Shown piece after piece: positions 1 to 64,000 of a stretch of 64,000 bases of DNA. The notes beneath the pieces are model-generated. The model was given only the letters and a program-made list of their open reading frames with translations, made no database searches and had not been told where the DNA came from. Numbering within the stretch: the first letter of the stretch is position 1; the number at the start of each line of letters is the position of its first letter. Source of the DNA: an uncultured Asticcacaulis sp. (lineage in GTDB: Bacteria; Pseudomonadota; Alphaproteobacteria; Caulobacterales; Caulobacteraceae); contig CAKZJB010000051.1 of assembly GCA_936940865.1 (NCBI GenBank), positions 1 through 64,000 on the forward strand, written 5' to 3'. Made by a program: the position numbers and the translations under genes.

Positions 1-1
1 C

Positions 2-211
2 ATCGACAACATCTACACCTCGATCAACAACGACAACGAAGAGATCGATCTTCACATTGCTGCCCTGAAGGCCGCGATGGCGAAGGAAGGCGTGAAGGAA
101 GCCGTGTTCGAGCCGTCAAAGCTCGCCCAGTCGAACCGCCAGGGCCGAAAGATCATGCAGTCCTATTTCAAGAAGAAGGGCGTCGCCGTCGCCTTTTCGA
201 AGGCCGACTAA
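2..211 (+). CDS. C-terminal end of an unrecognised protein (partial)
   Basis: The window opens inside a reading frame whose last 69 codons are visible, ending in TAA at 209-211. The visible part is charged and Lys-rich, contains no hydrophobic segment, and ends with the residues VAVAFSKAD. I do not recognise the family. It is probably a small cytoplasmic protein, but its start lies outside the window. It faces the map gene convergently, with about 25 bp between the two stop codons. It belongs to the block left of the chimeric joint at 2557, so it may not share the origin of the rest of the window. Confidence 0.5.
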   Translation: MDNIYTSINNDNEEIDLHIAALKAAMAKEGVKEAVFEPSKLAQSNRQGRKIMQSYFKKKGVAVAFSKAD

Positions 212-236
212 CACAGCGGAAACCAAGGCGCTCGCC

Positions 237-989
237 TCAATCGGCGAGCGTCAATACCAGGGGCCCGTTCTTCGTCACCACGATCGTGTGCTCGAACTGC
301 ACGGTTGGAGCGCGCGGCTCGCTGTACAGCGTCCAGTTATCCTTGTCGCCATCCTCGGCCCATTGGCCACCGAGCGAAAGAAACGGCTCGACGGGGAAGA
401 CAAGCCCCTCCTCCATTATCCGCGTTTCATCCGGATCCGGCCAGGTCGAAAGCTCGGTCGGCTCCTCGTGCAACGAGCGGCCAACGCCGTGGCTAGCGAG
501 ATTGGTGATCAGCGTATAGCGGTTCTTGCGGGCAAAGGCGCCGATCGAATTGCCGATATCGGCAAGCGGCCGGCCGGTTTTCACCTGGTTCAGCCCGACC
601 CAAAGCGCGCGTTTGCCGTCGCGCAGCAGTCGTTCCTGCTTCGCCGTGCCCGGCGGCACGCTGAACGATGAGCCGGTATCGCCGAAATAGCCGAGCTTCT
701 CCGCCGAGACGTCGATATTGACGAGGTCGCCCGCCTTGATGACCCGGTCGCCGGGAATGCCATGCGCGATCTCCTCATTGACGGAGATGCAGGTGGCGCC
801 CGGAAACTGGTAGCAAAGCTCAGGCGCCGACTGCGCACCATTGTCTTCCAGCAGCTTGCGGCCGATCAGATCGAGTTCGCGCGTTGTGATGCCCGGCTCC
901 AGCGCTGCCGCCATCACCTTGACGGCGGTCGCACAGATGCGGCCGATATCCTTGAGACGGACGAGGTCCTCTTCGGTTTCAACGATCAT
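237..989 (-). CDS. map: Type I methionine aminopeptidase
   Basis: This 250-residue cytosolic metalloprotease removes the initiator methionine from nascent proteins. The whole length is one pita-bread (M24A) domain of normal family size. The ligands of the two-metal centre are all recognisable: Asp93, Asp104, His167, Glu201 and Glu233, with the substrate-contacting His76 in the segment AHGIPGD. The spacing of 11 between the two Asp residues matches the E. coli enzyme. The start ATG at 987-989 opens directly into the conserved N-terminal helix. It is transcribed in the same direction as the upstream flavin monooxygenase, 67 bp away. Alphaproteobacteria often carry more than one map copy, so this need not be the essential one. 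It lies in the block left of the joint at 2557. Confidence 0.93.
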   Translation of the reverse strand: MIVETEEDLVRLKDIGRICATAVKVMAAALEPGITTRELDLIGRKLLEDNGAQSAPELCYQFPGATCISVNEEIAHGIPGDRVIKAGDLVNIDVSAEKLGYFGDTGSSFSVPPGTAKQERLLRDGKRALWVGLNQVKTGRPLADIGNSIGAFARKNRYTLITNLASHGVGRSLHEEPTELSTWPDPDETRIMEEGLVFPVEPFLSLGGQWAEDGDKDNWTLYSEPRAPTVQFEHTIVVTKNGPLVLTLAD

Positions 990-1056
990 CAGGGGTCCTC
1001 GCAGTCTTCGGGGCGCAGGCCCTCAGGGCAGCAGCCCACGGGGGCAAGGCCGCTGC

Positions 1057-2103
1057 TTACGCAGCCGACGCCTTCTCCGTCAATGCCTGGCGAACCAGGG
1101 GAGCCACTTTCGTGCCGTAAAGCTCGATCCCGCGCATGATCTCAATATGCGGCATCGGCCCGATCGCCATCTGCATCAGGAAGCGATCATTCTTGAAGAT
1201 GCCATGCATGGCGACGATCTTTTCGGCCACGGCTTCTGGATCCCCGACGAAGAGCGCACCGCGCGGACCGCGCGAGGCATCGAACTGCGCCCGGTTGGTC
1301 GGCCCCCAGCCACGCTCACGACCGATCCGGTCCATCACCACCGCCTGCGGCGCGTAGAAGATATCGGCGGCCGATTGCGTCGTGTCATGGATAAAGCCAT
1401 GCACGTTGATGCTGGTCTTCAACTGCTTCGGATCAACACCGGCCTTGGCCGCGCTCTGGCGGTAGAGATCGAAGAAGGGCGCAAAGCGATGCGGCTCGCC
1501 GCCGATGATGGCAAGCGCCAAAGGCAGGCCGAGATAACCGGCGCGTGCAGCCGATTGCGGTGTGCCGCCGATCGCGATCCAAAGCGGCAGCAGATCCTGT
1601 AGCGGACGGGGATAGACGCCCCTGCCCTGGATGGGCTTACGGGTCTGGCCTTCCCAGGTCACCACTTCGTTCTCGCGGATCTCCATGAGCAACTGCAGCT
1701 TCTCGGCAAACAGCAGGTCGTAGTCCTCAAGGTCGTAGCCGAAGAGCGGGAAGCTCTCGATGAAGGAGCCACGGCCCACCATCAGCTCGACACGACCGCT
1801 GGAGAGCAGGTCGACCGTCGCATATTGCTGGAAAACGCGCACCGGATCATCGGAGGAGAGAACCGAGACGGCGCTGGTCAGCCGGATATTCTTCGTCTGC
1901 ACCGCAGCGGCAGCCAGGATCGTCGCCGGCGAGGACGCCATGTAGTCAGGGCGGTGATGTTCGCCAAGGCCGAAGACATCGAGGCCGACCTCGTCGGCAA
2001 GCTTGATCTCGGCCAGCAACTCGTCGACGCGACGCTTCGCATCCGCGCCCTTGTTGGCGGCATTGGGATCGACATCGGCAAAGGTGTAGAGGCCGAGTTC
2101 CAT
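1057..2103 (-). CDS. LLM-class (luciferase-like) flavin-dependent monooxygenase
   Basis: The 348-residue protein has the bacterial luciferase TIM-barrel fold. Its N-terminus MELGLYTFADVDP and the segment GLGEHHRPDY are typical of the group that uses reduced FMN or F420 to oxidise small substrates. The substrate is not predictable from sequence. I placed the start at the ATG at 2101-2103 because an AGGAG Shine-Dalgarno sequence lies about 7 nt upstream and family similarity begins there; an upstream in-frame ATG at 2205 would add 34 unrelated residues. It runs in the same direction as map. The reading frame is intact and the length is normal for the family. Confidence 0.88.
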   Translation of the reverse strand: MELGLYTFADVDPNAANKGADAKRRVDELLAEIKLADEVGLDVFGLGEHHRPDYMASSPATILAAAAVQTKNIRLTSAVSVLSSDDPVRVFQQYATVDLLSSGRVELMVGRGSFIESFPLFGYDLEDYDLLFAEKLQLLMEIRENEVVTWEGQTRKPIQGRGVYPRPLQDLLPLWIAIGGTPQSAARAGYLGLPLALAIIGGEPHRFAPFFDLYRQSAAKAGVDPKQLKTSINVHGFIHDTTQSAADIFYAPQAVVMDRIGRERGWGPTNRAQFDASRGPRGALFVGDPEAVAEKIVAMHGIFKNDRFLMQMAIGPMPHIEIMRGIELYGTKVAPLVRQALTEKASAA

Positions 2104-2334
2104 GGCAAGACTCCTGATCACGTGTGTTGATCCTGACATAGAGATTGAGAGCTGCAGACAAAAGAGCCGAGGATGAAACAGTGTGTCACGCTCCGCACAT
2201 GGCAACAGTTCGCTTGAGGGTTGGCTGCGGCAAAACGCCGTTGCTTCGGAACTTCATTTGAGACTAACCTTTGATTTCGCGGGTGCAACAAAACACCCGT
2301 CATCCATCGGCATCCGTCGAGAAGGAAAATTCAG

Positions 2335-2562
2335 ATGAAAAGAACAGTTGTCGTCACCGGCTCCACCAGCGGCATTGGCCTTGGCATTGCCAAGGCATTC
2401 GCGGCGGAAGGCGCCAATGTCGTGATCAATGGCTTTGGCGATGCAGCCGAAATCGAAAAGGTCCGCCAGTCGCTGGAAACATCCGGTGGCAAGGCGCTCT
2501 ATCACGCGGCCGACATGTCGAAGCCAGCCGAGATCGCCGACCTGATCGCCACCGCCGAATTC
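2335..2562 (+). pseudogene. bdhA: 3-hydroxybutyrate dehydrogenase, 5' fragment only
   Basis: The first 76 codons encode the start of a short-chain dehydrogenase closely resembling BdhA, the NAD-dependent D-3-hydroxybutyrate dehydrogenase of PHB/ketone-body metabolism. The nucleotide-binding motif TGSTSGIG sits at residues 8-15. A good Shine-Dalgarno sequence (AGAAGGA) precedes the ATG at 2335. After the GAATTC at 2557-2562 the similarity stops abruptly, and the remaining 28 codons to the stop at 2646 are simply the antisense of the pirin gene. The NNAG motif, the catalytic Ser-Tyr-Lys triad and about 180 residues are missing, so the product cannot be active. The loss and the matching pirin truncation are treated together as a chimeric joint. 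Confidence 0.85.
2557..2562. other. Chimeric joint between two truncated genes at a GAATTC
   Basis: The hexamer GAATTC is the last sequence that fits both broken genes: Glu75-Phe76 of the bdhA fragment on the plus strand and Glu226-Phe227 of pirin on the minus strand. DNA to the left reads as normal bdhA upstream sequence and DNA to the right as normal pirin. Six shared bases fit either end joining at microhomology or ligation of EcoRI ends. GAATTC also occurs elsewhere in the window, so its presence alone is not decisive. Confidence 0.75.
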
Positions 2563-3237
2563 GACCAGGTGCCATTTGCGCACATCGGTGCCATTGATCG
2601 CGACATCGCCGCGCACGACGTAGCAGAAGACGTCGCGATCGCCTAAGCCCTCGAACAGGATGCGCCCGCCGGGCTGCAGTTCCAAGGTCGTCATGAACAT
2701 ACCGGTCAGCGATGAAATCGGCCCTTTTTGCCCTTGCCACTCGCCGGCGATCAGATTCAGCGTGACGCGGCCTTCGTCGGCAATGATCGCGGGAATCTGG
2801 TCCTTCTGCACACCGGTATAGGCGGGCGCGGTCATCTTCAGCCGGGCCGGCAGGTTGACCCACAGCTGGAGGATTTCCAGCGGTCCGCCCGTGCGCTTGA
2901 AGTCGTCGGGTGAAATCTCGGCGTGGGTCAGGCCGCTGCCGGCGGTCATCCACTGCACGCCACCCTTGGTGATGATGCTTTCGTGGCCGGCGCTGTCCTT
3001 GTGGGCCAGCGGGCCTTCCAGCATGAAGGTCACGGTTTCGAAGCCGCGGTGCGGGTGCGGGCCGAAGGGCAGGCCGCGATTGTTGGGCGGATAGACCTGC
3101 GGGCCGTGGTGATTTAGGAACAGAAACGCCCCGATATGGTCGAGCGCGCGCGACGGGATCGGCCGGCGGGTCACCAGGTCGGCGATGTCGTCGCGATAGG
3201 CTTCGTGAAGATCGAGGACGGGCTTGCTGACCGGCAT
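2557..3237 (-). pseudogene. Pirin-family protein, C-terminus lost
   Basis: From the ATG at 3235-3237 the product follows the bicupin pirin family for 227 residues. The N-terminal cupin metal site is visible (GPHPHRGFET at residues 59-68, and His105 in SGLTHAE). Pirins are usually about 230-300 residues, and the second cupin is cut here just after KWHLVEF. The frame then stays open to 2254, but those last 100 residues are the antisense of the bdhA fragment and do not look like pirin. Some pirins oxidise quercetin; others are redox regulators. With half of the C-terminal cupin gone, the protein is probably non-functional, unless the sequence joint is an artefact. Confidence 0.8.
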
Positions 3238-3316
3238 GACGGGCCTCCGTAACAGAAGCTGTCACATACCGCTCCGGCGATAAGAAAACAACGCGGCGCC
3301 ACATTGATTGTGGTAG

Positions 3317-3955
3317 ATGCTCGGCATGGATGCCCTGTCGCTTTCGCTTTTCTGGCTCGATTACGCCGCCGTCGCCGTCTTTGCCGCCACCGGCGCGCTG
3401 GCGGCCGCGCGGCGCAAGCACGACATCATCACCTTCGCCTTCTTCGCCGCCATTACCGGCGTCGGCGGCGGGACCTTGCGCGACCTCTTGATCGGCGCGC
3501 CCGTCTTCTGGGTCCATCGTCCGGGCTACGTCGTGATGTGCGTCATTGCGGCGCTGGTGGTCTGGCTGATGGGCCGGCGCGGCTGGCGGTTTCGCGCGCT
3601 GTTGTGGCTCGATGCCCTGGGCCTGGCGGCCTATGCGGTGGTCGGCACCGCCAAGGCGCTGAACCTGGGCGTGCCGCCGGTGTCGGCCATCATCATGGGT
3701 GTGCTCACCACGACATTCGGCGGGATTATCCGCGACGTGCTGGCGGGCGAACCCAATCTGTTGCTGCGCCGGGAGATCTACGTGACGGCGGCGCTGTTGG
3801 GCGCCAGCGTCTTCGCCGGGCTGAAACTGCTTGCGCTGCCTTTCTGGCCGGCGGCCCTGGTGGGTTTCGGCGCGGCCTTTCTGCTGCGCGCGGCGGCGAT
3901 CCGTTTCAACCTGGCCCTGCCGGGATTTCCGGGTGAGCGCACCGACTATAGCTGA
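3317..3955 (+). CDS. TRIC-type cation channel family protein (UPF0126)
   Basis: This 212-residue inner-membrane protein has about seven hydrophobic segments arranged as two repeats, each with a Gly-rich GVGGGTLRD or FGGIIRDVL signature (near residues 54-62 and 134-142). That duplicated architecture defines the YadS/UPF0126 family, whose structurally known members are trimeric intracellular cation channels. ATGs at 3317 and 3326 are both possible, differing by three residues; neither has a strong Shine-Dalgarno sequence. The gene is divergent from the truncated pirin gene, with 79 bp between them. The ion carried and the physiological role cannot be read from the sequence. Confidence 0.88.
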   Translation: MLGMDALSLSLFWLDYAAVAVFAATGALAAARRKHDIITFAFFAAITGVGGGTLRDLLIGAPVFWVHRPGYVVMCVIAALVVWLMGRRGWRFRALLWLDALGLAAYAVVGTAKALNLGVPPVSAIIMGVLTTTFGGIIRDVLAGEPNLLLRREIYVTAALLGASVFAGLKLLALPFWPAALVGFGAAFLLRAAAIRFNLALPGFPGERTDYS

Positions 3956-4030
3956 CGGCGCCTGCCATGATTCAGCCGCAAGCCTGTCCTATCGATTTTT
4001 TATAGCGCCCCAGTGCTTGAGTACCGGACC

Positions 4031-4648
4031 ATGACATTTCCAGCCAAATCCGTCGCCGCCCTGGCGGCCTTTGTCCTTGCCGCCCAGCCCCTGCTGGCGG
4101 CGGCCCAGGACGCGCCGCCGCGCTATCCCGACGACAGCTATTATAACGACCGTTCGTACGAGGCGCCGCAGGCCCAGGACGACGACCGTTACCCGCCGCC
4201 CGACGCCCGGCCTTACGATCAGGCGCGCAACGAGGCTCCGCCGCCGGTCGATCCGCGCGACCGGCGTTATGACGGCTACTGCTACGAACGCAAGGATCAG
4301 GCGCGCGCCACCGGCACCATCCTGGGCGCCGTCATCGGCGCCGCCGTCGGCAACGGAGCTTCGCGTCGTTATGATCGCGGTTTCAATACGGTTGCCGGCG
4401 CCATGGTCGGTGCGGCCATCGGTAATGCCGCGGGCGATTCGAGTGTGACCTGCTATGGCGGCCAGTACTACGCCTATGACGAAGGATACTACGCGCCTCC
4501 GCCTCCGCCCGAAGGCTATGAGGTCGTCTATTTCGAAAGCCGCCCGCCGGTCGAATATTATGAACGCGTCTATACCTACCGCGAGTACTACCCGCGCACC
4601 GTCTATCGCGAACGCCACTACACCCGCTCGTATTACCGCCGCTGGTAG
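4031..4648 (+). CDS. Exported glycine-zipper (2TM) envelope protein
   Basis: The 205-residue product starts with a signal peptide of about 25 residues (charged start, hydrophobic core, cleavage likely near AAAQD). A Tyr/Pro/Asp-rich stretch follows, then a glycine-zipper region at roughly residues 95-140 (TILGAVIGAAVGNG and AMVGAAIGNAAG), and finally a very Tyr- and Arg-rich tail. Glycine-zipper 2TM domains insert into or associate with the outer membrane, as in SlyB/Rickettsia 17-kDa-antigen proteins. No lipobox Cys is present, so this one is not a lipoprotein. I used the ATG at 4031, where the signal peptide begins. Its stop codon directly abuts the stop of pseF on the other strand (4648/4649). 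Confidence 0.82.
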   Translation: MTFPAKSVAALAAFVLAAQPLLAAAQDAPPRYPDDSYYNDRSYEAPQAQDDDRYPPPDARPYDQARNEAPPPVDPRDRRYDGYCYERKDQARATGTILGAVIGAAVGNGASRRYDRGFNTVAGAMVGAAIGNAAGDSSVTCYGGQYYAYDEGYYAPPPPPEGYEVVYFESRPPVEYYERVYTYREYYPRTVYRERHYTRSYYRRW

Positions 4649-5341
4649 TTATTGACCCTTGAGAATCCGATAGGTCAGCTCGGCCTTTTCCCAATCCTCG
4701 GGGGTGTCGATATCGACGACGTGCGCGCGCGGCAGGACGACCGGGGCGGCGATGGGCGAAAAGAGCTCTTCGCCGTTCAGGAAGGCGTCCGACCAGCCCC
4801 AGTAGAACTGCGCGGCGTCGTGATAGGCGGGCTCCAGGTCCTGCGACCGCGCCATGCGGTTTTCCGGCCAGAACATGGCGACGCCGTCGCCCTCGGTGCG
4901 GCGCAGGGCCCGCTGGATGGGAAAGCCGTATGAGGTCACGGAAAAGGCGAAGCGCTTGCCAGGCTGCTGTAGTCTTTCCCAGCCCTCCTTCAATCGTTCC
5001 GGATCGAGCAGCGGCGCCGTGGCGTAGACCAGGCAGGTGGCGTCGGGCCATGCCCCCTGTGCCTCGAACCATCTGATGGCGTGGATGACGACGGCGTTGG
5101 TGCCCTGCTGGTCGTCGGCCAGGTCTGCAGGGCGGACGAAAGGCGTTTCAGCGCCGTGTTCGCGCGCCACGGCGGCGATTTCGTCGTCGTCGGTCGAGAC
5201 GATGATGTGGTCGAACAGGCCGCTCGCCTTGGCCGCCGCGATCGAATAGCTCAGCATCGGCCGGCCGAGGAACGGCTTGACGTTCTTGCGCGGGATGCGT
5301 TTGGAGCCGCCGCGTGCCGGGATGACGCAAAGTCTTTTCAT
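4649..5341 (-). CDS. pseF: Pseudaminic acid cytidylyltransferase
   Basis: The 230-residue enzyme is expected to activate pseudaminic acid with CTP to give CMP-pseudaminic acid, the donor for flagellin or surface-glycan decoration. The N-terminus IPARGGSKRIPRKNVKPF is the signature of CMP-sugar synthetases of the NeuA/PseF group, and the segment FWPENRMARSQDLEPAYHDA is typical of PseF. The start is the ATG at 5339-5341; a GTG two codons upstream is also possible. It is divergently paired with pseG, with about 60 bp between the starts, which supports the pseudaminic rather than the sialic-acid assignment. The other pathway genes (pseB, pseC, pseH, pseI) are not adjacent here. Confidence 0.87.
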   Translation of the reverse strand: MKRLCVIPARGGSKRIPRKNVKPFLGRPMLSYSIAAAKASGLFDHIIVSTDDDEIAAVAREHGAETPFVRPADLADDQQGTNAVVIHAIRWFEAQGAWPDATCLVYATAPLLDPERLKEGWERLQQPGKRFAFSVTSYGFPIQRALRRTEGDGVAMFWPENRMARSQDLEPAYHDAAQFYWGWSDAFLNGEELFSPIAAPVVLPRAHVVDIDTPEDWEKAELTYRILKGQ

Positions 5342-5402
5342 GGGCACAGGAAAGCGCAGGTCCGTCTATATTCCCTTAAAGGCTTGGCGCTAGGGTAGGG
5401 GC

Positions 5403-6365
5403 ATGAAGCTCGTCATCCGCACTGAGGCCTCGAACACGATCGGGCTTGGTCATTTCATGCGCTGTTTCGCCCTGGCCGAAGCCGCGCGCGAGCAGGAACT
5501 GGCCGTGACCTTTGTCGTCAATGCCGATGCGCCCGTGGAGCGCGCGCAGGCGATCGGTGCGCGTGTGGTGGCAGCGCCGCCTTTGGGCGAGGATGCAGCG
5601 GTAATGGCTGCGGAAATCGCAGCGGACGACTGGTTGATCGTCGATACCTATGCCGCCGACGCCGATTACCTGACGGACCTGTCGACGCGCGCCAGGCTGG
5701 CGGTGATCGACGACCTCGACGTGCTGGAACGCTTCGATTGCCGTGTGCTGATCAATCCGACACCGGCGGCACCAAAGGCCTCCTACGCCGCCAAGTCGAA
5801 GGCGAAGCTCTTGCTGGGACCCGATTACGCTTTGGTACGCGGCGAATTCCGTCATCCGATCGCGACCGGCGACGTCATCACCCTGACCTTCGGTGGCAGC
5901 GACCCGACCGGTCTGACGGAGACGGTCGCCGAACGGCTCCGCGCGGCCTTGCCGGGCGTGACGATCCGCGCCATTGCCGGTCCGGCCAACCGCCATATTC
6001 CCGAACTGCAAGCCCTGGCGCAACGCCTCGACCGGCTCGACCTGATCGTCAGTCCGCCGTCGATGGCGGAAGCCCTGTCAGGCAGCGCCCTGGTCGTCAC
6101 GGCGGCGGGCGGCAGCGTCAACGAACTGGCGGCGCTTGGCGTCCCGGCCGTGGCCATGGTCGTTTATGACAATCAGGTGGCATGGCTTGAGGCGTGCCCG
6201 TTTCCGGCGATCGATGCTCGCCGCGGTGTCCCTGCGGATTTCCCCGCTCTGATCGCGACGTTGATGAGTGATGGCGCTCGCCGTCAGTCGATCGCACAGG
6301 CCGCGCATGGCGTCGTCGACGGGCGCGGTGTGTTCCGCATTCTTGACGCTCTCCGCGTGCAATAA
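5403..6365 (+). CDS. pseG: UDP-2,4-diacetamido-2,4,6-trideoxy-beta-L-altropyranose hydrolase
   Basis: This 320-residue cytosolic glycosyltransferase-B-fold enzyme removes UDP from the activated altrose sugar, the step before condensation with phosphoenolpyruvate to pseudaminic acid. The N-terminal motif GLGHFMRCFALAEA (His17) is the hallmark of PseG. A nucleotide-binding region with FGGSDPTG lies near residue 165, and AAGGSVNELAALGVP lies in the C-terminal half. Length is close to the family norm. It is divergent from pseF, an arrangement that puts the two enzymes under one shared intergenic region. Confidence 0.87.
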   Translation: MKLVIRTEASNTIGLGHFMRCFALAEAAREQELAVTFVVNADAPVERAQAIGARVVAAPPLGEDAAVMAAEIAADDWLIVDTYAADADYLTDLSTRARLAVIDDLDVLERFDCRVLINPTPAAPKASYAAKSKAKLLLGPDYALVRGEFRHPIATGDVITLTFGGSDPTGLTETVAERLRAALPGVTIRAIAGPANRHIPELQALAQRLDRLDLIVSPPSMAEALSGSALVVTAAGGSVNELAALGVPAVAMVVYDNQVAWLEACPFPAIDARRGVPADFPALIATLMSDGARRQSIAQAAHGVVDGRGVFRILDALRVQ

Positions 6366-6431
6366 AATTGCCGTGACGGGTAACGCGATACGCGACTGAA
6401 GCGTATATGGTGGTGACGAAAGGAGATCCCT

Positions 6432-6935
6432 ATGTCCGACTCCGCTGCCACCGCCAAGACCTCTGCCCTGGGTTTCGACCTGACCCCGCCGACGGCCGAC
6501 CAGATCAAGACCCTGGCCTCGCACCTCGATCCCGAGGCGCGCCGCATCCTGCTCGACCACGGCACCGAACCGCCCTTCTGCGGCAAGTTCGACGAATACG
6601 AGGAAGACGGGACCTATACCTGCAACCTGTGTGGCCTGCCCCTGTTCGACAGCCGCGCCAAGTTCCATTCGGGTTCGGGCTGGCCCAGCTTCTACCAGGG
6701 CATTGACAAGGACCATATCCGCTATCTGCGCGACAGCTCGCACGGCATGGTGCGGACCGAAATCCGCTGCGCGCGCTGCGACTCGCATCTGGGCCACGTC
6801 TTCGAGGACGGCCCGCGCCCTACGGGCCTGCGCTACTGCATGAATTCGGTGGCCATGGACTTTGTTCCGGAAGGCCGGCCGCTGCCGGATCGCCTGGGGC
6901 GCGGTGCGCCGGAAGGTGAACCTTTGAAATCCTAG
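6432..6935 (+). CDS. msrB: Peptide-methionine (R)-S-oxide reductase
   Basis: MsrB repairs the R-epimer of methionine sulfoxide in oxidised proteins, using thioredoxin. The 167-residue protein has both zinc-binding CxxC pairs (Cys64/Cys67 and Cys113/Cys116), the substrate pocket HSGSGWPSF (residues 79-87) and the catalytic Cys136 in RYCMNS. The N-terminal 40 residues are longer than a minimal MsrB but contain no export signal, so a cytosolic location is likely. A strong AAAGGAG lies just upstream of the ATG. Its TAG overlaps the stop codon of the convergent gene by two bases. Confidence 0.94.
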   Translation: MSDSAATAKTSALGFDLTPPTADQIKTLASHLDPEARRILLDHGTEPPFCGKFDEYEEDGTYTCNLCGLPLFDSRAKFHSGSGWPSFYQGIDKDHIRYLRDSSHGMVRTEIRCARCDSHLGHVFEDGPRPTGLRYCMNSVAMDFVPEGRPLPDRLGRGAPEGEPLKS

Positions 6936-7339
6936 CCCTTGGCCTCGGCAATTAAGGCGTCGAAATCGGCGCTGTCCTTTTTGCGGAGGGCTTTCAGTTC
7001 ATCGAGAAGCCGCTGGCGCCGGATGCCGGCGGCTTCCTTTTTGGCCACATCGACATCGGCCACGACCTCGTTGAGCTTTTCGTAGGCCTCGCTTTTTTTG
7101 ATCCTGGGCGAAGCCTCGTCGGCCATGGCTGCAACCAGGTCCATCATGCGCCCGATCTGGCGGCCATAAGAGTGCTTGGCCAGCACATATTGCTCGGTTT
7201 CGGGCGAGGTCGAGTTGTTTTCGTTGATCGTCAGGAACGACCAGCCCGGCAGGATACTCTGATTGAGATTTTTGGGCGCGAGATTCAGCGCCTGCACCCA
7301 CCAGTCGAACGGATTTGTAAAAGACGGTCCGTCGGGCAT
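6932..7339 (-). CDS. Uncharacterised 135-residue protein
   Basis: I do not recognise this protein. The first half contains the aromatic segments NPFDWWVQALNL and ILPGWSFLTI followed by a polar ENNSTSPETE stretch. The second half, from about residue 70, is strongly helical and rich in Lys, Glu and Ala, with heptad-like spacing suggesting a coiled coil. There is no signal peptide or clear membrane segment. I chose the ATG at 7337-7339 because GGAGG lies five bases upstream; the ATG six codons earlier has no ribosome-binding site. The amphipathic helical layout recalls phasin-like or polymer-granule proteins in general, but that is only a resemblance. It is divergent from the phytase-like esterase gene. 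Confidence 0.7.
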   Translation of the reverse strand: MPDGPSFTNPFDWWVQALNLAPKNLNQSILPGWSFLTINENNSTSPETEQYVLAKHSYGRQIGRMMDLVAAMADEASPRIKKSEAYEKLNEVVADVDVAKKEAAGIRRQRLLDELKALRKKDSADFDALIAEAKG

Positions 7340-7414
7340 CGCGACCTCCAGTGTCATGGGCCTGTCACATGAGGATCATAGGACGGCGCGCCGGTTTCCA
7401 GCAAGGGGTGTGCG

Positions 7415-8770
7415 ATGCGCCGTTCCATTCTTTCCCTGTCCGTTGCCTGTTTTGCCGTGGCTGCCAGCGTCCAGGCAGAGCCGCGTCTCATCGCCATGGC
7501 GTCGCTCGATGCCCACGGCCACGACCTGTCGGCGGAAACCGCGGCGCCGCTGGAAAACGGGGTGGCGGGCAATCTTCCGGGCGGCATGGGGTCGGCGATC
7601 GACTATGCCGGGGGCGACACCTTCATCGTCATGCCGGATCGTGGTCCCAACGCCAACACGTATAATCCTGTCGTCGACGACACCGCGTCCTACATTCCGC
7701 GCTTCCACACCCTGACGGCAAGCCTGGTTCCGTCGACCGGTGCGCTGCCCTTTGCCCTGGCCCCGCAACTGACCGCCACCACCCTGATGTGGAGCCCCGA
7801 AGCCCTGGTCTATGGCGACGGCAAGGCGGCCAATCTGCCGGACGGCACGCCGAAGCTGAATGGCAACGGCCGTTTCTATTTCACCGGCCGGTCCGACGGC
7901 TTCGATCCGAATAAGTCCTCGTCCTACCCGCTCGACGCTCGCCTCGATCCCGAAGGCATTCGCGTGTCGGCCGATGGCAAGAGCGTCTACGTGTCGGACG
8001 AATACGGCCCGCACCTCTATCAGCTCGACCGCGCCACCGGCCGCCGCGTGCGCACCTTCACCCTGCCGGCCGATCTCGATGTCGCCCGCTTAAGCGCGCA
8101 CGGCGAGGACGAGATTTCGGGCAATACGGCCGGCCGGGAAGCCAACAAGGGCATGGAGGGCCTGGCCCTCACCCCTGACGGCAAGACCCTGGTCGGCATC
8201 ATGCAGACCGCGCTGTTGCAGGACGGCGGCGCCAGGGGCGGCTTCACCCGCATCGTCACGGTCGACATCGCCAGCGGCGCAACACGCGAATATGCCTATC
8301 CGCTGACCAATGTCGGCAAGGACGGCAAGATCAAGTTCACCGGCATCAGCGAAATGGTGGCGATCAACAACCACGAACTGCTGGTCGACGAGCGCGACGG
8401 CAAAGGCCTGGGCGACGGCACATCGGCGGCGTTCAAGCGTTTCTACCGCATCGACCTGTCGAAGGCTCAGCCGGTCGACGGTCTGGCCGGCGCGGACGCC
8501 CTGGCGGCTAGGGCAGTCACCAAGACGCTCGCCTTCGACCTGGTGGCGATTCTCACCAAGGCCAGCGTCGATCCGGCGACCATTCCGGCCAAGATCGAGG
8601 GCCTGGCCTTCGGTCCCGATGTTCAAACGGGCGGCAAGACCCTGCACACCCTGTGGGTCGCCAACGACAACGACTTCCTGCCGGAAGCCGATGGTCGCGA
8701 CAATCCCAACCGCATCTTCGTCATCGGCATCGATGATACCGACCTGCCGGGGTTGAAAAAGGCGCGATAA
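7415..8770 (+). CDS. Secreted esterase-like phytase-family protein
   Basis: The 451-residue product has a clear Sec signal peptide (about residues 1-21, cleavage after SVQA) and then a beta-propeller-like domain matching the esterase-like-activity-of-phytase family (PF13449). Recognisable pieces are DRGPNANTYNP near residue 72, a segment reading LDPEGIRVS, one reading VSDEYGPHLY, and GMEGLALTPDGKT, followed by KIEGLAFGPD near the end. Members are periplasmic or secreted and are thought to hydrolyse phosphoesters or other esters; the true substrate is unknown. The start ATG is preceded by AAGGGG. The gene stands alone, with a 230-bp gap before the Panacea gene. Confidence 0.83.
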   Translation: MRRSILSLSVACFAVAASVQAEPRLIAMASLDAHGHDLSAETAAPLENGVAGNLPGGMGSAIDYAGGDTFIVMPDRGPNANTYNPVVDDTASYIPRFHTLTASLVPSTGALPFALAPQLTATTLMWSPEALVYGDGKAANLPDGTPKLNGNGRFYFTGRSDGFDPNKSSSYPLDARLDPEGIRVSADGKSVYVSDEYGPHLYQLDRATGRRVRTFTLPADLDVARLSAHGEDEISGNTAGREANKGMEGLALTPDGKTLVGIMQTALLQDGGARGGFTRIVTVDIASGATREYAYPLTNVGKDGKIKFTGISEMVAINNHELLVDERDGKGLGDGTSAAFKRFYRIDLSKAQPVDGLAGADALAARAVTKTLAFDLVAILTKASVDPATIPAKIEGLAFGPDVQTGGKTLHTLWVANDNDFLPEADGRDNPNRIFVIGIDDTDLPGLKKAR

Positions 8771-8961
8771 GCAAGGTTTGGGCCTGCAATCAAAAGACTC
8801 TTTCGGGGGGAAAGGCCGTTTGGGGCATCAGCCACACGTGACAGCGTCGTGCAAGCGAGTAGTTAGATCATCCATCTTCCGAAATGGCGGTTCCGCACAC
8901 CCTTGTTTCGGATAGAAAACACCTATATATGTAGGGTCGAACAAATTGAGAACTTGATACT

Positions 8962-8979
8962 GGCGCGAAAGCGCCTTTT
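8962..8979 (+). promoter_or_regulatory. Small GNRA hairpin with T-run in the Panacea leader
   Basis: GGCGC-GAAA-GCGCC followed by TTTT lies 24 bases before the Panacea start codon. It is only a five-pair stem, but its T-tract makes it look like a weak terminator or attenuator in the 5' leader. Just upstream, the sequence TTGATACTGGCG (8954-8965) recurs exactly at 9524-9535 inside the operon. Confidence 0.35.
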
Positions 8980-9002
8980 GCGATTCGGGAAAGGAGGTCG
9001 CT

Positions 9003-9521
9003 ATGCCAGCTTACTCACCTGAAATTGCTAATGAATTTATCCGTCGCGCTAGAGGCGACGACCGTGCCTTGACTCAAATGCAGCTGCAAAAGTTGGTTTA
9101 TATCGCTCACGGTTGGAACTTGGCTATTACTGGCCAGCCTCTTACTCATGACGAACCGGAGGCATGGGATTACGGCCCCGTGTATAAAGAACTTCGGCGA
9201 GCGCTGAAGAATTACGGGCGAGAGACTGTAAATAGAGAAATTCGCAATTGCGAATTTGTTCCCGGTGTTTTTGACGACAACGAGAATGGCGTTGCTGAAG
9301 CGCATCTATCTCCCGAGGAAAACGCTATAATCGACCGCGTTTATAAAGATTACGGACGATTTCACGCTTTTCAACTCTCTGCACTTACGCATCGTGATGG
9401 AACGCCATGGACACAGATTTATGGCGACGGGCGTGGGAAATTTGATGTAATTCCTACCGAAATGATCAGGAAGCATTTTGTTGAGCTCGCCACCCAAAAC
9501 AGACAGAATAACGGTAGATGA
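9003..9521 (+). CDS. Panacea/SocA-like (DUF4065) protein, probable antitoxin
   Basis: The 172-residue protein carries a Panacea domain across most of its length. Typical features are LTQMQLQKLVYIAHGW near residues 24-39, the HDEPEAWDYGPVYKEL segment (about 50-65), and a C-terminal FHAFQLSALTHRDGTPW. In Caulobacter the related SocA is the antitoxin and ClpXP adaptor for SocB, and Panacea proteins in general neutralise many unrelated toxins. A very strong AAAGGAGG precedes the ATG. Codon choice is noticeably AT-richer than in neighbouring genes, which suggests recent acquisition. The following membrane-protein gene overlaps its 3' end, as expected for a co-translated pair. Confidence 0.85.
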   Translation: MPAYSPEIANEFIRRARGDDRALTQMQLQKLVYIAHGWNLAITGQPLTHDEPEAWDYGPVYKELRRALKNYGRETVNREIRNCEFVPGVFDDNENGVAEAHLSPEENAIIDRVYKDYGRFHAFQLSALTHRDGTPWTQIYGDGRGKFDVIPTEMIRKHFVELATQNRQNNGR

Positions 9522-9882
9522 TATTGATACTGGCGTCTCTGTCGTTAAAAGTGTTGAGGCTCCGGATGCTAATGATCTACTAGAACGTGCTGCAGCAGAG
9601 CGTGCGCAGCTTGAAAATAAGCTTGCACGCTCTCGCATCAAAAATGTCAAAGCCGACAGAAAGATGCGAAAAACGTATGCTGGCCGCATTCTTCTATATC
9701 TCGAAATCTACTCGATAGTGATTGGCTTAATGGTGATTGCTTCCGGTTTTAGCTGGACCGGATTCTCATTACCTAACGAAATAATGGCTGCTTTGGTGGG
9801 GAGCACTGCTGTGGCTGCGATAGGTTTAGTGGGGTTCATTGCGCGTGGCCTTTTCCGGCCTCCTCCCGATGGAAAAGAATAA
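9481..9882 (+). CDS. Two-helix membrane protein coupled to the Panacea gene, candidate toxin
   Basis: This roughly 133-residue protein has an acidic N-terminus, a charged helical stretch (about 30-65, LERAAAERAQLENKLA), and two hydrophobic segments near residues 70-90 and 101-123. It ends in a short positively charged tail. I recognise no named family. No ATG fits: the best start is TTG at 9481, seven bases after AGGAAG, with TTG at 9478 as the alternative, giving about 41 bases of out-of-frame overlap with the Panacea gene. That coupling, the shared AT-rich composition and the Panacea partner suggest an effector that acts on the inner membrane. The toxin role is inference only. Confidence 0.6.
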   Translation: MSSPPKTDRITVDDIDTGVSVVKSVEAPDANDLLERAAAERAQLENKLARSRIKNVKADRKMRKTYAGRILLYLEIYSIVIGLMVIASGFSWTGFSLPNEIMAALVGSTAVAAIGLVGFIARGLFRPPPDGKE

Positions 9883-9884
9883 AG

Positions 9885-9900
9885 ACGCCTAACGAGGCGT
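9885..9900 (+). terminator. Weak terminator after the Panacea pair
   Basis: ACGCCT-AACG-AGGCGT forms a perfect six-pair hairpin two bases after the stop codon, followed by TCTTGCCTT. The T-run is poor, so termination may be partial. Confidence 0.4.
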
Positions 9901-9916
9901 TCTTGCCTTCGGGCAT

Positions 9917-9944
9917 AAAAAAGCGGCGCTCCGAAGAGCGCCGC
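9917..9944 (-). terminator. Intrinsic terminator of the aldehyde dehydrogenase gene
   Basis: Read on the minus strand, GCGGCGCTC-TTCG-GAGCGCCGC is a nine-pair stem with a stable UUCG loop followed by six T. It lies 36 bases past the end of the aldehyde dehydrogenase gene. Confidence 0.85.
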
Positions 9945-9980
9945 AAGTCGATCTGGATACGCTATACTCAAGTCTGAAAG

Positions 9981-11414
9981 TTAGAGCGGGAACTGATACG
10001 CCGTCTTGACGATCGTATAGAATTCCTTGGCGTAAGCGCCTTGTTCACGCGGACCGTAGGACGAACCCTTACGGCCGCCGAACGGCACGTGATAGTCGAC
10101 GCCGGCGGTCGGCAGGTTGACCATGACCATGCCGGCCTGGACGCGGCGCTTGAAGGTCTCGGCCGCCTTCAGCGACTTGGTGCAGATACCGGCCGACAGG
10201 CCCATTTCGGTGTCGTTGGCGACCTTGATGGCTTCTTCCAGGTCCTTGACGCGGATGACCGAGGCGACGGGGCCGAAGACCTCTTCCTTGTTGATCGACA
10301 TGTCCGGGGTCGTCTTGTCGATCAGGGTCGGGGCGTAATAATAGCCCGGCGTGCCAAAGGTCAGGTCTTCGCCGCCGGCGACGACCTGGCCGCCTTCGGC
10401 CTTGGCCTTGGCGACGGCGTCGCGCGCGATGTCGAGCTGCTCCTGCGACGCGATCGGACCCATCTGGACGCCGTCGGCGCGCGAATCGCCGACCTTGATG
10501 GCCTTGGCGGCGGCGGCCAGCGCGTCGACGAAACGGTCGGCGATGCCTTCGGTGACGATGATGCGCGACGAGGCCGTGCAGCGGTGGCCCGACGAGAAGA
10601 AGGACGAGTTCAGCACCGAGTTGACGGCGTTGTCGAGGTCGGCGTCGTCAAGCACGACGACCGGGTTCTTGCCGCCCATTTCGCACTGGACGCGCTTGCC
10701 CTTAGCGACCGCCTGGTCGCGGACGCGCGTGCCGGTCGGCACCGAGCCGGTGAACGAAATGGCGTCGCAGCCGTCGATCATCAGAGGGCCGGCGACCGAG
10801 CCGCGGGCGAAGACGACGTTCAGCACGCCCTTGGGCAGGCCGGCGCGGTTGAGGATATCGGCCAGCTCCCAGGCGCAAGCCGGGGTCAGTTCGGCCGGCT
10901 TGCACACGACCGTGTTGCCGAAGGCGATGGCCGGCGCCATCTTCCAGGCGGGAATGGCGATCGGGAAGTTCCACGGGCAGATCAGGCCGATGACGCCGAC
11001 GGGCTCACGCGTGATCTCGACCTTGACGCCCGGACGGACCGAATCGAGGACTTCGCCGTGGGCGCGCAGGGCCTCGCCGGCGAAATACTTGAAGATGTGG
11101 CCGGCGCGGGTGACTTCGCCGATGCCTTCCGGCAGGGTCTTGCCTTCTTCGCGCGACAGAAGCGCGCCCAGCTCGGCCTTGCGCGCCAGGATCTCGGTGC
11201 CGGCATTGTCGAGCACGTCGAAACGCTGTTGCGGCGTCGAGAACTGCCAGGTTTCGAAGGCGGCGCGGGCGGCGGCGATGGCGGCCTTGACCTCGGCTTC
11301 ACCGGCGGTCGAATAGGTGCCGATGATGTCGTTGGTGTCGGACGGGTTGATATCGTTGAAGGTCTTGTCGGTCGTGACCCATTCGCCGTTGATCAGGTTG
11401 CCTTTCAGCGCCAT
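9981..11414 (-). CDS. NAD(P)-dependent aldehyde dehydrogenase, 2-oxoglutarate-semialdehyde-type
   Basis: The 477-residue enzyme is a complete aldehyde dehydrogenase. Asn149 (CPWNF), the general base Glu245 (CEMGGKN) and the catalytic Cys279 (GHRCTASSR) are all in place. The N-terminus LINGEWV and overall length fit the group that includes alpha-ketoglutaric semialdehyde (2,5-dioxopentanoate) dehydrogenases of pentose and hydroxyproline degradation, but other semialdehydes are possible. The start ATG at 11412-11414 has AGGAGA seven bases upstream; a longer reading frame to 11462 has no such site. No sugar-catabolic genes lie next to it, so context does not settle the substrate. A strong terminator follows. 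Confidence 0.85.
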   Translation of the reverse strand: MALKGNLINGEWVTTDKTFNDINPSDTNDIIGTYSTAGEAEVKAAIAAARAAFETWQFSTPQQRFDVLDNAGTEILARKAELGALLSREEGKTLPEGIGEVTRAGHIFKYFAGEALRAHGEVLDSVRPGVKVEITREPVGVIGLICPWNFPIAIPAWKMAPAIAFGNTVVCKPAELTPACAWELADILNRAGLPKGVLNVVFARGSVAGPLMIDGCDAISFTGSVPTGTRVRDQAVAKGKRVQCEMGGKNPVVVLDDADLDNAVNSVLNSSFFSSGHRCTASSRIIVTEGIADRFVDALAAAAKAIKVGDSRADGVQMGPIASQEQLDIARDAVAKAKAEGGQVVAGGEDLTFGTPGYYYAPTLIDKTTPDMSINKEEVFGPVASVIRVKDLEEAIKVANDTEMGLSAGICTKSLKAAETFKRRVQAGMVMVNLPTAGVDYHVPFGGRKGSSYGPREQGAYAKEFYTIVKTAYQFPL

Positions 11415-11662
11415 TTTAGTCTCCTGGCTATTCCGGTTTTGACGTGGCTCTATAGGCCACAATGTTAGCGCTCACAAGGCGGATTTCCCGCGTGAGCGCC
11501 CGAATACTCGCGCATATATAGTCGGACAATTGCCAAATGCCAGAGGCGATTTGGCTCTACACCCTAACTCTTTGAAATCTTGGGAAACGCCTTTTGAGGT
11601 GCATTCCTGAAGGTTGGTGTCTAAAGCGACGATGAGAGATTTTCCAGTCAAAAGGCAGTCCC

Positions 11663-12823
11663 ATGGCAATCCCGTTCATCGACCTCGGCCAGCAGCGCCA
11701 GCGCATCGGCGCAGCGATCGAAAGCGCCGTGCTCAAGGTCATCAATCACGGCGCCTACATCATGGGGCCCGAAGTGAAAACCTTCGAAGCCGACATGAAT
11801 GCCTTTGCCGGTTCGAAACACTGCCTGAGTTGCGCCAACGGGACCGACGCCATCGAGCTGATCCTGCTGGGCCTGGGCATCGGCAAGGGTGATGCGGTCT
11901 TCGTGCCGACCTTTACCTTCGTCGCCACGGCCGAAGTCGTGCCGATGACCGGCGCCGAGCCCGTCTTCGTCGACATCGACGCGCAGACCTACAATATCGA
12001 CGTCGAGAAGCTCGACGCCACGATCGAGGCCGTCAAAAAGGAAGGCCGCCTCAAGCCGGCCGCCATCATCGCGGTCGACCTGTTCGGCCAGCCCGCGGAC
12101 TACCCGGCCTTGTCGAAGATCGCGCAAAAGCACGGCCTGCCGTTGATTTCGGACGCGGCGCAGGGCTTCGGCGGCACGATCGACGGCCGCCAGTCGCTGG
12201 AATGGTGCGTCGCCACGGCGACCAGCTTCTATCCGGCCAAGCCGCTTGGCTGCTACGGCGACGGCGGTGCGGTCGTCACCAATGACGACGCGCTGATGGA
12301 CCGCATGATCTCGTTCCGTGTCCACGGCGGCGCCACGGCGGCCGACGTGGCCGCCCACCAGTTCGAGCACGAAGCCAAGTATCTCAATGTCCGCATCGGC
12401 ATGAATTCGCGTCTCGACTCGATCCAGGCCGCGGTCCTGATCGAAAAGCTGCGGATTTTCGGCGAGGAGATCGACCTGCGCCAAAAAGTCGCCGCGCGCT
12501 ATAACGAAAAGCTGGCCGGGAAGGTCATGAGCGTACCCTTTGTCAAGGACGGCTATGTCTCGACCTGGGCGCAGTACACGATCGAGCACGAGAACCGCGA
12601 CGGGCTGCAGGCGCACCTGCGCAATGCCGGCATTCCGACCGCCGTCTATTACCCGATTCCGCTGCATCGCCAGCCGGGCTACGCCGCCTTCAACGCCGGC
12701 GGCTGCGACCTGTCGGTGGCCGAAGCCAAGGCGAAAAGCGTGATCAGCCTGCCGTTCAGCCCGTATCTCGATGAGGCGACCCAGGACCAGATCGTTGCGG
12801 CGATTGCGGGGTTTAACGGGTAA
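11663..12823 (+). CDS. DegT/DnrJ/EryC1/StrS-type sugar aminotransferase
   Basis: The 386-residue PLP enzyme transfers an amino group to a keto-sugar nucleotide. The Schiff-base lysine is Lys193 in SFYPAKPLGCYGDGG, with Asp164 and Gln167 in ISDAAQGFG positioning the cofactor. The segment CANGTDAIELIL near residues 57-68 is the phosphate-binding region. The closest subgroup by feel is WlbE/WbpE-like, which makes aminated uronic acids for O-antigen, but the product sugar cannot be fixed from sequence. It is the second nitrogen-containing-sugar gene set in the window (pseF/pseG lie 6 kb upstream), which fits a surface-glycan role. It is monocistronic, with only a weak ribosome-binding site. Confidence 0.87.
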   Translation: MAIPFIDLGQQRQRIGAAIESAVLKVINHGAYIMGPEVKTFEADMNAFAGSKHCLSCANGTDAIELILLGLGIGKGDAVFVPTFTFVATAEVVPMTGAEPVFVDIDAQTYNIDVEKLDATIEAVKKEGRLKPAAIIAVDLFGQPADYPALSKIAQKHGLPLISDAAQGFGGTIDGRQSLEWCVATATSFYPAKPLGCYGDGGAVVTNDDALMDRMISFRVHGGATAADVAAHQFEHEAKYLNVRIGMNSRLDSIQAAVLIEKLRIFGEEIDLRQKVAARYNEKLAGKVMSVPFVKDGYVSTWAQYTIEHENRDGLQAHLRNAGIPTAVYYPIPLHRQPGYAAFNAGGCDLSVAEAKAKSVISLPFSPYLDEATQDQIVAAIAGFNG

Positions 12824-12999
12824 TCATTCCGTACTTTTGCAAATGCGAGCAATATTTTGCCCGAGGTTCGCGGCTTTTTGCCGTTCCTTCGGAAAATTTC
12901 TCAAAAAATGTAGGGCTTTGGGAAAATTTAACTTTCAAAGTCGTCTGCATCTTGCTATGGACTGAAATCATACCGTCATATTTCGCACGTGCACACGAG

Positions 13000-13015
13000 T
13001 GCATCCTTGGATGCA
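13000..13015. promoter_or_regulatory. Inverted repeat upstream of amtB
   Basis: TGCATCC-TT-GGATGCA is a perfect seven-base inverted repeat 49 bases upstream of the amtB start. With no T-run it looks more like an operator or leader hairpin than a terminator. The regulator is unknown. Confidence 0.4.
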
Positions 13016-13063
13016 GCCCGGCGCGTGCGTTTTTGGCAAAATAGCTAGGGGTATCTGAACCAT

Positions 13064-14350
13064 ATGTCTGTCGCTACGGCTGTGACCACCACGACGGGAA
13101 GTGCTGCGCCGCACCTGCTGGCGCATCAGGCGGCGCTTAGCCTGAATTCCGGCGATACGGCATGGATGATTGTCGCGACGGCCTTGGTCCTGTTCATGAC
13201 GGTGCCGGGCGTGGCGCTGTTCTACGGCGGCATGGTGCGCAAGAAGAACCTGCTGTCGACCATGGCGCAATCCGTGGCTGTCACGGTCATAGCCTCGGTC
13301 ATCTGGATCCTGATCGGCTACAGCCTTGCCTTCGGCGTGGGCGCCGGCGGTGTCAACAGCTTCATCGGCAGCTTCGATGCGGCCCTGCTGCACGGCGTGC
13401 GCCTCGACACGGCCTACAATGCCGCGCCGCAGCTGCCCGAATATCTCTGGATTGCCTACCAGATGACGTTCGCCATCATCACCCCAGCCCTGATCGCCGG
13501 GTCGGTGGTCGAACGCATGAAGTTCTCGGCCTTCATCCTGTTCATCGCGCTTTGGAGCGTCCTGGTTTATGCGCCGGTCTGCCACTGGGTGTGGGGCGGC
13601 GGTTTCCTCGCCAAGTGGGGCGTGCTCGATTTTGCCGGCGGGGCGGTCGTCCACGTCAATTCCGGTGTCGCGGGCCTGGTTTCGTGCCTGGTTATCGGCA
13701 AGCGCAAGGGCTTCGGCCGCGACAACATGGCGCCGCACAACCTGGGCTTCACGATGATCGGCGCCTCGATGCTGCTGGTCGGCTGGCTGGGCTTCAACGC
13801 CGGTTCCGAATGGAAGGCCGATGCGCTCGCTTCGGTTGCGGCGCTCAATACCATCGTCGCCACCATGACCGGCGCCATCGGCTGGATCGTGCCGGAGTGG
13901 ATCGAGCGCAAGCAGCCGACCCTGCTCGGCATGGTCTCGGGCATGATCGCGGGCCTGGTGGCAATTACGCCGGCCGCCGGCTTCGTCAACCCGACCGGCG
14001 CGCTGTTGATCGGCCTGATCACCGGACCGCTGTGCTATGTTTCGACGACCTACGTGAAGAACATGTTCCGCTACGATGACAGCCTCGACGCGTTCGGCGT
14101 CCACGCCGTCGGCGGTTTCTTCGGTGCGCTGCTCACGGCGGTGTTCGCTGATACCACAATCAATTCCGCCGGCGCCGGCGCCAGCGTGCTCAAACAGCTG
14201 GGCGGCCTGGCGGCCGTTATTGCCTGGAGCGCGGTGGTAACATTCGTCATCCTCATGGTCTGCAAATACACAACAGGACTGCGTGTAACAGACGAGGAGG
14301 AGATCGAAGGCCTCGATATGTCGCAACACGGGGAGAGCCTGCACGGATAG
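13064..14350 (+). CDS. amtB: Ammonium transporter
   Basis: This 428-residue inner-membrane channel imports ammonium. It shows about eleven hydrophobic segments and the family's key features: FYGGMVRKKN (near residue 53), the twin histidines of the conduction pore (His in GAVVHVNSG and His in DAFGVHAVGG), and a cytosolic C-terminal tail. The first 25 residues, rich in Thr and Ala, are longer than in many homologues and could include a signal segment. Proteobacterial amtB usually follows glnK in one operon; here no PII gene is adjacent, and the upstream gene is an unrelated aminotransferase 240 bp away. The direct downstream neighbour is glutamate synthase, a logical nitrogen-assimilation partner. 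Confidence 0.93.
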   Translation: MSVATAVTTTTGSAAPHLLAHQAALSLNSGDTAWMIVATALVLFMTVPGVALFYGGMVRKKNLLSTMAQSVAVTVIASVIWILIGYSLAFGVGAGGVNSFIGSFDAALLHGVRLDTAYNAAPQLPEYLWIAYQMTFAIITPALIAGSVVERMKFSAFILFIALWSVLVYAPVCHWVWGGGFLAKWGVLDFAGGAVVHVNSGVAGLVSCLVIGKRKGFGRDNMAPHNLGFTMIGASMLLVGWLGFNAGSEWKADALASVAALNTIVATMTGAIGWIVPEWIERKQPTLLGMVSGMIAGLVAITPAAGFVNPTGALLIGLITGPLCYVSTTYVKNMFRYDDSLDAFGVHAVGGFFGALLTAVFADTTINSAGAGASVLKQLGGLAAVIAWSAVVTFVILMVCKYTTGLRVTDEEEIEGLDMSQHGESLHG

Positions 14351-14381
14351 TCCGGACGGCTCAAGGCTTGGAAACAAACCT

Positions 14382-14410
14382 CCCCCTCGCGACACGGTCG
14401 GCCGAGGGGG
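14382..14410 (+). terminator. Possible terminator after amtB
   Basis: CCCCCTCG pairs with CGAGGGGG across a 13-base loop, about 30 bases past the amtB stop. The following sequence TTCGTGTG is not a proper T-run, so this may be a Rho-assisted or structural end rather than a classic intrinsic terminator. Confidence 0.4.
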
Positions 14411-14546
14411 TTCGTGTGTCAGGGGGGCGGAGGCCTGGCGGCACTTTGGCGGCATCCTTGCCATCAAAGTCTGACCGCCGGGGTGTTTTATATGGTATTA
14501 GGCGGGCCTTCCGGGGGGGAGGTCTGCCGAGGACCACAAGGCAGTC

Positions 14547-14562
14547 GGTATCAATTGATACC
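14547..14562. promoter_or_regulatory. Perfect 16-base palindrome upstream of gltD
   Basis: GGTATCAATTGATACC is an exact palindrome centred about 155 bases before the gltD start. The symmetry and AT-rich centre fit a dimeric repressor or activator site for the glutamate synthase operon. I cannot name the factor. Confidence 0.5.
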
Positions 14563-14710
14563 AACTCGGCATTTTTGTCATCAGGCCGGAAAAACCGGCC
14601 GGGCAAGAAGGCGGGACTGACAATTTGACTTTATCCGCGCCCAAGATTTGGTTTGAAGGCGCGGTCCCTCGCCGGGCTGTTCCGGCGCGTAACTGGAAGG
14701 ACGTTAGGCC

Positions 14711-16179
14711 ATGACCGGCGAAACGAACCGCTTTGTTGTCGAAAAGAAAAAGACTCCGCAGAAGTCGGATGCGAAGACACGCGTCACAAACTTCAACGAG
14801 ATCTATGCCGACTTCAAGCCGGTACAGGCCACAGAGCAGGCCTCGCGTTGCGCCCAGTGCGGCGTACCGTTCTGCCAGCATGGCTGCCCGCTTCAGAACA
14901 ACATACCCGATTGGCTGCGCCTGACGGCGGAGGGCCGTGTGGAAGAGGCCTACCTTTTGTCGTCGCAGACCTCGACCCTGCCGGAAATCTGCGGCCGTAT
15001 CTGTCCGCAGGACCGTCTGTGCGAGGGCTCCTGTGTGCTCGAACAATCGGGCTGGGAAAACATCACCATCGGCGCCGTCGAACGCTATATCAACGACCAG
15101 GCTTTCGAGAACGGCTGGATCCAGCCGATCGAGCCGGAGGTCGAGCGGTCGCAGTCGATCGGCATTATCGGCTCCGGTCCGGCCGGGATCGCCGCCGCCG
15201 ACCGCCTGCGCACCCTGGGGTACAAGGTCACGATCTATGACCGCTACGACCGTCCCGGCGGCCTTCTCGTCTACGGTATTCCCGGCTTCAAGCTGGAAAA
15301 GCAGGTCGTGGCCCGCCGCACCGACCGCCTGGCGGCTTCGGGCGTCGAATTCGTGCTCAACACCGACATCGGCAACGACGTCACCTTTGAAGAGCTTCAG
15401 GCGAAGCACGATGCCGTCCTGATCGCCACGGGTGTGTACAAGGCGCGGGCGCTCAGCGTTCCGGGCTGTGGTTCGAAGGGCGTGGTGCCGGCGCTGGAAT
15501 ACCTGATCACGGCCAACAAGAAGGGCTTCGGCGATGCTGTGCCGGAATTCGACAGCGGCCGTCTCGACGCCCGGGGCAAGACCGTCGTCGTCATCGGCGG
15601 CGGCGACACGGCCATGGACTGCGTGCGCACGGCGACCCGCCAGGGCGCCAAGTCGGTATCCTGCGTCTATCGCCGCGACCGCGCCAACATGCCGGGCTCC
15701 GACCGCGAAGTGTCGAACGCCGAGGAAGAAGGCGTGCGCTTCGAATGGCTGGCCGGTCCCAAGGCCGTGCTGGGCGACGCGGAAAAGGTCACGGGCCTCA
15801 AGATCCAGCGCATGCGCCTGACGACGCCCGACGCGCAAGGCCGCCAGGGCATCGAAGAGATCCATGGCGCCGAAAACGACCTGCCGGCCGACCTGATCAT
15901 CGAGGCGCTCGGCTTCGAGCCGGAAAACCTGCCGGTGATGTTCAACACGCCGGGTCTGGAAACGACCCGCTGGGGCACGCTGCGCGTCATGGCCGGCGAG
16001 TTCCAGACGACCGTGCCGGGCGTCTTCGCCGCTGGCGATATCGTGCGCGGGGCGTCGCTTGTCGTCTGGGCCGTACGCGAGGGCCAGGACGCCGCCGCCG
16101 ACATCCACCACTATCTCAAGACCCAGTTGCTTACCGCCGCCAACGATGGCGAAGCCCAACTCGCGGGAGTTGCCGAATA

Positions 16180-16180
<1 letters not shown>
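14711..16180 (+). CDS. gltD: Glutamate synthase (NADPH) small subunit
   Basis: The 489-residue beta subunit oxidises NADPH and passes electrons through FAD and iron-sulfur clusters to GltB for glutamate formation from glutamine and 2-oxoglutarate. The N-terminal Cys-rich region (RCAQCGVPFCQHGCP near residue 50, and CGRICPQDRLCEGSC near residue 95) binds the 4Fe-4S clusters. GSGPAGIAAADR (near 155) is the FAD fold and VIGGGDTAMDC (near 295) the NADPH fold. GltB starts within its stop codon (TAATG), so the two are translationally coupled. The small-subunit-first order is the reverse of the E. coli operon. Confidence 0.94.
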
Positions 16181-20691
<4,511 letters not shown>

Positions 20692-20696
20692 AGAAA

Positions 20697-20724
20697 AAGG
20701 CGGCCTTCGCGGGCCGCCTTTTTT
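20697..20724 (+). terminator. Intrinsic terminator of gltDB
   Basis: AAGGCGGCC-TTCGCG-GGCCGCCTT is a nine-pair stem with a six-T run, starting six bases after the gltB stop. Confidence 0.9.
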
Positions 20725-20743
20725 ATTTGGAGCGAGCCGTGGA

Positions 20744-23287
20744 TTACGGCGTCACGGTCACCGCGCGGCTGACACGGTTGCCGGACGGCGATACCGTGCG
20801 GAGGGATACCGTACCGGAGACGGTCACGGGACCGCTATAGGTCTTCCAGCCGCCGTCTCTGGCGCGGTATTCGATCTTCAGCCCGGCGATCGGCGAATTG
20901 GCTTCCAGCTTGCCGTTCATGATGTGCGCGCCGGGGACGGGCAGGCGGTAGGCGATGCCCGCGGCGTCGAGGTGTTTCAGCTCCGGCACCACCCTCGCCT
21001 GGAAGCCTTGCCAGTCGGCCGCCAGCGTGTCGGCGGGCACGGCACCGTCGCCATAGCTATAGGATTTTCCGGCCACATAGTCGGGCTCCCAGTCGGCGCG
21101 GTGCCAGGCGCGTTCGGCCACCGCCAGCGTGCGCGGGAACAGCATGTAGTCGGCGGTGGCGTCGCTGCGCACGGTCTCGCTCCACAACTGGCCCTGCATG
21201 CCGGCGATCCTGCGGCCGGGTTGCAGCGGTGTCGGGTCGGCGATGGTGGCCCCCTGGGCGTAGGACGTCATCATCACGGAGGCATTGGCGCCGAGGTTTT
21301 CCGGCATGAAGGCGAAGACCTTGTAAAGGTCGGTCTGGCGTGACGCCCAGTCGTAGCCGCGCTCATGGCCGTCGGCGGCGTTCGGCATGTCGAGATAAAG
21401 GACGTCCGGCGTCGACATGACGACGTCCCAGCCCTGGTTGGCCTGACGATAGGCCTCGGCCGCGCCGCCGCCGAACAGGCCGCCCCAGCTGTTCGACTGC
21501 ACCTTTTGCGGCATGTCCTTCGGGTCGACACTGCCCATGCCGTCGCTCCACCCGGCAGGCTCGATGCCCTTTTCGCCGAGGATATCTGAGACTTTGGTGA
21601 TAAAGCTGTTGCCCAACTGATGGATGTCGAGATGCTCTTCGGCCATCATCTTCTGGCAGGCGGGCGAGGCCGTCCAGGCGCCGGCGGTCTCGTCGGTGCC
21701 GATATGATAGATGCGCAAGGGAAGGCCGGCCTCGTCGTGCATCGCCTTGATGCTTTCCATCACCTTGTCGATGAAGGCGTAGGTCGAGGGCAGGCAGATA
21801 TTCAGCGTATTGTCGTGGTAGTTCTGGATCGAGGCGTAGACCGTCGTGTCGGCCGGGTCTTGTAAGCGGTACTGCGACGCCTCGGCGGTGTTGCCGGCGC
21901 CCATCAGGCGGCGATAGCGCGCCTCCATGGAGCGCACGGCGGCGCGGCTGTGGCCCGGCATGTCGAAGGACGGGATGACCTCGATATGGCGCGCCTTGGC
22001 GGCCTTCAGGATGTCGATATAGTCGGCGCGCGAGAGATACCCGTTGACGCCCGGGGCATTGTCGGGGCCTGCGCCCAGTTGGGGCAGCAGACAGGTATCT
22101 TCCTTGAGGTCATGGCAGCGTTTCGAACCGATATCCGTCAGTTCCGGCAGACCGGGAATCTCGAGCCGCCAGCCCTCGTCGTCGGCCAGGTGCAGGTGCA
22201 GGCGGTTGAGTTTGTAGCGGCCCATCGCGTCGATGACGGTCAGGATATGGGCCTTGGATTCGAAGTTGCGCGCCAGGTCGAGGTGCAGGCCGCGGAAGCC
22301 GAAGCGCGGTGCGTCGTCGATGATGAGCGGCTTGAGACGGCCGTGTTCGTAGTCGGCCTGCTGACCCAGCGACGTCAGGGCATAGGCCGCGCCCGCGCTG
22401 TCGGCGGCGGTGATGGCGATTGCGTCCGCCCTGGCCTCGATGTGGTAGGACTCCGGCGCGCCCGGCTTGATCGCAATGGTCACCGGCACGCCGCCCTTGG
22501 CGGTCTTCAGGCCCGAGACCTTGATCGCCGCCGACAGTTCGGCCATCGGGACTTTGGTCTTCAGGGCAATGCCCTTGGTCAGGTCGAGGGCAGCACCGTC
22601 GAGGTGGCGGGCCTTGAGTGGTGTCGGCAGGATGGCGAATTCCGGAGCCGGCGCCGTCACGTCGCGCGCTGCCGTTTGGTCGTAAAGCCGCGCGGGTGTC
22701 AGCCACTGCGTCTTGTCGGCGGCGTTCTGGACCCCCAGCTTCGCTTCGTCCGTATAGGGCGTGACGAAGGGCAGGGTTTCCAGCCCGCTGTCCTTGTCGA
22801 TGCCGGCGCGCGACGAGGCGATGACGCGCGGTTTCAAGCCGTCGATGGCGACGTAGGCATTGGGAATCAGGAAGTAGGGCGAGAACAGGTGCGCCGGCGC
22901 CATCAGCCCGATGCGGTAGGTCTTGCCGGGCGTCAGGGCCACGCCCGTTTTTGGTGAGATACGGTAAAGGTCGCCATTGATATGCGTCAGGTCGAACGCA
23001 TCGCTTTGCGGCGGCAAGAGCGGCGAAACGAAGCTGGCATAGATGGCCCAGCCGCCCTTCGGCAGCGTACGGGGCAGGGTCAGGTCGAGATCGGCATGGA
23101 AGCAGAGCGCCGGAACCGGCTTGTCCGGGCAGCCCTCGCCCAGCACCTTATTGTCGGTCACGGTGATGTGGTAGCCGAGGCCGGCGGCGAAGGCATCGAG
23201 GCGCGCCTGCGGTGAGGGCGACTTGGCCAGGGCCGGGGAGGACAGGAGGGTGGCGCCCAGCAACACTCCGCGCAGCAGTTTCGGCAT
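20744..23287 (-). CDS. Secreted beta-N-acetylhexosaminidase (chitobiase type, GH20)
   Basis: The 847-residue enzyme releases terminal GlcNAc from chitobiose and related oligosaccharides, probably in the periplasm. A signal peptide of about 21 residues (cleavage near PALA) comes first. It is followed by a carbohydrate-binding-like N-terminal domain, a small alpha/beta domain (about 210-320), the GH20 TIM barrel (about 325-740) and a C-terminal immunoglobulin-like domain. The catalytic pair is Asp532-Glu533 in HIGTDETAGAW; FRGLHLDLARNF (from about 325) marks the barrel start. The four-domain layout and length match bacterial chitobiases. It stands alone, convergent with gltB and divergent from padR across 162 bp. 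Confidence 0.93.
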   Translation of the reverse strand: MPKLLRGVLLGATLLSSPALAKSPSPQARLDAFAAGLGYHITVTDNKVLGEGCPDKPVPALCFHADLDLTLPRTLPKGGWAIYASFVSPLLPPQSDAFDLTHINGDLYRISPKTGVALTPGKTYRIGLMAPAHLFSPYFLIPNAYVAIDGLKPRVIASSRAGIDKDSGLETLPFVTPYTDEAKLGVQNAADKTQWLTPARLYDQTAARDVTAPAPEFAILPTPLKARHLDGAALDLTKGIALKTKVPMAELSAAIKVSGLKTAKGGVPVTIAIKPGAPESYHIEARADAIAITAADSAGAAYALTSLGQQADYEHGRLKPLIIDDAPRFGFRGLHLDLARNFESKAHILTVIDAMGRYKLNRLHLHLADDEGWRLEIPGLPELTDIGSKRCHDLKEDTCLLPQLGAGPDNAPGVNGYLSRADYIDILKAAKARHIEVIPSFDMPGHSRAAVRSMEARYRRLMGAGNTAEASQYRLQDPADTTVYASIQNYHDNTLNICLPSTYAFIDKVMESIKAMHDEAGLPLRIYHIGTDETAGAWTASPACQKMMAEEHLDIHQLGNSFITKVSDILGEKGIEPAGWSDGMGSVDPKDMPQKVQSNSWGGLFGGGAAEAYRQANQGWDVVMSTPDVLYLDMPNAADGHERGYDWASRQTDLYKVFAFMPENLGANASVMMTSYAQGATIADPTPLQPGRRIAGMQGQLWSETVRSDATADYMLFPRTLAVAERAWHRADWEPDYVAGKSYSYGDGAVPADTLAADWQGFQARVVPELKHLDAAGIAYRLPVPGAHIMNGKLEANSPIAGLKIEYRARDGGWKTYSGPVTVSGTVSLRTVSPSGNRVSRAVTVTP

Positions 23288-23393
23288 CCGTCTCTCCCTG
23301 TTTTTGTTCCGCCGAACGTGGCGCGGAATTTGGCGGCTGTCAACGACTTAAGGGTACCTTTTTATAATCTATACAATACCAATATAAGTCCAT

Positions 23394-23419
23394 TTGACAT
23401 TTGATACGATCCGTACTAT
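23394..23419 (+). promoter_or_regulatory. Putative padR promoter
   Basis: TTGACA at 23394-23399 is a consensus -35 hexamer. TACTAT at 23414-23419 is a possible -10 at a short 14-base spacing (TATTGG at 17 bases is the alternative). The left half of the PadR inverted repeat sits between them, so a bound repressor would block the polymerase. Confidence 0.4.
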
Positions 23420-23446
23420 TGGTCTCAGGAAATAATACGGATCGTA
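23405..23446. promoter_or_regulatory. PadR operator: paired 11-base inverted repeat
   Basis: TACGATCCGTA at 23405-23415 and its exact reverse complement TACGGATCGTA at 23436-23446 flank the presumed transcription start. The right half ends three bases before the padR ATG and leaves no room for a Shine-Dalgarno sequence. This is the pattern expected for autorepression by the adjacent PadR protein. Confidence 0.7.
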
Positions 23447-23449
23447 CTA

Positions 23450-24001
23450 ATGTCGCCTGCCATAACGCCTCTCGGTTATGCGCTTCTGGGCCTGATCCGG
23501 GCCGAAAAGCGCTCGGGCTACGCCCTGCGCAAGGTCTTCGAGACGACCCTGCTCGGCAACTATTCCAGCAGCCCGGGCAGCATCTATCCGGCGCTGAAAA
23601 GCCTTGAGAAGGCGGGCTTGATCGCGTCGGAGCCCATACCGCGCGGCAGTCTGTTCGCCATCACGCCGTCCGGCCGCGAGGCGCTGGATGCGTGGCTGGC
23701 CGCACCGGTCGCGGGGGAGTCGGCCGACATCCTCATGCTGCGCTTTGCCTTCCTGCAGGACCTGGATCGTCCCGATGTCACGCGCGGCTTCCTGGTGGCG
23801 TTCGCCGATGCCGCGCGTGTGAACCTGGCGGGTATCCGCGCCTTCACGACCAGCGACGTCTGGCCGGTCATGCCACTGCAAAGCCGGCTGGCGGTCGATT
23901 TCGGCGTGCGTAACGTCGAAGCGCATATCGCATGGGCCGAAAACGCTTTGACACAACTCGAAGCTCACTGGAGCCAGAACGCTCCGCAAACGGGAGGGTA
24001 G
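23450..24001 (+). CDS. PadR-family transcriptional regulator
   Basis: The 183-residue protein has the PadR winged-helix domain in its first 85 residues (LGLIRAEKRSGYALRKVFE, then SSSPGSIYPALKSLEKAGLI) and a C-terminal helical dimerisation region of the subfamily-2 type. PadR proteins usually repress nearby genes until a small ligand or cell-wall stress releases them. The start has no ribosome-binding site, because the operator occupies that space; translation may be leaderless. The following membrane-protein gene begins two bases after the stop, so the two form an operon and the membrane protein is the likely target. Confidence 0.88.
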   Translation: MSPAITPLGYALLGLIRAEKRSGYALRKVFETTLLGNYSSSPGSIYPALKSLEKAGLIASEPIPRGSLFAITPSGREALDAWLAAPVAGESADILMLRFAFLQDLDRPDVTRGFLVAFADAARVNLAGIRAFTTSDVWPVMPLQSRLAVDFGVRNVEAHIAWAENALTQLEAHWSQNAPQTGG

Positions 24002-24002
24002 A

Positions 24003-24830
24003 ATGTCGTATGTAAAAATCGCCGGCAAATGGCTGGCCATATGGATCGCTTTGACGGTCGGGCAGATCGCCGGCGGACTCATCGGGCAGGTCCTGGTGCA
24101 TCCGTCCCTGCCCGCGCCGCCGCACGACGGACCGTTCGACGTCATGCAGGCCCTGGCCCTGATCAACGCCGCCTACGCCGCGGTGTTATGCCTGCAGGCC
24201 CCGCGCCTGCGCGGCGGCCTGTGGCTGCGGGCGCTGACCATGTTTGGGATTCTCTACACGGTCGGCACGCTCCTCTCGCTGGTCGAGGCGATCTATTTCC
24301 AGGCCTACGTCCGCCTGCCGATGCCGATCCTGTATCTCAACGCCGTAGCCGATCTCGGGCATGACGCAATGGGGGCGGTCGCTGCTGCGCTCCTTTGGCG
24401 AGGCGCCGAAGGGCCGTCCGAACGTTTTGGCGGCCTTTGGTGGCGTATTGCCGTCATTATACCGATCTACATCGTCGTCTATTTCGGCGCCGGCGCGTTG
24501 ATTGCCTGGCAGGGTGCGGCCGTACGCGCCTACTATCAGCAGGGCATGCACATCGATAACGGCCAACTGGCACTGCTGCAGGTCTTCCGCGGCCTCGTCT
24601 GGGCGACGGCGGCTTTCCTGAGCGTGCGGCAACTGACGGGCGCCTTCTGGTTGCGGGCGCTGATAACGGGCGTGGCTTTTTCGGTCTTCATGGCTGCCGT
24701 ACTGATCGTCCCGAACAGCTTCATGCCGTGGGCCGTGGCCCGGTTCCATCTGGCGGAAATAGGCATCTCGAACCTGATTTTCGGCTTTATCGCGGCTTCG
24801 ATCCTGCTGGGCGGCCGGAAGACAGCCTAA
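24003..24830 (+). CDS. Multi-pass membrane protein in the PadR operon
   Basis: The 275-residue product has about seven or eight hydrophobic segments (first near residues 8-28, last near 250-270) and little else that is conserved. I do not recognise a transport or enzymatic signature. GGGAGGG overlapping the padR stop serves as its ribosome-binding site, two bases separate the genes, and the padR operator would control both. PadR targets are often drug-efflux or membrane-stress proteins, so a membrane-protective or efflux-accessory role is possible but not shown. Its 3' end overlaps the recQ stop region by four bases on the opposite strand. Confidence 0.72.
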   Translation: MSYVKIAGKWLAIWIALTVGQIAGGLIGQVLVHPSLPAPPHDGPFDVMQALALINAAYAAVLCLQAPRLRGGLWLRALTMFGILYTVGTLLSLVEAIYFQAYVRLPMPILYLNAVADLGHDAMGAVAAALLWRGAEGPSERFGGLWWRIAVIIPIYIVVYFGAGALIAWQGAAVRAYYQQGMHIDNGQLALLQVFRGLVWATAAFLSVRQLTGAFWLRALITGVAFSVFMAAVLIVPNSFMPWAVARFHLAEIGISNLIFGFIAASILLGGRKTA

Positions 24831-26395
24831 CGCAAAGAAGGCGCGGTCAGTCTCAGATCGCCCTTGAACAGCGACTTGACCAGGGTGACATCGCGCAAGC
24901 CCACGATCGGCATGCGGTCCTGATAGAGTTCTTCCTCGATCAGGCCGTGCGCCTCGCACAGGTCCAGGGCATGCGCCAGCAGGTCCGCGCTGTAGCCCTT
25001 GCCCTTGGCCACGCCGAAGGTCGTCATCCGCGTGGTGAAGTCCGGGCCGTTGGCCTTGCCAAGTACATGGTCGACCAGTTTCTTGCGTCCGCGCGGGCCG
25101 TTCATGCGCGCCAGCGCCGACATCAGCATCTGCGCGGCCTCGGTCACGTCGGTCGTCTTGCCGCGGCTGAGACAGTTGTCGCAGGTGCCGCAGGGTTCCA
25201 CCCCATGTTCGCCGAAATAGCCGCGCACCTGTTGTTTGCGACAGTTTTGTCCCAGCACCATCTGGAAGAAGTCGCGGGCCTTCTGCTTCTGGACGATCTG
25301 GTCAGGCGCACCCTCGTTTTCGCGCAGGGTCAGACGCCGGATGGCCCAGCCGAGATCGCCGGAATTGTAGAAACAGACGCCCGAGGCCGGCTTGCCGTCG
25401 CGCCCGGCGCGTCCGACCTCCTGCCAGTAGGCCTCCATCGAGGAAGGCGGGTCGGCGTGGATGACGAAACGCACATCGGCCTTGTTGATGCCCATGCCAA
25501 AGGCGATGGTGGCGACCATCAGCTTGGACTTGCCCGACAGGAAAGCCGTCAGCCGTTCCTCGCGCGTCCTGGCCGGCAGGCCGGCATGATAGGCGGCGGC
25601 CGAGAAGCCTTCCTTCTTAAGCGCTTCCGCCAGCTTTTCGGTGCCGTCGCGCGACCCGCAGTAGACGATGCCCGACGCGCCCTTCTGACGGCTCAACACC
25701 TCGATCACGGCCTTGCTTGCGCTGCCCTTGCGCCGCACGAAGCGTAAGGACAGGTTCGGCCGGTCGAAGCTGGTGACGATCTCGACCGCGTCGTCGATGT
25801 GGAGCGCTGCCTTGATGTCGGCGCGCGTATGGGCGTCGGCCGTCGCGGTGAGCGCAAGCGTCGGCACGCCGGGAAAGAACGACTTGACCTGGCCCAGCAG
25901 CCGGTATTCCGGCCTGAAGTCGTGGCCCCACTGGCTGATGCAGTGCGCCTCGTCGATAGCGATAACGTTAAGCTTCAGGCGGCCCAGGGCATCGCGCACG
26001 AACGGGTTGTTCAGCCCTTCCGGCGACATGTAGAGCAGGTCGAGATTGCCGGAGCGCGCCGCGTCCCAGATATCGCCGCGCTCGCTCGAGCCCTGCGTCG
26101 AATCGAGCCTGGCCGCGCGCACGCCCCTGGCCTCCAGCGCCTGCACCTGGTCGCTCATCAGCGCGATAAGCGGCGAGATAACCAGGCCCAGGCCCGGCTG
26201 GACGATGGCCGGAATTTGGTAACACAGGCTCTTGCCGCCGCCGGTCGGCAAGACGGCCAGGACGTCCTGGCCCTTGAGCACGGCGGAAATGACGGCGGCC
26301 TGCTGGCCCCGGAAGGCGTCATAGCCGAAAACGCGCCTGAGCGTAGTCTCGGCATCGGCAAGGGACGGGGCGGGGGAGAGCAGATCGGCGGTCAT
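24827..26395 (-). CDS. recQ: ATP-dependent DNA helicase RecQ
   Basis: RecQ unwinds DNA 3' to 5' in recombination and replication-fork repair. The 522-residue protein contains Walker A GGGKS (residues 52-56), the DEAH box (148-151), the helicase C-terminal domain with WQEVGRAGRDGKP, and a four-cysteine zinc site (Cys385, 402, 405 and 408). A winged-helix region follows to the end. The C-terminal HRDC domain present in E. coli RecQ is missing, so this is a short RecQ form. I used the ATG at 26393-26395, where family similarity begins; the frame is open further upstream, but that part has no conserved sequence. It is convergent with the PadR-operon membrane gene. Confidence 0.93.
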   Translation of the reverse strand: MTADLLSPAPSLADAETTLRRVFGYDAFRGQQAAVISAVLKGQDVLAVLPTGGGKSLCYQIPAIVQPGLGLVISPLIALMSDQVQALEARGVRAARLDSTQGSSERGDIWDAARSGNLDLLYMSPEGLNNPFVRDALGRLKLNVIAIDEAHCISQWGHDFRPEYRLLGQVKSFFPGVPTLALTATADAHTRADIKAALHIDDAVEIVTSFDRPNLSLRFVRRKGSASKAVIEVLSRQKGASGIVYCGSRDGTEKLAEALKKEGFSAAAYHAGLPARTREERLTAFLSGKSKLMVATIAFGMGINKADVRFVIHADPPSSMEAYWQEVGRAGRDGKPASGVCFYNSGDLGWAIRRLTLRENEGAPDQIVQKQKARDFFQMVLGQNCRKQQVRGYFGEHGVEPCGTCDNCLSRGKTTDVTEAAQMLMSALARMNGPRGRKKLVDHVLGKANGPDFTTRMTTFGVAKGKGYSADLLAHALDLCEAHGLIEEELYQDRMPIVGLRDVTLVKSLFKGDLRLTAPSLR

Positions 26396-26735
26396 CGGGC
26401 CTGCAAAAAAGCGGTACTGGGAAAGAGCCACGCATTTTGCGAGGGGGGGCGCAGGCCGGCCTTTCGGCGGCGCAGATGCGGCGTACCCGAAAAATAGCGA
26501 GACCGGAAGAAAGCGCAAGGTGAGATTCCACCTTTGTTCGCGGCGTGGGCGATGCCCTGCCTGCCCTGCTTTGGTCAAATTGCGCTGTTTATTTGCCCTT
26601 ACGGCTTGACGAATGATCATTGCAGAGGTTTCACGCGACAGCGTTAAAGAGTTTGGTTATAACCGGCCGGTCATCGGGGCGATGCGCAAGTCCGGGGGGA
26701 GACGCCTCCCGGGCGTGGTTTAGTGAGGATCATAC
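26396..26735. other. 340-bp intergenic region between recQ and the PBP gene
   Basis: This divergent promoter region has no convincing coding frame. It contains a TTGACG at 26606-26611, a ten-base palindrome AATGATCATT at 26612-26621 and a GC palindrome ACCGGCCGGT near 26660. A GTGAGGA ribosome-binding site lies just before the ATG at 26736. I cannot assign a regulator. Confidence 0.5.
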
Positions 26736-28796
26736 ATGGCGAAGGCTAGCCCTCCCGGCGGAGGACGCAAGAGCAGCGGACGCACGCCCGCACAGGCTGC
26801 ATTGTATTGGGGAACAGTCGGAGCGATCTGGGTGGTTATATTTACGGTCGTCTTCCTGGGCGCCATGGCTGTCGACCTGCCCGACATCAAAAAGCTCCAG
26901 AACACTCAGCAGCAGCATGCCATCACCTATCTCGACCGGTCCGGCGCCCTGATCGCGGTACGCGGCGGCAGCCAGTACGCCGCCCCGGTCGATATCGACC
27001 AGTTGCCGACCTATGTGCCGCTGGCTTTCGTCGCCATCGAGGACCGCCGCTTTTTTACCCACCCGGGCTTCGATCCCATGGGCATGGGCCGCGCTGTTAT
27101 CCGCAACGCCTTCCGTCACAAGGGCGCGAATCTCGCCGGCGGCTCGACCATCACCCAGCAACTGGCGCGCAACCTGTTCCTGTCGGCCGACCAGAACATG
27201 AAGCGCAAGGTCCAGGAACTGATGATCGCGGTGTGGCTTGAGCACAAGTACACCAAGAAGCAGATCCTGGCGCTGTATCTCAACCACGTCTATTTCGGCG
27301 CTGGCGCCTACGGCATCGAGGCCGCCTCGGAACGCTATTTCAACAAGCAGGCCAAGGACCTGACGGTCGGCGAGGCGGCCATGCTGGCCGGCCTGATGAA
27401 GGCGCCCAACTCCTATTCGCCGCTGTCCGACAAGGAACGCGCCGGCCGCCGCGCCACCATCGTGCTCAACGAAATGGTCGACGCCAAGGTCATCACGCCG
27501 GAACAGCGCGCCGACGCCCTGGCCCATCCGATCACCGTATCGAAGTCGCTGGCCACGGCCCACGCCCAGTACTTCATAGACTGGCTCGACTCCAACGTCC
27601 GCGCCCTGGTCGGCGATCCTAAGGAAGACCTGATCGTCGAAACGACGCTCGACCTGCCGATCCAGACCGATGCCGAACGCGCCGTCCAGACCATCATGGC
27701 CCGCGACGCCAAGCGAGGCGTCCAGCAGGCGGCCGTCGTCTCGGTCGACGGCGAAGGCCGTATCCGAGCCATGATCGGCGGGGTTTCCTACGCGGATTCC
27801 CAATTCAACCGCGCCACCATGGCCTTCCGCCAGACCGGTTCGTCGTTCAAGCCGTTCGTCTACCTGACGGCCATGGAAGCCGGCTATCAGCCGACCACGC
27901 CGGTGGTGGACGAGCCCTATTCGATTGGCGACTGGTCGCCGCAGAATTTCGAAAAGAGCTATATGGGCCTGATCGATCTGCAGACCGCCCTGGCGGAATC
28001 GATCAACACCGTCGCCGCCCGGCTGGCCAACGATGTCGGCCGCGACAAGGTCGCCGCCACCGCCCATCGTCTCGGCATCACGTCGAAGATCAATACTGAT
28101 CCGGCCATGGCGCTCGGTACCTCCGAGGTCTCGCCGATCGAACTGGCCCAGGCTTACGTGCCCTTCTCCAACGGCGGATTCAAGGCGACGGCCCACGGCA
28201 TCATCCGCATCCGCACGGCCAGCGGCAAGCTGCTGTACCAGTACCGCGACTCCGCCCAGGACGGCGGGCGCGTCCAGGTCATCAACAATCCGCCGCTGAC
28301 CGAGATGAACCAGATGCTGCGCGGCGTCGTGCAGCACGGCACCGGCGCCGGCGTCAACATTCCGGGCTACGATCTTGCGGGCAAGACCGGCACGACCAGC
28401 GACTTCCGCGACGCCTGGTTCGCCGGTTATACGGGCGGTTTCGTCACCGTTGTCTGGGTCGGCCGCGACGACAATACGCCGATGAAGAAGGTGACCGGCG
28501 GCTCGACCCCGGGCGCCATCTGGAAGACCTACATGTCATCGGCGCTCAAGCGGATCCAGGTCAGCCCGATTCCCGTCGGGCCGGCCGACTCGTCGCTGGG
28601 CACCGTTGCCGAAGGCGCGCTCCAGGACCTGCTCGGCACTCAGGCCGGTCAGGTCCAGGCGTCGCAGCAGGCAGCCCCCGAAAACGCCGCGCCGCCGACC
28701 GTCACCATGCAGCCCATCCCCAATCCGGAAGACAAGCCGAAGAAGGATAGCTCGCTGGACGACGTCTTCAGCCAGGCGCAGCAGAAAAACCAGTAG
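26736..28796 (+). CDS. Class A penicillin-binding protein (bifunctional, PBP1A family)
   Basis: The 686-residue enzyme polymerises and cross-links peptidoglycan in the periplasm. It has a short cytoplasmic tail, one membrane anchor (about residues 25-46), then the transglycosylase domain with catalytic Glu102 in AIEDRRFF and the GGSTITQQLARN motif. The transpeptidase domain has the nucleophile Ser369 in the SxxK motif (SSFK), an SIN motif, and KTG at 550-552. The tail is Ala/Gln/Pro-rich and ends DDVFSQAQQKNQ. GTGAGGA precedes the ATG. At 686 residues it is shorter than E. coli PBP1A because the OB-fold insert is reduced, as in several alphaproteobacterial homologues. Confidence 0.92.
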   Translation: MAKASPPGGGRKSSGRTPAQAALYWGTVGAIWVVIFTVVFLGAMAVDLPDIKKLQNTQQQHAITYLDRSGALIAVRGGSQYAAPVDIDQLPTYVPLAFVAIEDRRFFTHPGFDPMGMGRAVIRNAFRHKGANLAGGSTITQQLARNLFLSADQNMKRKVQELMIAVWLEHKYTKKQILALYLNHVYFGAGAYGIEAASERYFNKQAKDLTVGEAAMLAGLMKAPNSYSPLSDKERAGRRATIVLNEMVDAKVITPEQRADALAHPITVSKSLATAHAQYFIDWLDSNVRALVGDPKEDLIVETTLDLPIQTDAERAVQTIMARDAKRGVQQAAVVSVDGEGRIRAMIGGVSYADSQFNRATMAFRQTGSSFKPFVYLTAMEAGYQPTTPVVDEPYSIGDWSPQNFEKSYMGLIDLQTALAESINTVAARLANDVGRDKVAATAHRLGITSKINTDPAMALGTSEVSPIELAQAYVPFSNGGFKATAHGIIRIRTASGKLLYQYRDSAQDGGRVQVINNPPLTEMNQMLRGVVQHGTGAGVNIPGYDLAGKTGTTSDFRDAWFAGYTGGFVTVVWVGRDDNTPMKKVTGGSTPGAIWKTYMSSALKRIQVSPIPVGPADSSLGTVAEGALQDLLGTQAGQVQASQQAAPENAAPPTVTMQPIPNPEDKPKKDSSLDDVFSQAQQKNQ

Positions 28797-28910
28797 CAGG
28801 GGCACGGCCCCTGCACCCGGACGTTTAACGCGGGCACGGCTTCTTCAACGAGGCCGTGCCTGACGTGTTTTTGAGGATGATCGGAAGCCCCGAAGGTTGT
28901 CGCAACGGTT

Positions 28911-29060
28911 CCCCCCTTCCGTCTGGCTCGGCTTGACGCCGATCCAGCCACCTTCCCCGTAAACGGGGAAGGAACTATTTGACATTACTTACTTAATTCC
29001 TTCCCCGTTTACGGGGAAGGTGGCATACGCCGCGCCAAGCGGCGGATGACGGAAGGGGGA
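28911..29060. repeat. Dispersed palindromic repeat, copy 1 (head-to-head pair)
   Basis: A 150-bp inverted repeat lies between the PBP and metallopeptidase genes. Each arm has the core CCTTCCCCGT.ACGGGGAAGG, itself a palindrome, joined to GGTGGC and ending in GACGGAAGGGGG. The arms point in opposite directions around an AT-rich centre containing TTACTTAATT. Related copies lie at about 37.6 kb and 52.7 kb. Confidence 0.8.
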
Positions 29061-29092
29061 ATACGAAAGTAGCAAAGGACGCTTACGCTGTC

Positions 29093-29860
29093 CTATTCGC
29101 CCTGGCCCTTGAGGTCCCTGGCCGCGGCGTATTTGAACAGCTCGTGCCCGCGCGTCTTCAGCCACGATCGGGCCGGTTTCCACGGCTTGCCGTAAAGCTC
29201 GGTTACCGTGGCCCAGAAGGCCGGGCTGTGATCCGGATGGCGCAAATGCGCGACCTCGTGCGCCGCCAGGTAAACCAGCACGTCGGTCGGCGCCATGATG
29301 ATCCGCCAGCTGTAGCGGATCGATTTCTTCGAGGGCGAACACGATCCCCAGCGCGCATGGGCGTCGAACAAGGACACCTTGATGCCGGAAAATCCAAGCT
29401 TCGCCGCCAGGCGATCGGTTTCGGCCTGGAAGGTCTTCTGTGCCTGGGTGCGCAGGTAACGCTCGACCCGGCGGCTGAAAGTCGCCGCATCACCGCTGCT
29501 GACCAGCTGCCACGATCCGTCGACCTGCTCGGCCTTTGGTGAAATCACGCCCGCGCGCTCAGCCAGCACGACCGGATAGCCTTTGATGCTCAACTGCGCA
29601 CCCGGCGAAAACGGTACCGGCCGCGTCTGGCCGCGCCGCGTCTGCAGTATCCAGTCGTGGCGCGTCTTCGCGAACTCGACGGCGTCTTTCAGGTATTTGG
29701 GCCGCGGGGCCGTGACGATGGCGTCGCCCGTGCGATTGTCGATGCGGACGGAAATGCGCCGCGCGCGCTCATTGACGCGCAGTCTTACCTTGTAGTCCCC
29801 GAAATCGAGGACCTGGCCAGGCTCATACGCCTCCCTGACCTTGCGGTCAGGCGAGAACAT
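29093..29860 (-). CDS. YgjP/SprT-like zinc metallopeptidase (DUF45, M48-type motif)
   Basis: The product is about 255 residues and has the zinc motif HEVAHLRHPDHSPAFW in its C-terminal third, preceded by the conserved RWGSCSPSKKSIRYSWR segment that defines the DUF45/YgjP family. The N-terminal half carries RRISVRIDNRTGDAIVTAPR, also typical. Some relatives are adjacent to restriction or ubiquitin-like systems, but most are of unknown function. I used the ATG at 29858-29860; a longer frame to 29905 has no better start signal. It overlaps the end of phaZ by 14 bases, so the two are co-transcribed. Confidence 0.83.
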   Translation of the reverse strand: MFSPDRKVREAYEPGQVLDFGDYKVRLRVNERARRISVRIDNRTGDAIVTAPRPKYLKDAVEFAKTRHDWILQTRRGQTRPVPFSPGAQLSIKGYPVVLAERAGVISPKAEQVDGSWQLVSSGDAATFSRRVERYLRTQAQKTFQAETDRLAAKLGFSGIKVSLFDAHARWGSCSPSKKSIRYSWRIIMAPTDVLVYLAAHEVAHLRHPDHSPAFWATVTELYGKPWKPARSWLKTRGHELFKYAAARDLKGQGE

Positions 29861-31097
29861 CGTTTTTGGCGATGAAGTCGCGGATGCGGGGATAGATGCT
29901 TTCACGGAACCGGCGGCCGTTGAAGACGCCGTAATGGCCGGCGCCCTTTTGAACGTACAGTTCCTTCTTGTCTTCCGGAATGTTCGGGCACATGGCGTGC
30001 GCCGCCTGCGTCTGGCCGACCCCGGAAATGTCGTCCTTCTCGCCTTCGACCGTCATCAGCGCGATGTCGGTGATCGCCCGCGTGTCGACCAGCTTGCCTT
30101 CGTGGAAGAGTTCCCCCTTGGGCAGGGCGAACTTCTGGAACACCAGGTCGATGGTCTGGAGATAGAATTCCTCCGTCAGGTCCAGCACCGACAGGTATTC
30201 GTCGTAGAATTCCAGGTGCTTCTGCGCACTTTCGCCGTCGTCCTCGACCAGCGAATTGAAATATTCCCAGTGCGCGTCCTTGTGGCGCTCCTCGTTCATG
30301 CTCATGAAGCTGTAGAGCTGGACGAAGCCCGGATAGACACGCCGGCCGACGCCGGGATAGGGCGGCGGCACGGTGTGCACCATATTCGAGCGGAACCAGG
30401 TGAAGGGCTTTTCCTGCGCCAGGTTGTTGGTCACCGTCGGATTGAAGCGTGCGTCGATCGGCGAGCCCATGAAGGTCATGGACGCCGGACGGCACGGGTC
30501 CTTGTCGTCGCTCATCAGGCAGGCGGCGGCCAGCACCGGCGGTCCCGGCTGGCAGACGGCGACCACGTGGACGCGACTGCCGATGACGGTCAGCATGTCG
30601 CGGATATGGTCGATGAAGGAATAGAAATCGAAGCGGCCCTCAAGCACCGGCACCTGCCGCGCGTTGGACCAGTCGGTGATGTAGACGTCGTGGTCCAGCA
30701 GGAATTCCTGCACCGTGCCGCGCAGCAGCGTCGCGTAGTGGCCCGACAAAGGCGCGACGACCAGCACGGCGGGGGCAGCGGTGGATTTGCCGGCGCGGCG
30801 CAGGTCCGAATTGTCGCGCTGGAAGCGCAGCAGCTTGCACCACGGGCTGGCCCAGTCCTCGATGATCGAGACGCGCACCGGATGATCGTTGATGGTGACC
30901 TGGTCTATGCCCCATTCGGGCTTGCCATAACGCCGCGTGATATTCGAGAACAGTTCCGCCGAAGCGTAAAGCGTACGCCCGATAGCCGTGTCCGATGCCG
31001 GATTGAGCTTCGAGCCCCAGAAATCGCGGGTCATCTGCGCCAGCGCCCGGAACGGGGCGGCGCTGTAATAGGCATATTCGTGGAGCGAATAGAGCAT
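29847..31097 (-). CDS. phaZ: Intracellular polyhydroxyalkanoate (PHB) depolymerase
   Basis: The 416-residue protein mobilises stored polyhydroxybutyrate granules. The N-terminus MLYSLHEYAYYSAAPFRAL and the nucleophile Cys182 in the segment VVAVCQPGPP are characteristic of the intracellular PhaZ family, which uses a cysteine in a lipase-like box. The C-terminal part holds GEKDDISGVGQT and the GAGHYGVFNG histidine region. No export signal is present. It is the first gene of a two-gene unit with the downstream DUF45 metallopeptidase. The left-hand bdhA fragment would belong to the same PHB/hydroxybutyrate pathway, but it is broken and lies across the joint. Confidence 0.93.
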   Translation of the reverse strand: MLYSLHEYAYYSAAPFRALAQMTRDFWGSKLNPASDTAIGRTLYASAELFSNITRRYGKPEWGIDQVTINDHPVRVSIIEDWASPWCKLLRFQRDNSDLRRAGKSTAAPAVLVVAPLSGHYATLLRGTVQEFLLDHDVYITDWSNARQVPVLEGRFDFYSFIDHIRDMLTVIGSRVHVVAVCQPGPPVLAAACLMSDDKDPCRPASMTFMGSPIDARFNPTVTNNLAQEKPFTWFRSNMVHTVPPPYPGVGRRVYPGFVQLYSFMSMNEERHKDAHWEYFNSLVEDDGESAQKHLEFYDEYLSVLDLTEEFYLQTIDLVFQKFALPKGELFHEGKLVDTRAITDIALMTVEGEKDDISGVGQTQAAHAMCPNIPEDKKELYVQKGAGHYGVFNGRRFRESIYPRIRDFIAKNDVLA

Positions 31098-31217
31098 CTG
31101 GGCTTTTTTACTCTGTTACCGACATGTGTAGCTAACACTAGCACGGCCGTGCTGCCAATTGGTTACGGCGACATCAATTATATTGTGATGCAGCATAAAC
31201 CGCGAAAGGCCAGGCAT

Positions 31218-31250
31218 AAAAAAACGCCCTTCCGTGGCGGAAGGGCGTTT
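31218..31250 (-). terminator. Intrinsic terminator of the ferredoxin-NADP reductase gene
   Basis: A 13-pair stem (AAACGCCCTTCCG with CGGAAGGGCGTTT, three-base loop) lies 26 bases past the reductase stop. On the minus strand it is followed by seven T. Confidence 0.88.
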
Positions 31251-31275
31251 GATTGATTTGATCCCGGAAGATGGG

Positions 31276-32442
<1,167 letters not shown>

Positions 32443-32455
32443 TTAGGAAAGAGCG

Positions 32456-33415
32456 ATGTCTCGCGACAGATTGCCGCCGCTGTCGGCGCTTCGGGTCTTC
32501 GAAGCCGCCGCGCGGCACGAAAGCTTCAAGCAGGCGGCCGAAGAACTGTTCGTGACGCCGGGCGCGGTGTCGCAACAGATCCGCCTGCTGGAAGAGCATG
32601 TCGGCGTCGAGCTGTTCGTGCGCGACGGCCGCCGCGTCGTCCTGTCCGATGCCGGCAAGGCGTCGGCGCAGATTCTGAAGGAAGCCTTCGAGAAGATGTT
32701 CGAGGCGACGCGCCTTATGAAAGCCGGTACGCAAAAGGGCCGCGTGACGGTCTCCGCCGCGCCCAGCTTCGCCGCCAAATGGCTGATGCCGCGTCTCTAC
32801 GAGTTTAGCGCCGCTAACGAGGACATCGACGTCTGGGTCAGCGCCGATATGACGCCCGTCGACTTCGCCGTCACCGATATCGACCTGGCCGTGCGCTACG
32901 GCAACGGCCACTATAGCGGCCTGCACGTCGAACACCTCCTGGCCGAAGCCGTCGTTCCGGTCTGCTCGCCGCTGCTCTTCGAAGCCGCACCGATCAAGAA
33001 GCCCGCGGACCTTGCCCACCATGTCCTGCTGCATGATGCCGGCGACGCCGATCCGTCCTGCCCGGATTGGCCCATGTGGCTGAAAGCGCATGGCGTCGAA
33101 GGCGTCGACGCCTCGCGCGGGCCGCGCTTCAACCAGTCGTCCATGGTCATCGAAGCGGCGGTCGCCGGCCGCGGCGTGGCCCTGGCCAAGCGCACCATTG
33201 CCGACGCCGACCTGCAGGCCGGCCGGTTGAAGGTGTTGTTCGACGAAAAGGACGCCCCGCTCAACTACGGCTACTACCTGGTCTGGCCGCAGACGCGCGA
33301 GCCGACGGCGGCGCAGCTGCGCTTCATGGACTGGCTGCGCGACGAAGCCCGCAAGGCCGAGCCCGCCCCCCGCGACAGCGGAGAACGGCCCGTCTTTGCC
33401 GCGCAGGACATCTGA
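32456..33415 (+). CDS. LysR-type transcriptional regulator, GcvA-like
   Basis: The 319-residue protein begins with a LysR winged-helix domain (PPLSALRVFEAAARHESFKQ, then EELFVTPGAVSQQIRLLEEH) and continues with a type 2 periplasmic-binding fold effector domain. The sequence around LFVRDGRRVVLSDAG is typical of the GcvA subgroup, which includes glycine-cleavage and beta-lactamase (AmpR-like) regulators. TAGGAAAG precedes the ATG. Divergent placement next to the ferredoxin-NADP reductase is the usual LysR arrangement, so that gene is the first candidate target. The effector is unknown. Confidence 0.88.
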   Translation: MSRDRLPPLSALRVFEAAARHESFKQAAEELFVTPGAVSQQIRLLEEHVGVELFVRDGRRVVLSDAGKASAQILKEAFEKMFEATRLMKAGTQKGRVTVSAAPSFAAKWLMPRLYEFSAANEDIDVWVSADMTPVDFAVTDIDLAVRYGNGHYSGLHVEHLLAEAVVPVCSPLLFEAAPIKKPADLAHHVLLHDAGDADPSCPDWPMWLKAHGVEGVDASRGPRFNQSSMVIEAAVAGRGVALAKRTIADADLQAGRLKVLFDEKDAPLNYGYYLVWPQTREPTAAQLRFMDWLRDEARKAEPAPRDSGERPVFAAQDI

Positions 33416-33444
33416 TAGCTGAGGCGGGCGGGAAACGGTCACGT

Positions 33445-34449
33445 TTACGCGGCGGCCTCCGGCTCAGGGAACCACGGCGGCGTGGGCAGGCCCTTTTCCT
33501 TGAGGAAGGCCGGATTGAAAATCTTCGACGCGTAGCGGTTGCCGTAGTCGCACAGTACGGTGACGATCGTCTTGCCGGGGCCCAAGTCCCTGGCCATCTT
33601 GATCGCGCCGACGACATTAAGCGCCGATGACGTGCCAAGGCACAAGCCCTCGGTTTGAATCATGTCATAGAGCACAGGCAGCCATTCTTCGTCCGCGACG
33701 CGGTAGCCGCGGTCGATATGGATGCCTTCCAGATTGGCGGTGATGCGGCCCTGGCCGATGCCTTCGGTGATCGAAGAGCCTTCGGACTTCAACTCGCCGG
33801 TGGTGTAATAGCTGTAGAGAGCGGCGCCGTACGGATCGGCCAGGCCGATCTGGATGCCGGGGTTTTGAGCCTTGAGGTACAGGCTCATGCCGCCAAGCGT
33901 GCCGCCCGAACCGACGGCGCAGATAAAGGCATCGATCCTGCCGCCCGTCTGCTTCATGACTTCAGGACCGGTACCGTCGATGTGGGCCTGGCGGTTGGCG
34001 ACGTTGTCGAACTGGTTGGCCCAGACGGCGCCCATCTCCTCGGCCAGGCGGCCGGAATAGCGCACATAGTTGTTGGGGTTGGAATAGGGGACGGCGTCGA
34101 CCTCGATCAGCTCGGCGCCCAGCTGGCGGATGGCATCCTTCTTTTCCTGCGCCTGGGTGCGCGGAATGACGATGACGCAGCGGTAGCCCAACGCATTGGC
34201 CACCATGGCCAGGCCGATGCCGGTATTGCCGGCGGTGCCTTCGACGATCGTGCCGCCGGGCTTGAGCACGCCGCGGCGCTCGGCGTCCCGGATGATCCAC
34301 AGCGCTGCGCGGTCCTTGATCGACTGGCCGGGATTGAGGAATTCCGCCTTGCCGTAAATCTCGCAGCCCGTCGCTTCGGATGCGCCTTTCAGGCGGATCA
34401 GCGGGGTATCGCCGACCAGGTCGACGACGGAGGTAACGGTCTTGCTCAT
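33445..34449 (-). CDS. cysK: Cysteine synthase A
   Basis: O-acetylserine sulfhydrylase makes cysteine from O-acetylserine and sulfide. The 334-residue PLP enzyme has its Schiff-base Lys45 in NPGQSIKDRA and the phosphate/substrate loop EGTAGNTGIG at residues 70-79. The start is the ATG at 34447-34449 with GGAG nine bases upstream; a longer frame adds 18 unrelated residues. Both length and motifs fit CysK rather than cystathionine beta-synthase. It is convergent with the LysR gene with 29 bp between stops. No serine acetyltransferase gene is adjacent. Confidence 0.92.
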   Translation of the reverse strand: MSKTVTSVVDLVGDTPLIRLKGASEATGCEIYGKAEFLNPGQSIKDRAALWIIRDAERRGVLKPGGTIVEGTAGNTGIGLAMVANALGYRCVIVIPRTQAQEKKDAIRQLGAELIEVDAVPYSNPNNYVRYSGRLAEEMGAVWANQFDNVANRQAHIDGTGPEVMKQTGGRIDAFICAVGSGGTLGGMSLYLKAQNPGIQIGLADPYGAALYSYYTTGELKSEGSSITEGIGQGRITANLEGIHIDRGYRVADEEWLPVLYDMIQTEGLCLGTSSALNVVGAIKMARDLGPGKTIVTVLCDYGNRYASKIFNPAFLKEKGLPTPPWFPEPEAAA

Positions 34450-34585
34450 GGAATACGCTCCGGGGTTCGCAGGGCGGCTTGCTACCAAATCGGGCGCAGT
34501 CACCCAAGCGATGGATTCTAATGGCGCGCTTTAGTCAATCTGGCGGCATTTTCCAAGGGGGCGGGTTGCGACCCCATTCACGATC

Positions 34586-34599
34586 TTGATCGAAATCAA
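34586..34599. promoter_or_regulatory. FNR/FixK-type box
   Basis: TTGAT-CGAA-ATCAA is an exact match to the TTGAT-N4-ATCAA consensus of FNR/FixK regulators, which switch genes at low oxygen. It lies in the divergent region between cysK and the small membrane protein, centred 111 bases before that gene's ATG. The site would suit activation of the small gene with a leader of about 70 bases. Confidence 0.65.
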
Positions 34600-34703
34600 G
34601 GACAGCCCCCAAGCTTCAATTATGCCACAAACACATCGTCTTTTTATATCGCTTGCGGCAAAGCTGCGCGACGCCGGACCAAAAAGAGAGTTGGGGTGTC
34701 CCC

Positions 34704-34955
34704 ATGGTGGTGATAAGTCTGATCGTCTCTGTCCTGGCCGGCATCGCCGCCGGCGGGATTGTGTACTTCGCCCTGGCGGGCGGGTTACGCACAGGTGCAA
34801 GGGCGTTGGAGGTCAGGACGATGCACAGCCAGGCGGAATCGTTGCTCGACAGGGTGGGTGTCATTTGTTTCCGTGTCGCCAATCGCGTCGTCATATCGAC
34901 GCTGGGCGGCGCTTTACTGGTATTGATGCTTGGACGCACGACAAAGCGCGCGTAA
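34704..34955 (+). CDS. Small two-helix membrane protein, possibly FNR-controlled
   Basis: This 83-residue product has a hydrophobic segment at about residues 2-27 (Gly/Ala-rich), a polar charged loop, and a second hydrophobic segment near 58-77, ending in TTKRA. I know no function for it. Codon use is consistent with a real gene, but the ribosome-binding site is weak, and a longer frame begins at 34653. An FNR/FixK box upstream suggests expression at low oxygen, where small membrane proteins often accompany terminal oxidases, but no oxidase genes are nearby. Confidence 0.5.
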   Translation: MVVISLIVSVLAGIAAGGIVYFALAGGLRTGARALEVRTMHSQAESLLDRVGVICFRVANRVVISTLGGALLVLMLGRTTKRA

Positions 34956-35027
34956 GTTCTTGTGCGTGCGCCGTGGCCTCGACTATAGCAGGGGCTCAGG
35001 TTCACCGCGCACAGGACGTTTCACCGC

Positions 35028-35993
35028 ATGGCCGTCTTTACCCCCGTCTCGATCGAGGACGCGAAGGCCTATCTGCGCGACTATGATATCGGCGAGCTGA
35101 TCCATCTCGAAGGCATCGAAGAAGGGGTTTCCAATACCAATTTCAAGGTCGAGACCACGACGGGCCTCTATGCCCTGACCCTGTTCGAAGCGGCGACTCC
35201 GCAGGAGTATTTGCCGTGGTTCATGGACTATACCCTCTATCTCGACCGCAAAGGCTATCCCGCCCCGGGCCCGGCGCTGAAGCGCGACGGCACATCGCTG
35301 GGTGAAATCAGTGGCAAGGCCTGTGCCCTGATCAAGTGGCTGCCCGGTCGCTGGCCGCGCAACCCGGATGTGCGCCACGCCGCCTCGGCCGGCGAATTCC
35401 TGGCGAAACTGCACCTGACGGGCGGGGATTTTCCGGAGATCCGGACAAACAGCATGGGTATCCATGTCTGGCCGCACCTGATCGAACGCTGCGTGCCGAA
35501 GGCCGAGGCCAGCCCGCGCGCCCAGGCCGTTCTGGCCGATTTTCGCGAGGAACTCGAATATCTGAAGGCGAACTGGCCGGTTGATCTGCCGAAGGGCGCT
35601 ATCCACGCCGACTACTTCACCGACAATGTGCTGATGGACGACGACGGCCGCGTCACCGGCGTCATCGACTACTATTACGCCTGCACCGATTTTTACGCCT
35701 ACGACCTGGCGGTGGCGCTCAATGCCTGGGGCTTCACGCCGGGCGGGCAGCCGCAGCCTGAGATGATCTCGGCCTTTGCCCGCGCCTATCAGGCGGTGCG
35801 GCCCCTGTCCGAAGCCGAAATCGCCGCCCTGCCGCTGTTCGCGCGCGGTTCGGCCATGCGATTTACCCTGACGCGGCTCTACGACCTCCTGAACCACGAT
35901 CCGTCCTGGGTCGTGAAGCCCAAGGATCCGGAAGCCTTCTATCGCCGGCTGGAATACCATCGCGGGATAAACGACGGTCACGCCTACTTCTGA
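35028..35993 (+). CDS. thrB: Homoserine kinase (ThrB2/APH-type)
   Basis: The enzyme phosphorylates homoserine in threonine synthesis. The 321-residue protein belongs to the aminoglycoside-phosphotransferase-like ThrB family rather than the GHMP type of enterobacteria. HADYFTDNVLMD supplies the catalytic Asp and Asn, VIDYYYACTDFYAYDLA the metal-binding Asp, and EGVSNTNFKV the N-terminal ATP loop. The partner thrC is in this window at 39.2 kb but is not in the same operon. A terminator at 36216-36246 ends the unit after a 220-bp untranslated stretch. Confidence 0.9.
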   Translation: MAVFTPVSIEDAKAYLRDYDIGELIHLEGIEEGVSNTNFKVETTTGLYALTLFEAATPQEYLPWFMDYTLYLDRKGYPAPGPALKRDGTSLGEISGKACALIKWLPGRWPRNPDVRHAASAGEFLAKLHLTGGDFPEIRTNSMGIHVWPHLIERCVPKAEASPRAQAVLADFREELEYLKANWPVDLPKGAIHADYFTDNVLMDDDGRVTGVIDYYYACTDFYAYDLAVALNAWGFTPGGQPQPEMISAFARAYQAVRPLSEAEIAALPLFARGSAMRFTLTRLYDLLNHDPSWVVKPKDPEAFYRRLEYHRGINDGHAYF

Positions 35994-36215
35994 GATTAAA
36001 ATACCACACCCGTTTCATTTGTGACGGGTATGTCTTGACCGATTCCGGCGCCTCGACGATAAGGCGCGCATGTTTACGAAACGCAGCCATTCCCCGATGA
36101 CGAACCCGCAGGTCCAAGAGACCTGTGCGCTGTCGGCTGCGCGCCAATCCCAGGTCGATTATATCCCGGGCTGTATCCGAAAACCCTAGATCCCATAGGA
36201 TTTCCGTTTTCGTGC
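35994..36215 (+). other. Untranslated region between thrB and its terminator, possible small RNA
   Basis: This 220-bp segment has no credible coding frame. It includes an imperfect hairpin near the start (ACCCGT...ACGGGT around 36010-36030) and several short palindromes. It leads straight into a strong intrinsic terminator. It could be a long thrB 3' UTR or an independent small RNA; sequence alone does not decide. Confidence 0.3.
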
Positions 36216-36246
36216 AGCCCTTTCGACCCGGTCGAAAGGGCTTTTT
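36216..36246 (+). terminator. Intrinsic terminator upstream of rtcB
   Basis: AGCCCTTTCGAC-CCG-GTCGAAAGGGCT forms a 12-pair stem followed by five T. It ends the thrB (or small-RNA) transcript 33 bases before the rtcB start. Confidence 0.9.
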
Positions 36247-36279
36247 CCATTTCCGAAAGACCATACAAGGAGAGATAAA

Positions 36280-37506
36280 ATGCAAGTCTTTCAAGGCGCC
36301 CGTGGCGGGCTGATCAAGGCGTGGATCGACGGGGTGGCCGTCGAGGACCAGGCACGCCGGCAGCTCGACAATATCGCGGCCATGCCGTTCATCCATAAGC
36401 ACGTGGCCATCATGCCGGACGTCCACTGGGGCATGGGCGCGACCATCGGTTCGGTGATCCCGACCAAGGGCGCGGTCATCCCGGCGGCCGTGGGCGTGGA
36501 CCTGGGCTGCGGCATGATGGCGGTGCGGACTACGCTGAACGCGCGCGACCTGCCCGATACCCTGTCGTCCTTAAGGACCGCGATTGAGGAACGCATTCCG
36601 CACGGCCGGACCGATAACGGCGGGGCGAACGACCGCGGCGCCTGGGGAGAGACCCCGGACGCCGCCAATGCGGCCTTTGGCCAGTTGTCGGATGAGTTGA
36701 AGCGCATCGTCGACAAGCACCCGAAGATTTCCCAGGCCGCGCACCGCGCGCAGAACCACCTGGGGACGCTCGGGACCGGCAACCACTTCGTCGAGGTCTG
36801 CCTCGATGAAAATGCCGCCGTGTGGATCATGCTGCACTCGGGTTCGCGCGGGATCGGCAACCGCATCGGGTCGTACTTCATCGAGCGCGCCAAGCACGAG
36901 ATGAAGCGCTGGTACATCAACCTGCCCGACCAGGACCTGGCCTACCTGCCGGAAGGCTCCGAGCTGTTCGGCGACTATATGGGCGCGGTGTCGTGGGCCC
37001 AGCGGTTCGCGCGCACCAACCGCGAGCTGATGATGACGGCTGCGCTCGAAGCGCTTTCGGTCGCCGTGCCGAAGCGTTTTACGTGCGACTGCGAAGCGGT
37101 GAACTGCCACCACAACTACGTGGCGCACGAACACCACTTCGGGGCCGATGTGCTGGTGACCCGCAAGGGCGCCGTGCGCATCACGCCGGAAACGCTGGGG
37201 ATCATTCCGGGTTCGATGGGCGCAAAGTCGTTCATCGTGCGCGGGATCGCCGGCCAGGCGGCGGCCGAGGCCCTGTGCTCGTGTTCGCACGGCGCCGGGC
37301 GCGCCATGTCGCGGGCCGAAGCCAAGCGGCGGTTCTCGCTGGAGGACCACGCCCGGGCGACCGCGGGCGTCGAGTGCCGCAAGGACGCCGACATCATCGA
37401 CGAAACGCCGGCGGCGTACAAGGACATCGACGCGGTCATGAAGGCTCAGGCCGACCACGTCGAGATCGTTCACACGCTGAAGCAGGTGGTGTGCGTGAAG
37501 GGGTAA
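36280..37506 (+). CDS. rtcB: RtcB-family RNA ligase
   Basis: RtcB joins 2',3'-cyclic phosphate and 5'-hydroxyl RNA ends using GTP and Mn2+, in RNA repair. The 408-residue protein shows the metal ligands Asp74 and Cys77 in VGVDLGCGM, the LGTGNHFVEV and HSGSRGIGN motifs, the HNYVAHEHHFG segment and the guanylylated histidine in CSCSHGAGRAMSR. No rtcA or rtcR gene is adjacent, unlike the E. coli operon; a strong terminator immediately upstream and another after the gene make it monocistronic. GGAGAG precedes the ATG. Confidence 0.93.
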   Translation: MQVFQGARGGLIKAWIDGVAVEDQARRQLDNIAAMPFIHKHVAIMPDVHWGMGATIGSVIPTKGAVIPAAVGVDLGCGMMAVRTTLNARDLPDTLSSLRTAIEERIPHGRTDNGGANDRGAWGETPDAANAAFGQLSDELKRIVDKHPKISQAAHRAQNHLGTLGTGNHFVEVCLDENAAVWIMLHSGSRGIGNRIGSYFIERAKHEMKRWYINLPDQDLAYLPEGSELFGDYMGAVSWAQRFARTNRELMMTAALEALSVAVPKRFTCDCEAVNCHHNYVAHEHHFGADVLVTRKGAVRITPETLGIIPGSMGAKSFIVRGIAGQAAAEALCSCSHGAGRAMSRAEAKRRFSLEDHARATAGVECRKDADIIDETPAAYKDIDAVMKAQADHVEIVHTLKQVVCVKG

Positions 37507-37508
37507 GG

Positions 37509-37537
37509 AAGGCGGTGGCGAAAGCTGCCGCCTTTTT
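37509..37537 (+). terminator. Intrinsic terminator of rtcB
   Basis: AAGGCGGTGGC-GAAA-GCTGCCGCCTT pairs over 11 positions (two G-T wobbles) with a GAAA loop and a five-T run, starting three bases after the stop. Confidence 0.88.
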
Positions 37538-37551
37538 CAAATGACGGAACG

Positions 37552-37683
37552 CCCCATCCGTCTCCCCTTCGCCAAGGCTTCGGGGATCCACCTTCTCCGC
37601 TCCGCAGGGAAGGCACAAGGTAATTAATTCCTTCCCCGGTTACGGGGAAGGTGGCGCGGAGCGTAGCGACGTGACGGAGGGGG
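37552..37683. repeat. Dispersed palindromic repeat, copy 2
   Basis: The right arm TTCCTTCCCCGGTTACGGGG continues into AAGGTGGC and ends in GTGACGGAGGGGG. The left arm is a more degenerate inverted copy with CCACCTTCTCCGCTCCGCAGG. An AT-rich TAATTAATTCC lies between them. It fills the gap between rtcB and the beta-helix protein gene. Confidence 0.7.
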
Positions 37684-39156
37684 CTACAACCCTTCAGCCG
37701 GGGCCAGGGTCCCGCCGCCGGCCAACTGGTAGGTCTTGCCGCCGAGGTTCGGATTGTCGCGCTGGCTGTAGCTCAGCACGTGGCCGTTGCCGATGATGTT
37801 CTTCACCGTATCGCCGCTCAGGCCTTCGGGATCGATCAACTGGCCGACACGCGTATCGGTCGTCAGCGTCCAGGTGCTCGAGGCGTCGAGGCTGACATCG
37901 ACATTGGCGGTCGTCCTGCCGCTGAACTTCGAACCGTCCTTCAGATCCAGGCGAATGGTGCTCAGGATATCGGTGACCAGGTCGCCGTTGAGCGTCTGGT
38001 CATGAGCGTCGATGCGGGCATAGCCGCCGTTGCGCCCCAGGGGGCCCCATTTCGCCGCGGCGGCCTTGACGATGACGCCGGACTGGCTGGCGATATCGAC
38101 CTGGTGCAGACGGATTTGTCCCTTCACATTGCTGACCAGGAACGCTTCCCGGGCCGCATTTATCCTGCCGCCGTCCATGGTCAGCGTGGCCGTGGCGGTT
38201 GGCCCGTCATAGGGCGCGGTCGTTGCGCTCGCGGCCGTAACCGGACCGGCCTGGGGCGCCGGCTGGTCGGATTGATAAAGCAGTATGCCCCGGTCGCCGC
38301 TGTCGAAACTGACATGGGTCAGTATCGCCTTATGTTCGCCGTCGACTTCCAGGCCGCCCGAATATCCGGTCTTGATCGCGGTGCCGTCGGCGATTACGTC
38401 GCCGCGCGCCTGCAGCGCCGGGGAGGAGGGGCCGCCTGTGGTCAAGGCTCCGCCGGTAAGGTTCGCGTGGCTGCCGGGTTTGACGGCGATGGCGGGGGCG
38501 TGATCCGAGGTCGTCGTGATGCTGGCCGCATCTGTGTCGAGGATCGCGCCGGCCGCCAGTTCGACGCCATAGGCTTCGGCGGCGCGGGTCGAGATGACCG
38601 CCCCCTTCAATGTCAGGTGCGAGCCCGGATCGGCGGCGAAGATGCCGTCTGTGCCTCGGCCCGTGGTCGAGATGCTTCCGCCGGTAACGGTCGCCGTGGT
38701 CTGGGATGCGACGATCAGCGCGGCCCCCAGACCGGTTTCATGGGCGTCGTCGGCCAGGGAAACATCAAGCGTGCTGTTGATGGTGATGCCGTCCATGGTA
38801 AGCAGCGAACCGCGCTCGGCGAAGACACCCGATTGATCGGGCTTGAGGGGGGTGATGGTGCCCTTGCTCAGCGCCTTGCCCTGGCCGGCTATGGTGACGA
38901 CGGCGTTGCGGCGCATCGCGGCGGAGATGGTGGCTGGCGCCGCCACGGGCTTGGGCGCGCCTTGTGCCGGCCCCGGTTGTCCCTGCTGGCCCTTTTGGCC
39001 GCGATGTCCGCCGCGGCCGTGGCCGCCGCCGCCCATACCTCCCATTCCGCCCATATCGCCGCCCATATCGCCGCCCATATCCTGGGCTAGGGCGATGTCG
39101 CCGACGCAAAGCGACAGAACGGCAGCGGCCAGACCGCTGAGAAGGTATTTGCGCAT
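37684..39156 (-). CDS. Secreted Gly/Met-rich beta-helix protein
   Basis: The 490-residue product has a signal peptide (about 24 residues, cleavage near ALAQ). A striking low-complexity block of MGGD/MGG repeats, then a His/Arg/Gly-rich and collagen-like GQKGQQGQPGP stretch, runs to about residue 65. From about 80 to 480 the sequence is a repeated Thr/Ala/Gly-rich pattern with periodic GG, DG and ATVTGG steps, as in right-handed beta-helix passengers of autotransporters. The expected C-terminal autotransporter beta-barrel is missing; the protein stops after GGTLAPAEGL. It is therefore probably periplasmic or surface-attached by other means. Function is unknown; an adhesin or matrix role is possible. 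Confidence 0.65.
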   Translation of the reverse strand: MRKYLLSGLAAAVLSLCVGDIALAQDMGGDMGGDMGGMGGMGGGGHGRGGHRGQKGQQGQPGPAQGAPKPVAAPATISAAMRRNAVVTIAGQGKALSKGTITPLKPDQSGVFAERGSLLTMDGITINSTLDVSLADDAHETGLGAALIVASQTTATVTGGSISTTGRGTDGIFAADPGSHLTLKGAVISTRAAEAYGVELAAGAILDTDAASITTTSDHAPAIAVKPGSHANLTGGALTTGGPSSPALQARGDVIADGTAIKTGYSGGLEVDGEHKAILTHVSFDSGDRGILLYQSDQPAPQAGPVTAASATTAPYDGPTATATLTMDGGRINAAREAFLVSNVKGQIRLHQVDIASQSGVIVKAAAAKWGPLGRNGGYARIDAHDQTLNGDLVTDILSTIRLDLKDGSKFSGRTTANVDVSLDASSTWTLTTDTRVGQLIDPEGLSGDTVKNIIGNGHVLSYSQRDNPNLGGKTYQLAGGGTLAPAEGL

Positions 39157-39218
39157 TGGATGCCCCTATGTTTCGGGCATCGCTAGCAACGGAATGGGGC
39201 TTCCATGTTTCAGCTCTG

Positions 39219-40586
39219 TTACGCGGCTGCAAAGCCCTTGACGAGGTCAAGGGCCGCCACGCGGTCGTTCTTCAGCTCGGTGATCTTTTCGGGCTGGCCG
39301 TAGAGCGCCTGGATGGCGTCCGGCACCTTGGGCGCAAAGCCCAGCGCCTTGGTCACGAAGTCCGGGAACTTGGCGGCGTGCGCCGTAGACAGCACGATCT
39401 GCGGGTGGTCGAGCCCGCGTTCCAGCGCCGCGCTCAGCGACACCGCCGTATGCGGGCAGATGACTTGGCCATAGGCTTTGTACGCGTGGGCAATGGCCTC
39501 GGCCGTTTGGGCCTCGTTGACCGTGCTGGCCGTGACCTCGGCCTTCAGCGCCGCTTGCAGTTCCGGCGACAGGGTCACGGCGCCGGTGGCATTGAAGGTG
39601 TCGAACAAAGCCTTGGTCGTAGCGGCATTGCGGCCCGACGCTTCGTAGACCAGGCGTTCGAAGTTCGACGGCGCCTGCACGTCCATGCTGACGCTGGCTG
39701 ATTCCACGGCCTGGCGGCGGATATAGCGGCCTTCGTTGATCGCCTGATTGAGCGCGTCGTTCTGGTTGACGGCGGCGTGGAGCTTTCCGACATTGCCGCC
39801 GATGCGGCGGGCGACCCAGCCGGCAAAGGCGTCGCCGAAATTGCCGGTCGGCACGACGAAGTCGGGCTTGTCCGCGCCGCTGGCCGCCGCAGCGGCAAGA
39901 TAGTAGGGGACCTGCCCCAGCAGACGGCCCCAGTTGATCGAATTGACCGAGCTGATCAGGCCGTTTTGCTTGAGGCTCTGATCGCCCAGCAAGGCCTTTA
40001 CGATGGCCTGGCAGTCGTCGAAATCGCCTTCGACGCCGACGTTGAGCACATTGTCGGCCTGGACCGTTGTCATCTGCAGGCGCTGCACCGGCGAGACGCG
40101 GCCGAGCGGATGGAAGACAACCAGACGCACGCGCTCGGAACCGGCGAAGGCGCGCACGGCGGCCGCACCCGTATCGCCCGAGGTGGCGGTGACCAGCGTC
40201 AGGGTCTCGTTGCGCTGCTTCAGCGCCGCGTCGGTCAAGGGCGCCATCATCTGCATCGCCATGTCCTTGAAGGCGAGCGTCGGGCCGTGCCAGAGTTCCA
40301 GCATCCACAGATTGTCGGCCAGTTGGGTCAGCGGCACTTCGCCATCGCGCAGGAAAGCGGCGCGCGTGCGTTCGGCGGCAGCCTTGACGGCATCGGCACC
40401 CAGCACGTCGACACCGAAGAGCGTCAGCAGGTTTTGGGTCAAGGTGCCGTAGTCGCCGGAGAGGTCGAAACCGGGTGTTGGCCATTCAGCCGGCACATAG
40501 AGGCCGCCGTCGGGCGCCAGACCGTCGAGCAGGGCGCCTGCGAAGGTCTTGTCACCGGCAAATCCGCGCGTGCCTACATAGTTCAT
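39219..40586 (-). CDS. thrC: Threonine synthase
   Basis: This 455-residue PLP enzyme makes threonine from O-phosphohomoserine. The cofactor lysine is Lys107 in [10 protein letters not shown], and the N-terminus MNYVGTRG is typical of class II (long, fungal/proteobacterial) threonine synthases. [15 protein letters not shown] near residue 150 is the phosphate-binding loop. Its substrate is made by the thrB product encoded 3.2 kb away. It is divergent from proB with about 105 bp between starts. The gene follows no visible terminator and may be monocistronic. Confidence 0.94.
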
Positions 40587-40691
40587 TGTGTTACCAATTC
40601 CGCTGAAATCGTAAGGCCTTGCGTCTGCGTCGCCTTATCCATTACAAGCGCGCCGGATACCATTTTAGTCCCGCTGGGAAAAGGCGAAAAC

Positions 40692-41864
40692 ATGGGCGGC
40701 AACACGGAATCTGGCGGGGCATCCGGAACCGCTCTGCTGCCCGACGTCCTGGCATCGGCCCGGCGGATCACCATCAAGGTCGGCTCGGCCCTGGTCGTAG
40801 ATGCCAAGGCGGGCGTCGCCAATGCCGCCTGGATGGCGGGGCTGGCGCGCGATATCGCGGCGCTCGTGGCCGCGGGGAAGAACGTCGTCCTGGTGTCGTC
40901 GGGCGCCGTGGCGCTGGGCCGCCGCCACCTCGGCGTCACGCGTCCGCGCCTCAAGCTCGATGAGAAACAGGCCTGCGCCGCCGCCGGCCAGCCGCGCCTG
41001 ATGGCCGCCTGGGACGAGGCGTTTCAGGCCGTGGGCCTGAAATCAGCGCAAGTTTTGCTGACGCGCGAGGACACCGAAAAACGACGGCGCTGGCTGAATG
41101 CGCGCGCGACCGTCGAGACCCTGTTCGAGCTTGGCTGCGTGCCGATCGTCAACGAGAACGACACGGTGGTGACCGAAGAAATCCGCTACGGCGACAATGA
41201 CCGCCTGGCGGCACGCACGGCGCAACTGGTCAAGTCCGAAGCCCTGGTCCTGCTGTCCGATATCGACGGCCTCTATACGGCCGATCCGCGCAACAATCCC
41301 GATGCCCGGCACATCGCGGTGGTCGACAAGCTCGACGCCGCGATCGAAGCCATGGCCGGTGGCGCCAATGCCTCGGCGGGCGTTGGCACGGGCGGCATGG
41401 CGACCAAGATCGCCGCCGCGCGTATCGCGGGCTCGGCTGGGTGTGCTACCCTGATTGCGTTCGGCGCGGTCAACCAGCCCCTGTCGTCGCTGGGGGGGCC
41501 AGAGGGCGCGCGCTTTACCCTGTTCAAGCCGCAGGCGTCGTTGAGCGCGGCCTACAAGGCGTGGATTGCGGGCACGGTCGTGCCGGCGGGCAAGTTGATG
41601 CTCGACGAAGGCGCTGCCCGCGCCCTGCATAATGGCAAGTCGCTCCTGCCGTCGGGCATCGTCGAGGTCACGGGCCATTTCGACAAGGGCGACACCGTGT
41701 CGATCGTGGCGCCATCCGGCCAGGAGATCGCGCGCGGCATCGTCGAATACTCCGCCGACGATATCCGCGCCATCCGTGGTCGCGGCAGCCGCGACATCGA
41801 GACGATCCTGGGCTATACCTCCGGCGACGAGGTCATCCACCGCGATGATATGGCGTTGATCTAG
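40692..41864 (+). CDS. proB: Glutamate 5-kinase
   Basis: ProB catalyses the first, feedback-controlled step of proline synthesis. The 390-residue protein has an N-terminal amino-acid-kinase domain ([11 protein letters not shown] near residue 26, [14 protein letters not shown] near 66, NENDTV near 155) and a C-terminal PUA domain from about 285. The start ATG at 40692 follows AAGGCGAAAA; the frame is open far upstream only because it runs antisense through thrC. An N-terminal extension of about 20 Gly/Ser-rich residues precedes the kinase fold. proA follows 104 bases later in the same direction, so they form an operon. Confidence 0.94.
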
Positions 41865-41968
41865 CCGCCAAACGCCTGCAAAAACCCGCCAAAAGCCATG
41901 ATTTCAAATGAAACCGTCGTATTCCGGCGGTTTGCGATATATACCCCGCTGAAAGACGGAGTTTCGCC

Positions 41969-43243
41969 ATGGACGACCAAAGCACGCGCACGCTGAACGA
42001 CCTGATGACCGATATGGCCGCGAAGGCCAAACTCGGCGCCGAGGCCCTGCGTCTGGCCGGTCCAGAGGCGCGCACGCAGGCCATCGTCGCGGCCGCAAAG
42101 GCCATCCGGGCGCGCGAAGCCGAGATTCTCGAAGCCAACGCGAAAGACCAGCAATTCGCCCGCGACAAGGGGCTGACCGACGCCATGATCGAGCGCCTGA
42201 TCCTCAATCCGGCGCGCGTCGAAGCCATGGCGAAAGGCCTGGAAGAAGTGGCGGCGCTGCCCGACCCCGTCGGGCGCGAACTGGCGCGCTGGACGCGTCC
42301 GAACGGGCTCGACATCGCGCGCGTTTCGACGCCGATCGGCGTCATCGCCATCATCTATGAATCGCGTCCCAATGTGACCGCCGACGCGGCTGCCCTGTGC
42401 ATCCGCTCGTCGAACGCGGCGATCCTGCGCACGGGGTCCGAAGCGCTGAACTCGGCCCTGGCCATCTATGCCGCTTTCGAGGAAGGCCTGCGCGCCGCCG
42501 GCCTTCCCGAAACGGCGGTGCAACTGGTGCCGACCTCGGACCGCGACGCCGTCGGCCTGATCCTCGGTGGGCTTGGCGGCGCCGTCAACCTGATCATTCC
42601 GCGCGGCGGCCGCTCGCTGGTCGAACGCGTGCAAAAGGAGGCGCGCGTCGCCGTCCTGGCGCACCTCGAAGGCCTGAACCACACCTATATCCATACGGAC
42701 GCCGACCCGGAAAAGGCCGTCGGCGTCACGCTGAACGCCAAGATGCGCCGGGTGTCGGTGTGCGGCGCGACCGAGACCCTGCTGATCGACGAGGCGGTGG
42801 CGGCCGATTTTCTGCCGCGCGTTGCGAAGGCGCTTGAGGACAAGGGCTGCGAGCTGCGCGGCGACGACGCGGCGCGCGCCATCTATCCGATGAAGGCAGC
42901 GACCGAGGACGACTGGCGTACCGAATACCTGCTGCCGATCCTGTCAGTGCGCGTCGTGAAGGACGAAGCCGAGGCCATCGAACATATCCGCACCTATGGC
43001 TCCGGCCATACCGAGGCGATCATCACCGAGAATGCGCAAGCCGCGGAAACCTTCCTCAACGAGGTCGATTCCGCCATCGTCATTTGGAACGCCTCGACGC
43101 AATACGCCGACGGCGGCGAATTCGGCCTGGGCGCGGAAATCGGCATCTCGACCGACCGCATGCACGCGCGCGGACCGGTCGGCGCCGAGCAATTGACGAC
43201 GTTTAAATACATCGTCCGCGGCAACGGCCAAACGCGGCCGTAA
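41969..43243 (+). CDS. proA: Gamma-glutamyl phosphate reductase
   Basis: The second enzyme of proline synthesis reduces glutamyl phosphate to glutamate semialdehyde with NADPH. The 424-residue aldehyde-dehydrogenase-fold protein has catalytic Cys265 in RRVSVCGATETLL, plus the conserved YESRPNVT (130-137) and LIIPRGGRSL (208-217). Length equals the family norm. GGAG lies ten bases before the ATG. It is the second gene of proB-proA, and a perfect inverted repeat just after its stop separates it from phoR. Confidence 0.95.
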   Translation: MDDQSTRTLNDLMTDMAAKAKLGAEALRLAGPEARTQAIVAAAKAIRAREAEILEANAKDQQFARDKGLTDAMIERLILNPARVEAMAKGLEEVAALPDPVGRELARWTRPNGLDIARVSTPIGVIAIIYESRPNVTADAAALCIRSSNAAILRTGSEALNSALAIYAAFEEGLRAAGLPETAVQLVPTSDRDAVGLILGGLGGAVNLIIPRGGRSLVERVQKEARVAVLAHLEGLNHTYIHTDADPEKAVGVTLNAKMRRVSVCGATETLLIDEAVAADFLPRVAKALEDKGCELRGDDAARAIYPMKAATEDDWRTEYLLPILSVRVVKDEAEAIEHIRTYGSGHTEAIITENAQAAETFLNEVDSAIVIWNASTQYADGGEFGLGAEIGISTDRMHARGPVGAEQLTTFKYIVRGNGQTRP

Positions 43244-43267
43244 AACCGTCACACTCGCTTACGGGTG

Positions 43268-43301
43268 GTTTACGCAATCGTCACGGAACTGTTGCGTAAA
43301 C
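43268..43301. promoter_or_regulatory. Perfect inverted repeat between proA and phoR
   Basis: GTTTACGCAA (43268-43277) and TTGCGTAAAC (43292-43301) are exact complements around a 14-base spacer. The hairpin would end the proA transcript, but no T-run follows. Its position 52 bases before the phoR ATG fits an operator equally well. Confidence 0.5.
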
Positions 43302-43353
43302 CCTTTAGTAACCCCGCTCTTTCAGTCATATATGACTTCCGAGAGTGAGGCGC

Positions 43354-44865
43354 ATGGAACGGCAGCGGACCTTCTGGAATATAGTGCCCTTCGGCACCTG
43401 GATCGGCGGTTGTGCGCTTGTCGCCCTGGCCTTTGTCGTGCCGGTCTTGGTGGCGCCCGCGGCGGTGATCGTCCTGGCCTATACGGTCTTCCAGTTCTGG
43501 ATGCGCATTCTCGACATGCAGGACCGGATCGATAGCCTCAAGGCGCCCGAAGTCCAGGTCAAGGTCCAGCCCGAGGGGCCAAGCTTCCAGGAAGTGCTGC
43601 GCGCGATTCCCGATCCCGTCATGATCGTGTCGGGCTTCGAACCGCACGACATTGCCGGCCGCTGGATCGTGTTCGCCAATGACGCCGCGCGTGAGGTCTT
43701 TTCGATCCCCGATGACGGCGGCCTGTTGGTCAGCACCATCCGCACGCCGGAAGTGCTGGAATGCGTCGATGAAGCCCTGTTCGGCCGCATCGCCCGTTCG
43801 GTGGTTTTCGACACCAATGGCGGCGCCCGCGACCAGTTCTGGCGCGCCTTCACCAGCCCCCTGCCGGTGGAGGGCATGAACAGCGACAAGCATCCTCGCC
43901 TGGCCCTGCTGGTCATGCGCGACGAAACCGACGCGCGTCGCATGGAGCGCATGCGCGCCGACTTTCTCGCCAATGCCAGCCATGAGCTGCGCACACCGCT
44001 GGCGTCGCTTACCGGTTTCATCGAGACGCTGCGCGGTCCGGCGCGCGACGACGAAAAGGCGCGTGAAAAGTTCCTGACCATCATGGCCACCCAGGCCGAC
44101 CGCATGGGCCGGCTGATTTACGACCTTTTGTCGCTGAGCCGCATCGAGATGAGCGAGCACGTGCCGCCGTCGGGCGAGGCCGACCTTGTGCTGGCCGTGC
44201 GCGACGTCATCGAAGGCCTGACACTGATCGCCGGCGAAAAGGGCGTCAGCCTGAAGGTCTCGGCGCCCAAGCCCGGCCTCTATCCGATTATCGGCGACCG
44301 CGACCAGATCCTGCAGGTCGTGCAGAACCTGGTCGACAATGCGCTGAAATACGCTCCGCGCGGGTCGGACGTCACCATCGACGTGCAGTTCGACAAGACA
44401 TTGAGCGAAGCGATGATGGCCACGGATTCTCAGGCCGCCAAGCTGGTCCTGCTGCGTCCGGACCGTAACGTTCACGACTATTACGCCGTGGTGCGGGTGC
44501 GCGACAACGGCCCCGGAATCCGCCGTGAATTCCTGCCGCGTCTGGCCGAGCGCTTCTATCGCGTCGAGGGCCAGAAGAGCGGTGACCGCCTCGGCACGGG
44601 CCTGGGCCTTGCGATCGTCAAGCACATCATCAATCGCCACCGCGGCGGCCTGGTCGTCGAAAGCATAGGCTGCGCGCCGTCCGGTGACGATCCCATGCTG
44701 CGCGAACCCGAATCCGAAGGCGGCAAGGTCACGCCGTTGCCTGTGCCGGGCCTGCCCACATTCACCGCCTTCACCGCCTGCTTCCCGCAGACACGCGCCT
44801 TCGGAACGGCCGGCGCGCCGCGCCTGGCCGCTTCGCAAGGTGTTGTGCTGAAAGATGCCGGCTGA
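43354..44865 (+). CDS. phoR: Phosphate-regulon sensor histidine kinase
   Basis: PhoR phosphorylates PhoB when phosphate is scarce. The 503-residue protein has two N-terminal membrane segments (about 10-30 and 30-50), a PAS-like region (about 78-190), the dimerisation domain with phospho-acceptor His210 in NASHELRTPL, and an ATPase domain with the N box NLVDNALKYAP and the GTGLGLAIV motif. The tail after residue 440 is Pro/Gly-rich. I used the ATG at 43354 rather than the GTG at 43345 because of the GTGAGG just upstream. In Caulobacter the phoR-pstCAB-phoU-phoB cluster is contiguous; here phoU follows phoR directly. Confidence 0.91.
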   Translation: MERQRTFWNIVPFGTWIGGCALVALAFVVPVLVAPAAVIVLAYTVFQFWMRILDMQDRIDSLKAPEVQVKVQPEGPSFQEVLRAIPDPVMIVSGFEPHDIAGRWIVFANDAAREVFSIPDDGGLLVSTIRTPEVLECVDEALFGRIARSVVFDTNGGARDQFWRAFTSPLPVEGMNSDKHPRLALLVMRDETDARRMERMRADFLANASHELRTPLASLTGFIETLRGPARDDEKAREKFLTIMATQADRMGRLIYDLLSLSRIEMSEHVPPSGEADLVLAVRDVIEGLTLIAGEKGVSLKVSAPKPGLYPIIGDRDQILQVVQNLVDNALKYAPRGSDVTIDVQFDKTLSEAMMATDSQAAKLVLLRPDRNVHDYYAVVRVRDNGPGIRREFLPRLAERFYRVEGQKSGDRLGTGLGLAIVKHIINRHRGGLVVESIGCAPSGDDPMLREPESEGGKVTPLPVPGLPTFTAFTACFPQTRAFGTAGAPRLAASQGVVLKDAG

Positions 44866-44925
44866 CGTGGAAAATATGACGGTTTTTGTGCAGAAATATC
44901 CTTAACGGCCGCCCGCCTTATAAAA

Positions 44926-44932
44926 CTGTCAC
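44926..44932 (+). promoter_or_regulatory. Half Pho box upstream of phoU
   Basis: CTGTCAC followed by an A-rich stretch matches one repeat of the PhoB-binding consensus, 119 bases before the phoU start. The second repeat (TTCCCCT) is poor, so this is a weak candidate for PhoB autoregulation. Confidence 0.3.
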
Positions 44933-45050
44933 AAAATTCCCCTAAACGCCCAGTAAAATTCTGGTTACGCTTGTGCCCTATGCTCGCGAATCGCGATTCC
45001 GATTTCGGTGCGGCCGCGCAATGCGCAGCCAGGATTTGAAGGACAAACCA

Positions 45051-45761
45051 GTGGCCCAGTTCAAGATGAACCCGCATATCGTCAAGACCTATGAAGAAGA
45101 ACTGGACCAGCTCAGTGCCGAGGTGGTGCTGATGGGCGGTCTGGCCGAGGCGCAGGTCGCCGACGCCGTCGAGGCCGTCGCCCGCCGTGACGTCGCCCTG
45201 GCGCAAAGCGTCGTGCAGCGCGACCACAAGCTGGATGAGCTCGAAAAGGACGTCGAGCGCAAGTGCATCCGTCTCATCGCGCTGCGTCAGCCCATGGCCG
45301 ACGACCTGCGCAAGACGGTTGCCGCCATGAAGATCGCCACTTCGCTGGAACGCATCGGGGATCTGGCCAAGAACATCGCCAAGCGCGCCCTGGTCATTGC
45401 CGAGGCCGAGCCGATGTCGCCGTTGACGCGCTCGATCGAACGCATGGGCAAGCTGGTGTCGTCGCGCCTGCGCGACGTGCTGGACGCCTACAAGGGCGGC
45501 CGTCAGGACCTGGCGCAAAGCGTGTGGGCGTCGGATACCGAGGTCGACGAGCACTACAACGCCCTGTTCCGCGAACTGTTGACCTACATGATGGGCGATC
45601 CGCGCACCATCTCGGCCTGCACCCACCTTTTGTTCATGGCCAAGAACCTGGAACGCATCGGCGATCACGCCACCAACATGGCCGAACATATCCACTATGA
45701 ACTGACGGGCGAGGACTATGTCGAAGACCGCCCGAAAGGCGACACCCTTCACACCAGCTGA
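45051..45761 (+). CDS. phoU: Phosphate signalling protein PhoU
   Basis: PhoU restrains PhoR signalling and phosphate uptake. The 236-residue protein is two similar three-helix bundles, with the metal-binding-like motifs EKDVERKCIRLIALRQPMADDLR in the first half and the related ACTHLLFMAKNLERIGDHATN in the second. I chose the GTG at 45051 because AAGGA lies seven bases upstream and the resulting length matches the family; the first ATG in the frame would add ten residues and has no ribosome-binding site. It lies between phoR and phoB in one direction. Confidence 0.9.
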   Translation: MAQFKMNPHIVKTYEEELDQLSAEVVLMGGLAEAQVADAVEAVARRDVALAQSVVQRDHKLDELEKDVERKCIRLIALRQPMADDLRKTVAAMKIATSLERIGDLAKNIAKRALVIAEAEPMSPLTRSIERMGKLVSSRLRDVLDAYKGGRQDLAQSVWASDTEVDEHYNALFRELLTYMMGDPRTISACTHLLFMAKNLERIGDHATNMAEHIHYELTGEDYVEDRPKGDTLHTS

Positions 45762-45842
45762 CTTCGCCGGGCGGCGCTCGTTTACGCCTTCGCTCTGACC
45801 CGGACTTCCCTGTAACCGTCCCCGAAACCGCGGAACCCTTGC

Positions 45843-46532
45843 ATGAAGCCCTACATCATCGTTGCCGAAGACGAAGACGCCCTGGCCACCCTGCTGAACT
45901 ATAACCTTGAAAAAGAAGGCTATGAGGTTGGTGTCGCCACCGATGGCGACGAAGCCCTGGTCATGATCAAGGAGCGGGCGCCGGACCTTCTGGTTTGCGA
46001 CTGGATGATGCCCAAGGTGTCGGGCATCGAGGTCTGCCGCCGTTTGCGCGCGCAAGGCGCTACCCGCAACCTCCCGATCGTCATGCTGACGGCGCGTTCG
46101 GAAGAAAGCGACCGCATCCGCGGGCTCGACACGGGCGCCGACGACTATGTCGTAAAACCGTTCTCGATGGTCGAGCTGATGGCGCGCATCCGCGCCGTCC
46201 TGCGCCGCATCCGTCCGGGCCTTTCCGAAGACCGTGTCGAGTTCGGCGAAATCAGTGTCGACCGCCTGTCGCACCGCGTCCAGCGCGGCGGCCGCGATAT
46301 CCATCTGGGGCCGACGGAATACAAGCTGCTCGACCACTTCATGCAGTACCCGCGCCGCGTCTTCTCGCGTGAGCAGCTGCTCGACGCCGTATGGGGCAAC
46401 GACGTCTATGTCGAGGCGCGTACGGTGGACGTGCATATCGGCCGCCTGCGCAAGGCGTTGAACGACGGTCATGCCTACGACCCGATCCGCACGGTGCGCT
46501 CGGCCGGTTATTCGCTGGATATGCAGGGGTAG
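45843..46532 (+). CDS. phoB: Phosphate-regulon response regulator PhoB
   Basis: The 229-residue regulator activates the Pho regulon. It has a receiver domain with acidic pocket residues Glu9/Asp10, phospho-acceptor Asp53 in VCDWMMPK, the conserved Thr/Lys (MLTAR, VVKPF), and an OmpR-type winged-helix domain from about 130 to the end (LTPTEYKLL-like segment, RTVDVHIGRLRKAL). It is the third gene of phoR-phoU-phoB. The ribosome-binding site is weak. A palindromic hairpin follows the gene and faces the convergent hslO. Confidence 0.94.
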   Translation: MKPYIIVAEDEDALATLLNYNLEKEGYEVGVATDGDEALVMIKERAPDLLVCDWMMPKVSGIEVCRRLRAQGATRNLPIVMLTARSEESDRIRGLDTGADDYVVKPFSMVELMARIRAVLRRIRPGLSEDRVEFGEISVDRLSHRVQRGGRDIHLGPTEYKLLDHFMQYPRRVFSREQLLDAVWGNDVYVEARTVDVHIGRLRKALNDGHAYDPIRTVRSAGYSLDMQG

Positions 46533-46576
46533 GCCTTACAGGCTCGCGACAGATACCTTGTAAATTAAGAATACCT

Positions 46577-46604
46577 CGGCCCTCCCCATAAATGGGGAGG
46601 GCCG
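46577..46604. terminator. Hairpin between convergent phoB and hslO
   Basis: CGGCCCTCCCCAT and ATGGGGAGGGCCG form a 12-13-pair stem with a tiny AT loop. It lies between the two stop codons and could serve both transcripts, with the T-rich flank on the hslO side. Confidence 0.65.
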
Positions 46605-46624
46605 AAAGCGTCGCATCCTGCTTC

Positions 46625-47530
46625 TTACTGCAGCCCGACCAGGAAGGTCTTCGAGCAGTATTCGCAGGTGATGTGCACCTTGCCGTCGGCTTCAAGCATT
46701 TCCTTCTGCTCCTGCTCGGTGAAGGACTGGACCAGTCCCTCGACGCGCTCCTGCGAACAGCGGCACAGCTTGAACACGGTCTTGGGCGCCGACAGGCGCA
46801 CGCCGTCCTCGTGGAAAAGGCGATAGAGCAGGCGATCGGCCGTCAGCTCGAAATCGGTCAGTTCCTCTTCGCCCAGCGTCTCGAACAGGGCGCGGATGTG
46901 CTGGAAGGACTCGCGCGTATCGCCGCGGCTTTCGTCACCCGCGATCGCCTGGATCATGGCGCCGGCGGCGCGCCAGACGCGGCCGGATCCGGTCACGCTG
47001 TCGCTGACCGCCAGCTTGATCTGGGTCGGCACCTGTTCCGACTGGGCGAAATAGTGCTCGGCACACAGGGACAGGGATTCGCCCTCGATCGGCGTGATGC
47101 CCTGGTAGCGCTCGGCATGGTCCTCGGGATCGAGTGTCATGATGAAGGTGCCCTTGCCGAGCAGGGCCTGTGCGCCCAGGCTCTGGAAGCTGCCCTCGTT
47201 GGCGGCGATCGCCGCGTCGAGTTCGCCCTGGTCGTAGCGGCAGAAGCCGCGCAAGCCTCCGCGTGTATCATAATCGGCCACGACATAGCGCACCGCGCCG
47301 TCGCCCTGCGCCTGGAGGATAAGGCGGCCCTCGAACTTCAGCGATGCGCCGACCAGCACGGCCAGAACGCAGGCTTCGCCGAGCAGATTGGCGATGACGT
47401 CGGGATAGTCGTGCGCCTTCAGGATCTGATCGAGCGTCTCTCCCAGCCGGACCAGGCGCCCGTGGACGGGATGCGTCTCTATGACGAAACGGGCGGAATA
47501 GTCGGTGGCGGATACGGACGGATCGGACAT
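46625..47530 (-). CDS. hslO: Redox-regulated chaperone Hsp33
   Basis: Hsp33 is switched on by oxidative unfolding and holds damaged proteins. The 301-residue protein has the C-terminal zinc-binding redox switch in full: Cys256, Cys258, Cys289 and Cys292 (CRC, then CEYC after 30 residues). The N-terminal fold shows HPVHGRLVRLG and the conserved QAQGDGAVRYVVADYD. The start is the ATG at 47528-47530; a longer frame to 47638 adds nothing conserved. It is divergent from serB-serA. Confidence 0.93.
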   Translation of the reverse strand: MSDPSVSATDYSARFVIETHPVHGRLVRLGETLDQILKAHDYPDVIANLLGEACVLAVLVGASLKFEGRLILQAQGDGAVRYVVADYDTRGGLRGFCRYDQGELDAAIAANEGSFQSLGAQALLGKGTFIMTLDPEDHAERYQGITPIEGESLSLCAEHYFAQSEQVPTQIKLAVSDSVTGSGRVWRAAGAMIQAIAGDESRGDTRESFQHIRALFETLGEEELTDFELTADRLLYRLFHEDGVRLSAPKTVFKLCRCSQERVEGLVQSFTEQEQKEMLEADGKVHITCEYCSKTFLVGLQ

Positions 47531-47756
47531 GAACGCGTAAACCCTTGCGGTCGTTACAGATTTTACAAGTTGGCGTAATTGGGCCGCTATCGAAGAGAAT
47601 CTTAGAGAATTAAGCCTCTCGCCGCCACAATAATCCATTAAGGCGGTTGTGCGGGCAAAACTTTTATCTTATCTGCGGCGCAAATGTTTTTGAGCCGGGC
47701 GGGCAGCCTTGCGGCGCCCAGAGATCCGGCCGCACCCCCATATGGGCCCCGCCGCC

Positions 47757-49682
47757 ATGAATGCAAGCTTTGCTCCCCCCGCTCCCGCAACCCTGATCCT
47801 GGATTTCGACTCGACCTTCACGACGGTCGAGGCGCTGGACATCCTGGCCGAACTTCTGTCGGCCGCCGATCCGGCGCGCGCCGCAGATGTCGCGCAGATC
47901 AAGGCGTTGACCGACCAGGCCATGTCGGGCGAGATCAGCTTCTCCGACGCGCTGCAACGCCGGGTGCAGATACTGAAGCCCACGCGCGACGACATCGCCG
48001 CCCTTGTCGAAGTCCTCAAGACGAAGATCAGCGCCTCGATCGAGCGCAACCGCGCCGTCTTCAACGACCACGCCGGCAAGATCCGCATCATCTCTGGCGG
48101 CTTCCATGATTTCATCGATCCGGTCGTGGCCGATTTCGGCATCGACCCGGCCTATGTCCTGGCCAACCGTCTGACCTGGAATGCCGACGGCGTCGCCATC
48201 GGTCTTGATCTCACCAATCCGCTCAGCCAGGACGGCGGCAAGATCACCGCCGTGCGCGCGCTCAATCTCGACGGCGATGTCGTCATGGTCGGCGACGGCT
48301 GGACCGACTTCGAAGTCTACAAGGGCGGTGCGGCCGAGCGCTTCTATGCTTTTACCGAAAACGTGACGCGCCCGAAGGTCGTGGCTGCGACCGAAGGCGG
48401 CGACGCCACGCGTATCGCCGCGTCGTTCGACGAAGTGCTGCACGCCGAAGGCTATCAGGGCCGCTATTCCTTCCCGCGCTCCAAGCTGAAGGTTCTGCTG
48501 CTCGAAAACATCCACCCCGAAGCCGTGCGTCATTTCCGCGAGGAAGGCTACGACGTCTCGACCATGAAGGGCGCGCTCGACGAAGACGACCTGATCGAAG
48601 CCATTCAGGGCGTGCATATCTTAGGGATTCGCTCCAAGACCAATGTCACGTCGCGTGTGCTGGAGCACGCCGACAAGCTGATGGCGGTCGGCGCCTTCTG
48701 CATCGGCACCAACCAGATCGACCTCAAGGCCTGCTCGCAGCGCGGCATCGCCGTGTTCAACGCACCCTATTCGAACACCCGGTCAGTGGTGGAAATGGTG
48801 ATGGGCCTGACGGTCGTGCTGACCCGCAACATCCCGGACAAGTCGATCGGCATGCACCAGGGCAAGTGGGACAAGTCGGCGACCGGCGCTCACGAGGTTC
48901 GCGGCAAGACCCTGGGCATCATCGGTTACGGAGCGATCGGCTCCCAGCTGTCGATCCTGGCCGAAGCCTTCGGCATGCGTGTCATCTATTACGATATTGC
49001 CGAAAAGCTGTCGCTGGGCAACGCCAAGCGCTACCGCTCGCTTGACGCCCTGCTGGCCGAGGCCGATGTCGTGTCGCTGCATGTCGACGGCCGCAGGGAG
49101 AACACCAACATTTTCGGCGCCGCCCAGTTCGCGCGCATGAAGGACGGGGCGCTGTTCATCAACCTGTCGCGCGGCCATGTCGTCGATATCGAAGCCCTTG
49201 CGAAGGCCATCGATTCCAAGAAGATCGCCGGCTGTGCCGTCGACGTCTTTCCGGAAGAGCCGCGCACCAACGACGATCCGTTCGAAAGCGCGCTGATGGG
49301 CCGCCGCAATACGGTGCTGACGCCGCACATCGGCGGGTCGACAGAGGAAGCGCAGGAAGCCATTGCCGAGTTTGCTTCGGAACGCCTGCTCAACTTCCTG
49401 AACCGTGGCGACACGACCTTCAGCGTCAACATGCCCCACGTCCAGCTGTCGGAAGTCGAGGGCCGCCACCGCTTCCTGCACCTTCACCAGAACGTGCCGG
49501 GCGTGCTGGCGGCGATCAACAAGGTGCTGGCGGAATACAATCTCAACATCCTGGCCCAGCACCTTAAGACCAACGAACAGTTGGGTTACGTCATCGTCGA
49601 TGTCGACCAGGGCTATCCCAAGGAAGCGCTGGATGCCCTGCGCACCGTGCCGGGAACGCTGAAGTTCCGCTCGCTGCTTTAA
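47757..49682 (+). CDS. Fused phosphoserine phosphatase-phosphoglycerate dehydrogenase (SerB-SerA)
   Basis: The 641-residue protein joins two enzymes of serine synthesis. Residues 10-225 are a HAD phosphatase with the complete SerB set: DFDST with Asp16 and Asp18, Ser113 in IISGGF, Lys162, and GDGWTD with Asp180 and Asp184. Residues 245-560 are D-3-phosphoglycerate dehydrogenase: GYGAIG (390-395), Arg472 in NLSRGH, Glu501, His524 in TPHIGG. An ACT domain (about 568-641) could bind serine. The two steps lie at either end of the three-step pathway (SerC comes between), so fusion would link first and last reactions. One continuous frame with no internal start of note. The start may also be the ATG five codons earlier. 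Confidence 0.88.
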   Translation: MNASFAPPAPATLILDFDSTFTTVEALDILAELLSAADPARAADVAQIKALTDQAMSGEISFSDALQRRVQILKPTRDDIAALVEVLKTKISASIERNRAVFNDHAGKIRIISGGFHDFIDPVVADFGIDPAYVLANRLTWNADGVAIGLDLTNPLSQDGGKITAVRALNLDGDVVMVGDGWTDFEVYKGGAAERFYAFTENVTRPKVVAATEGGDATRIAASFDEVLHAEGYQGRYSFPRSKLKVLLLENIHPEAVRHFREEGYDVSTMKGALDEDDLIEAIQGVHILGIRSKTNVTSRVLEHADKLMAVGAFCIGTNQIDLKACSQRGIAVFNAPYSNTRSVVEMVMGLTVVLTRNIPDKSIGMHQGKWDKSATGAHEVRGKTLGIIGYGAIGSQLSILAEAFGMRVIYYDIAEKLSLGNAKRYRSLDALLAEADVVSLHVDGRRENTNIFGAAQFARMKDGALFINLSRGHVVDIEALAKAIDSKKIAGCAVDVFPEEPRTNDDPFESALMGRRNTVLTPHIGGSTEEAQEAIAEFASERLLNFLNRGDTTFSVNMPHVQLSEVEGRHRFLHLHQNVPGVLAAINKVLAEYNLNILAQHLKTNEQLGYVIVDVDQGYPKEALDALRTVPGTLKFRSLL

Positions 49683-49714
49683 TACCAACGGTCATTCTTT
49701 GTGATCGTCGGTAT
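49682..49714. repeat. ATACC...GGTAT palindromic repeat, copy A
   Basis: ATACCAACGGTCA and TGATCGTCGGTAT form an imperfect palindrome around TTCTTTG, starting within the serBA stop codon. Its consensus recurs at 52419-52451 and 52602-52636. Confidence 0.65.
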
Positions 49715-49733
49715 AAGCCGCAGAGAGCCTTTC

Positions 49734-49770
49734 AAAAAAGCCCGTTCGATGGTGTCGAACGGGCTTTTTT
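49734..49770. terminator. Bidirectional terminator between serBA and the PilZ gene
   Basis: AAAAAAGCCCGTTCGA and TCGAACGGGCTTTTTT pair perfectly over 16 bases around a five-base loop. T-runs on both strands make it a terminator for both convergent genes. Its right edge touches the PilZ stop codon. Confidence 0.92.
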
Positions 49771-50234
49771 CAATCGAGATACAGGACGTCGCCTTCATCC
49801 TTTTCGGGTGGGGTATCCGTTGTCTGTCCGGTCAGCTTCATCCAGACGTCGAAAACGTCCTGCGGTATGCGCTGAGGGCACGGCTGACCCGGGATGAGCG
49901 TCTGCACGAAATTGAACTTCAGACCCATGCGGGTCGGTGTCGACCAGGCGGCAGAACCGCGGCGGACCATGTGGGTATCCAGGTCGATCAACCAGATTTC
50001 CGCAGGTATGGCGCCGACATTGTCCAAGGCGACACGCGCGCCTGACGGTGACTGGTCCATGATGCGGCAGGTGATGACCTGCTTTTCCGACGTGTAGAGC
50101 AGGGCGCCGCGATCGTCGCAGTCCTGGCGCGGTTCAGACCGCCGGTCCTGATATTGATAGTCGGCCGGCTGGATGACCTCTGCCTTCGCAAGTGCGGAAG
50201 GCGAGGATGTGGCTGGTCGCGGCGGCAAAGACAT
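49770..50234 (-). CDS. PilZ-domain protein, probable c-di-GMP receptor
   Basis: The 154-residue protein has a PilZ domain from about residue 30 to 130. The two c-di-GMP-binding motifs are visible: RRSEPR near residue 31 and DQSPSGARV near 60. This suggests it responds to cyclic-di-GMP, for example in motility or surface attachment. N- and C-terminal tails are Pro-rich and unconserved. The start is uncertain: I used the ATG at 50232-50234, with a GTG at 50267 also possible. It is monocistronic and ends in a bidirectional terminator. Confidence 0.85.
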   Translation of the reverse strand: MSLPPRPATSSPSALAKAEVIQPADYQYQDRRSEPRQDCDDRGALLYTSEKQVITCRIMDQSPSGARVALDNVGAIPAEIWLIDLDTHMVRRGSAAWSTPTRMGLKFNFVQTLIPGQPCPQRIPQDVFDVWMKLTGQTTDTPPEKDEGDVLYLD

Positions 50235-50706
50235 GCGCAAGGGTCCCGTAAGACGGAAAAACGACACGAACGAGGGGTAATACAGGTCGCAATCGTTTGT
50301 TTCGGCGATCGCTCAGGGGGGGCTAGGCCACCGGTGAAATAGACTAGCGGCGTTTGGTTACCAAATGGTTGGTAAGGGCCTTTCCATAAGTTCACAATTG
50401 GTGGCGCTTGACTTTTGCGCGACAAAGGCGCAAATGGCCGCCTATCGCATCTGCGAAACAGCGTGGCGGTTTTTTCGCCTTCGCTTTTTTAGTTTGTCGC
50501 ATTTCTTCCGGAAATGCTTCGCTGGCCGCGTGAAGTATGCCTTTCGGGGTACATACTGCCAGCTTTAAGGCCGCCCTCGCCGGTGCGCCTGCCCGAATTT
50601 CGAAGTCCGTGACACGCGCATGCTTCGTCCCACCCGGCCTGAATGGTTCAGGCCCGGGCGCGACGCGTTTGCGCGCGCCTGCTTTGATTTATACGAAGGC
50701 CTTGTC
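50235..50706 (+). other. 470-bp leader region of the RNA helicase gene
   Basis: No convincing protein is encoded here. The region holds a perfect palindrome TTGGTTACCAA near 50356, a seven-pair hairpin (TTTGCGC...GCGCAAA, 50414-50434) and several T-rich tracts. A long structured 5' leader would fit the cold-inducible regulation known for some DEAD-box RNA helicase genes, but the transcription start is not identifiable. Confidence 0.4.
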
Positions 50707-52413
50707 TTGACGACCTTTTCCTCCCTGGGCTTAAGCCCGACCCTGCTCAACACCCTCGAAAAAGAGGGCTATACCAAGCCGACGCCGATCCAGGCGCAGG
50801 CTATCCCCGTGCTGCTCAAGGGCCGCGACCTTCTGGGCATCGCCCAGACCGGCACCGGCAAGACGGCAGCCTTCGCCCTGCCGATCCTTCAGCACATCCT
50901 GACCAACCGCATCATTCCGGCGCCCAAGTCGGTGCGCGCGCTCATCCTGTCGCCGACGCGCGAACTGGCGTCGCAGATCGCCGAAAGCTTCAACACCTAT
51001 TCGCGCGGCATGGGGCTGAAGATCGCCACCATCTACGGCGGCGTGAAGTACGGCCCGCAGTATAAGGCCTTGAACGGCGGCCTCGACATCCTGGTGGCCA
51101 CGCCCGGTCGCCTGATCGACCATATCGACCAGAAGACGGTCGACCTGCGCGGCGTCGAATGCTTCGTGCTCGACGAAGCCGACCAGATGCTCGACCTCGG
51201 CTTCGTCAAGCCGATTCGCCAGGTCGCGGCGAAGCTGCCGCACAAGCGCCAGAACCTGTTCTTCTCGGCCACCATGCCGAAGGAAATCGCCGGTCTTGCG
51301 TCCGAGTTGCTGACCGATCCGGCGCGCGTCGAAATCACGCCCGAAGCCACGACCGCCGAGCGCGTGTCGCAACAGGTCGTCTTTATCGAGGCCCAGCGCA
51401 AGCGCGCCCTGCTGTCGGAACTCTATGCCGACGAAGCCTATTCGCGCACGCTGGTCTTTACGCGCACCAAGCGTTCGGCAGACCGTGTCGCCGCCTATCT
51501 CCAGGCCGGCGGCATCGAATCGGCCGCCATCCATGGCGACAAGAACCAGAGCCAGCGCGAACGCGCGCTCCAGGCCTTCCGCGCCGGCAAGCTGCGCGCC
51601 CTGGTCGCCACCGACATCGCGGCGCGCGGCATCGACGTCGACAATGTCAGCCACGTCGTCAATTTCGAACTGCCGAACGTGCCGGAAGCCTACGTCCACC
51701 GCATCGGCCGTACGGCGCGCGCCGGCCGCTCGGGTATCTCGATCACCCTGTGCGCCGACGATGAGCGCAAGCTGCTGAAGGATATCGAACGCACGACGCG
51801 CCAGCGCATTCCGTCTTTCGACCGCCGCAAGGATCTGGCGCTGAAACTGCTCGATGAAGCCATCCTGGCCTCCGGTCAGACGGAAAAGCCAACGACGCCC
51901 GACCGTCTGCCGGAGCACGACAAGTCGCAGAAGCGGAACCCGAAAAAGGCCGGCACCGCCCGCCACTCGGATCCTGATGCCGAATTTGTGCACAAGCGCA
52001 GCCGCAACCGCACAGGTAGCGGCGCCCGCAAGGGCGGCGAGCGTGGTTCGCGTGCCGAGGCGCGCCCGGAGCGCTACGATCCGATGGCGGCCGAACGCGC
52101 GCCGGCGGCAGCCAATGGCGCCCCGGCCAAGCCGTTCAAGCCGAGAGCGGAGCGGTCCGGTGAGCGTCCGGCTTATACTGGCGACCGTCCCGCCCGTGGT
52201 GACCGTCCGGCCCATGCCGGTGACCGTCCTGCCCATAACGGCGAACGCCGCGCACACGACGACGCTCGCGGCCCCAAGCGCAAGTTCGGCAAGCCGGGTT
52301 TCAAGGGTGGGTTCAAGGGGCCGAAGTCGGGCTTCAAGGACAAGCGTCCGGAAGGTGGCGAAGTCGTCAACCGTTCGGAAGGCGCCCAGTTCAAGCGCCG
52401 CAAGAAGGGCTGA
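50707..52413 (+). CDS. DEAD-box ATP-dependent RNA helicase (RhlE type)
   Basis: This 568-residue enzyme remodels RNA in ribosome assembly or RNA decay. Core motifs: the Q motif KPTPIQAQAIP near 24-34, AQTGTGKT (46-53), PTREL, DEAD at 156-159, FFSATMP and HRIGRTARAGR. From about residue 400 the tail is basic and repetitive (GDRPARGDRPAHAGDRPAH), a typical RNA-binding extension. The start is chosen as TTG at 50707, since GAAGG lies upstream and family similarity begins with MTTFSSLGLSP; an ATG at 50620 would add 29 unrelated residues. A palindromic repeat with an eight-T run follows the stop. Confidence 0.91.
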   Translation: MTTFSSLGLSPTLLNTLEKEGYTKPTPIQAQAIPVLLKGRDLLGIAQTGTGKTAAFALPILQHILTNRIIPAPKSVRALILSPTRELASQIAESFNTYSRGMGLKIATIYGGVKYGPQYKALNGGLDILVATPGRLIDHIDQKTVDLRGVECFVLDEADQMLDLGFVKPIRQVAAKLPHKRQNLFFSATMPKEIAGLASELLTDPARVEITPEATTAERVSQQVVFIEAQRKRALLSELYADEAYSRTLVFTRTKRSADRVAAYLQAGGIESAAIHGDKNQSQRERALQAFRAGKLRALVATDIAARGIDVDNVSHVVNFELPNVPEAYVHRIGRTARAGRSGISITLCADDERKLLKDIERTTRQRIPSFDRRKDLALKLLDEAILASGQTEKPTTPDRLPEHDKSQKRNPKKAGTARHSDPDAEFVHKRSRNRTGSGARKGGERGSRAEARPERYDPMAAERAPAAANGAPAKPFKPRAERSGERPAYTGDRPARGDRPAHAGDRPAHNGERRAHDDARGPKRKFGKPGFKGGFKGPKSGFKDKRPEGGEVVNRSEGAQFKRRKKG

Positions 52414-52418
52414 GGATT

Positions 52419-52451
52419 ATACCGACGGCCATAAAGAATGACCGTCGGTAT
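52419..52451. repeat. ATACC...GGTAT palindromic repeat, copy B, doubling as terminator
   Basis: ATACCGACGGCCAT pairs with ATGACCGTCGGTAT (one mismatch) around AAAGA, and on the plus strand is followed by TCTTTTTTTT. It starts six bases after the RNA helicase stop and should terminate that transcript. Confidence 0.8.
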
Positions 52452-52493
52452 TCTTTTTTTTCGGCTCAAACGCCGCATGGCTGGCCGCCCACG

Positions 52494-52563
52494 AAGCGTT
52501 GTCCTGACGCTTCGCTCCTTGAGGACCACCAAGCGTTGTCCTGACGCTTCGCTCCTTGAGGAC
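52494..52563. repeat. Tandem 33-base repeat, two copies
   Basis: A 33-base unit beginning AAGCGTTGTCCTGACGCTTC occurs at 52494-52526 and exactly again at 52531-52563, with a four-base spacer. Each unit folds on itself: GAAGCG/CGCTTC and GTCCT/AGGAC. It is not coding. Confidence 0.85.
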
Positions 52564-52601
52564 GAGGCGGCGGGCAAAGTACGAAAGGAGTGGCGCCCTT
52601 G

Positions 52602-52636
52602 CCAACGGCGATCGAGTCAAAGCCAATCGCCGTTGG
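52602..52636. repeat. Palindromic repeat, copy C
   Basis: CCAACGGCGAT and ATCGCCGTTGG pair perfectly over 11 bases around a 13-base loop, with TAT following. It resembles copies A and B in the AACGG/CCGTT core and GGTAT end, but the arms differ. Confidence 0.6.
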
Positions 52637-52660
52637 TATTAGTCCGGGACTTCTGAAGTC

Positions 52661-52826
52661 CCCCCTTCCGTTACTCGCTCCACTCGTGCCCCTCCCTCGC
52701 GGAAGCTTTACTTCCGCTTCGCTCGATCCGCCATGAAAGGGGAAGGAAGGGAGTTCTTAATTCCTTCTCTGCGGAGCGGGGAAGGTGGCAGATGCCGCTG
52801 TTCAAGCGGCGGATGACGGAAGGGGC
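52661..52826. repeat. Dispersed palindromic repeat, copy 3
   Basis: The right arm TTAATTCCTTCTCTGCGGAG runs into CGGGGAAGGTGGC and ends GGATGACGGAAGGGGC. The left arm begins CCCCCTTCCGTT. The core is more diverged than in copies 1 and 2, but the AATTCCTTC and GACGGAAGGGG ends are shared. It fills the gap between the RNA helicase and the adenosyltransferase genes. Confidence 0.7.
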
Positions 52827-52844
52827 ATAACGCAAATGGCGCGA

Positions 52845-53402
52845 TCAAGCTCCGCCGGGCACCCAAAGCACATCCGCGCGGCCGCAGTCATTGGCGTGTC
52901 GCGCCATGACGAACAAAAGATCCGAGAGGCGGTTGAGATATTTGACCGCCTCCGGATTGACCGTCTCGACCTCCGCCAACGCCACGGCGTCGCGCTCGGC
53001 GCGGCGCACCACGGTTCGCGCCAAATGCAGGTGCGTGCTCAGGGCCGTGCCCGCCGGCAGGATGAACGAGGTGAGCGGCGCGAGATCGTCGTTCAGGCCG
53101 TCGAGTATCCCTTCCAGCGCCGTAACCTGTCCTGGCTTGATGCGGATGGGCGTCCACGAAATTTCGCCGCTTGGCGTCGCCAGATCGGCGCCAAGATCGA
53201 ACAGGTCGTTCTGGATGCGCGCCAGATGGACATCCATGGCTTCGCGGACATGCAGTCGCGCCAGGCCGATCGCGGCATTGGCCTCGTCGACGCTACCGAT
53301 AGCCGTCATGCGCGGATCGTGCTTCTTGCGGCGTGAACCGTCGGCAAGGCCGGTCGTGCCATTGTCGCCGGTGCGGGTATAGATCTTGTTGAGCTTGACC
53401 AC
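52845..53402 (-). CDS. Cob(I)alamin adenosyltransferase (PduO type)
   Basis: The enzyme adds the adenosyl group from ATP to cobalamin to make coenzyme B12. The 185-residue protein has the PduO hallmarks: KIYTRTGDNGTTGLADG at the N-terminus for ATP, and RLSDLLFVMARHAND near the end. I chose the GTG at 53400-53402 (giving MVKLNKIYTRTGD) because homologues start here; the frame continues upstream only as antisense of the HIG1-type gene. It follows that small gene closely (11 bp) in the same direction, so the pair forms an operon. No other B12 genes are adjacent. Confidence 0.92.
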   Translation of the reverse strand: MVKLNKIYTRTGDNGTTGLADGSRRKKHDPRMTAIGSVDEANAAIGLARLHVREAMDVHLARIQNDLFDLGADLATPSGEISWTPIRIKPGQVTALEGILDGLNDDLAPLTSFILPAGTALSTHLHLARTVVRRAERDAVALAEVETVNPEAVKYLNRLSDLLFVMARHANDCGRADVLWVPGGA

Positions 53403-53413
53403 GGAAGTGGGAT

Positions 53414-53617
53414 TTAGAGCTTGTGCTGGAAGGCCCAGGCGACGGCGACCAGCAGGGCGATCGAGATGGCCTGGAACAGCACCCGCAGGCGCATCAGCTT
53501 GTTGGACCACTTGGCCTGGAATTCGCCGCCCTTCGCCATCGCGAAGACGCCCGCGAACAGGATGCCAAGCGTGGCCAGCATGGCGATTACGGCCAGGATG
53601 AAAAGAAACAGGCTCAT
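53414..53617 (-). CDS. HIG1-type two-helix membrane protein
   Basis: The 67-residue protein has two membrane segments (about 2-26 and 45-63) joined by the polar loop MAKGGEFQAKWSNKLMRLRV. That loop matches the HIG_1 domain consensus (GGEFN.K.SN.LMR.RV), seen in bacterial twin-helix proteins and mitochondrial respiratory-supercomplex factors. A role with respiratory complexes is therefore possible. Start choice: AAAGGAGG directly abuts the first ATG (53629), leaving no spacer, so the ATG four codons later, 12 bases after GGAGG, is preferred. It is co-directional with the adenosyltransferase. Confidence 0.82.
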   Translation of the reverse strand: MSLFLFILAVIAMLATLGILFAGVFAMAKGGEFQAKWSNKLMRLRVLFQAISIALLVAVAWAFQHKL

Positions 53618-53807
53618 ATGTTCAGTCATCCTCCTTTTAACGCGACTTGTCGAGACCCATATAGGCGATGAATACGCGGATAGAGCGAACGGAGGTCAAA
53701 TAAGGGTGACTGCCGTAAATCTGACGCTTTCGCGTCGCAAAAATATCACCGGCAACAGATTGAATTGCTGTTGTCGCCGGTCTAAAGAGTTGGGGCCGGG
53801 CCCCAAT

Positions 53808-53824
53808 GTTTCCCTTAGGGAAAC
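53808..53824. promoter_or_regulatory. 17-base palindrome upstream of the TetR gene
   Basis: GTTTCCC-TTA-GGGAAAC is a perfect inverted repeat 21 bases before the chosen TetR start, next to a second palindrome GGGGCCGGGCCCC-like stretch. It is a natural operator candidate for autoregulation by the TetR protein. Confidence 0.55.
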
Positions 53825-53845
53825 GTGTTTGTGTGTGTGAGTGCC

Positions 53846-54517
53846 ATGTATAATCCGAGTGATAAAAGTCTTATGATAAACCGTGAGGACGCCCCGCAAC
53901 CCTTAGGGGCCCGTGCTCAGTCCAAGGAGCGCAACCGCCAGAAGATCCTCGAATCGGCGATGACCCTCTTCCGCGAACGCGGCTTCGAAGCTGCAACCCT
54001 GCGTGATATCGCGCGCGGTGCGGGCCTGTCGACAGGGGCCCTGTTCGCCAATTTCGCCGATAAGAACGAAATCTTTCTGACGGTTGTCGAAGACGAAAAC
54101 GCTCGTGTCATCCGCCTGATGCGCGACGCCTATGATGAATCCCTGGAATTGGTCGATCGTCTCCACAAGCAGCTCATGCGCGGCTATGACGCGGCCCAGG
54201 CCAATGCGCGCCTGATCCTGTCGGCCTTCGTCATGCGCTGGAGCGCCAGCCAGCCCAGCCTGACCGAAATTTCGCGCCTGAGCGATCTCGTGCGTGTCAC
54301 GCTTCTCGATACCCTGAAGGCCGCCAAGGCGCGCAAGGAAATCCCCGATACCGCCCGGATCGACTGTGCGGCGGAAATCCTGGAAGACCTGTGCTTCGCC
54401 AACCTGCGCCGGGCTTTCCAGTCTTCGGAAGGCAGTGCGGGCTTTGACGTCGTTCAGCTCGCGGACACGCTTTCGGTTCAGATCGGGCTTGTCGTCGCCG
54501 GCCTGAAGACGGCCTGA
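53846..54517 (+). CDS. TetR/AcrR-family transcriptional regulator
   Basis: The 223-residue repressor has a typical N-terminal helix-turn-helix (QKILESAMTLFRERGFEAAT, then LRDIARGAGLSTGALFANFADKNEIF) and an all-helical C-terminal ligand-binding domain with no recognisable ligand signature. Start codons at 53825 (GTG), 53846 (ATG) and 53873 (ATG) are all possible; the middle one is used, as none has a clear ribosome-binding site. A palindrome upstream suggests autoregulation. It is convergent with the Rieske oxygenase, separated by a bidirectional terminator. Its target is not obvious from neighbours. Confidence 0.86.
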   Translation: MYNPSDKSLMINREDAPQPLGARAQSKERNRQKILESAMTLFRERGFEAATLRDIARGAGLSTGALFANFADKNEIFLTVVEDENARVIRLMRDAYDESLELVDRLHKQLMRGYDAAQANARLILSAFVMRWSASQPSLTEISRLSDLVRVTLLDTLKAAKARKEIPDTARIDCAAEILEDLCFANLRRAFQSSEGSAGFDVVQLADTLSVQIGLVVAGLKTA

Positions 54518-54538
54518 TCCCGCCTCCAGACACACAAC

Positions 54539-54571
54539 AAAAACGCCTCTGTCGCTGACGGAGGCGTTTTT
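54539..54571. terminator. Bidirectional terminator after the TetR and Rieske genes
   Basis: AAAAACGCCTC and GAGGCGTTTTT bracket a further short stem (GTC/GAC), with T-runs on both strands. It lies between two convergent stop codons and ends both. Confidence 0.9.
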
Positions 54572-54587
54572 GCTTGGCTGTAATGGT

Positions 54588-55688
54588 TCAACTCGTCCAC
54601 TTTAATGTCGCCGGGTTGACCGGATTGACGAACGGGCGCTTTTCGGCGCGCGACGCCATCCATTCGCGCTTCAACTGCTGGTACCACTTGGCCTGGGTGT
54701 CGGCGTCGTCGATCCACAACAGCGACGGGTCGTATTTCAGGCCCTCGTTCTGCAGGTTGACCATGTCGCCGTCCTGCTTGAGGAAGGCACGGGCGCCGTG
54801 ACGGAAGATCGGGGCGATCAGGCGGAACAGGCCGTGGTCGGACCAGAAGATCTGGGTGATGCGCGTCTTCTTCTCGTCGATCGGTGTAAGGCAGGTCAGG
54901 CCCAGCACCTGCTGGCTGCCGATCTGGATGTGCTCGTAGCGGATGCCCGGCAGGCGGAAGGTGATCTCGGTCGCCGGCGCGCCGCCCAAAATCCGATAGG
55001 CGCGCGAATTCTTCGACGGGGCATGACGCACCATGGCGAAGCCGAACTCTGTGGGCGCGAAAGCCTTCATCTTTTCGAGCTGCTTCTTCGACGAGCGCCA
55101 CCACCATTGCTGATGGACGTACGGGCCGTGCGCCGGGTCCATCAGGCCCACGACGGCGTGGTCGATATGGCTGTCGAAATCCATGCTCTCGACGATGATC
55201 GGCGCGCCTCCCACGACGCCCGGCAAGGTCGGCGGTTCATGGTCGGGCTCGGCCGGGCGGCGGACGTCGGCCGTAATGTAGATCCAGACGATGCCCTGCT
55301 GTTCGCGAACGGCATAGTTGCGCACCTTGACCTTGGATACGTCCATGGTCTGGTCGGACGTTAGCGACGGCACCGAGGTACAGGTTCCGGCGGTATCGAA
55401 GGTCCAGCCGTGATAGGGGCATTGCACGACGCAGGCACGGGTTTTCGGGTCGCGGATCATTTCGCCGGCCGACAGGGGCGCGGCGCGATGCGGGCAGATG
55501 TCGCGGATACCGTAAGCCCTGCCGTCGAGATCGCGGCCGAGGAGGACCGGCTCGCCCAGGATGACGTAGCGCTGCAGGGCGCCGGTCTTCAGGTCCTGCG
55601 ACAGGGCGGCAAACCACCAGCAGTCCTTTAGGAAGCCCTGGCCGAAGGCTGTGCGGGCGGTGGGCGATGAAGCGCTTTGATCAGGCAT
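54588..55688 (-). CDS. Rieske-type aromatic ring-hydroxylating oxygenase
   Basis: The 366-residue protein is the oxygenase component of a two- or three-part system. The Rieske 2Fe-2S cluster ligands are Cys65-His67 and Cys90-His93 (CPHRA, CPYHGW), with a 22-residue gap between pairs, longer than the usual 15-17. The C-terminal catalytic domain contains SHIDHAVVGLMDPAHGPYVHQQWW, including likely iron histidines. The fold resembles VanA/pheophorbide-a-oxygenase-like enzymes, which demethylate or cleave aromatic or tetrapyrrole substrates. No reductase or ferredoxin gene is adjacent, so its partner and substrate are unknown. The start is the ATG at 55686-55688. Confidence 0.86.
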   Translation of the reverse strand: MPDQSASSPTARTAFGQGFLKDCWWFAALSQDLKTGALQRYVILGEPVLLGRDLDGRAYGIRDICPHRAAPLSAGEMIRDPKTRACVVQCPYHGWTFDTAGTCTSVPSLTSDQTMDVSKVKVRNYAVREQQGIVWIYITADVRRPAEPDHEPPTLPGVVGGAPIIVESMDFDSHIDHAVVGLMDPAHGPYVHQQWWWRSSKKQLEKMKAFAPTEFGFAMVRHAPSKNSRAYRILGGAPATEITFRLPGIRYEHIQIGSQQVLGLTCLTPIDEKKTRITQIFWSDHGLFRLIAPIFRHGARAFLKQDGDMVNLQNEGLKYDPSLLWIDDADTQAKWYQQLKREWMASRAEKRPFVNPVNPATLKWTS

Positions 55689-55765
55689 GAGTCTACGGTC
55701 TATCCGGGCAATTCGCAGCCCTAACATAACCTCATCGCTTACCGAATGCGACCGTTCAGCACAGC

Positions 55766-56863
55766 CTATTTTTTGGCGAAACGCGCCAGAGCATCGAGGA
55801 AGGCGCGGTTTTCGTCGTCCTTTCCGATGGTCACGCGCAAGCATTGCGGCAGGCCGTAATTGGCCACATGACGGACGATCAGCCCTTGAGACATGATGTA
55901 GGCGTTGGCGGCTTCGGCCTGGGCCTCGTCCTTGAAGTGGATCAGCACGAAGTTGCCGGCCGATTTGTGGATCGTGAAGCCAAGCGCGCGCACCTCCTGC
56001 AGGAAGCGCGGATGCCAGTTCAGCACCTGCTGGCGCGATGCCTCGACATGGAAGCGGTCGGACAGGGCGGCAACGCCGGCATATTGTGCCGGCAGGTTGA
56101 TGTTGAAGGGCAGGCGGATGCGCTCGATCGCCTCGATCACGGCCTTGGGGCAATAGCCGAAGCCTATGCGCAGGCCGGCCAGGCCGTGGATCTTCGAGAA
56201 GGTGCGCGTGACGATGACGTTCTCGCTATCGCGCGCCATGTCGAAGGCGCTCTTCCAGGTCGGTTCGTCGACGAACTCGGCATAGGCTTCATCGATCACC
56301 AGCAGGATGCGGGGGTCGAGGCGGGCGCGCAACTCGGCGAGCTCTTCGGGGGTATTCCAGGTTCCCGTCGGGTTGGCCGGGTTCGACAGGTACACCAGCT
56401 TGGTGCGTTCATCGACCAGCTTGAGCAGCTCTTCGATCTCTATGCGCAGCTCCGGTTCGGGCGCCAGCTTGACCGCAGCCTGGCAGGCCAGGGCCGAGAT
56501 GCGATACGCCAGGAAGCCGTGCTCGCCGGTGACGATGTTGTCGCCAGCCTCGAGATAGACCTGGTTGAGCAGCGAAAAAACCTCGTCCGAACCGTTGCCG
56601 AAGACCAGCCGGTCGGGCTCGAGGCCGTGGTATTCGGAGACCGCCGCGCGCAACAGATTGGCGTGGCCGTCGGGATAGCGGAAGAGCTTGGCTTGCGCGT
56701 CGACAAAGGCCTCGACGGCATGGGCGCTGGCGCCGAGCGCGTTCTCGTTGGAGGACAGCTTTATGGGCTCGGCTACGCCGTCGATCTTCGACTTGCCGCC
56801 GACATAGGGCGCGATGTCGAGGATACCGGGTTTGGGAGCAGGTTTGTCGAGCAGGTTCGTCAT
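55766..56863 (-). CDS. hisC: Histidinol-phosphate/aromatic aminotransferase
   Basis: The 365-residue fold-type I aminotransferase has the PLP Lys224 in RTFSKIHGLAG and Asp191 in VIDEAYAEF. NPANPTGTW near 161-169 binds the cofactor, and FRYPDG and GNGSDEV are HisC signatures. HisC-like enzymes catalyse histidinol-phosphate or aromatic amino acid transamination. The gene lies next to chorismate mutase, which argues for a role in phenylalanine or tyrosine synthesis, as found for the second hisC copy of many alphaproteobacteria. The start is the ATG at 56861-56863. It is co-directional with the upstream mutase, 104 bp apart. Confidence 0.86.
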   Translation of the reverse strand: MTNLLDKPAPKPGILDIAPYVGGKSKIDGVAEPIKLSSNENALGASAHAVEAFVDAQAKLFRYPDGHANLLRAAVSEYHGLEPDRLVFGNGSDEVFSLLNQVYLEAGDNIVTGEHGFLAYRISALACQAAVKLAPEPELRIEIEELLKLVDERTKLVYLSNPANPTGTWNTPEELAELRARLDPRILLVIDEAYAEFVDEPTWKSAFDMARDSENVIVTRTFSKIHGLAGLRIGFGYCPKAVIEAIERIRLPFNINLPAQYAGVAALSDRFHVEASRQQVLNWHPRFLQEVRALGFTIHKSAGNFVLIHFKDEAQAEAANAYIMSQGLIVRHVANYGLPQCLRVTIGKDDENRAFLDALARFAKK

Positions 56864-56967
56864 GGTATGGCCGTATCTTATGAAACTATTTTGCCCCTCA
56901 TATCCCGCCCTTAAACAAAACGCACGATAATTTCGCAAGTCTTGTCGGCAAACAGGAGAAGGCCGTT

Positions 56968-57783
56968 TTAAATCCTCGGGGCGGCCCCGATCACGCCGCT
57001 GAGCGAGCCGAGCGCGCCCTTCAGCCGCTCATCGTGTTCCTGCACGAAGCCGGACAGGGAGAAGAGCTTGAGCCCCTGCGCCGAACAGAGCCATTCGGCG
57101 GCGAAGCCGCGATGGCTGAGCGCATCGACCAGTTTGTCTTCGCGTTCGGGCGAATCCGACACCCAGAAGGTGAGGTCGTCACCGGTCGGTTCGGCCGCGA
57201 TGGACGCCAGGGCGAGCGCGTGGGGACGTCCGCTCGACAGCTCGGGAAGGGCGGCAATGATGCGCACGCGCGGCTCGGCCAGGAGCCTTGCCCACCAGGC
57301 CCCGCCGCGCGGATCAAGGCTGAGCACGGAGATATGGCGCGTGTCGCGGGCGGCCGCAATCGCTGCGGCCGGATCGTTGACATAGCCGTAGGACGGCGCG
57401 AAGCCGAAGCGTTCGCGCGCCCACACCAGCACTTCACGCGACTGGTCGCCGGCATTGATATTAAGGTGAAGCCCGCCGTTCATCTGGCCCTGGATGCGCA
57501 GGTTTTCCGAGATCAGCTCGCGCCAGACCCGCACCACGACGTCTTGCGACGCGGCCCTGCGCGGCATGGCCAGAAGTTTGCGGATCAGCATGGCCTCGCG
57601 GTCGGGGCGCAGCAGCGAGGTCGGCGTGCCGTCATGCCTGAGGCTGCCTTCCTCACGCGCCTTCGCTTCGCCGATCGCCTTGCCGAGGGCCGCGCGTTCG
57701 TCGACGAGGCGCAGAAGTTCCGCGTCTAGGGCGTCGATCTGTAGGCGCAGATCGGCGAGGCCGGGCGGATTTTGCGTACTCAC
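56968..57783 (-). CDS. AroQ-type chorismate mutase with a C-terminal ACT-like region
   Basis: The 271-residue protein has an N-terminal AroQ chorismate mutase (about residues 8-100: LRLQIDALDAELLRLVDERAAL, then the RREA-like REAMLIRKLL and VVRVWRELISENL). The remaining 170 residues resemble a worn-down prephenate-dehydratase-plus-ACT module, as in bifunctional PheA; I see no dehydratase TxRF motif. The true start is probably GTG at 57781-57783, nine bases after GGAG, rather than the earlier TTG. It precedes hisC, and together they would convert chorismate to prephenate and on to aromatic amino acids. The ACT-like region may sense phenylalanine. Confidence 0.84.
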   Translation of the reverse strand: MSTQNPPGLADLRLQIDALDAELLRLVDERAALGKAIGEAKAREEGSLRHDGTPTSLLRPDREAMLIRKLLAMPRRAASQDVVVRVWRELISENLRIQGQMNGGLHLNINAGDQSREVLVWARERFGFAPSYGYVNDPAAAIAAARDTRHISVLSLDPRGGAWWARLLAEPRVRIIAALPELSSGRPHALALASIAAEPTGDDLTFWVSDSPEREDKLVDALSHRGFAAEWLCSAQGLKLFSLSGFVQEHDERLKGALGSLSGVIGAAPRI

Positions 57784-57885
57784 AATCAATTACTCCGGGG
57801 TCGAAGGCGCGACCTTATGCCTGTGGATGACGGGCCGCAAGTCTATATTCGTCATTACCTATGATGGTTACAGTATAAACAAATC

Positions 57886-58947
57886 TCACGGCAATGTAGG
57901 TGCATTTGCAACTTTTATAGGTCCAATATAGGCCTTGCCCTTTTTGAAATCGATTGTCAGCTTCGCCGGGCCGTTGCTCGCACCCATGGCAAGGTCCAGC
58001 AAAGGTTCGGCTTCGCCAGCCATGTCGCCAGAAAGAATGCCGGCGGAAGACAGCATGGCGATCGGTCCGGCGGCGCCGGTCAGCTCGACCTTGACCTTGC
58101 CCTGCACGTGATTGTCTGCATCGGCGCTCAAGGCATTGCTCGAAAGGTGAAGCACCGTATCGGGACGCTTCAGTTCGACGATCAGGTTCGACGCGACCCC
58201 GCCGGTTTTCCAGGCGGTCAGACCGTTCGCGAAGGTGACACCCTTGAAGGCGGCGACGCGGTTGATCGTACCTTCGACATGCAGGTCGAGCGGTGCGTCC
58301 GGGCTGACCTTGCCGACCAGACCGGGTGCCCGTCCGCGCGCCCCGGTCCACCTCACGAGGAAATCGGCGCTGTCGGCATCTTTCGCGCTGGGACGCAGAT
58401 AGGCTTCGGCCAGCGTCGCCGTATCGAAGACGAAGGGATGGGCGGGATCGGACGGTGCCGCCATCACCTCCATGCCCTGCAGGCGGATATCGGGCACAGC
58501 TTGCCCGAGGTGCGAGACGCTGGCGCGCAATACCTTGCCCGTCAGGCTCAGGGTGCCGAGATCGGCGCCGGTCTTGTCGTGGCCGCGATAGAGCGTCAGG
58601 CCCTTCGTCGCCACCATCACCCACTTGTCGGGATTATAGGCATTGGCCTCGATATCTAAATCGGGCGCCGTAAAGCCGCGTCCGGTCGGAGCGACGATGG
58701 TGACATCCCGCAATTCTACGGCCAGCCGGTAAGGATAGCCTTTTACGGAATAGGGGGCGGTGGACACGCGATAGCCTTGCCTGGTCAAGGCATCGGCCTG
58801 GGCATGAAACGCGGTTTCTACGCGGTGCGCCGCGACGAACCACCAGACGGTCCACAGGACGATCAGCACCGCCACGACAGCGGTCGGAACGAACACGCCG
58901 ATATGATGACGCTTCTGGGGGCGCTTCGGGGCTTCGGTCTCGGTCAT
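57886..58947 (-). CDS. DUF2125-domain protein
   Basis: The 353-residue protein has one N-terminal membrane anchor (about residues 16-40) and then a long domain belonging to the DUF2125 family of alphaproteobacteria. Landmarks are GYPYRLAVELRDVTI near residue 70, APDLDIEANAYNPDKWVM near 95, and repeated beta-rich segments in the second half. The bulk is expected in the periplasm. The beta-rich repeats recall AsmA/LPS-transport-like bridge proteins, but no function is established. I chose the ATG at 58945-58947 because AGGATG precedes it at good spacing, and it leaves no unmatched extension. It follows the DinG-type helicase gene in the same direction by only 15 bp. Confidence 0.82.
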   Translation of the reverse strand: MTETEAPKRPQKRHHIGVFVPTAVVAVLIVLWTVWWFVAAHRVETAFHAQADALTRQGYRVSTAPYSVKGYPYRLAVELRDVTIVAPTGRGFTAPDLDIEANAYNPDKWVMVATKGLTLYRGHDKTGADLGTLSLTGKVLRASVSHLGQAVPDIRLQGMEVMAAPSDPAHPFVFDTATLAEAYLRPSAKDADSADFLVRWTGARGRAPGLVGKVSPDAPLDLHVEGTINRVAAFKGVTFANGLTAWKTGGVASNLIVELKRPDTVLHLSSNALSADADNHVQGKVKVELTGAAGPIAMLSSAGILSGDMAGEAEPLLDLAMGASNGPAKLTIDFKKGKAYIGPIKVANAPTLP

Positions 58948-58962
58948 GGATGGCATCCTGGA

Positions 58963-61902
58963 TCAGATCAGGTCGGGCGGATACAGGAAGCGTTCTATGG
59001 AGTCGATGGCTTCTTTGAGGCTGCAGCGCTGAATGACCACGCCGGGCGGCAGGCTGGAAAACAGCCGCGTCGGCGCGGCCGAGTCGAGCATGACGAAGAC
59101 GCCGCGGTCGTCGGCCTTGCGGATCAGGCGCCCGAAGGCCTGGGCCAGCCGCGCGCGCGTCAGGGCGTCGTCATAGATGCGCTGTCCGAAATGCTGGCGC
59201 CGCGCCCGGTGCAGCGTATCGGGCCTGGGCCACGGCACGCGGTCGAAGGCGATAAGCCGCAGCGCCTGGCCCGGCACGTCGATGCCGTCGCGCACGGCGT
59301 CGGTGCCCAGCAGGCACGAATGATGCTCGGCGCGGAAGACGCTGATCAGGTCGGAGACGTCGAGCGGGTCGACGTGCTGGGCGTAAAGCGACAGCCCTTC
59401 GTCGGCCAGCGGCTGGTTGATCTGGTCGTACACCAGCTTCAGCCGCCGGATGGCGGTGAACAGGCCGAGACTCCCGCCTTTCGCCGCCAGGAACAGGGCC
59501 TGCATGGCGGCCGCGACCGAACGGTGGTCGTCGCGGCTGACGTCGGAAATGACGAACAGCCGCGCCTGGCTGGCATAGTCGAAGGGCGAAGCAATGCGTG
59601 CCGTCTTGGCGTTCATGACCAGATGGTTGGCGCCGGTGCGCTGGCGCGCCAGGGAAAATACGTCTTCGGTCGTTTCGTCACGCGAACCGTCGCTGAGCGT
59701 CGCCGACGCCACCAGCACGCCGTGCGCCGGCTTGAGCACGAATTCCGCCAGGGGCAGGCTGGGGTCGACATAGTGGCGGTTCAGGCTGACATCGACGACT
59801 CGGCCGCGATGCACCTCGGCCGAAAACCAGTCGATCGTTTCGGGCTTGCCGTTGTCATCGACAATGTCCTGGTCTTCCAGCGCCAACTGCTGCAACAGTG
59901 ACCGCCAGGCCGGCAGCAGCATGCGCGCCCGCCGTTCCAGCCCGCGCAATATGCCTTCCAGGCGGACGCGTTCGGGCGCTTCCAGCGCCTTCGAGCTGTC
60001 GTTCAGGATGTCTTCCACGGCGCGGCAGAGCGCCAGGAGCGGCGCCTCGATGCCGGCCAGCGCCTTGGATGCCAGCTTTGCGGCGATGGCGACGCTTTCG
60101 ATGCACGGATGGGCTTCGCATTCACCGCCGGTCTCGTTGTCGTTCGGCCGGCCGCGTTGCGGCGCTTCCTCGCGGCGGATTTCGATCTGGGTGAGGGCTT
60201 CGACCAGCAAGGCTTCAATCGGGCCGATCGGCTCGAGTCCGCTACCGCCCTGCGTGCGCACCGAAATGCGCTGGGTGAAGCCGTCGGCCGGCAGGACGGC
60301 GGCGGCGCGGATCAGTTCGCGCATGGCGTCACGCGCCTGGTCCGTCTTGAGCAGGTCCCCGATGCGCGACTCCAGGCCGCGGGCGCGCCGCGACCGGCCT
60401 TCGTTGCCGCGAATCCACCGCCGCAGTTCGAACGCCTCCAGCCCCGACAGGCGCGTGGCAAACGCGCTGTCGGCGGCTTCGAAGACGTGGTGGCCTTCGT
60501 CGAAGATCAGGCGGGACAGGGCGGGTTGCGGTTCGATATCGCCCTGGACGTCCTCGCCGTTCATTTCGGCGGCCATCTGCTCGCGCGCCCGGTCGCGCAG
60601 GTCGTAGGCCGCCTGCGCCATGACCAGCGCATGGTTGGCGATGACCAGGCTGGCCGAACGCGCCTTGCGCACCCCGCGCTCGATGAAACAGACGCGGTAG
60701 TGCGGGCAGGCGGCGTAGGTGCATTCGCCGCGCCGGTCGACCAGGGCGGACGGCGACAGCGTATTGAAGACGGCGGCGGGCGCCGTCGGCGGCAGCAGCG
60801 ACGGCAGCCAGGTCGGGAAATCGCCGCTCATGATGTCGCCGTCGCGGCTGTAGAGCACCCAGCGCGCGATCAGTGCGGCCATGATGACTTCCGGCCCCGT
60901 CTGTGCCGCGGCCAGCCGTTCCTGAAAGTTCAGCAGGCAGAGATAGTTTTCGCGGCCCTTGCGCACCACGACCTGAGCCTGGCGTTCGGCCTCGCGGTCG
61001 AACAGGGCGCGCGTATCGTGATAGATCTGCTTTTGCAGCGCCTTGGTATAGGTCGACACCCAGACCTGGCCCTGGGCCTTTTGTGCCCAGGCATGGGCGG
61101 GCGCCAGATAGCCCAGCGTCTTGCCCGTGCCCGTGCCGGCCTCGGCCAGCAGCATGTTCGGCTGGTCCTTCATCCATTTGGGTGCGAAAATGTCGCGGGC
61201 CTTGAGCGCAAACTCGCGCTGTTCGGGCCGGCGTTCGCTCAAAGACGCGCGCTTAAGGTCGGCCTCGAGCGCCATCGTGACCTCTTCGTCCGACAGCGAT
61301 ACGGCGCGCGCCTGGCCTTCGGGCGGCTGGTCCTCCCATTCCTCGAGCAGCGACCAGATTTCGAGCGCGGGCGGAGCGACATAGTCGGCGGGCATCTGGG
61401 TGCGATCGAGCACCGCCTGCAGCAGCTCAGCCCAGGCCCAGCCGTTGCGCCCCATCAGTTTGATGCCCGATTGCGCCACCAGGCGGAAGCCGAGCGGGGC
61501 GGCCTCGAGTTCGGCGGTCAGGGTTTCTATGACGCCGATCAGCGTTTTCGCCTGCGCGGGCGCGTCGGCCGGCTCCGGAAAACCGCAGGCGATGGCGACG
61601 CCGGCGGCGGACGGCGCGCAGAACTGCGCCGGGCGGACGAAGGCGAACAGCTCCAGCACGTCGAAATGGCCCGCTTCGCGGTAGTTGCGGCCGGCAAACA
61701 GGCGGTTGCGGATCAAGGGCGCATTGGCGACGATGAGCGGCTCTTGCCCCCACAGGGCGCGCAGTTCCGGCGTTGCGACATGACGGCTTTCCATGCCGTC
61801 GTAAACGCACGGACGGACGGCGGAAAAGCCGAGCGCGTCTTTGGGAACATGGACGCGCCACCACGGGTCTTGCGGGCGCGAAAGGGTTACGGGATCGCTC
61901 AC
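58963..61902 (-). CDS. DinG/XPD-like ATP-dependent DNA helicase
   Basis: This 979-residue superfamily 2 helicase has Walker A GTGTGKT near residue 260, a DEGHH box (the DEAH-like motif II), an iron-sulfur cysteine region between motifs I and II (RGECTYAACPHYRVC, and nearby Cys), and motif VI QAFGRLIRKADDRG. That set is typical of DinG/YoaA/XPD 5'-to-3' helicases used in DNA repair and R-loop removal. Unlike DinG proteins with an exonuclease domain, the N-terminal 230 residues show no intact DEDD exonuclease signature, though the length suggests a degenerate version. The start is uncertain; I used the GTG at 61900-61902. It is divergent from the M1 peptidase gene. Confidence 0.87.
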   Translation of the reverse strand: MSDPVTLSRPQDPWWRVHVPKDALGFSAVRPCVYDGMESRHVATPELRALWGQEPLIVANAPLIRNRLFAGRNYREAGHFDVLELFAFVRPAQFCAPSAAGVAIACGFPEPADAPAQAKTLIGVIETLTAELEAAPLGFRLVAQSGIKLMGRNGWAWAELLQAVLDRTQMPADYVAPPALEIWSLLEEWEDQPPEGQARAVSLSDEEVTMALEADLKRASLSERRPEQREFALKARDIFAPKWMKDQPNMLLAEAGTGTGKTLGYLAPAHAWAQKAQGQVWVSTYTKALQKQIYHDTRALFDREAERQAQVVVRKGRENYLCLLNFQERLAAAQTGPEVIMAALIARWVLYSRDGDIMSGDFPTWLPSLLPPTAPAAVFNTLSPSALVDRRGECTYAACPHYRVCFIERGVRKARSASLVIANHALVMAQAAYDLRDRAREQMAAEMNGEDVQGDIEPQPALSRLIFDEGHHVFEAADSAFATRLSGLEAFELRRWIRGNEGRSRRARGLESRIGDLLKTDQARDAMRELIRAAAVLPADGFTQRISVRTQGGSGLEPIGPIEALLVEALTQIEIRREEAPQRGRPNDNETGGECEAHPCIESVAIAAKLASKALAGIEAPLLALCRAVEDILNDSSKALEAPERVRLEGILRGLERRARMLLPAWRSLLQQLALEDQDIVDDNGKPETIDWFSAEVHRGRVVDVSLNRHYVDPSLPLAEFVLKPAHGVLVASATLSDGSRDETTEDVFSLARQRTGANHLVMNAKTARIASPFDYASQARLFVISDVSRDDHRSVAAAMQALFLAAKGGSLGLFTAIRRLKLVYDQINQPLADEGLSLYAQHVDPLDVSDLISVFRAEHHSCLLGTDAVRDGIDVPGQALRLIAFDRVPWPRPDTLHRARRQHFGQRIYDDALTRARLAQAFGRLIRKADDRGVFVMLDSAAPTRLFSSLPPGVVIQRCSLKEAIDSIERFLYPPDLI

Positions 61903-62082
61903 CGCCTGACCATAGCCCGCGCCGGCTTTCCGGCCAAGAGTGAAACCCGTGCAATGGATGATCGTCCCCGACGCGTGCGTCAATTTCACGGTTGTGTGAT
62001 GGGGATATTTCCAGTTACATAGCGTCAAATCGGATCACCGCCACGGGCCGCGTTCGCCCTTGGTTTTTTGGGGTTTCGCGGC

Positions 62083-64000
62083 ATGCGTCACACGCCTTTG
62101 CGCGCCTTTTCGCCCCTTCGGCGTCTTGCAGCCCTGGCGCTTGCCTGCCTGGGCCTCAGCCTCGGTCTGGGCGCGGTCGTAACCGGCTGCAACCGTCATG
62201 AAGCCGCCGACGCCGGGCCGCAGGCCATGGTCGCACGTACGGCCGACGACCATTCCTACGCCCGTCCCCAGGAAGTCCGCGTACGTCATGTCGACCTCGA
62301 CCTGACCGCCGATTTCCAGGCGCGCCAGCTCAGGGGCACGGCGACGCTCAAGCTCGAATCCAAGGCCAACGCCAAGCAGGTCGTGCTCGACGTCAAGGAT
62401 CTGGCCATCGAGAGGGTGACGGATGCCTCGGGCGCGCCGCTGAAATACGCGCTGGGCAAGACCGATCCGATGATGGGACAGTCGCTGACGGTCGAACTGC
62501 CGCAGGGGGCGCAGACGATCGTGGTGCGCTATCACACCGAAAAGAGCGGGTCGGCGCTGCAGTGGCTCGATCCGCAGCAGACCGCCGGCAAGCAGAAGCC
62601 CTTTCTGTTCAGCCAAGGCGAGGAAATCAACACCCGCACCTGGATTCCGACACAGGACAGTCCGGCTGTCCGCCAGACCTATTCCGCACGCATAACCGTG
62701 CCTTCGGATCTGGTCGCGGTAATGAGCGCCAAGCGCCTGACGCCGGACGGAGAGGCTGTGCCCGGTCATGCCTCGCAGCGCACCTTCCGCTTCGAGATGG
62801 ATCAGCCCGTGGCCCCTTACCTGATCGCCCTGGCGGTCGGGGATATCGGCTTCAAGGAAGAGGGCAAGCGTACCGGCGTCTATGCCGAAAAGGCCGTTCT
62901 GGACAAGGCGGCGTATGAGTTCGCCGATATGGAACAGATGCTCGACGCCGCCGAGAAGCTCTACGGTCCGTACAAGTGGGGCCGCTACGACGTGTTGGTC
63001 CTGCCGCCGTCCTTCCCCTATGGCGGCATGGAAAACCCGACCCTGACCTTTGCTACGCCGACCGTCCTGGCTGGCGACCGGTCGCTGGTCTCGCTGGTGG
63101 CGCACGAACTGGCCCATTCCTGGTCAGGCAACCTCGTGACCAACGCGACCTGGGAAGACTTCTGGCTGAATGAAGGCTTCACCGTCTATTTCGAGAACCG
63201 CATCATGGAGCAGGTCTATGGCAAGGACCGCGCCGACATGCTCAAGGTGCTGGGCTACAACGACCTGCTGACCGACATGAAGCAGATCGAGGCCGACGGC
63301 CATCCCGAATTCACCAGGCTCCATCCCGACCTGAAGGGCATCGATCCGGACGACTACTTCTCGGATGTGCCGTACGAAAAGGGCGCCGCCTTCCTGCGCA
63401 TGCTGGAGCAGCGCTTCGGCCGCAAAAAGCTCGATGCCTATCTCAAGGGCTATTTCAGCCGCTATGCCTTCCAAAGCATGACGACCGAAGCCTTCCTGGC
63501 CGACCTGCGCCAGCACCTGCTGCACAATGACAGCGATCTGGAAAAGCAGCTGAAGATCAACGACTGGCTCTACGGCACCGGTCTGCCCGACAACGTCGTG
63601 GTTCCGACTTCGCCGTTGCTCGACCAGGTGTCGCAGCAGATCAGCGCCTTTGCCGGCGGGGCCGACGCCAAGGCGCTGGATACCAAGGACTATGCCTATC
63701 CGCAGTGGGTCTATTTCCTCAGCCATATGCCGGATAGCCTGACGGTCGACCGGATGGCGGCGCTGGACAGCGCCTTCGACTTTACCCATTCCCACAATTC
63801 GGAAATCGAGTTCGCCTGGCTGATGCTGGCCGTGCAGCACCACTACACGCCCGCCCTGCCCACCTTGCGGGAATTCCTGATCGGGCAGGGACGCGGCAAG
63901 TTCTGCACGCCGCTGTACCGGGCGTTGATGCAGCAGCCGGGCTGGGGACTGGACCTTGCGCATCGCATCTATAACGAGGCGCGCCCGGGCTATCATGAAC
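62083..64000 (+). CDS. M1-family aminopeptidase lipoprotein, 3' end beyond the window
   Basis: The visible 639 residues belong to a zinc aminopeptidase of the M1 family, close to leukotriene-A4-hydrolase-type enzymes. The lipobox VVTG-Cys36 after a signal peptide indicates a lipoprotein, probably in the outer membrane facing the periplasm. The GGMEN motif precedes the zinc site: His341, Glu342 and His345 in HELAHSW, and Glu364 in LNEGF, the classic HEXXH-x18-E spacing. The N-terminal beta-saddle domain (about 60-230) comes first. The frame continues past 64000 without a stop, so the helical C-terminal domain is missing only because the window ends. The ATG at 62083 has no strong ribosome-binding site. 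Confidence 0.88.
   Translation, partial: MRHTPLRAFSPLRRLAALALACLGLSLGLGAVVTGCNRHEAADAGPQAMVARTADDHSYARPQEVRVRHVDLDLTADFQARQLRGTATLKLESKANAKQVVLDVKDLAIERVTDASGAPLKYALGKTDPMMGQSLTVELPQGAQTIVVRYHTEKSGSALQWLDPQQTAGKQKPFLFSQGEEINTRTWIPTQDSPAVRQTYSARITVPSDLVAVMSAKRLTPDGEAVPGHASQRTFRFEMDQPVAPYLIALAVGDIGFKEEGKRTGVYAEKAVLDKAAYEFADMEQMLDAAEKLYGPYKWGRYDVLVLPPSFPYGGMENPTLTFATPTVLAGDRSLVSLVAHELAHSWSGNLVTNATWEDFWLNEGFTVYFENRIMEQVYGKDRADMLKVLGYNDLLTDMKQIEADGHPEFTRLHPDLKGIDPDDYFSDVPYEKGAAFLRMLEQRFGRKKLDAYLKGYFSRYAFQSMTTEAFLADLRQHLLHNDSDLEKQLKINDWLYGTGLPDNVVVPTSPLLDQVSQQISAFAGGADAKALDTKDYAYPQWVYFLSHMPDSLTVDRMAALDSAFDFTHSHNSEIEFAWLMLAVQHHYTPALPTLREFLIGQGRGKFCTPLYRALMQQPGWGLDLAHRIYNEARPGYHE

Follow-up and report, generated by a model that had tools for sequence, protein, structure and literature searches.

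Contig C51 (145,364 bp) of the genome studied here appears to be a chimera. The DNA analyzed, referred to below as the window, comprises 64,000 nucleotides (64 kb) counted from the contig start, where window base 1 lies. Sequence comparisons indicate that a 2.56-kb end of Rhizobiaceae origin is joined to native DNA inside a pirin gene, at a patch where the two sequences are coincidentally similar. An earlier note on this DNA had proposed that two unrelated pieces are joined at this point, and the comparisons bear this out, with Rhizobiaceae DNA to the left of one joint and, to its right, DNA from the genus of the window organism. We assign a probability of roughly 0.85 to the formation of C51 by template switching or misjoining at short homology in mixed DNA. 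The contig is read as a chimera because collinearity holds up to the joint from both sides, with a rhizobial genome (G1059) for the left piece and with congeners for the right.

The left piece (positions 1 to 2556) forms the end of the contig. It opens with the 3′ part of an unnamed gene for a 78-amino-acid protein (positions 2 to 211, plus strand), which is cut by the contig start and is whole in G1059. Two intact genes follow on the minus strand: map, encoding a type I methionyl aminopeptidase (237 to 989; TIGR00500), and a gene for an LLM class (luciferase-like) monooxygenase of the Atu2307/SP_0267 family (1057 to 2103; TIGR03858). Both exceeded the cut-offs of their families. The piece ends in a 5′ fragment of a rhizobial bdhA gene, encoding 3-hydroxybutyrate dehydrogenase (2335 to 2556, plus strand). 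As the earlier note had stated, this gene is cut short: about 75 codons, matching positions 1 to 73 of 255 in TIGR01963, are kept, and the fragment departs from its homologues thereafter (following the residues IATAE). It scored below the NCBIfam whole-protein cut-off for TIGR01963, as expected of a fragment. The window genome owns a whole bdhA on contig C224 (18750 to 19514; 8751 to 9515 of locus L117) that is above this cut-off. The 78-amino-acid protein had no Pfam or NCBIfam match. Copies of it (L212, 13676 to 13909) are found in Rhizobiaceae and also, at about 62% identity, in the congeners G010 and G001, where the positions of the gene look different.

Window positions 1 to 2558 matched positions 411345 to 413883 of G1059 contig C26 at 86% identity. 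The match was collinear through coding and intergenic sequence alike and stopped at the joint. The gene order of the left piece is reproduced in G1059, in which bdhA is whole and is followed by xdhA (TIGR02963, above cut-off). In a search of 394 genomes from one family, 73 passed a limit of 1e-250 with the left piece; this limit is strict, with at most two candidates scored per genome, and leaves more distant Rhizobiaceae uncounted. The runners-up to G1059 reached 76 to 77% identity, and their matches ended at about position 2105. The best named matches in a plasmid collection spanned 73% of the query and came from Shinella (73.8%) and Sinorhizobium meliloti (73.0%). In R. leguminosarum pSK03 and in pSymA of S. 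meliloti strain Ak57, xdhA likewise comes after bdhA, and a luciferase-like gene lies no more than about 5 kb away. A search of E. coli genomes found nothing. A tetranucleotide classifier gave the left piece a score of 0.969, and the maximum among 348 chunks of the window genome was 0.649. The original training set contained the G1059 copy of the left piece; once the matching region was left out of training, the score was 0.966. In cross-validation, the classifier assigned 3 of the window genome's 348 chunks to the rhizobial class, along with 97 of 99 from G1059. Judged by alignment and composition together, window positions 1 to 2556 are Rhizobiaceae DNA.

This origin bears on whether a deletion or inversion within one genome could have joined two native loci. 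Such a rearrangement would fit the interruption of both genes at one point, but its probability is negligible. Some match to the left piece was seen in 51 of 60 relatives of the window genome (four candidates scored in each), and the top match, in another genus, was 69% over 763 bases, versus 86% over 2,558 bases in a Rhizobiaceae genome; the tetranucleotide composition of the piece is likewise rhizobial. An internal rearrangement was rejected on the origin of the left piece.

From position 2557 rightwards, the DNA is that of the window organism's own genus. Pirin (2557 to 3237, minus strand; Pfam PF02678) is followed by native genes for a Gly_transporter membrane protein (3317 to 3955, plus strand; PF03458), PseF (4649 to 5347, minus strand; TIGR03584), and PseG (5403 to 6365, plus strand; TIGR03590), the last two above cut-off. 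The earlier note was also correct that pirin, reading leftwards from 3237, has lost its C-terminus: the N-terminal 227 codons are kept, and the gene extends about 55 to 60 codons farther in congeners. Pirin and Gly_transporter match congeners in one collinear stretch, at 77% in G003 and 73% in G010. Ten of 24 congeners were fetched because of a long pirin match, and all counts for the pirin locus cover these 10 loci. A comparison of pirin and bdhA with relatives, as proposed in the earlier note, found pirin intact in 10/10 loci and bdhA intact in G1059. In the same 10 loci, PseI and PseC lie on the far side of pirin, with PseI at 0 to 2.6 kb; the two genes were recognized by short motifs, and the NCBIfam check covered G003 and contig C239 of the window genome.

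Contig C239 carries PseC and PseI (TIGR03588 and TIGR03586, both above cut-off). It starts inside PseI, which matches TIGR03586 positions 2 to 314 of 327 and has its SAF domain cut at position 34 of 63. Since PseI and PseC lie beside pirin in the congener loci and C239, read in reverse, ends in PseI, C239 was placed as the left neighbor of window position 2557. The distance from the end of C239 to position 2557 was about 265 bp on the G003 map and 0.3 to 0.9 kb when mapped on G010, G007, G008, and G020. With 40 of 131 candidates scored, the only other match that the bases of this gap gave in the assembly was one of 53 bases to a pirin-like stretch at C182 positions 3580 to 4200. These results indicate that C239 and the part of C51 to the right of 2557 are natural neighbors, so that the native continuation of C51 is found elsewhere in the same assembly, with the last stretch before the joint missing. 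We infer that the native locus is an unbroken run of PseI, pirin, and Gly_transporter across a small assembly gap.

Farther along the window, a SocA/Panacea antitoxin-like gene (PF13274) lies at positions 9003 to 9521, in a GC-poor stretch. GC content is 46 to 50% in the intervals from 8751 to 10000, versus 63 to 69% at 8001 to 8750 and 10001 to 11250. This stretch suggests a mobile or toxin-antitoxin insert.

At the joint, the broken bdhA and pirin genes face one another across 2556/2557. The joint region (2538 to 2562) consists of a 19-bp patch of bdhA that resembles native pirin (2538 to 2556), followed by the GAATTC of pirin. The genome's own pirin end is missing from the assembly, and the patch was compared with the pirin gene of each of the 10 congeners: 12 to 16 of 19 bases agreed. 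Elsewhere in the left piece, the null mean was about 5 of 19, and at most 0.16% of positions were as good. When the right piece alone was the query, the congener match began at 2557 to 2564. A query spanning the joint carried the pirin match back to 2538 in 8 of the 10 congeners and to 2546 to 2547 in the other 2, and the rhizobial match ran to 2558. The statement in the earlier note that both matches end at one hexamer was not confirmed; instead, the edges of the bdhA and pirin matches overlap by 10 to 20 bp of fortuitous similarity. An inverted similarity also flanks the joint, with 20 of 23 bases agreeing between 2411 to 2433 (rhizobial bdhA) and 2590 to 2612 (native pirin). None of 1,498 random rhizobial/native pairs equaled it, in a test made after the similarity had been seen, and it may reflect shared V-x-I-N-G codons.

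The hexamer at the joint is an EcoRI site, and ligation of two EcoRI fragments during cloning or library construction had been offered as one explanation of the joint. The presence of GAATTC is what this explanation has in its favor, but it is very improbable on several counts. GAATTC at 2557 is made of pirin's own codons, the E-F of V-E-F. None of 14 distinct bdhA homologues (from the fetched loci, tblastn limit of 1e-18) has the spacing needed for a shared GAATTC; at the joint, 13 of the 14 carry two extra residues relative to the window, and the remaining one, the C224 copy of the window genome, carries a single extra residue. In G1059, an 86% relative standing in for the source genome, bdhA has a GAATTC of its own 6 bp farther downstream. 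Ligation at EcoRI sites would keep those 6 bases, and their absence from the window therefore contradicts it. The window has 24 copies of GAATTC, versus 18 expected, and among the contig termini listed (54 starts and 32 ends, 2 of each reading N), none showed an EcoRI half site. The cloning explanation did not survive these comparisons; the hexamer lies here by coincidence and has no part in the join.

The second explanation offered for the joint, microhomology-mediated joining, fared better. The 19-bp patch fits it, although the sequence reads the same whether the join was made by a cell, in the tube, or by an assembler. The similarity at the joint would speak against plain end-to-end ligation and would be compatible with recombination in a cell. 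Homology-facilitated illegitimate recombination would show short homology at the joint, as seen in the 12 to 16 of 19 bases shared with the congeners' pirin, and would have a long homologous anchor on the opposite side of the foreign DNA, a side that lies beyond the contig start. The similarity does not count against template switching.

A true insertion would mean that rhizobial DNA was joined into pirin at short homology in a cell, its far side now being lost in the gap between C51 and C239. The similar patch is what homology-guided recombination predicts, and in a study of Salmonella reads, all of the experimentally confirmed rearrangements reported had homologous repeats at their endpoints (PMC3411829). 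The same study, in its treatment of chimeric reads, took microhomology beyond chance (cut-offs of 7 to 9 bp) as a sign of true rearrangement rather than of ligation chimeras (PMC3411829). Neither map nor the LLM gene, the two complete genes of the piece, is damaged, and a count of PF00528 proteins and a 20-kb G1059 search (both below) revealed no further rhizobial DNA in the assembly. Nevertheless, an insertion is unlikely. In vitro template switching would use the patch equally well, and an insert whose genes continue in G1059 would need its far end to fall inside the short gap between C239 and C51. The insertion would disrupt a pirin gene that is intact in every congener locus fetched and would import a cut bdhA although C224 already holds a whole one. 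The foreign DNA extends as far as the contig start, so that its other boundary would lie beyond C51. Mobile-element genes and flanking repeats, the usual but not obligatory marks of insertion, were not found: no recombinase, transposase, or other mobile-element gene was named in scans of the submitted genes of positions 1 to 6365, and positions 1 to 3300 contained no direct repeat longer than 31 nucleotides. The 64-kb window contained no tRNA, and one tRNA was seen across seven loci. A real junction formed in a living cell by element-free capture of rhizobial DNA, guided by both the 19-bp direct and the 20-of-23 inverted similarity, is doubtful in slightly greater measure.

ABC permeases (PF00528) are numerous in rhizobia, and their count served as one measure of wider contamination, although such a count would miss perhaps up to 100 kb of rhizobial DNA. 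The window genome has 11, compared with 9 to 24 in 24 congeners, which is no excess. A query of 20 kb of G1059 around the piece gave eight matches in the assembly (40 of 260 candidates scored). No second match was at the rhizobial level; the other seven were 66 to 73% over 154 to 1,339 bases or 85 to 91% over 50 to 53 bases. The starts of 60 further contigs were also considered with the classifier, and 59 were scored (1 was left out as N). Two of the 59, C46 and C104, scored above 0.5 (the two scores being 0.785 and 0.657). Among the plasmid-collection matches listed for these two starts, the best span 3 to 14% of the query and are mostly nonrhizobial. The C46 start (L313) has an integrase fragment (arm-binding and central domains) beside a repetitive calcium-binding gene, presumably RTX-like. 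The C104 start (L324) has an ArdC-like antirestriction gene, with best plasmid matches to Caulobacter and Asticcacaulis, and is perhaps plasmid DNA of the window organism. Because of the integrase fragment, the ArdC-like protein, and the mostly nonrhizobial plasmid matches, these two starts look like mobile DNA and not a rhizobial graft. Wider rhizobial contamination was rejected, as PF00528 showed no excess and no other rhizobial stretch was confirmed in the part examined. Within that part, about 0.92 Mb of 5.07 Mb plus the 59 contig starts, the data point to one rhizobial graft and not to broad contamination.

The window genome comprises 245 contigs, with an estimated completeness of 99.98 and contamination of 3.12. 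Contamination estimates of 3 to 4 in some congeners are similar, and the single rhizobial graft does not account for the value of 3.12. Among 115 contigs seen in the assembly, the shortest is 2,414 bp, compared with contigs down to 443 bp in G1059 (among 20 contigs). This size floor looks like that of a length-filtered assembly, as is common for binned metagenomes. Among 144 contig ends compared, one pair had an exact 55-bp overlap: the ends of C182 (L118) and C177 (L286) are identical over exactly 55 bases and then diverge, as at a fork in a k=55 assembly graph. The size floor and the overlap are hints, though no proof, that the assembly was made from a graph and then filtered by length, as in a binned metagenome.

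We favor the tube or the assembler over the cell as the site of joining. A chimera of this kind would begin with a sample that also contained a Rhizobiaceae species, as a metagenome or as contaminated DNA. The join would have been made outside the cell, by template switching or strand annealing at the shared patch while DNA was being amplified or made into a library; alternatively, a misjoin may have occurred during assembly. An assembler working at k=55 should not by itself join sequences on 19 bp or fewer, and chimeric reads or gap filling would therefore be needed and are the likelier step. Binning would then have dropped purely rhizobial contigs and kept a native contig of 145 kb carrying 2.56 kb of foreign DNA at one end, leaving the piece alone in the assembly. 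That no general rhizobial contamination was seen in the part examined would be counterevidence to contaminated DNA in an isolate assembly but is expected in a binned metagenome.

These results have consequences for how the window is read. Positions 1 to 2556 should not be read as genes of the window organism, and the pirin and bdhA genes of the window are probably not pseudogenes. When two genes seem to break off together close to the end of a contig, a simple check can resolve the matter, namely, finding the natural neighbor on another contig. Were the insertion true, it would offer a clean example of a genome capturing DNA from a different family with no mobile element involved.

Chimeras of this general kind have been described. 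The account of GUNC indicates that misassembly yields chimeric contigs in metagenome-assembled genomes and that this is relatively rare compared with misbinning (PMC8201837). Like such contigs, C51 is lineage pure on either side of a single joint; unlike the cases in that account, the metagenome origin of the window assembly is one that we infer (PMC8201837). The description of MicroSEC reports that single strands annealing at microhomology during library preparation give chimeric reads, and the joint in C51 likewise lies at a short similar patch (PMC8674242). MicroSEC, as presented there, concerns reads from fixed clinical tissue, whereas the C51 joint is known from assembled sequence alone (PMC8674242). 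In S. meliloti, bdhA is reported to adjoin xdh genes in a bdhA-xdhA2-xdhB2 operon (PMC5596199). The window fragment represents the 5′ end of a bdhA of this type but, unlike the operon as reported, breaks off at about codon 75 and has no xdhA after it (PMC5596199). Finally, the native side resembles the pse locus of congeners with its pirin neighbor, as pirin, Gly_transporter, PseF, and PseG are on C51 and PseC and PseI are on C239; it differs in that the locus is split over two contigs and the end of C51 is replaced by foreign DNA.
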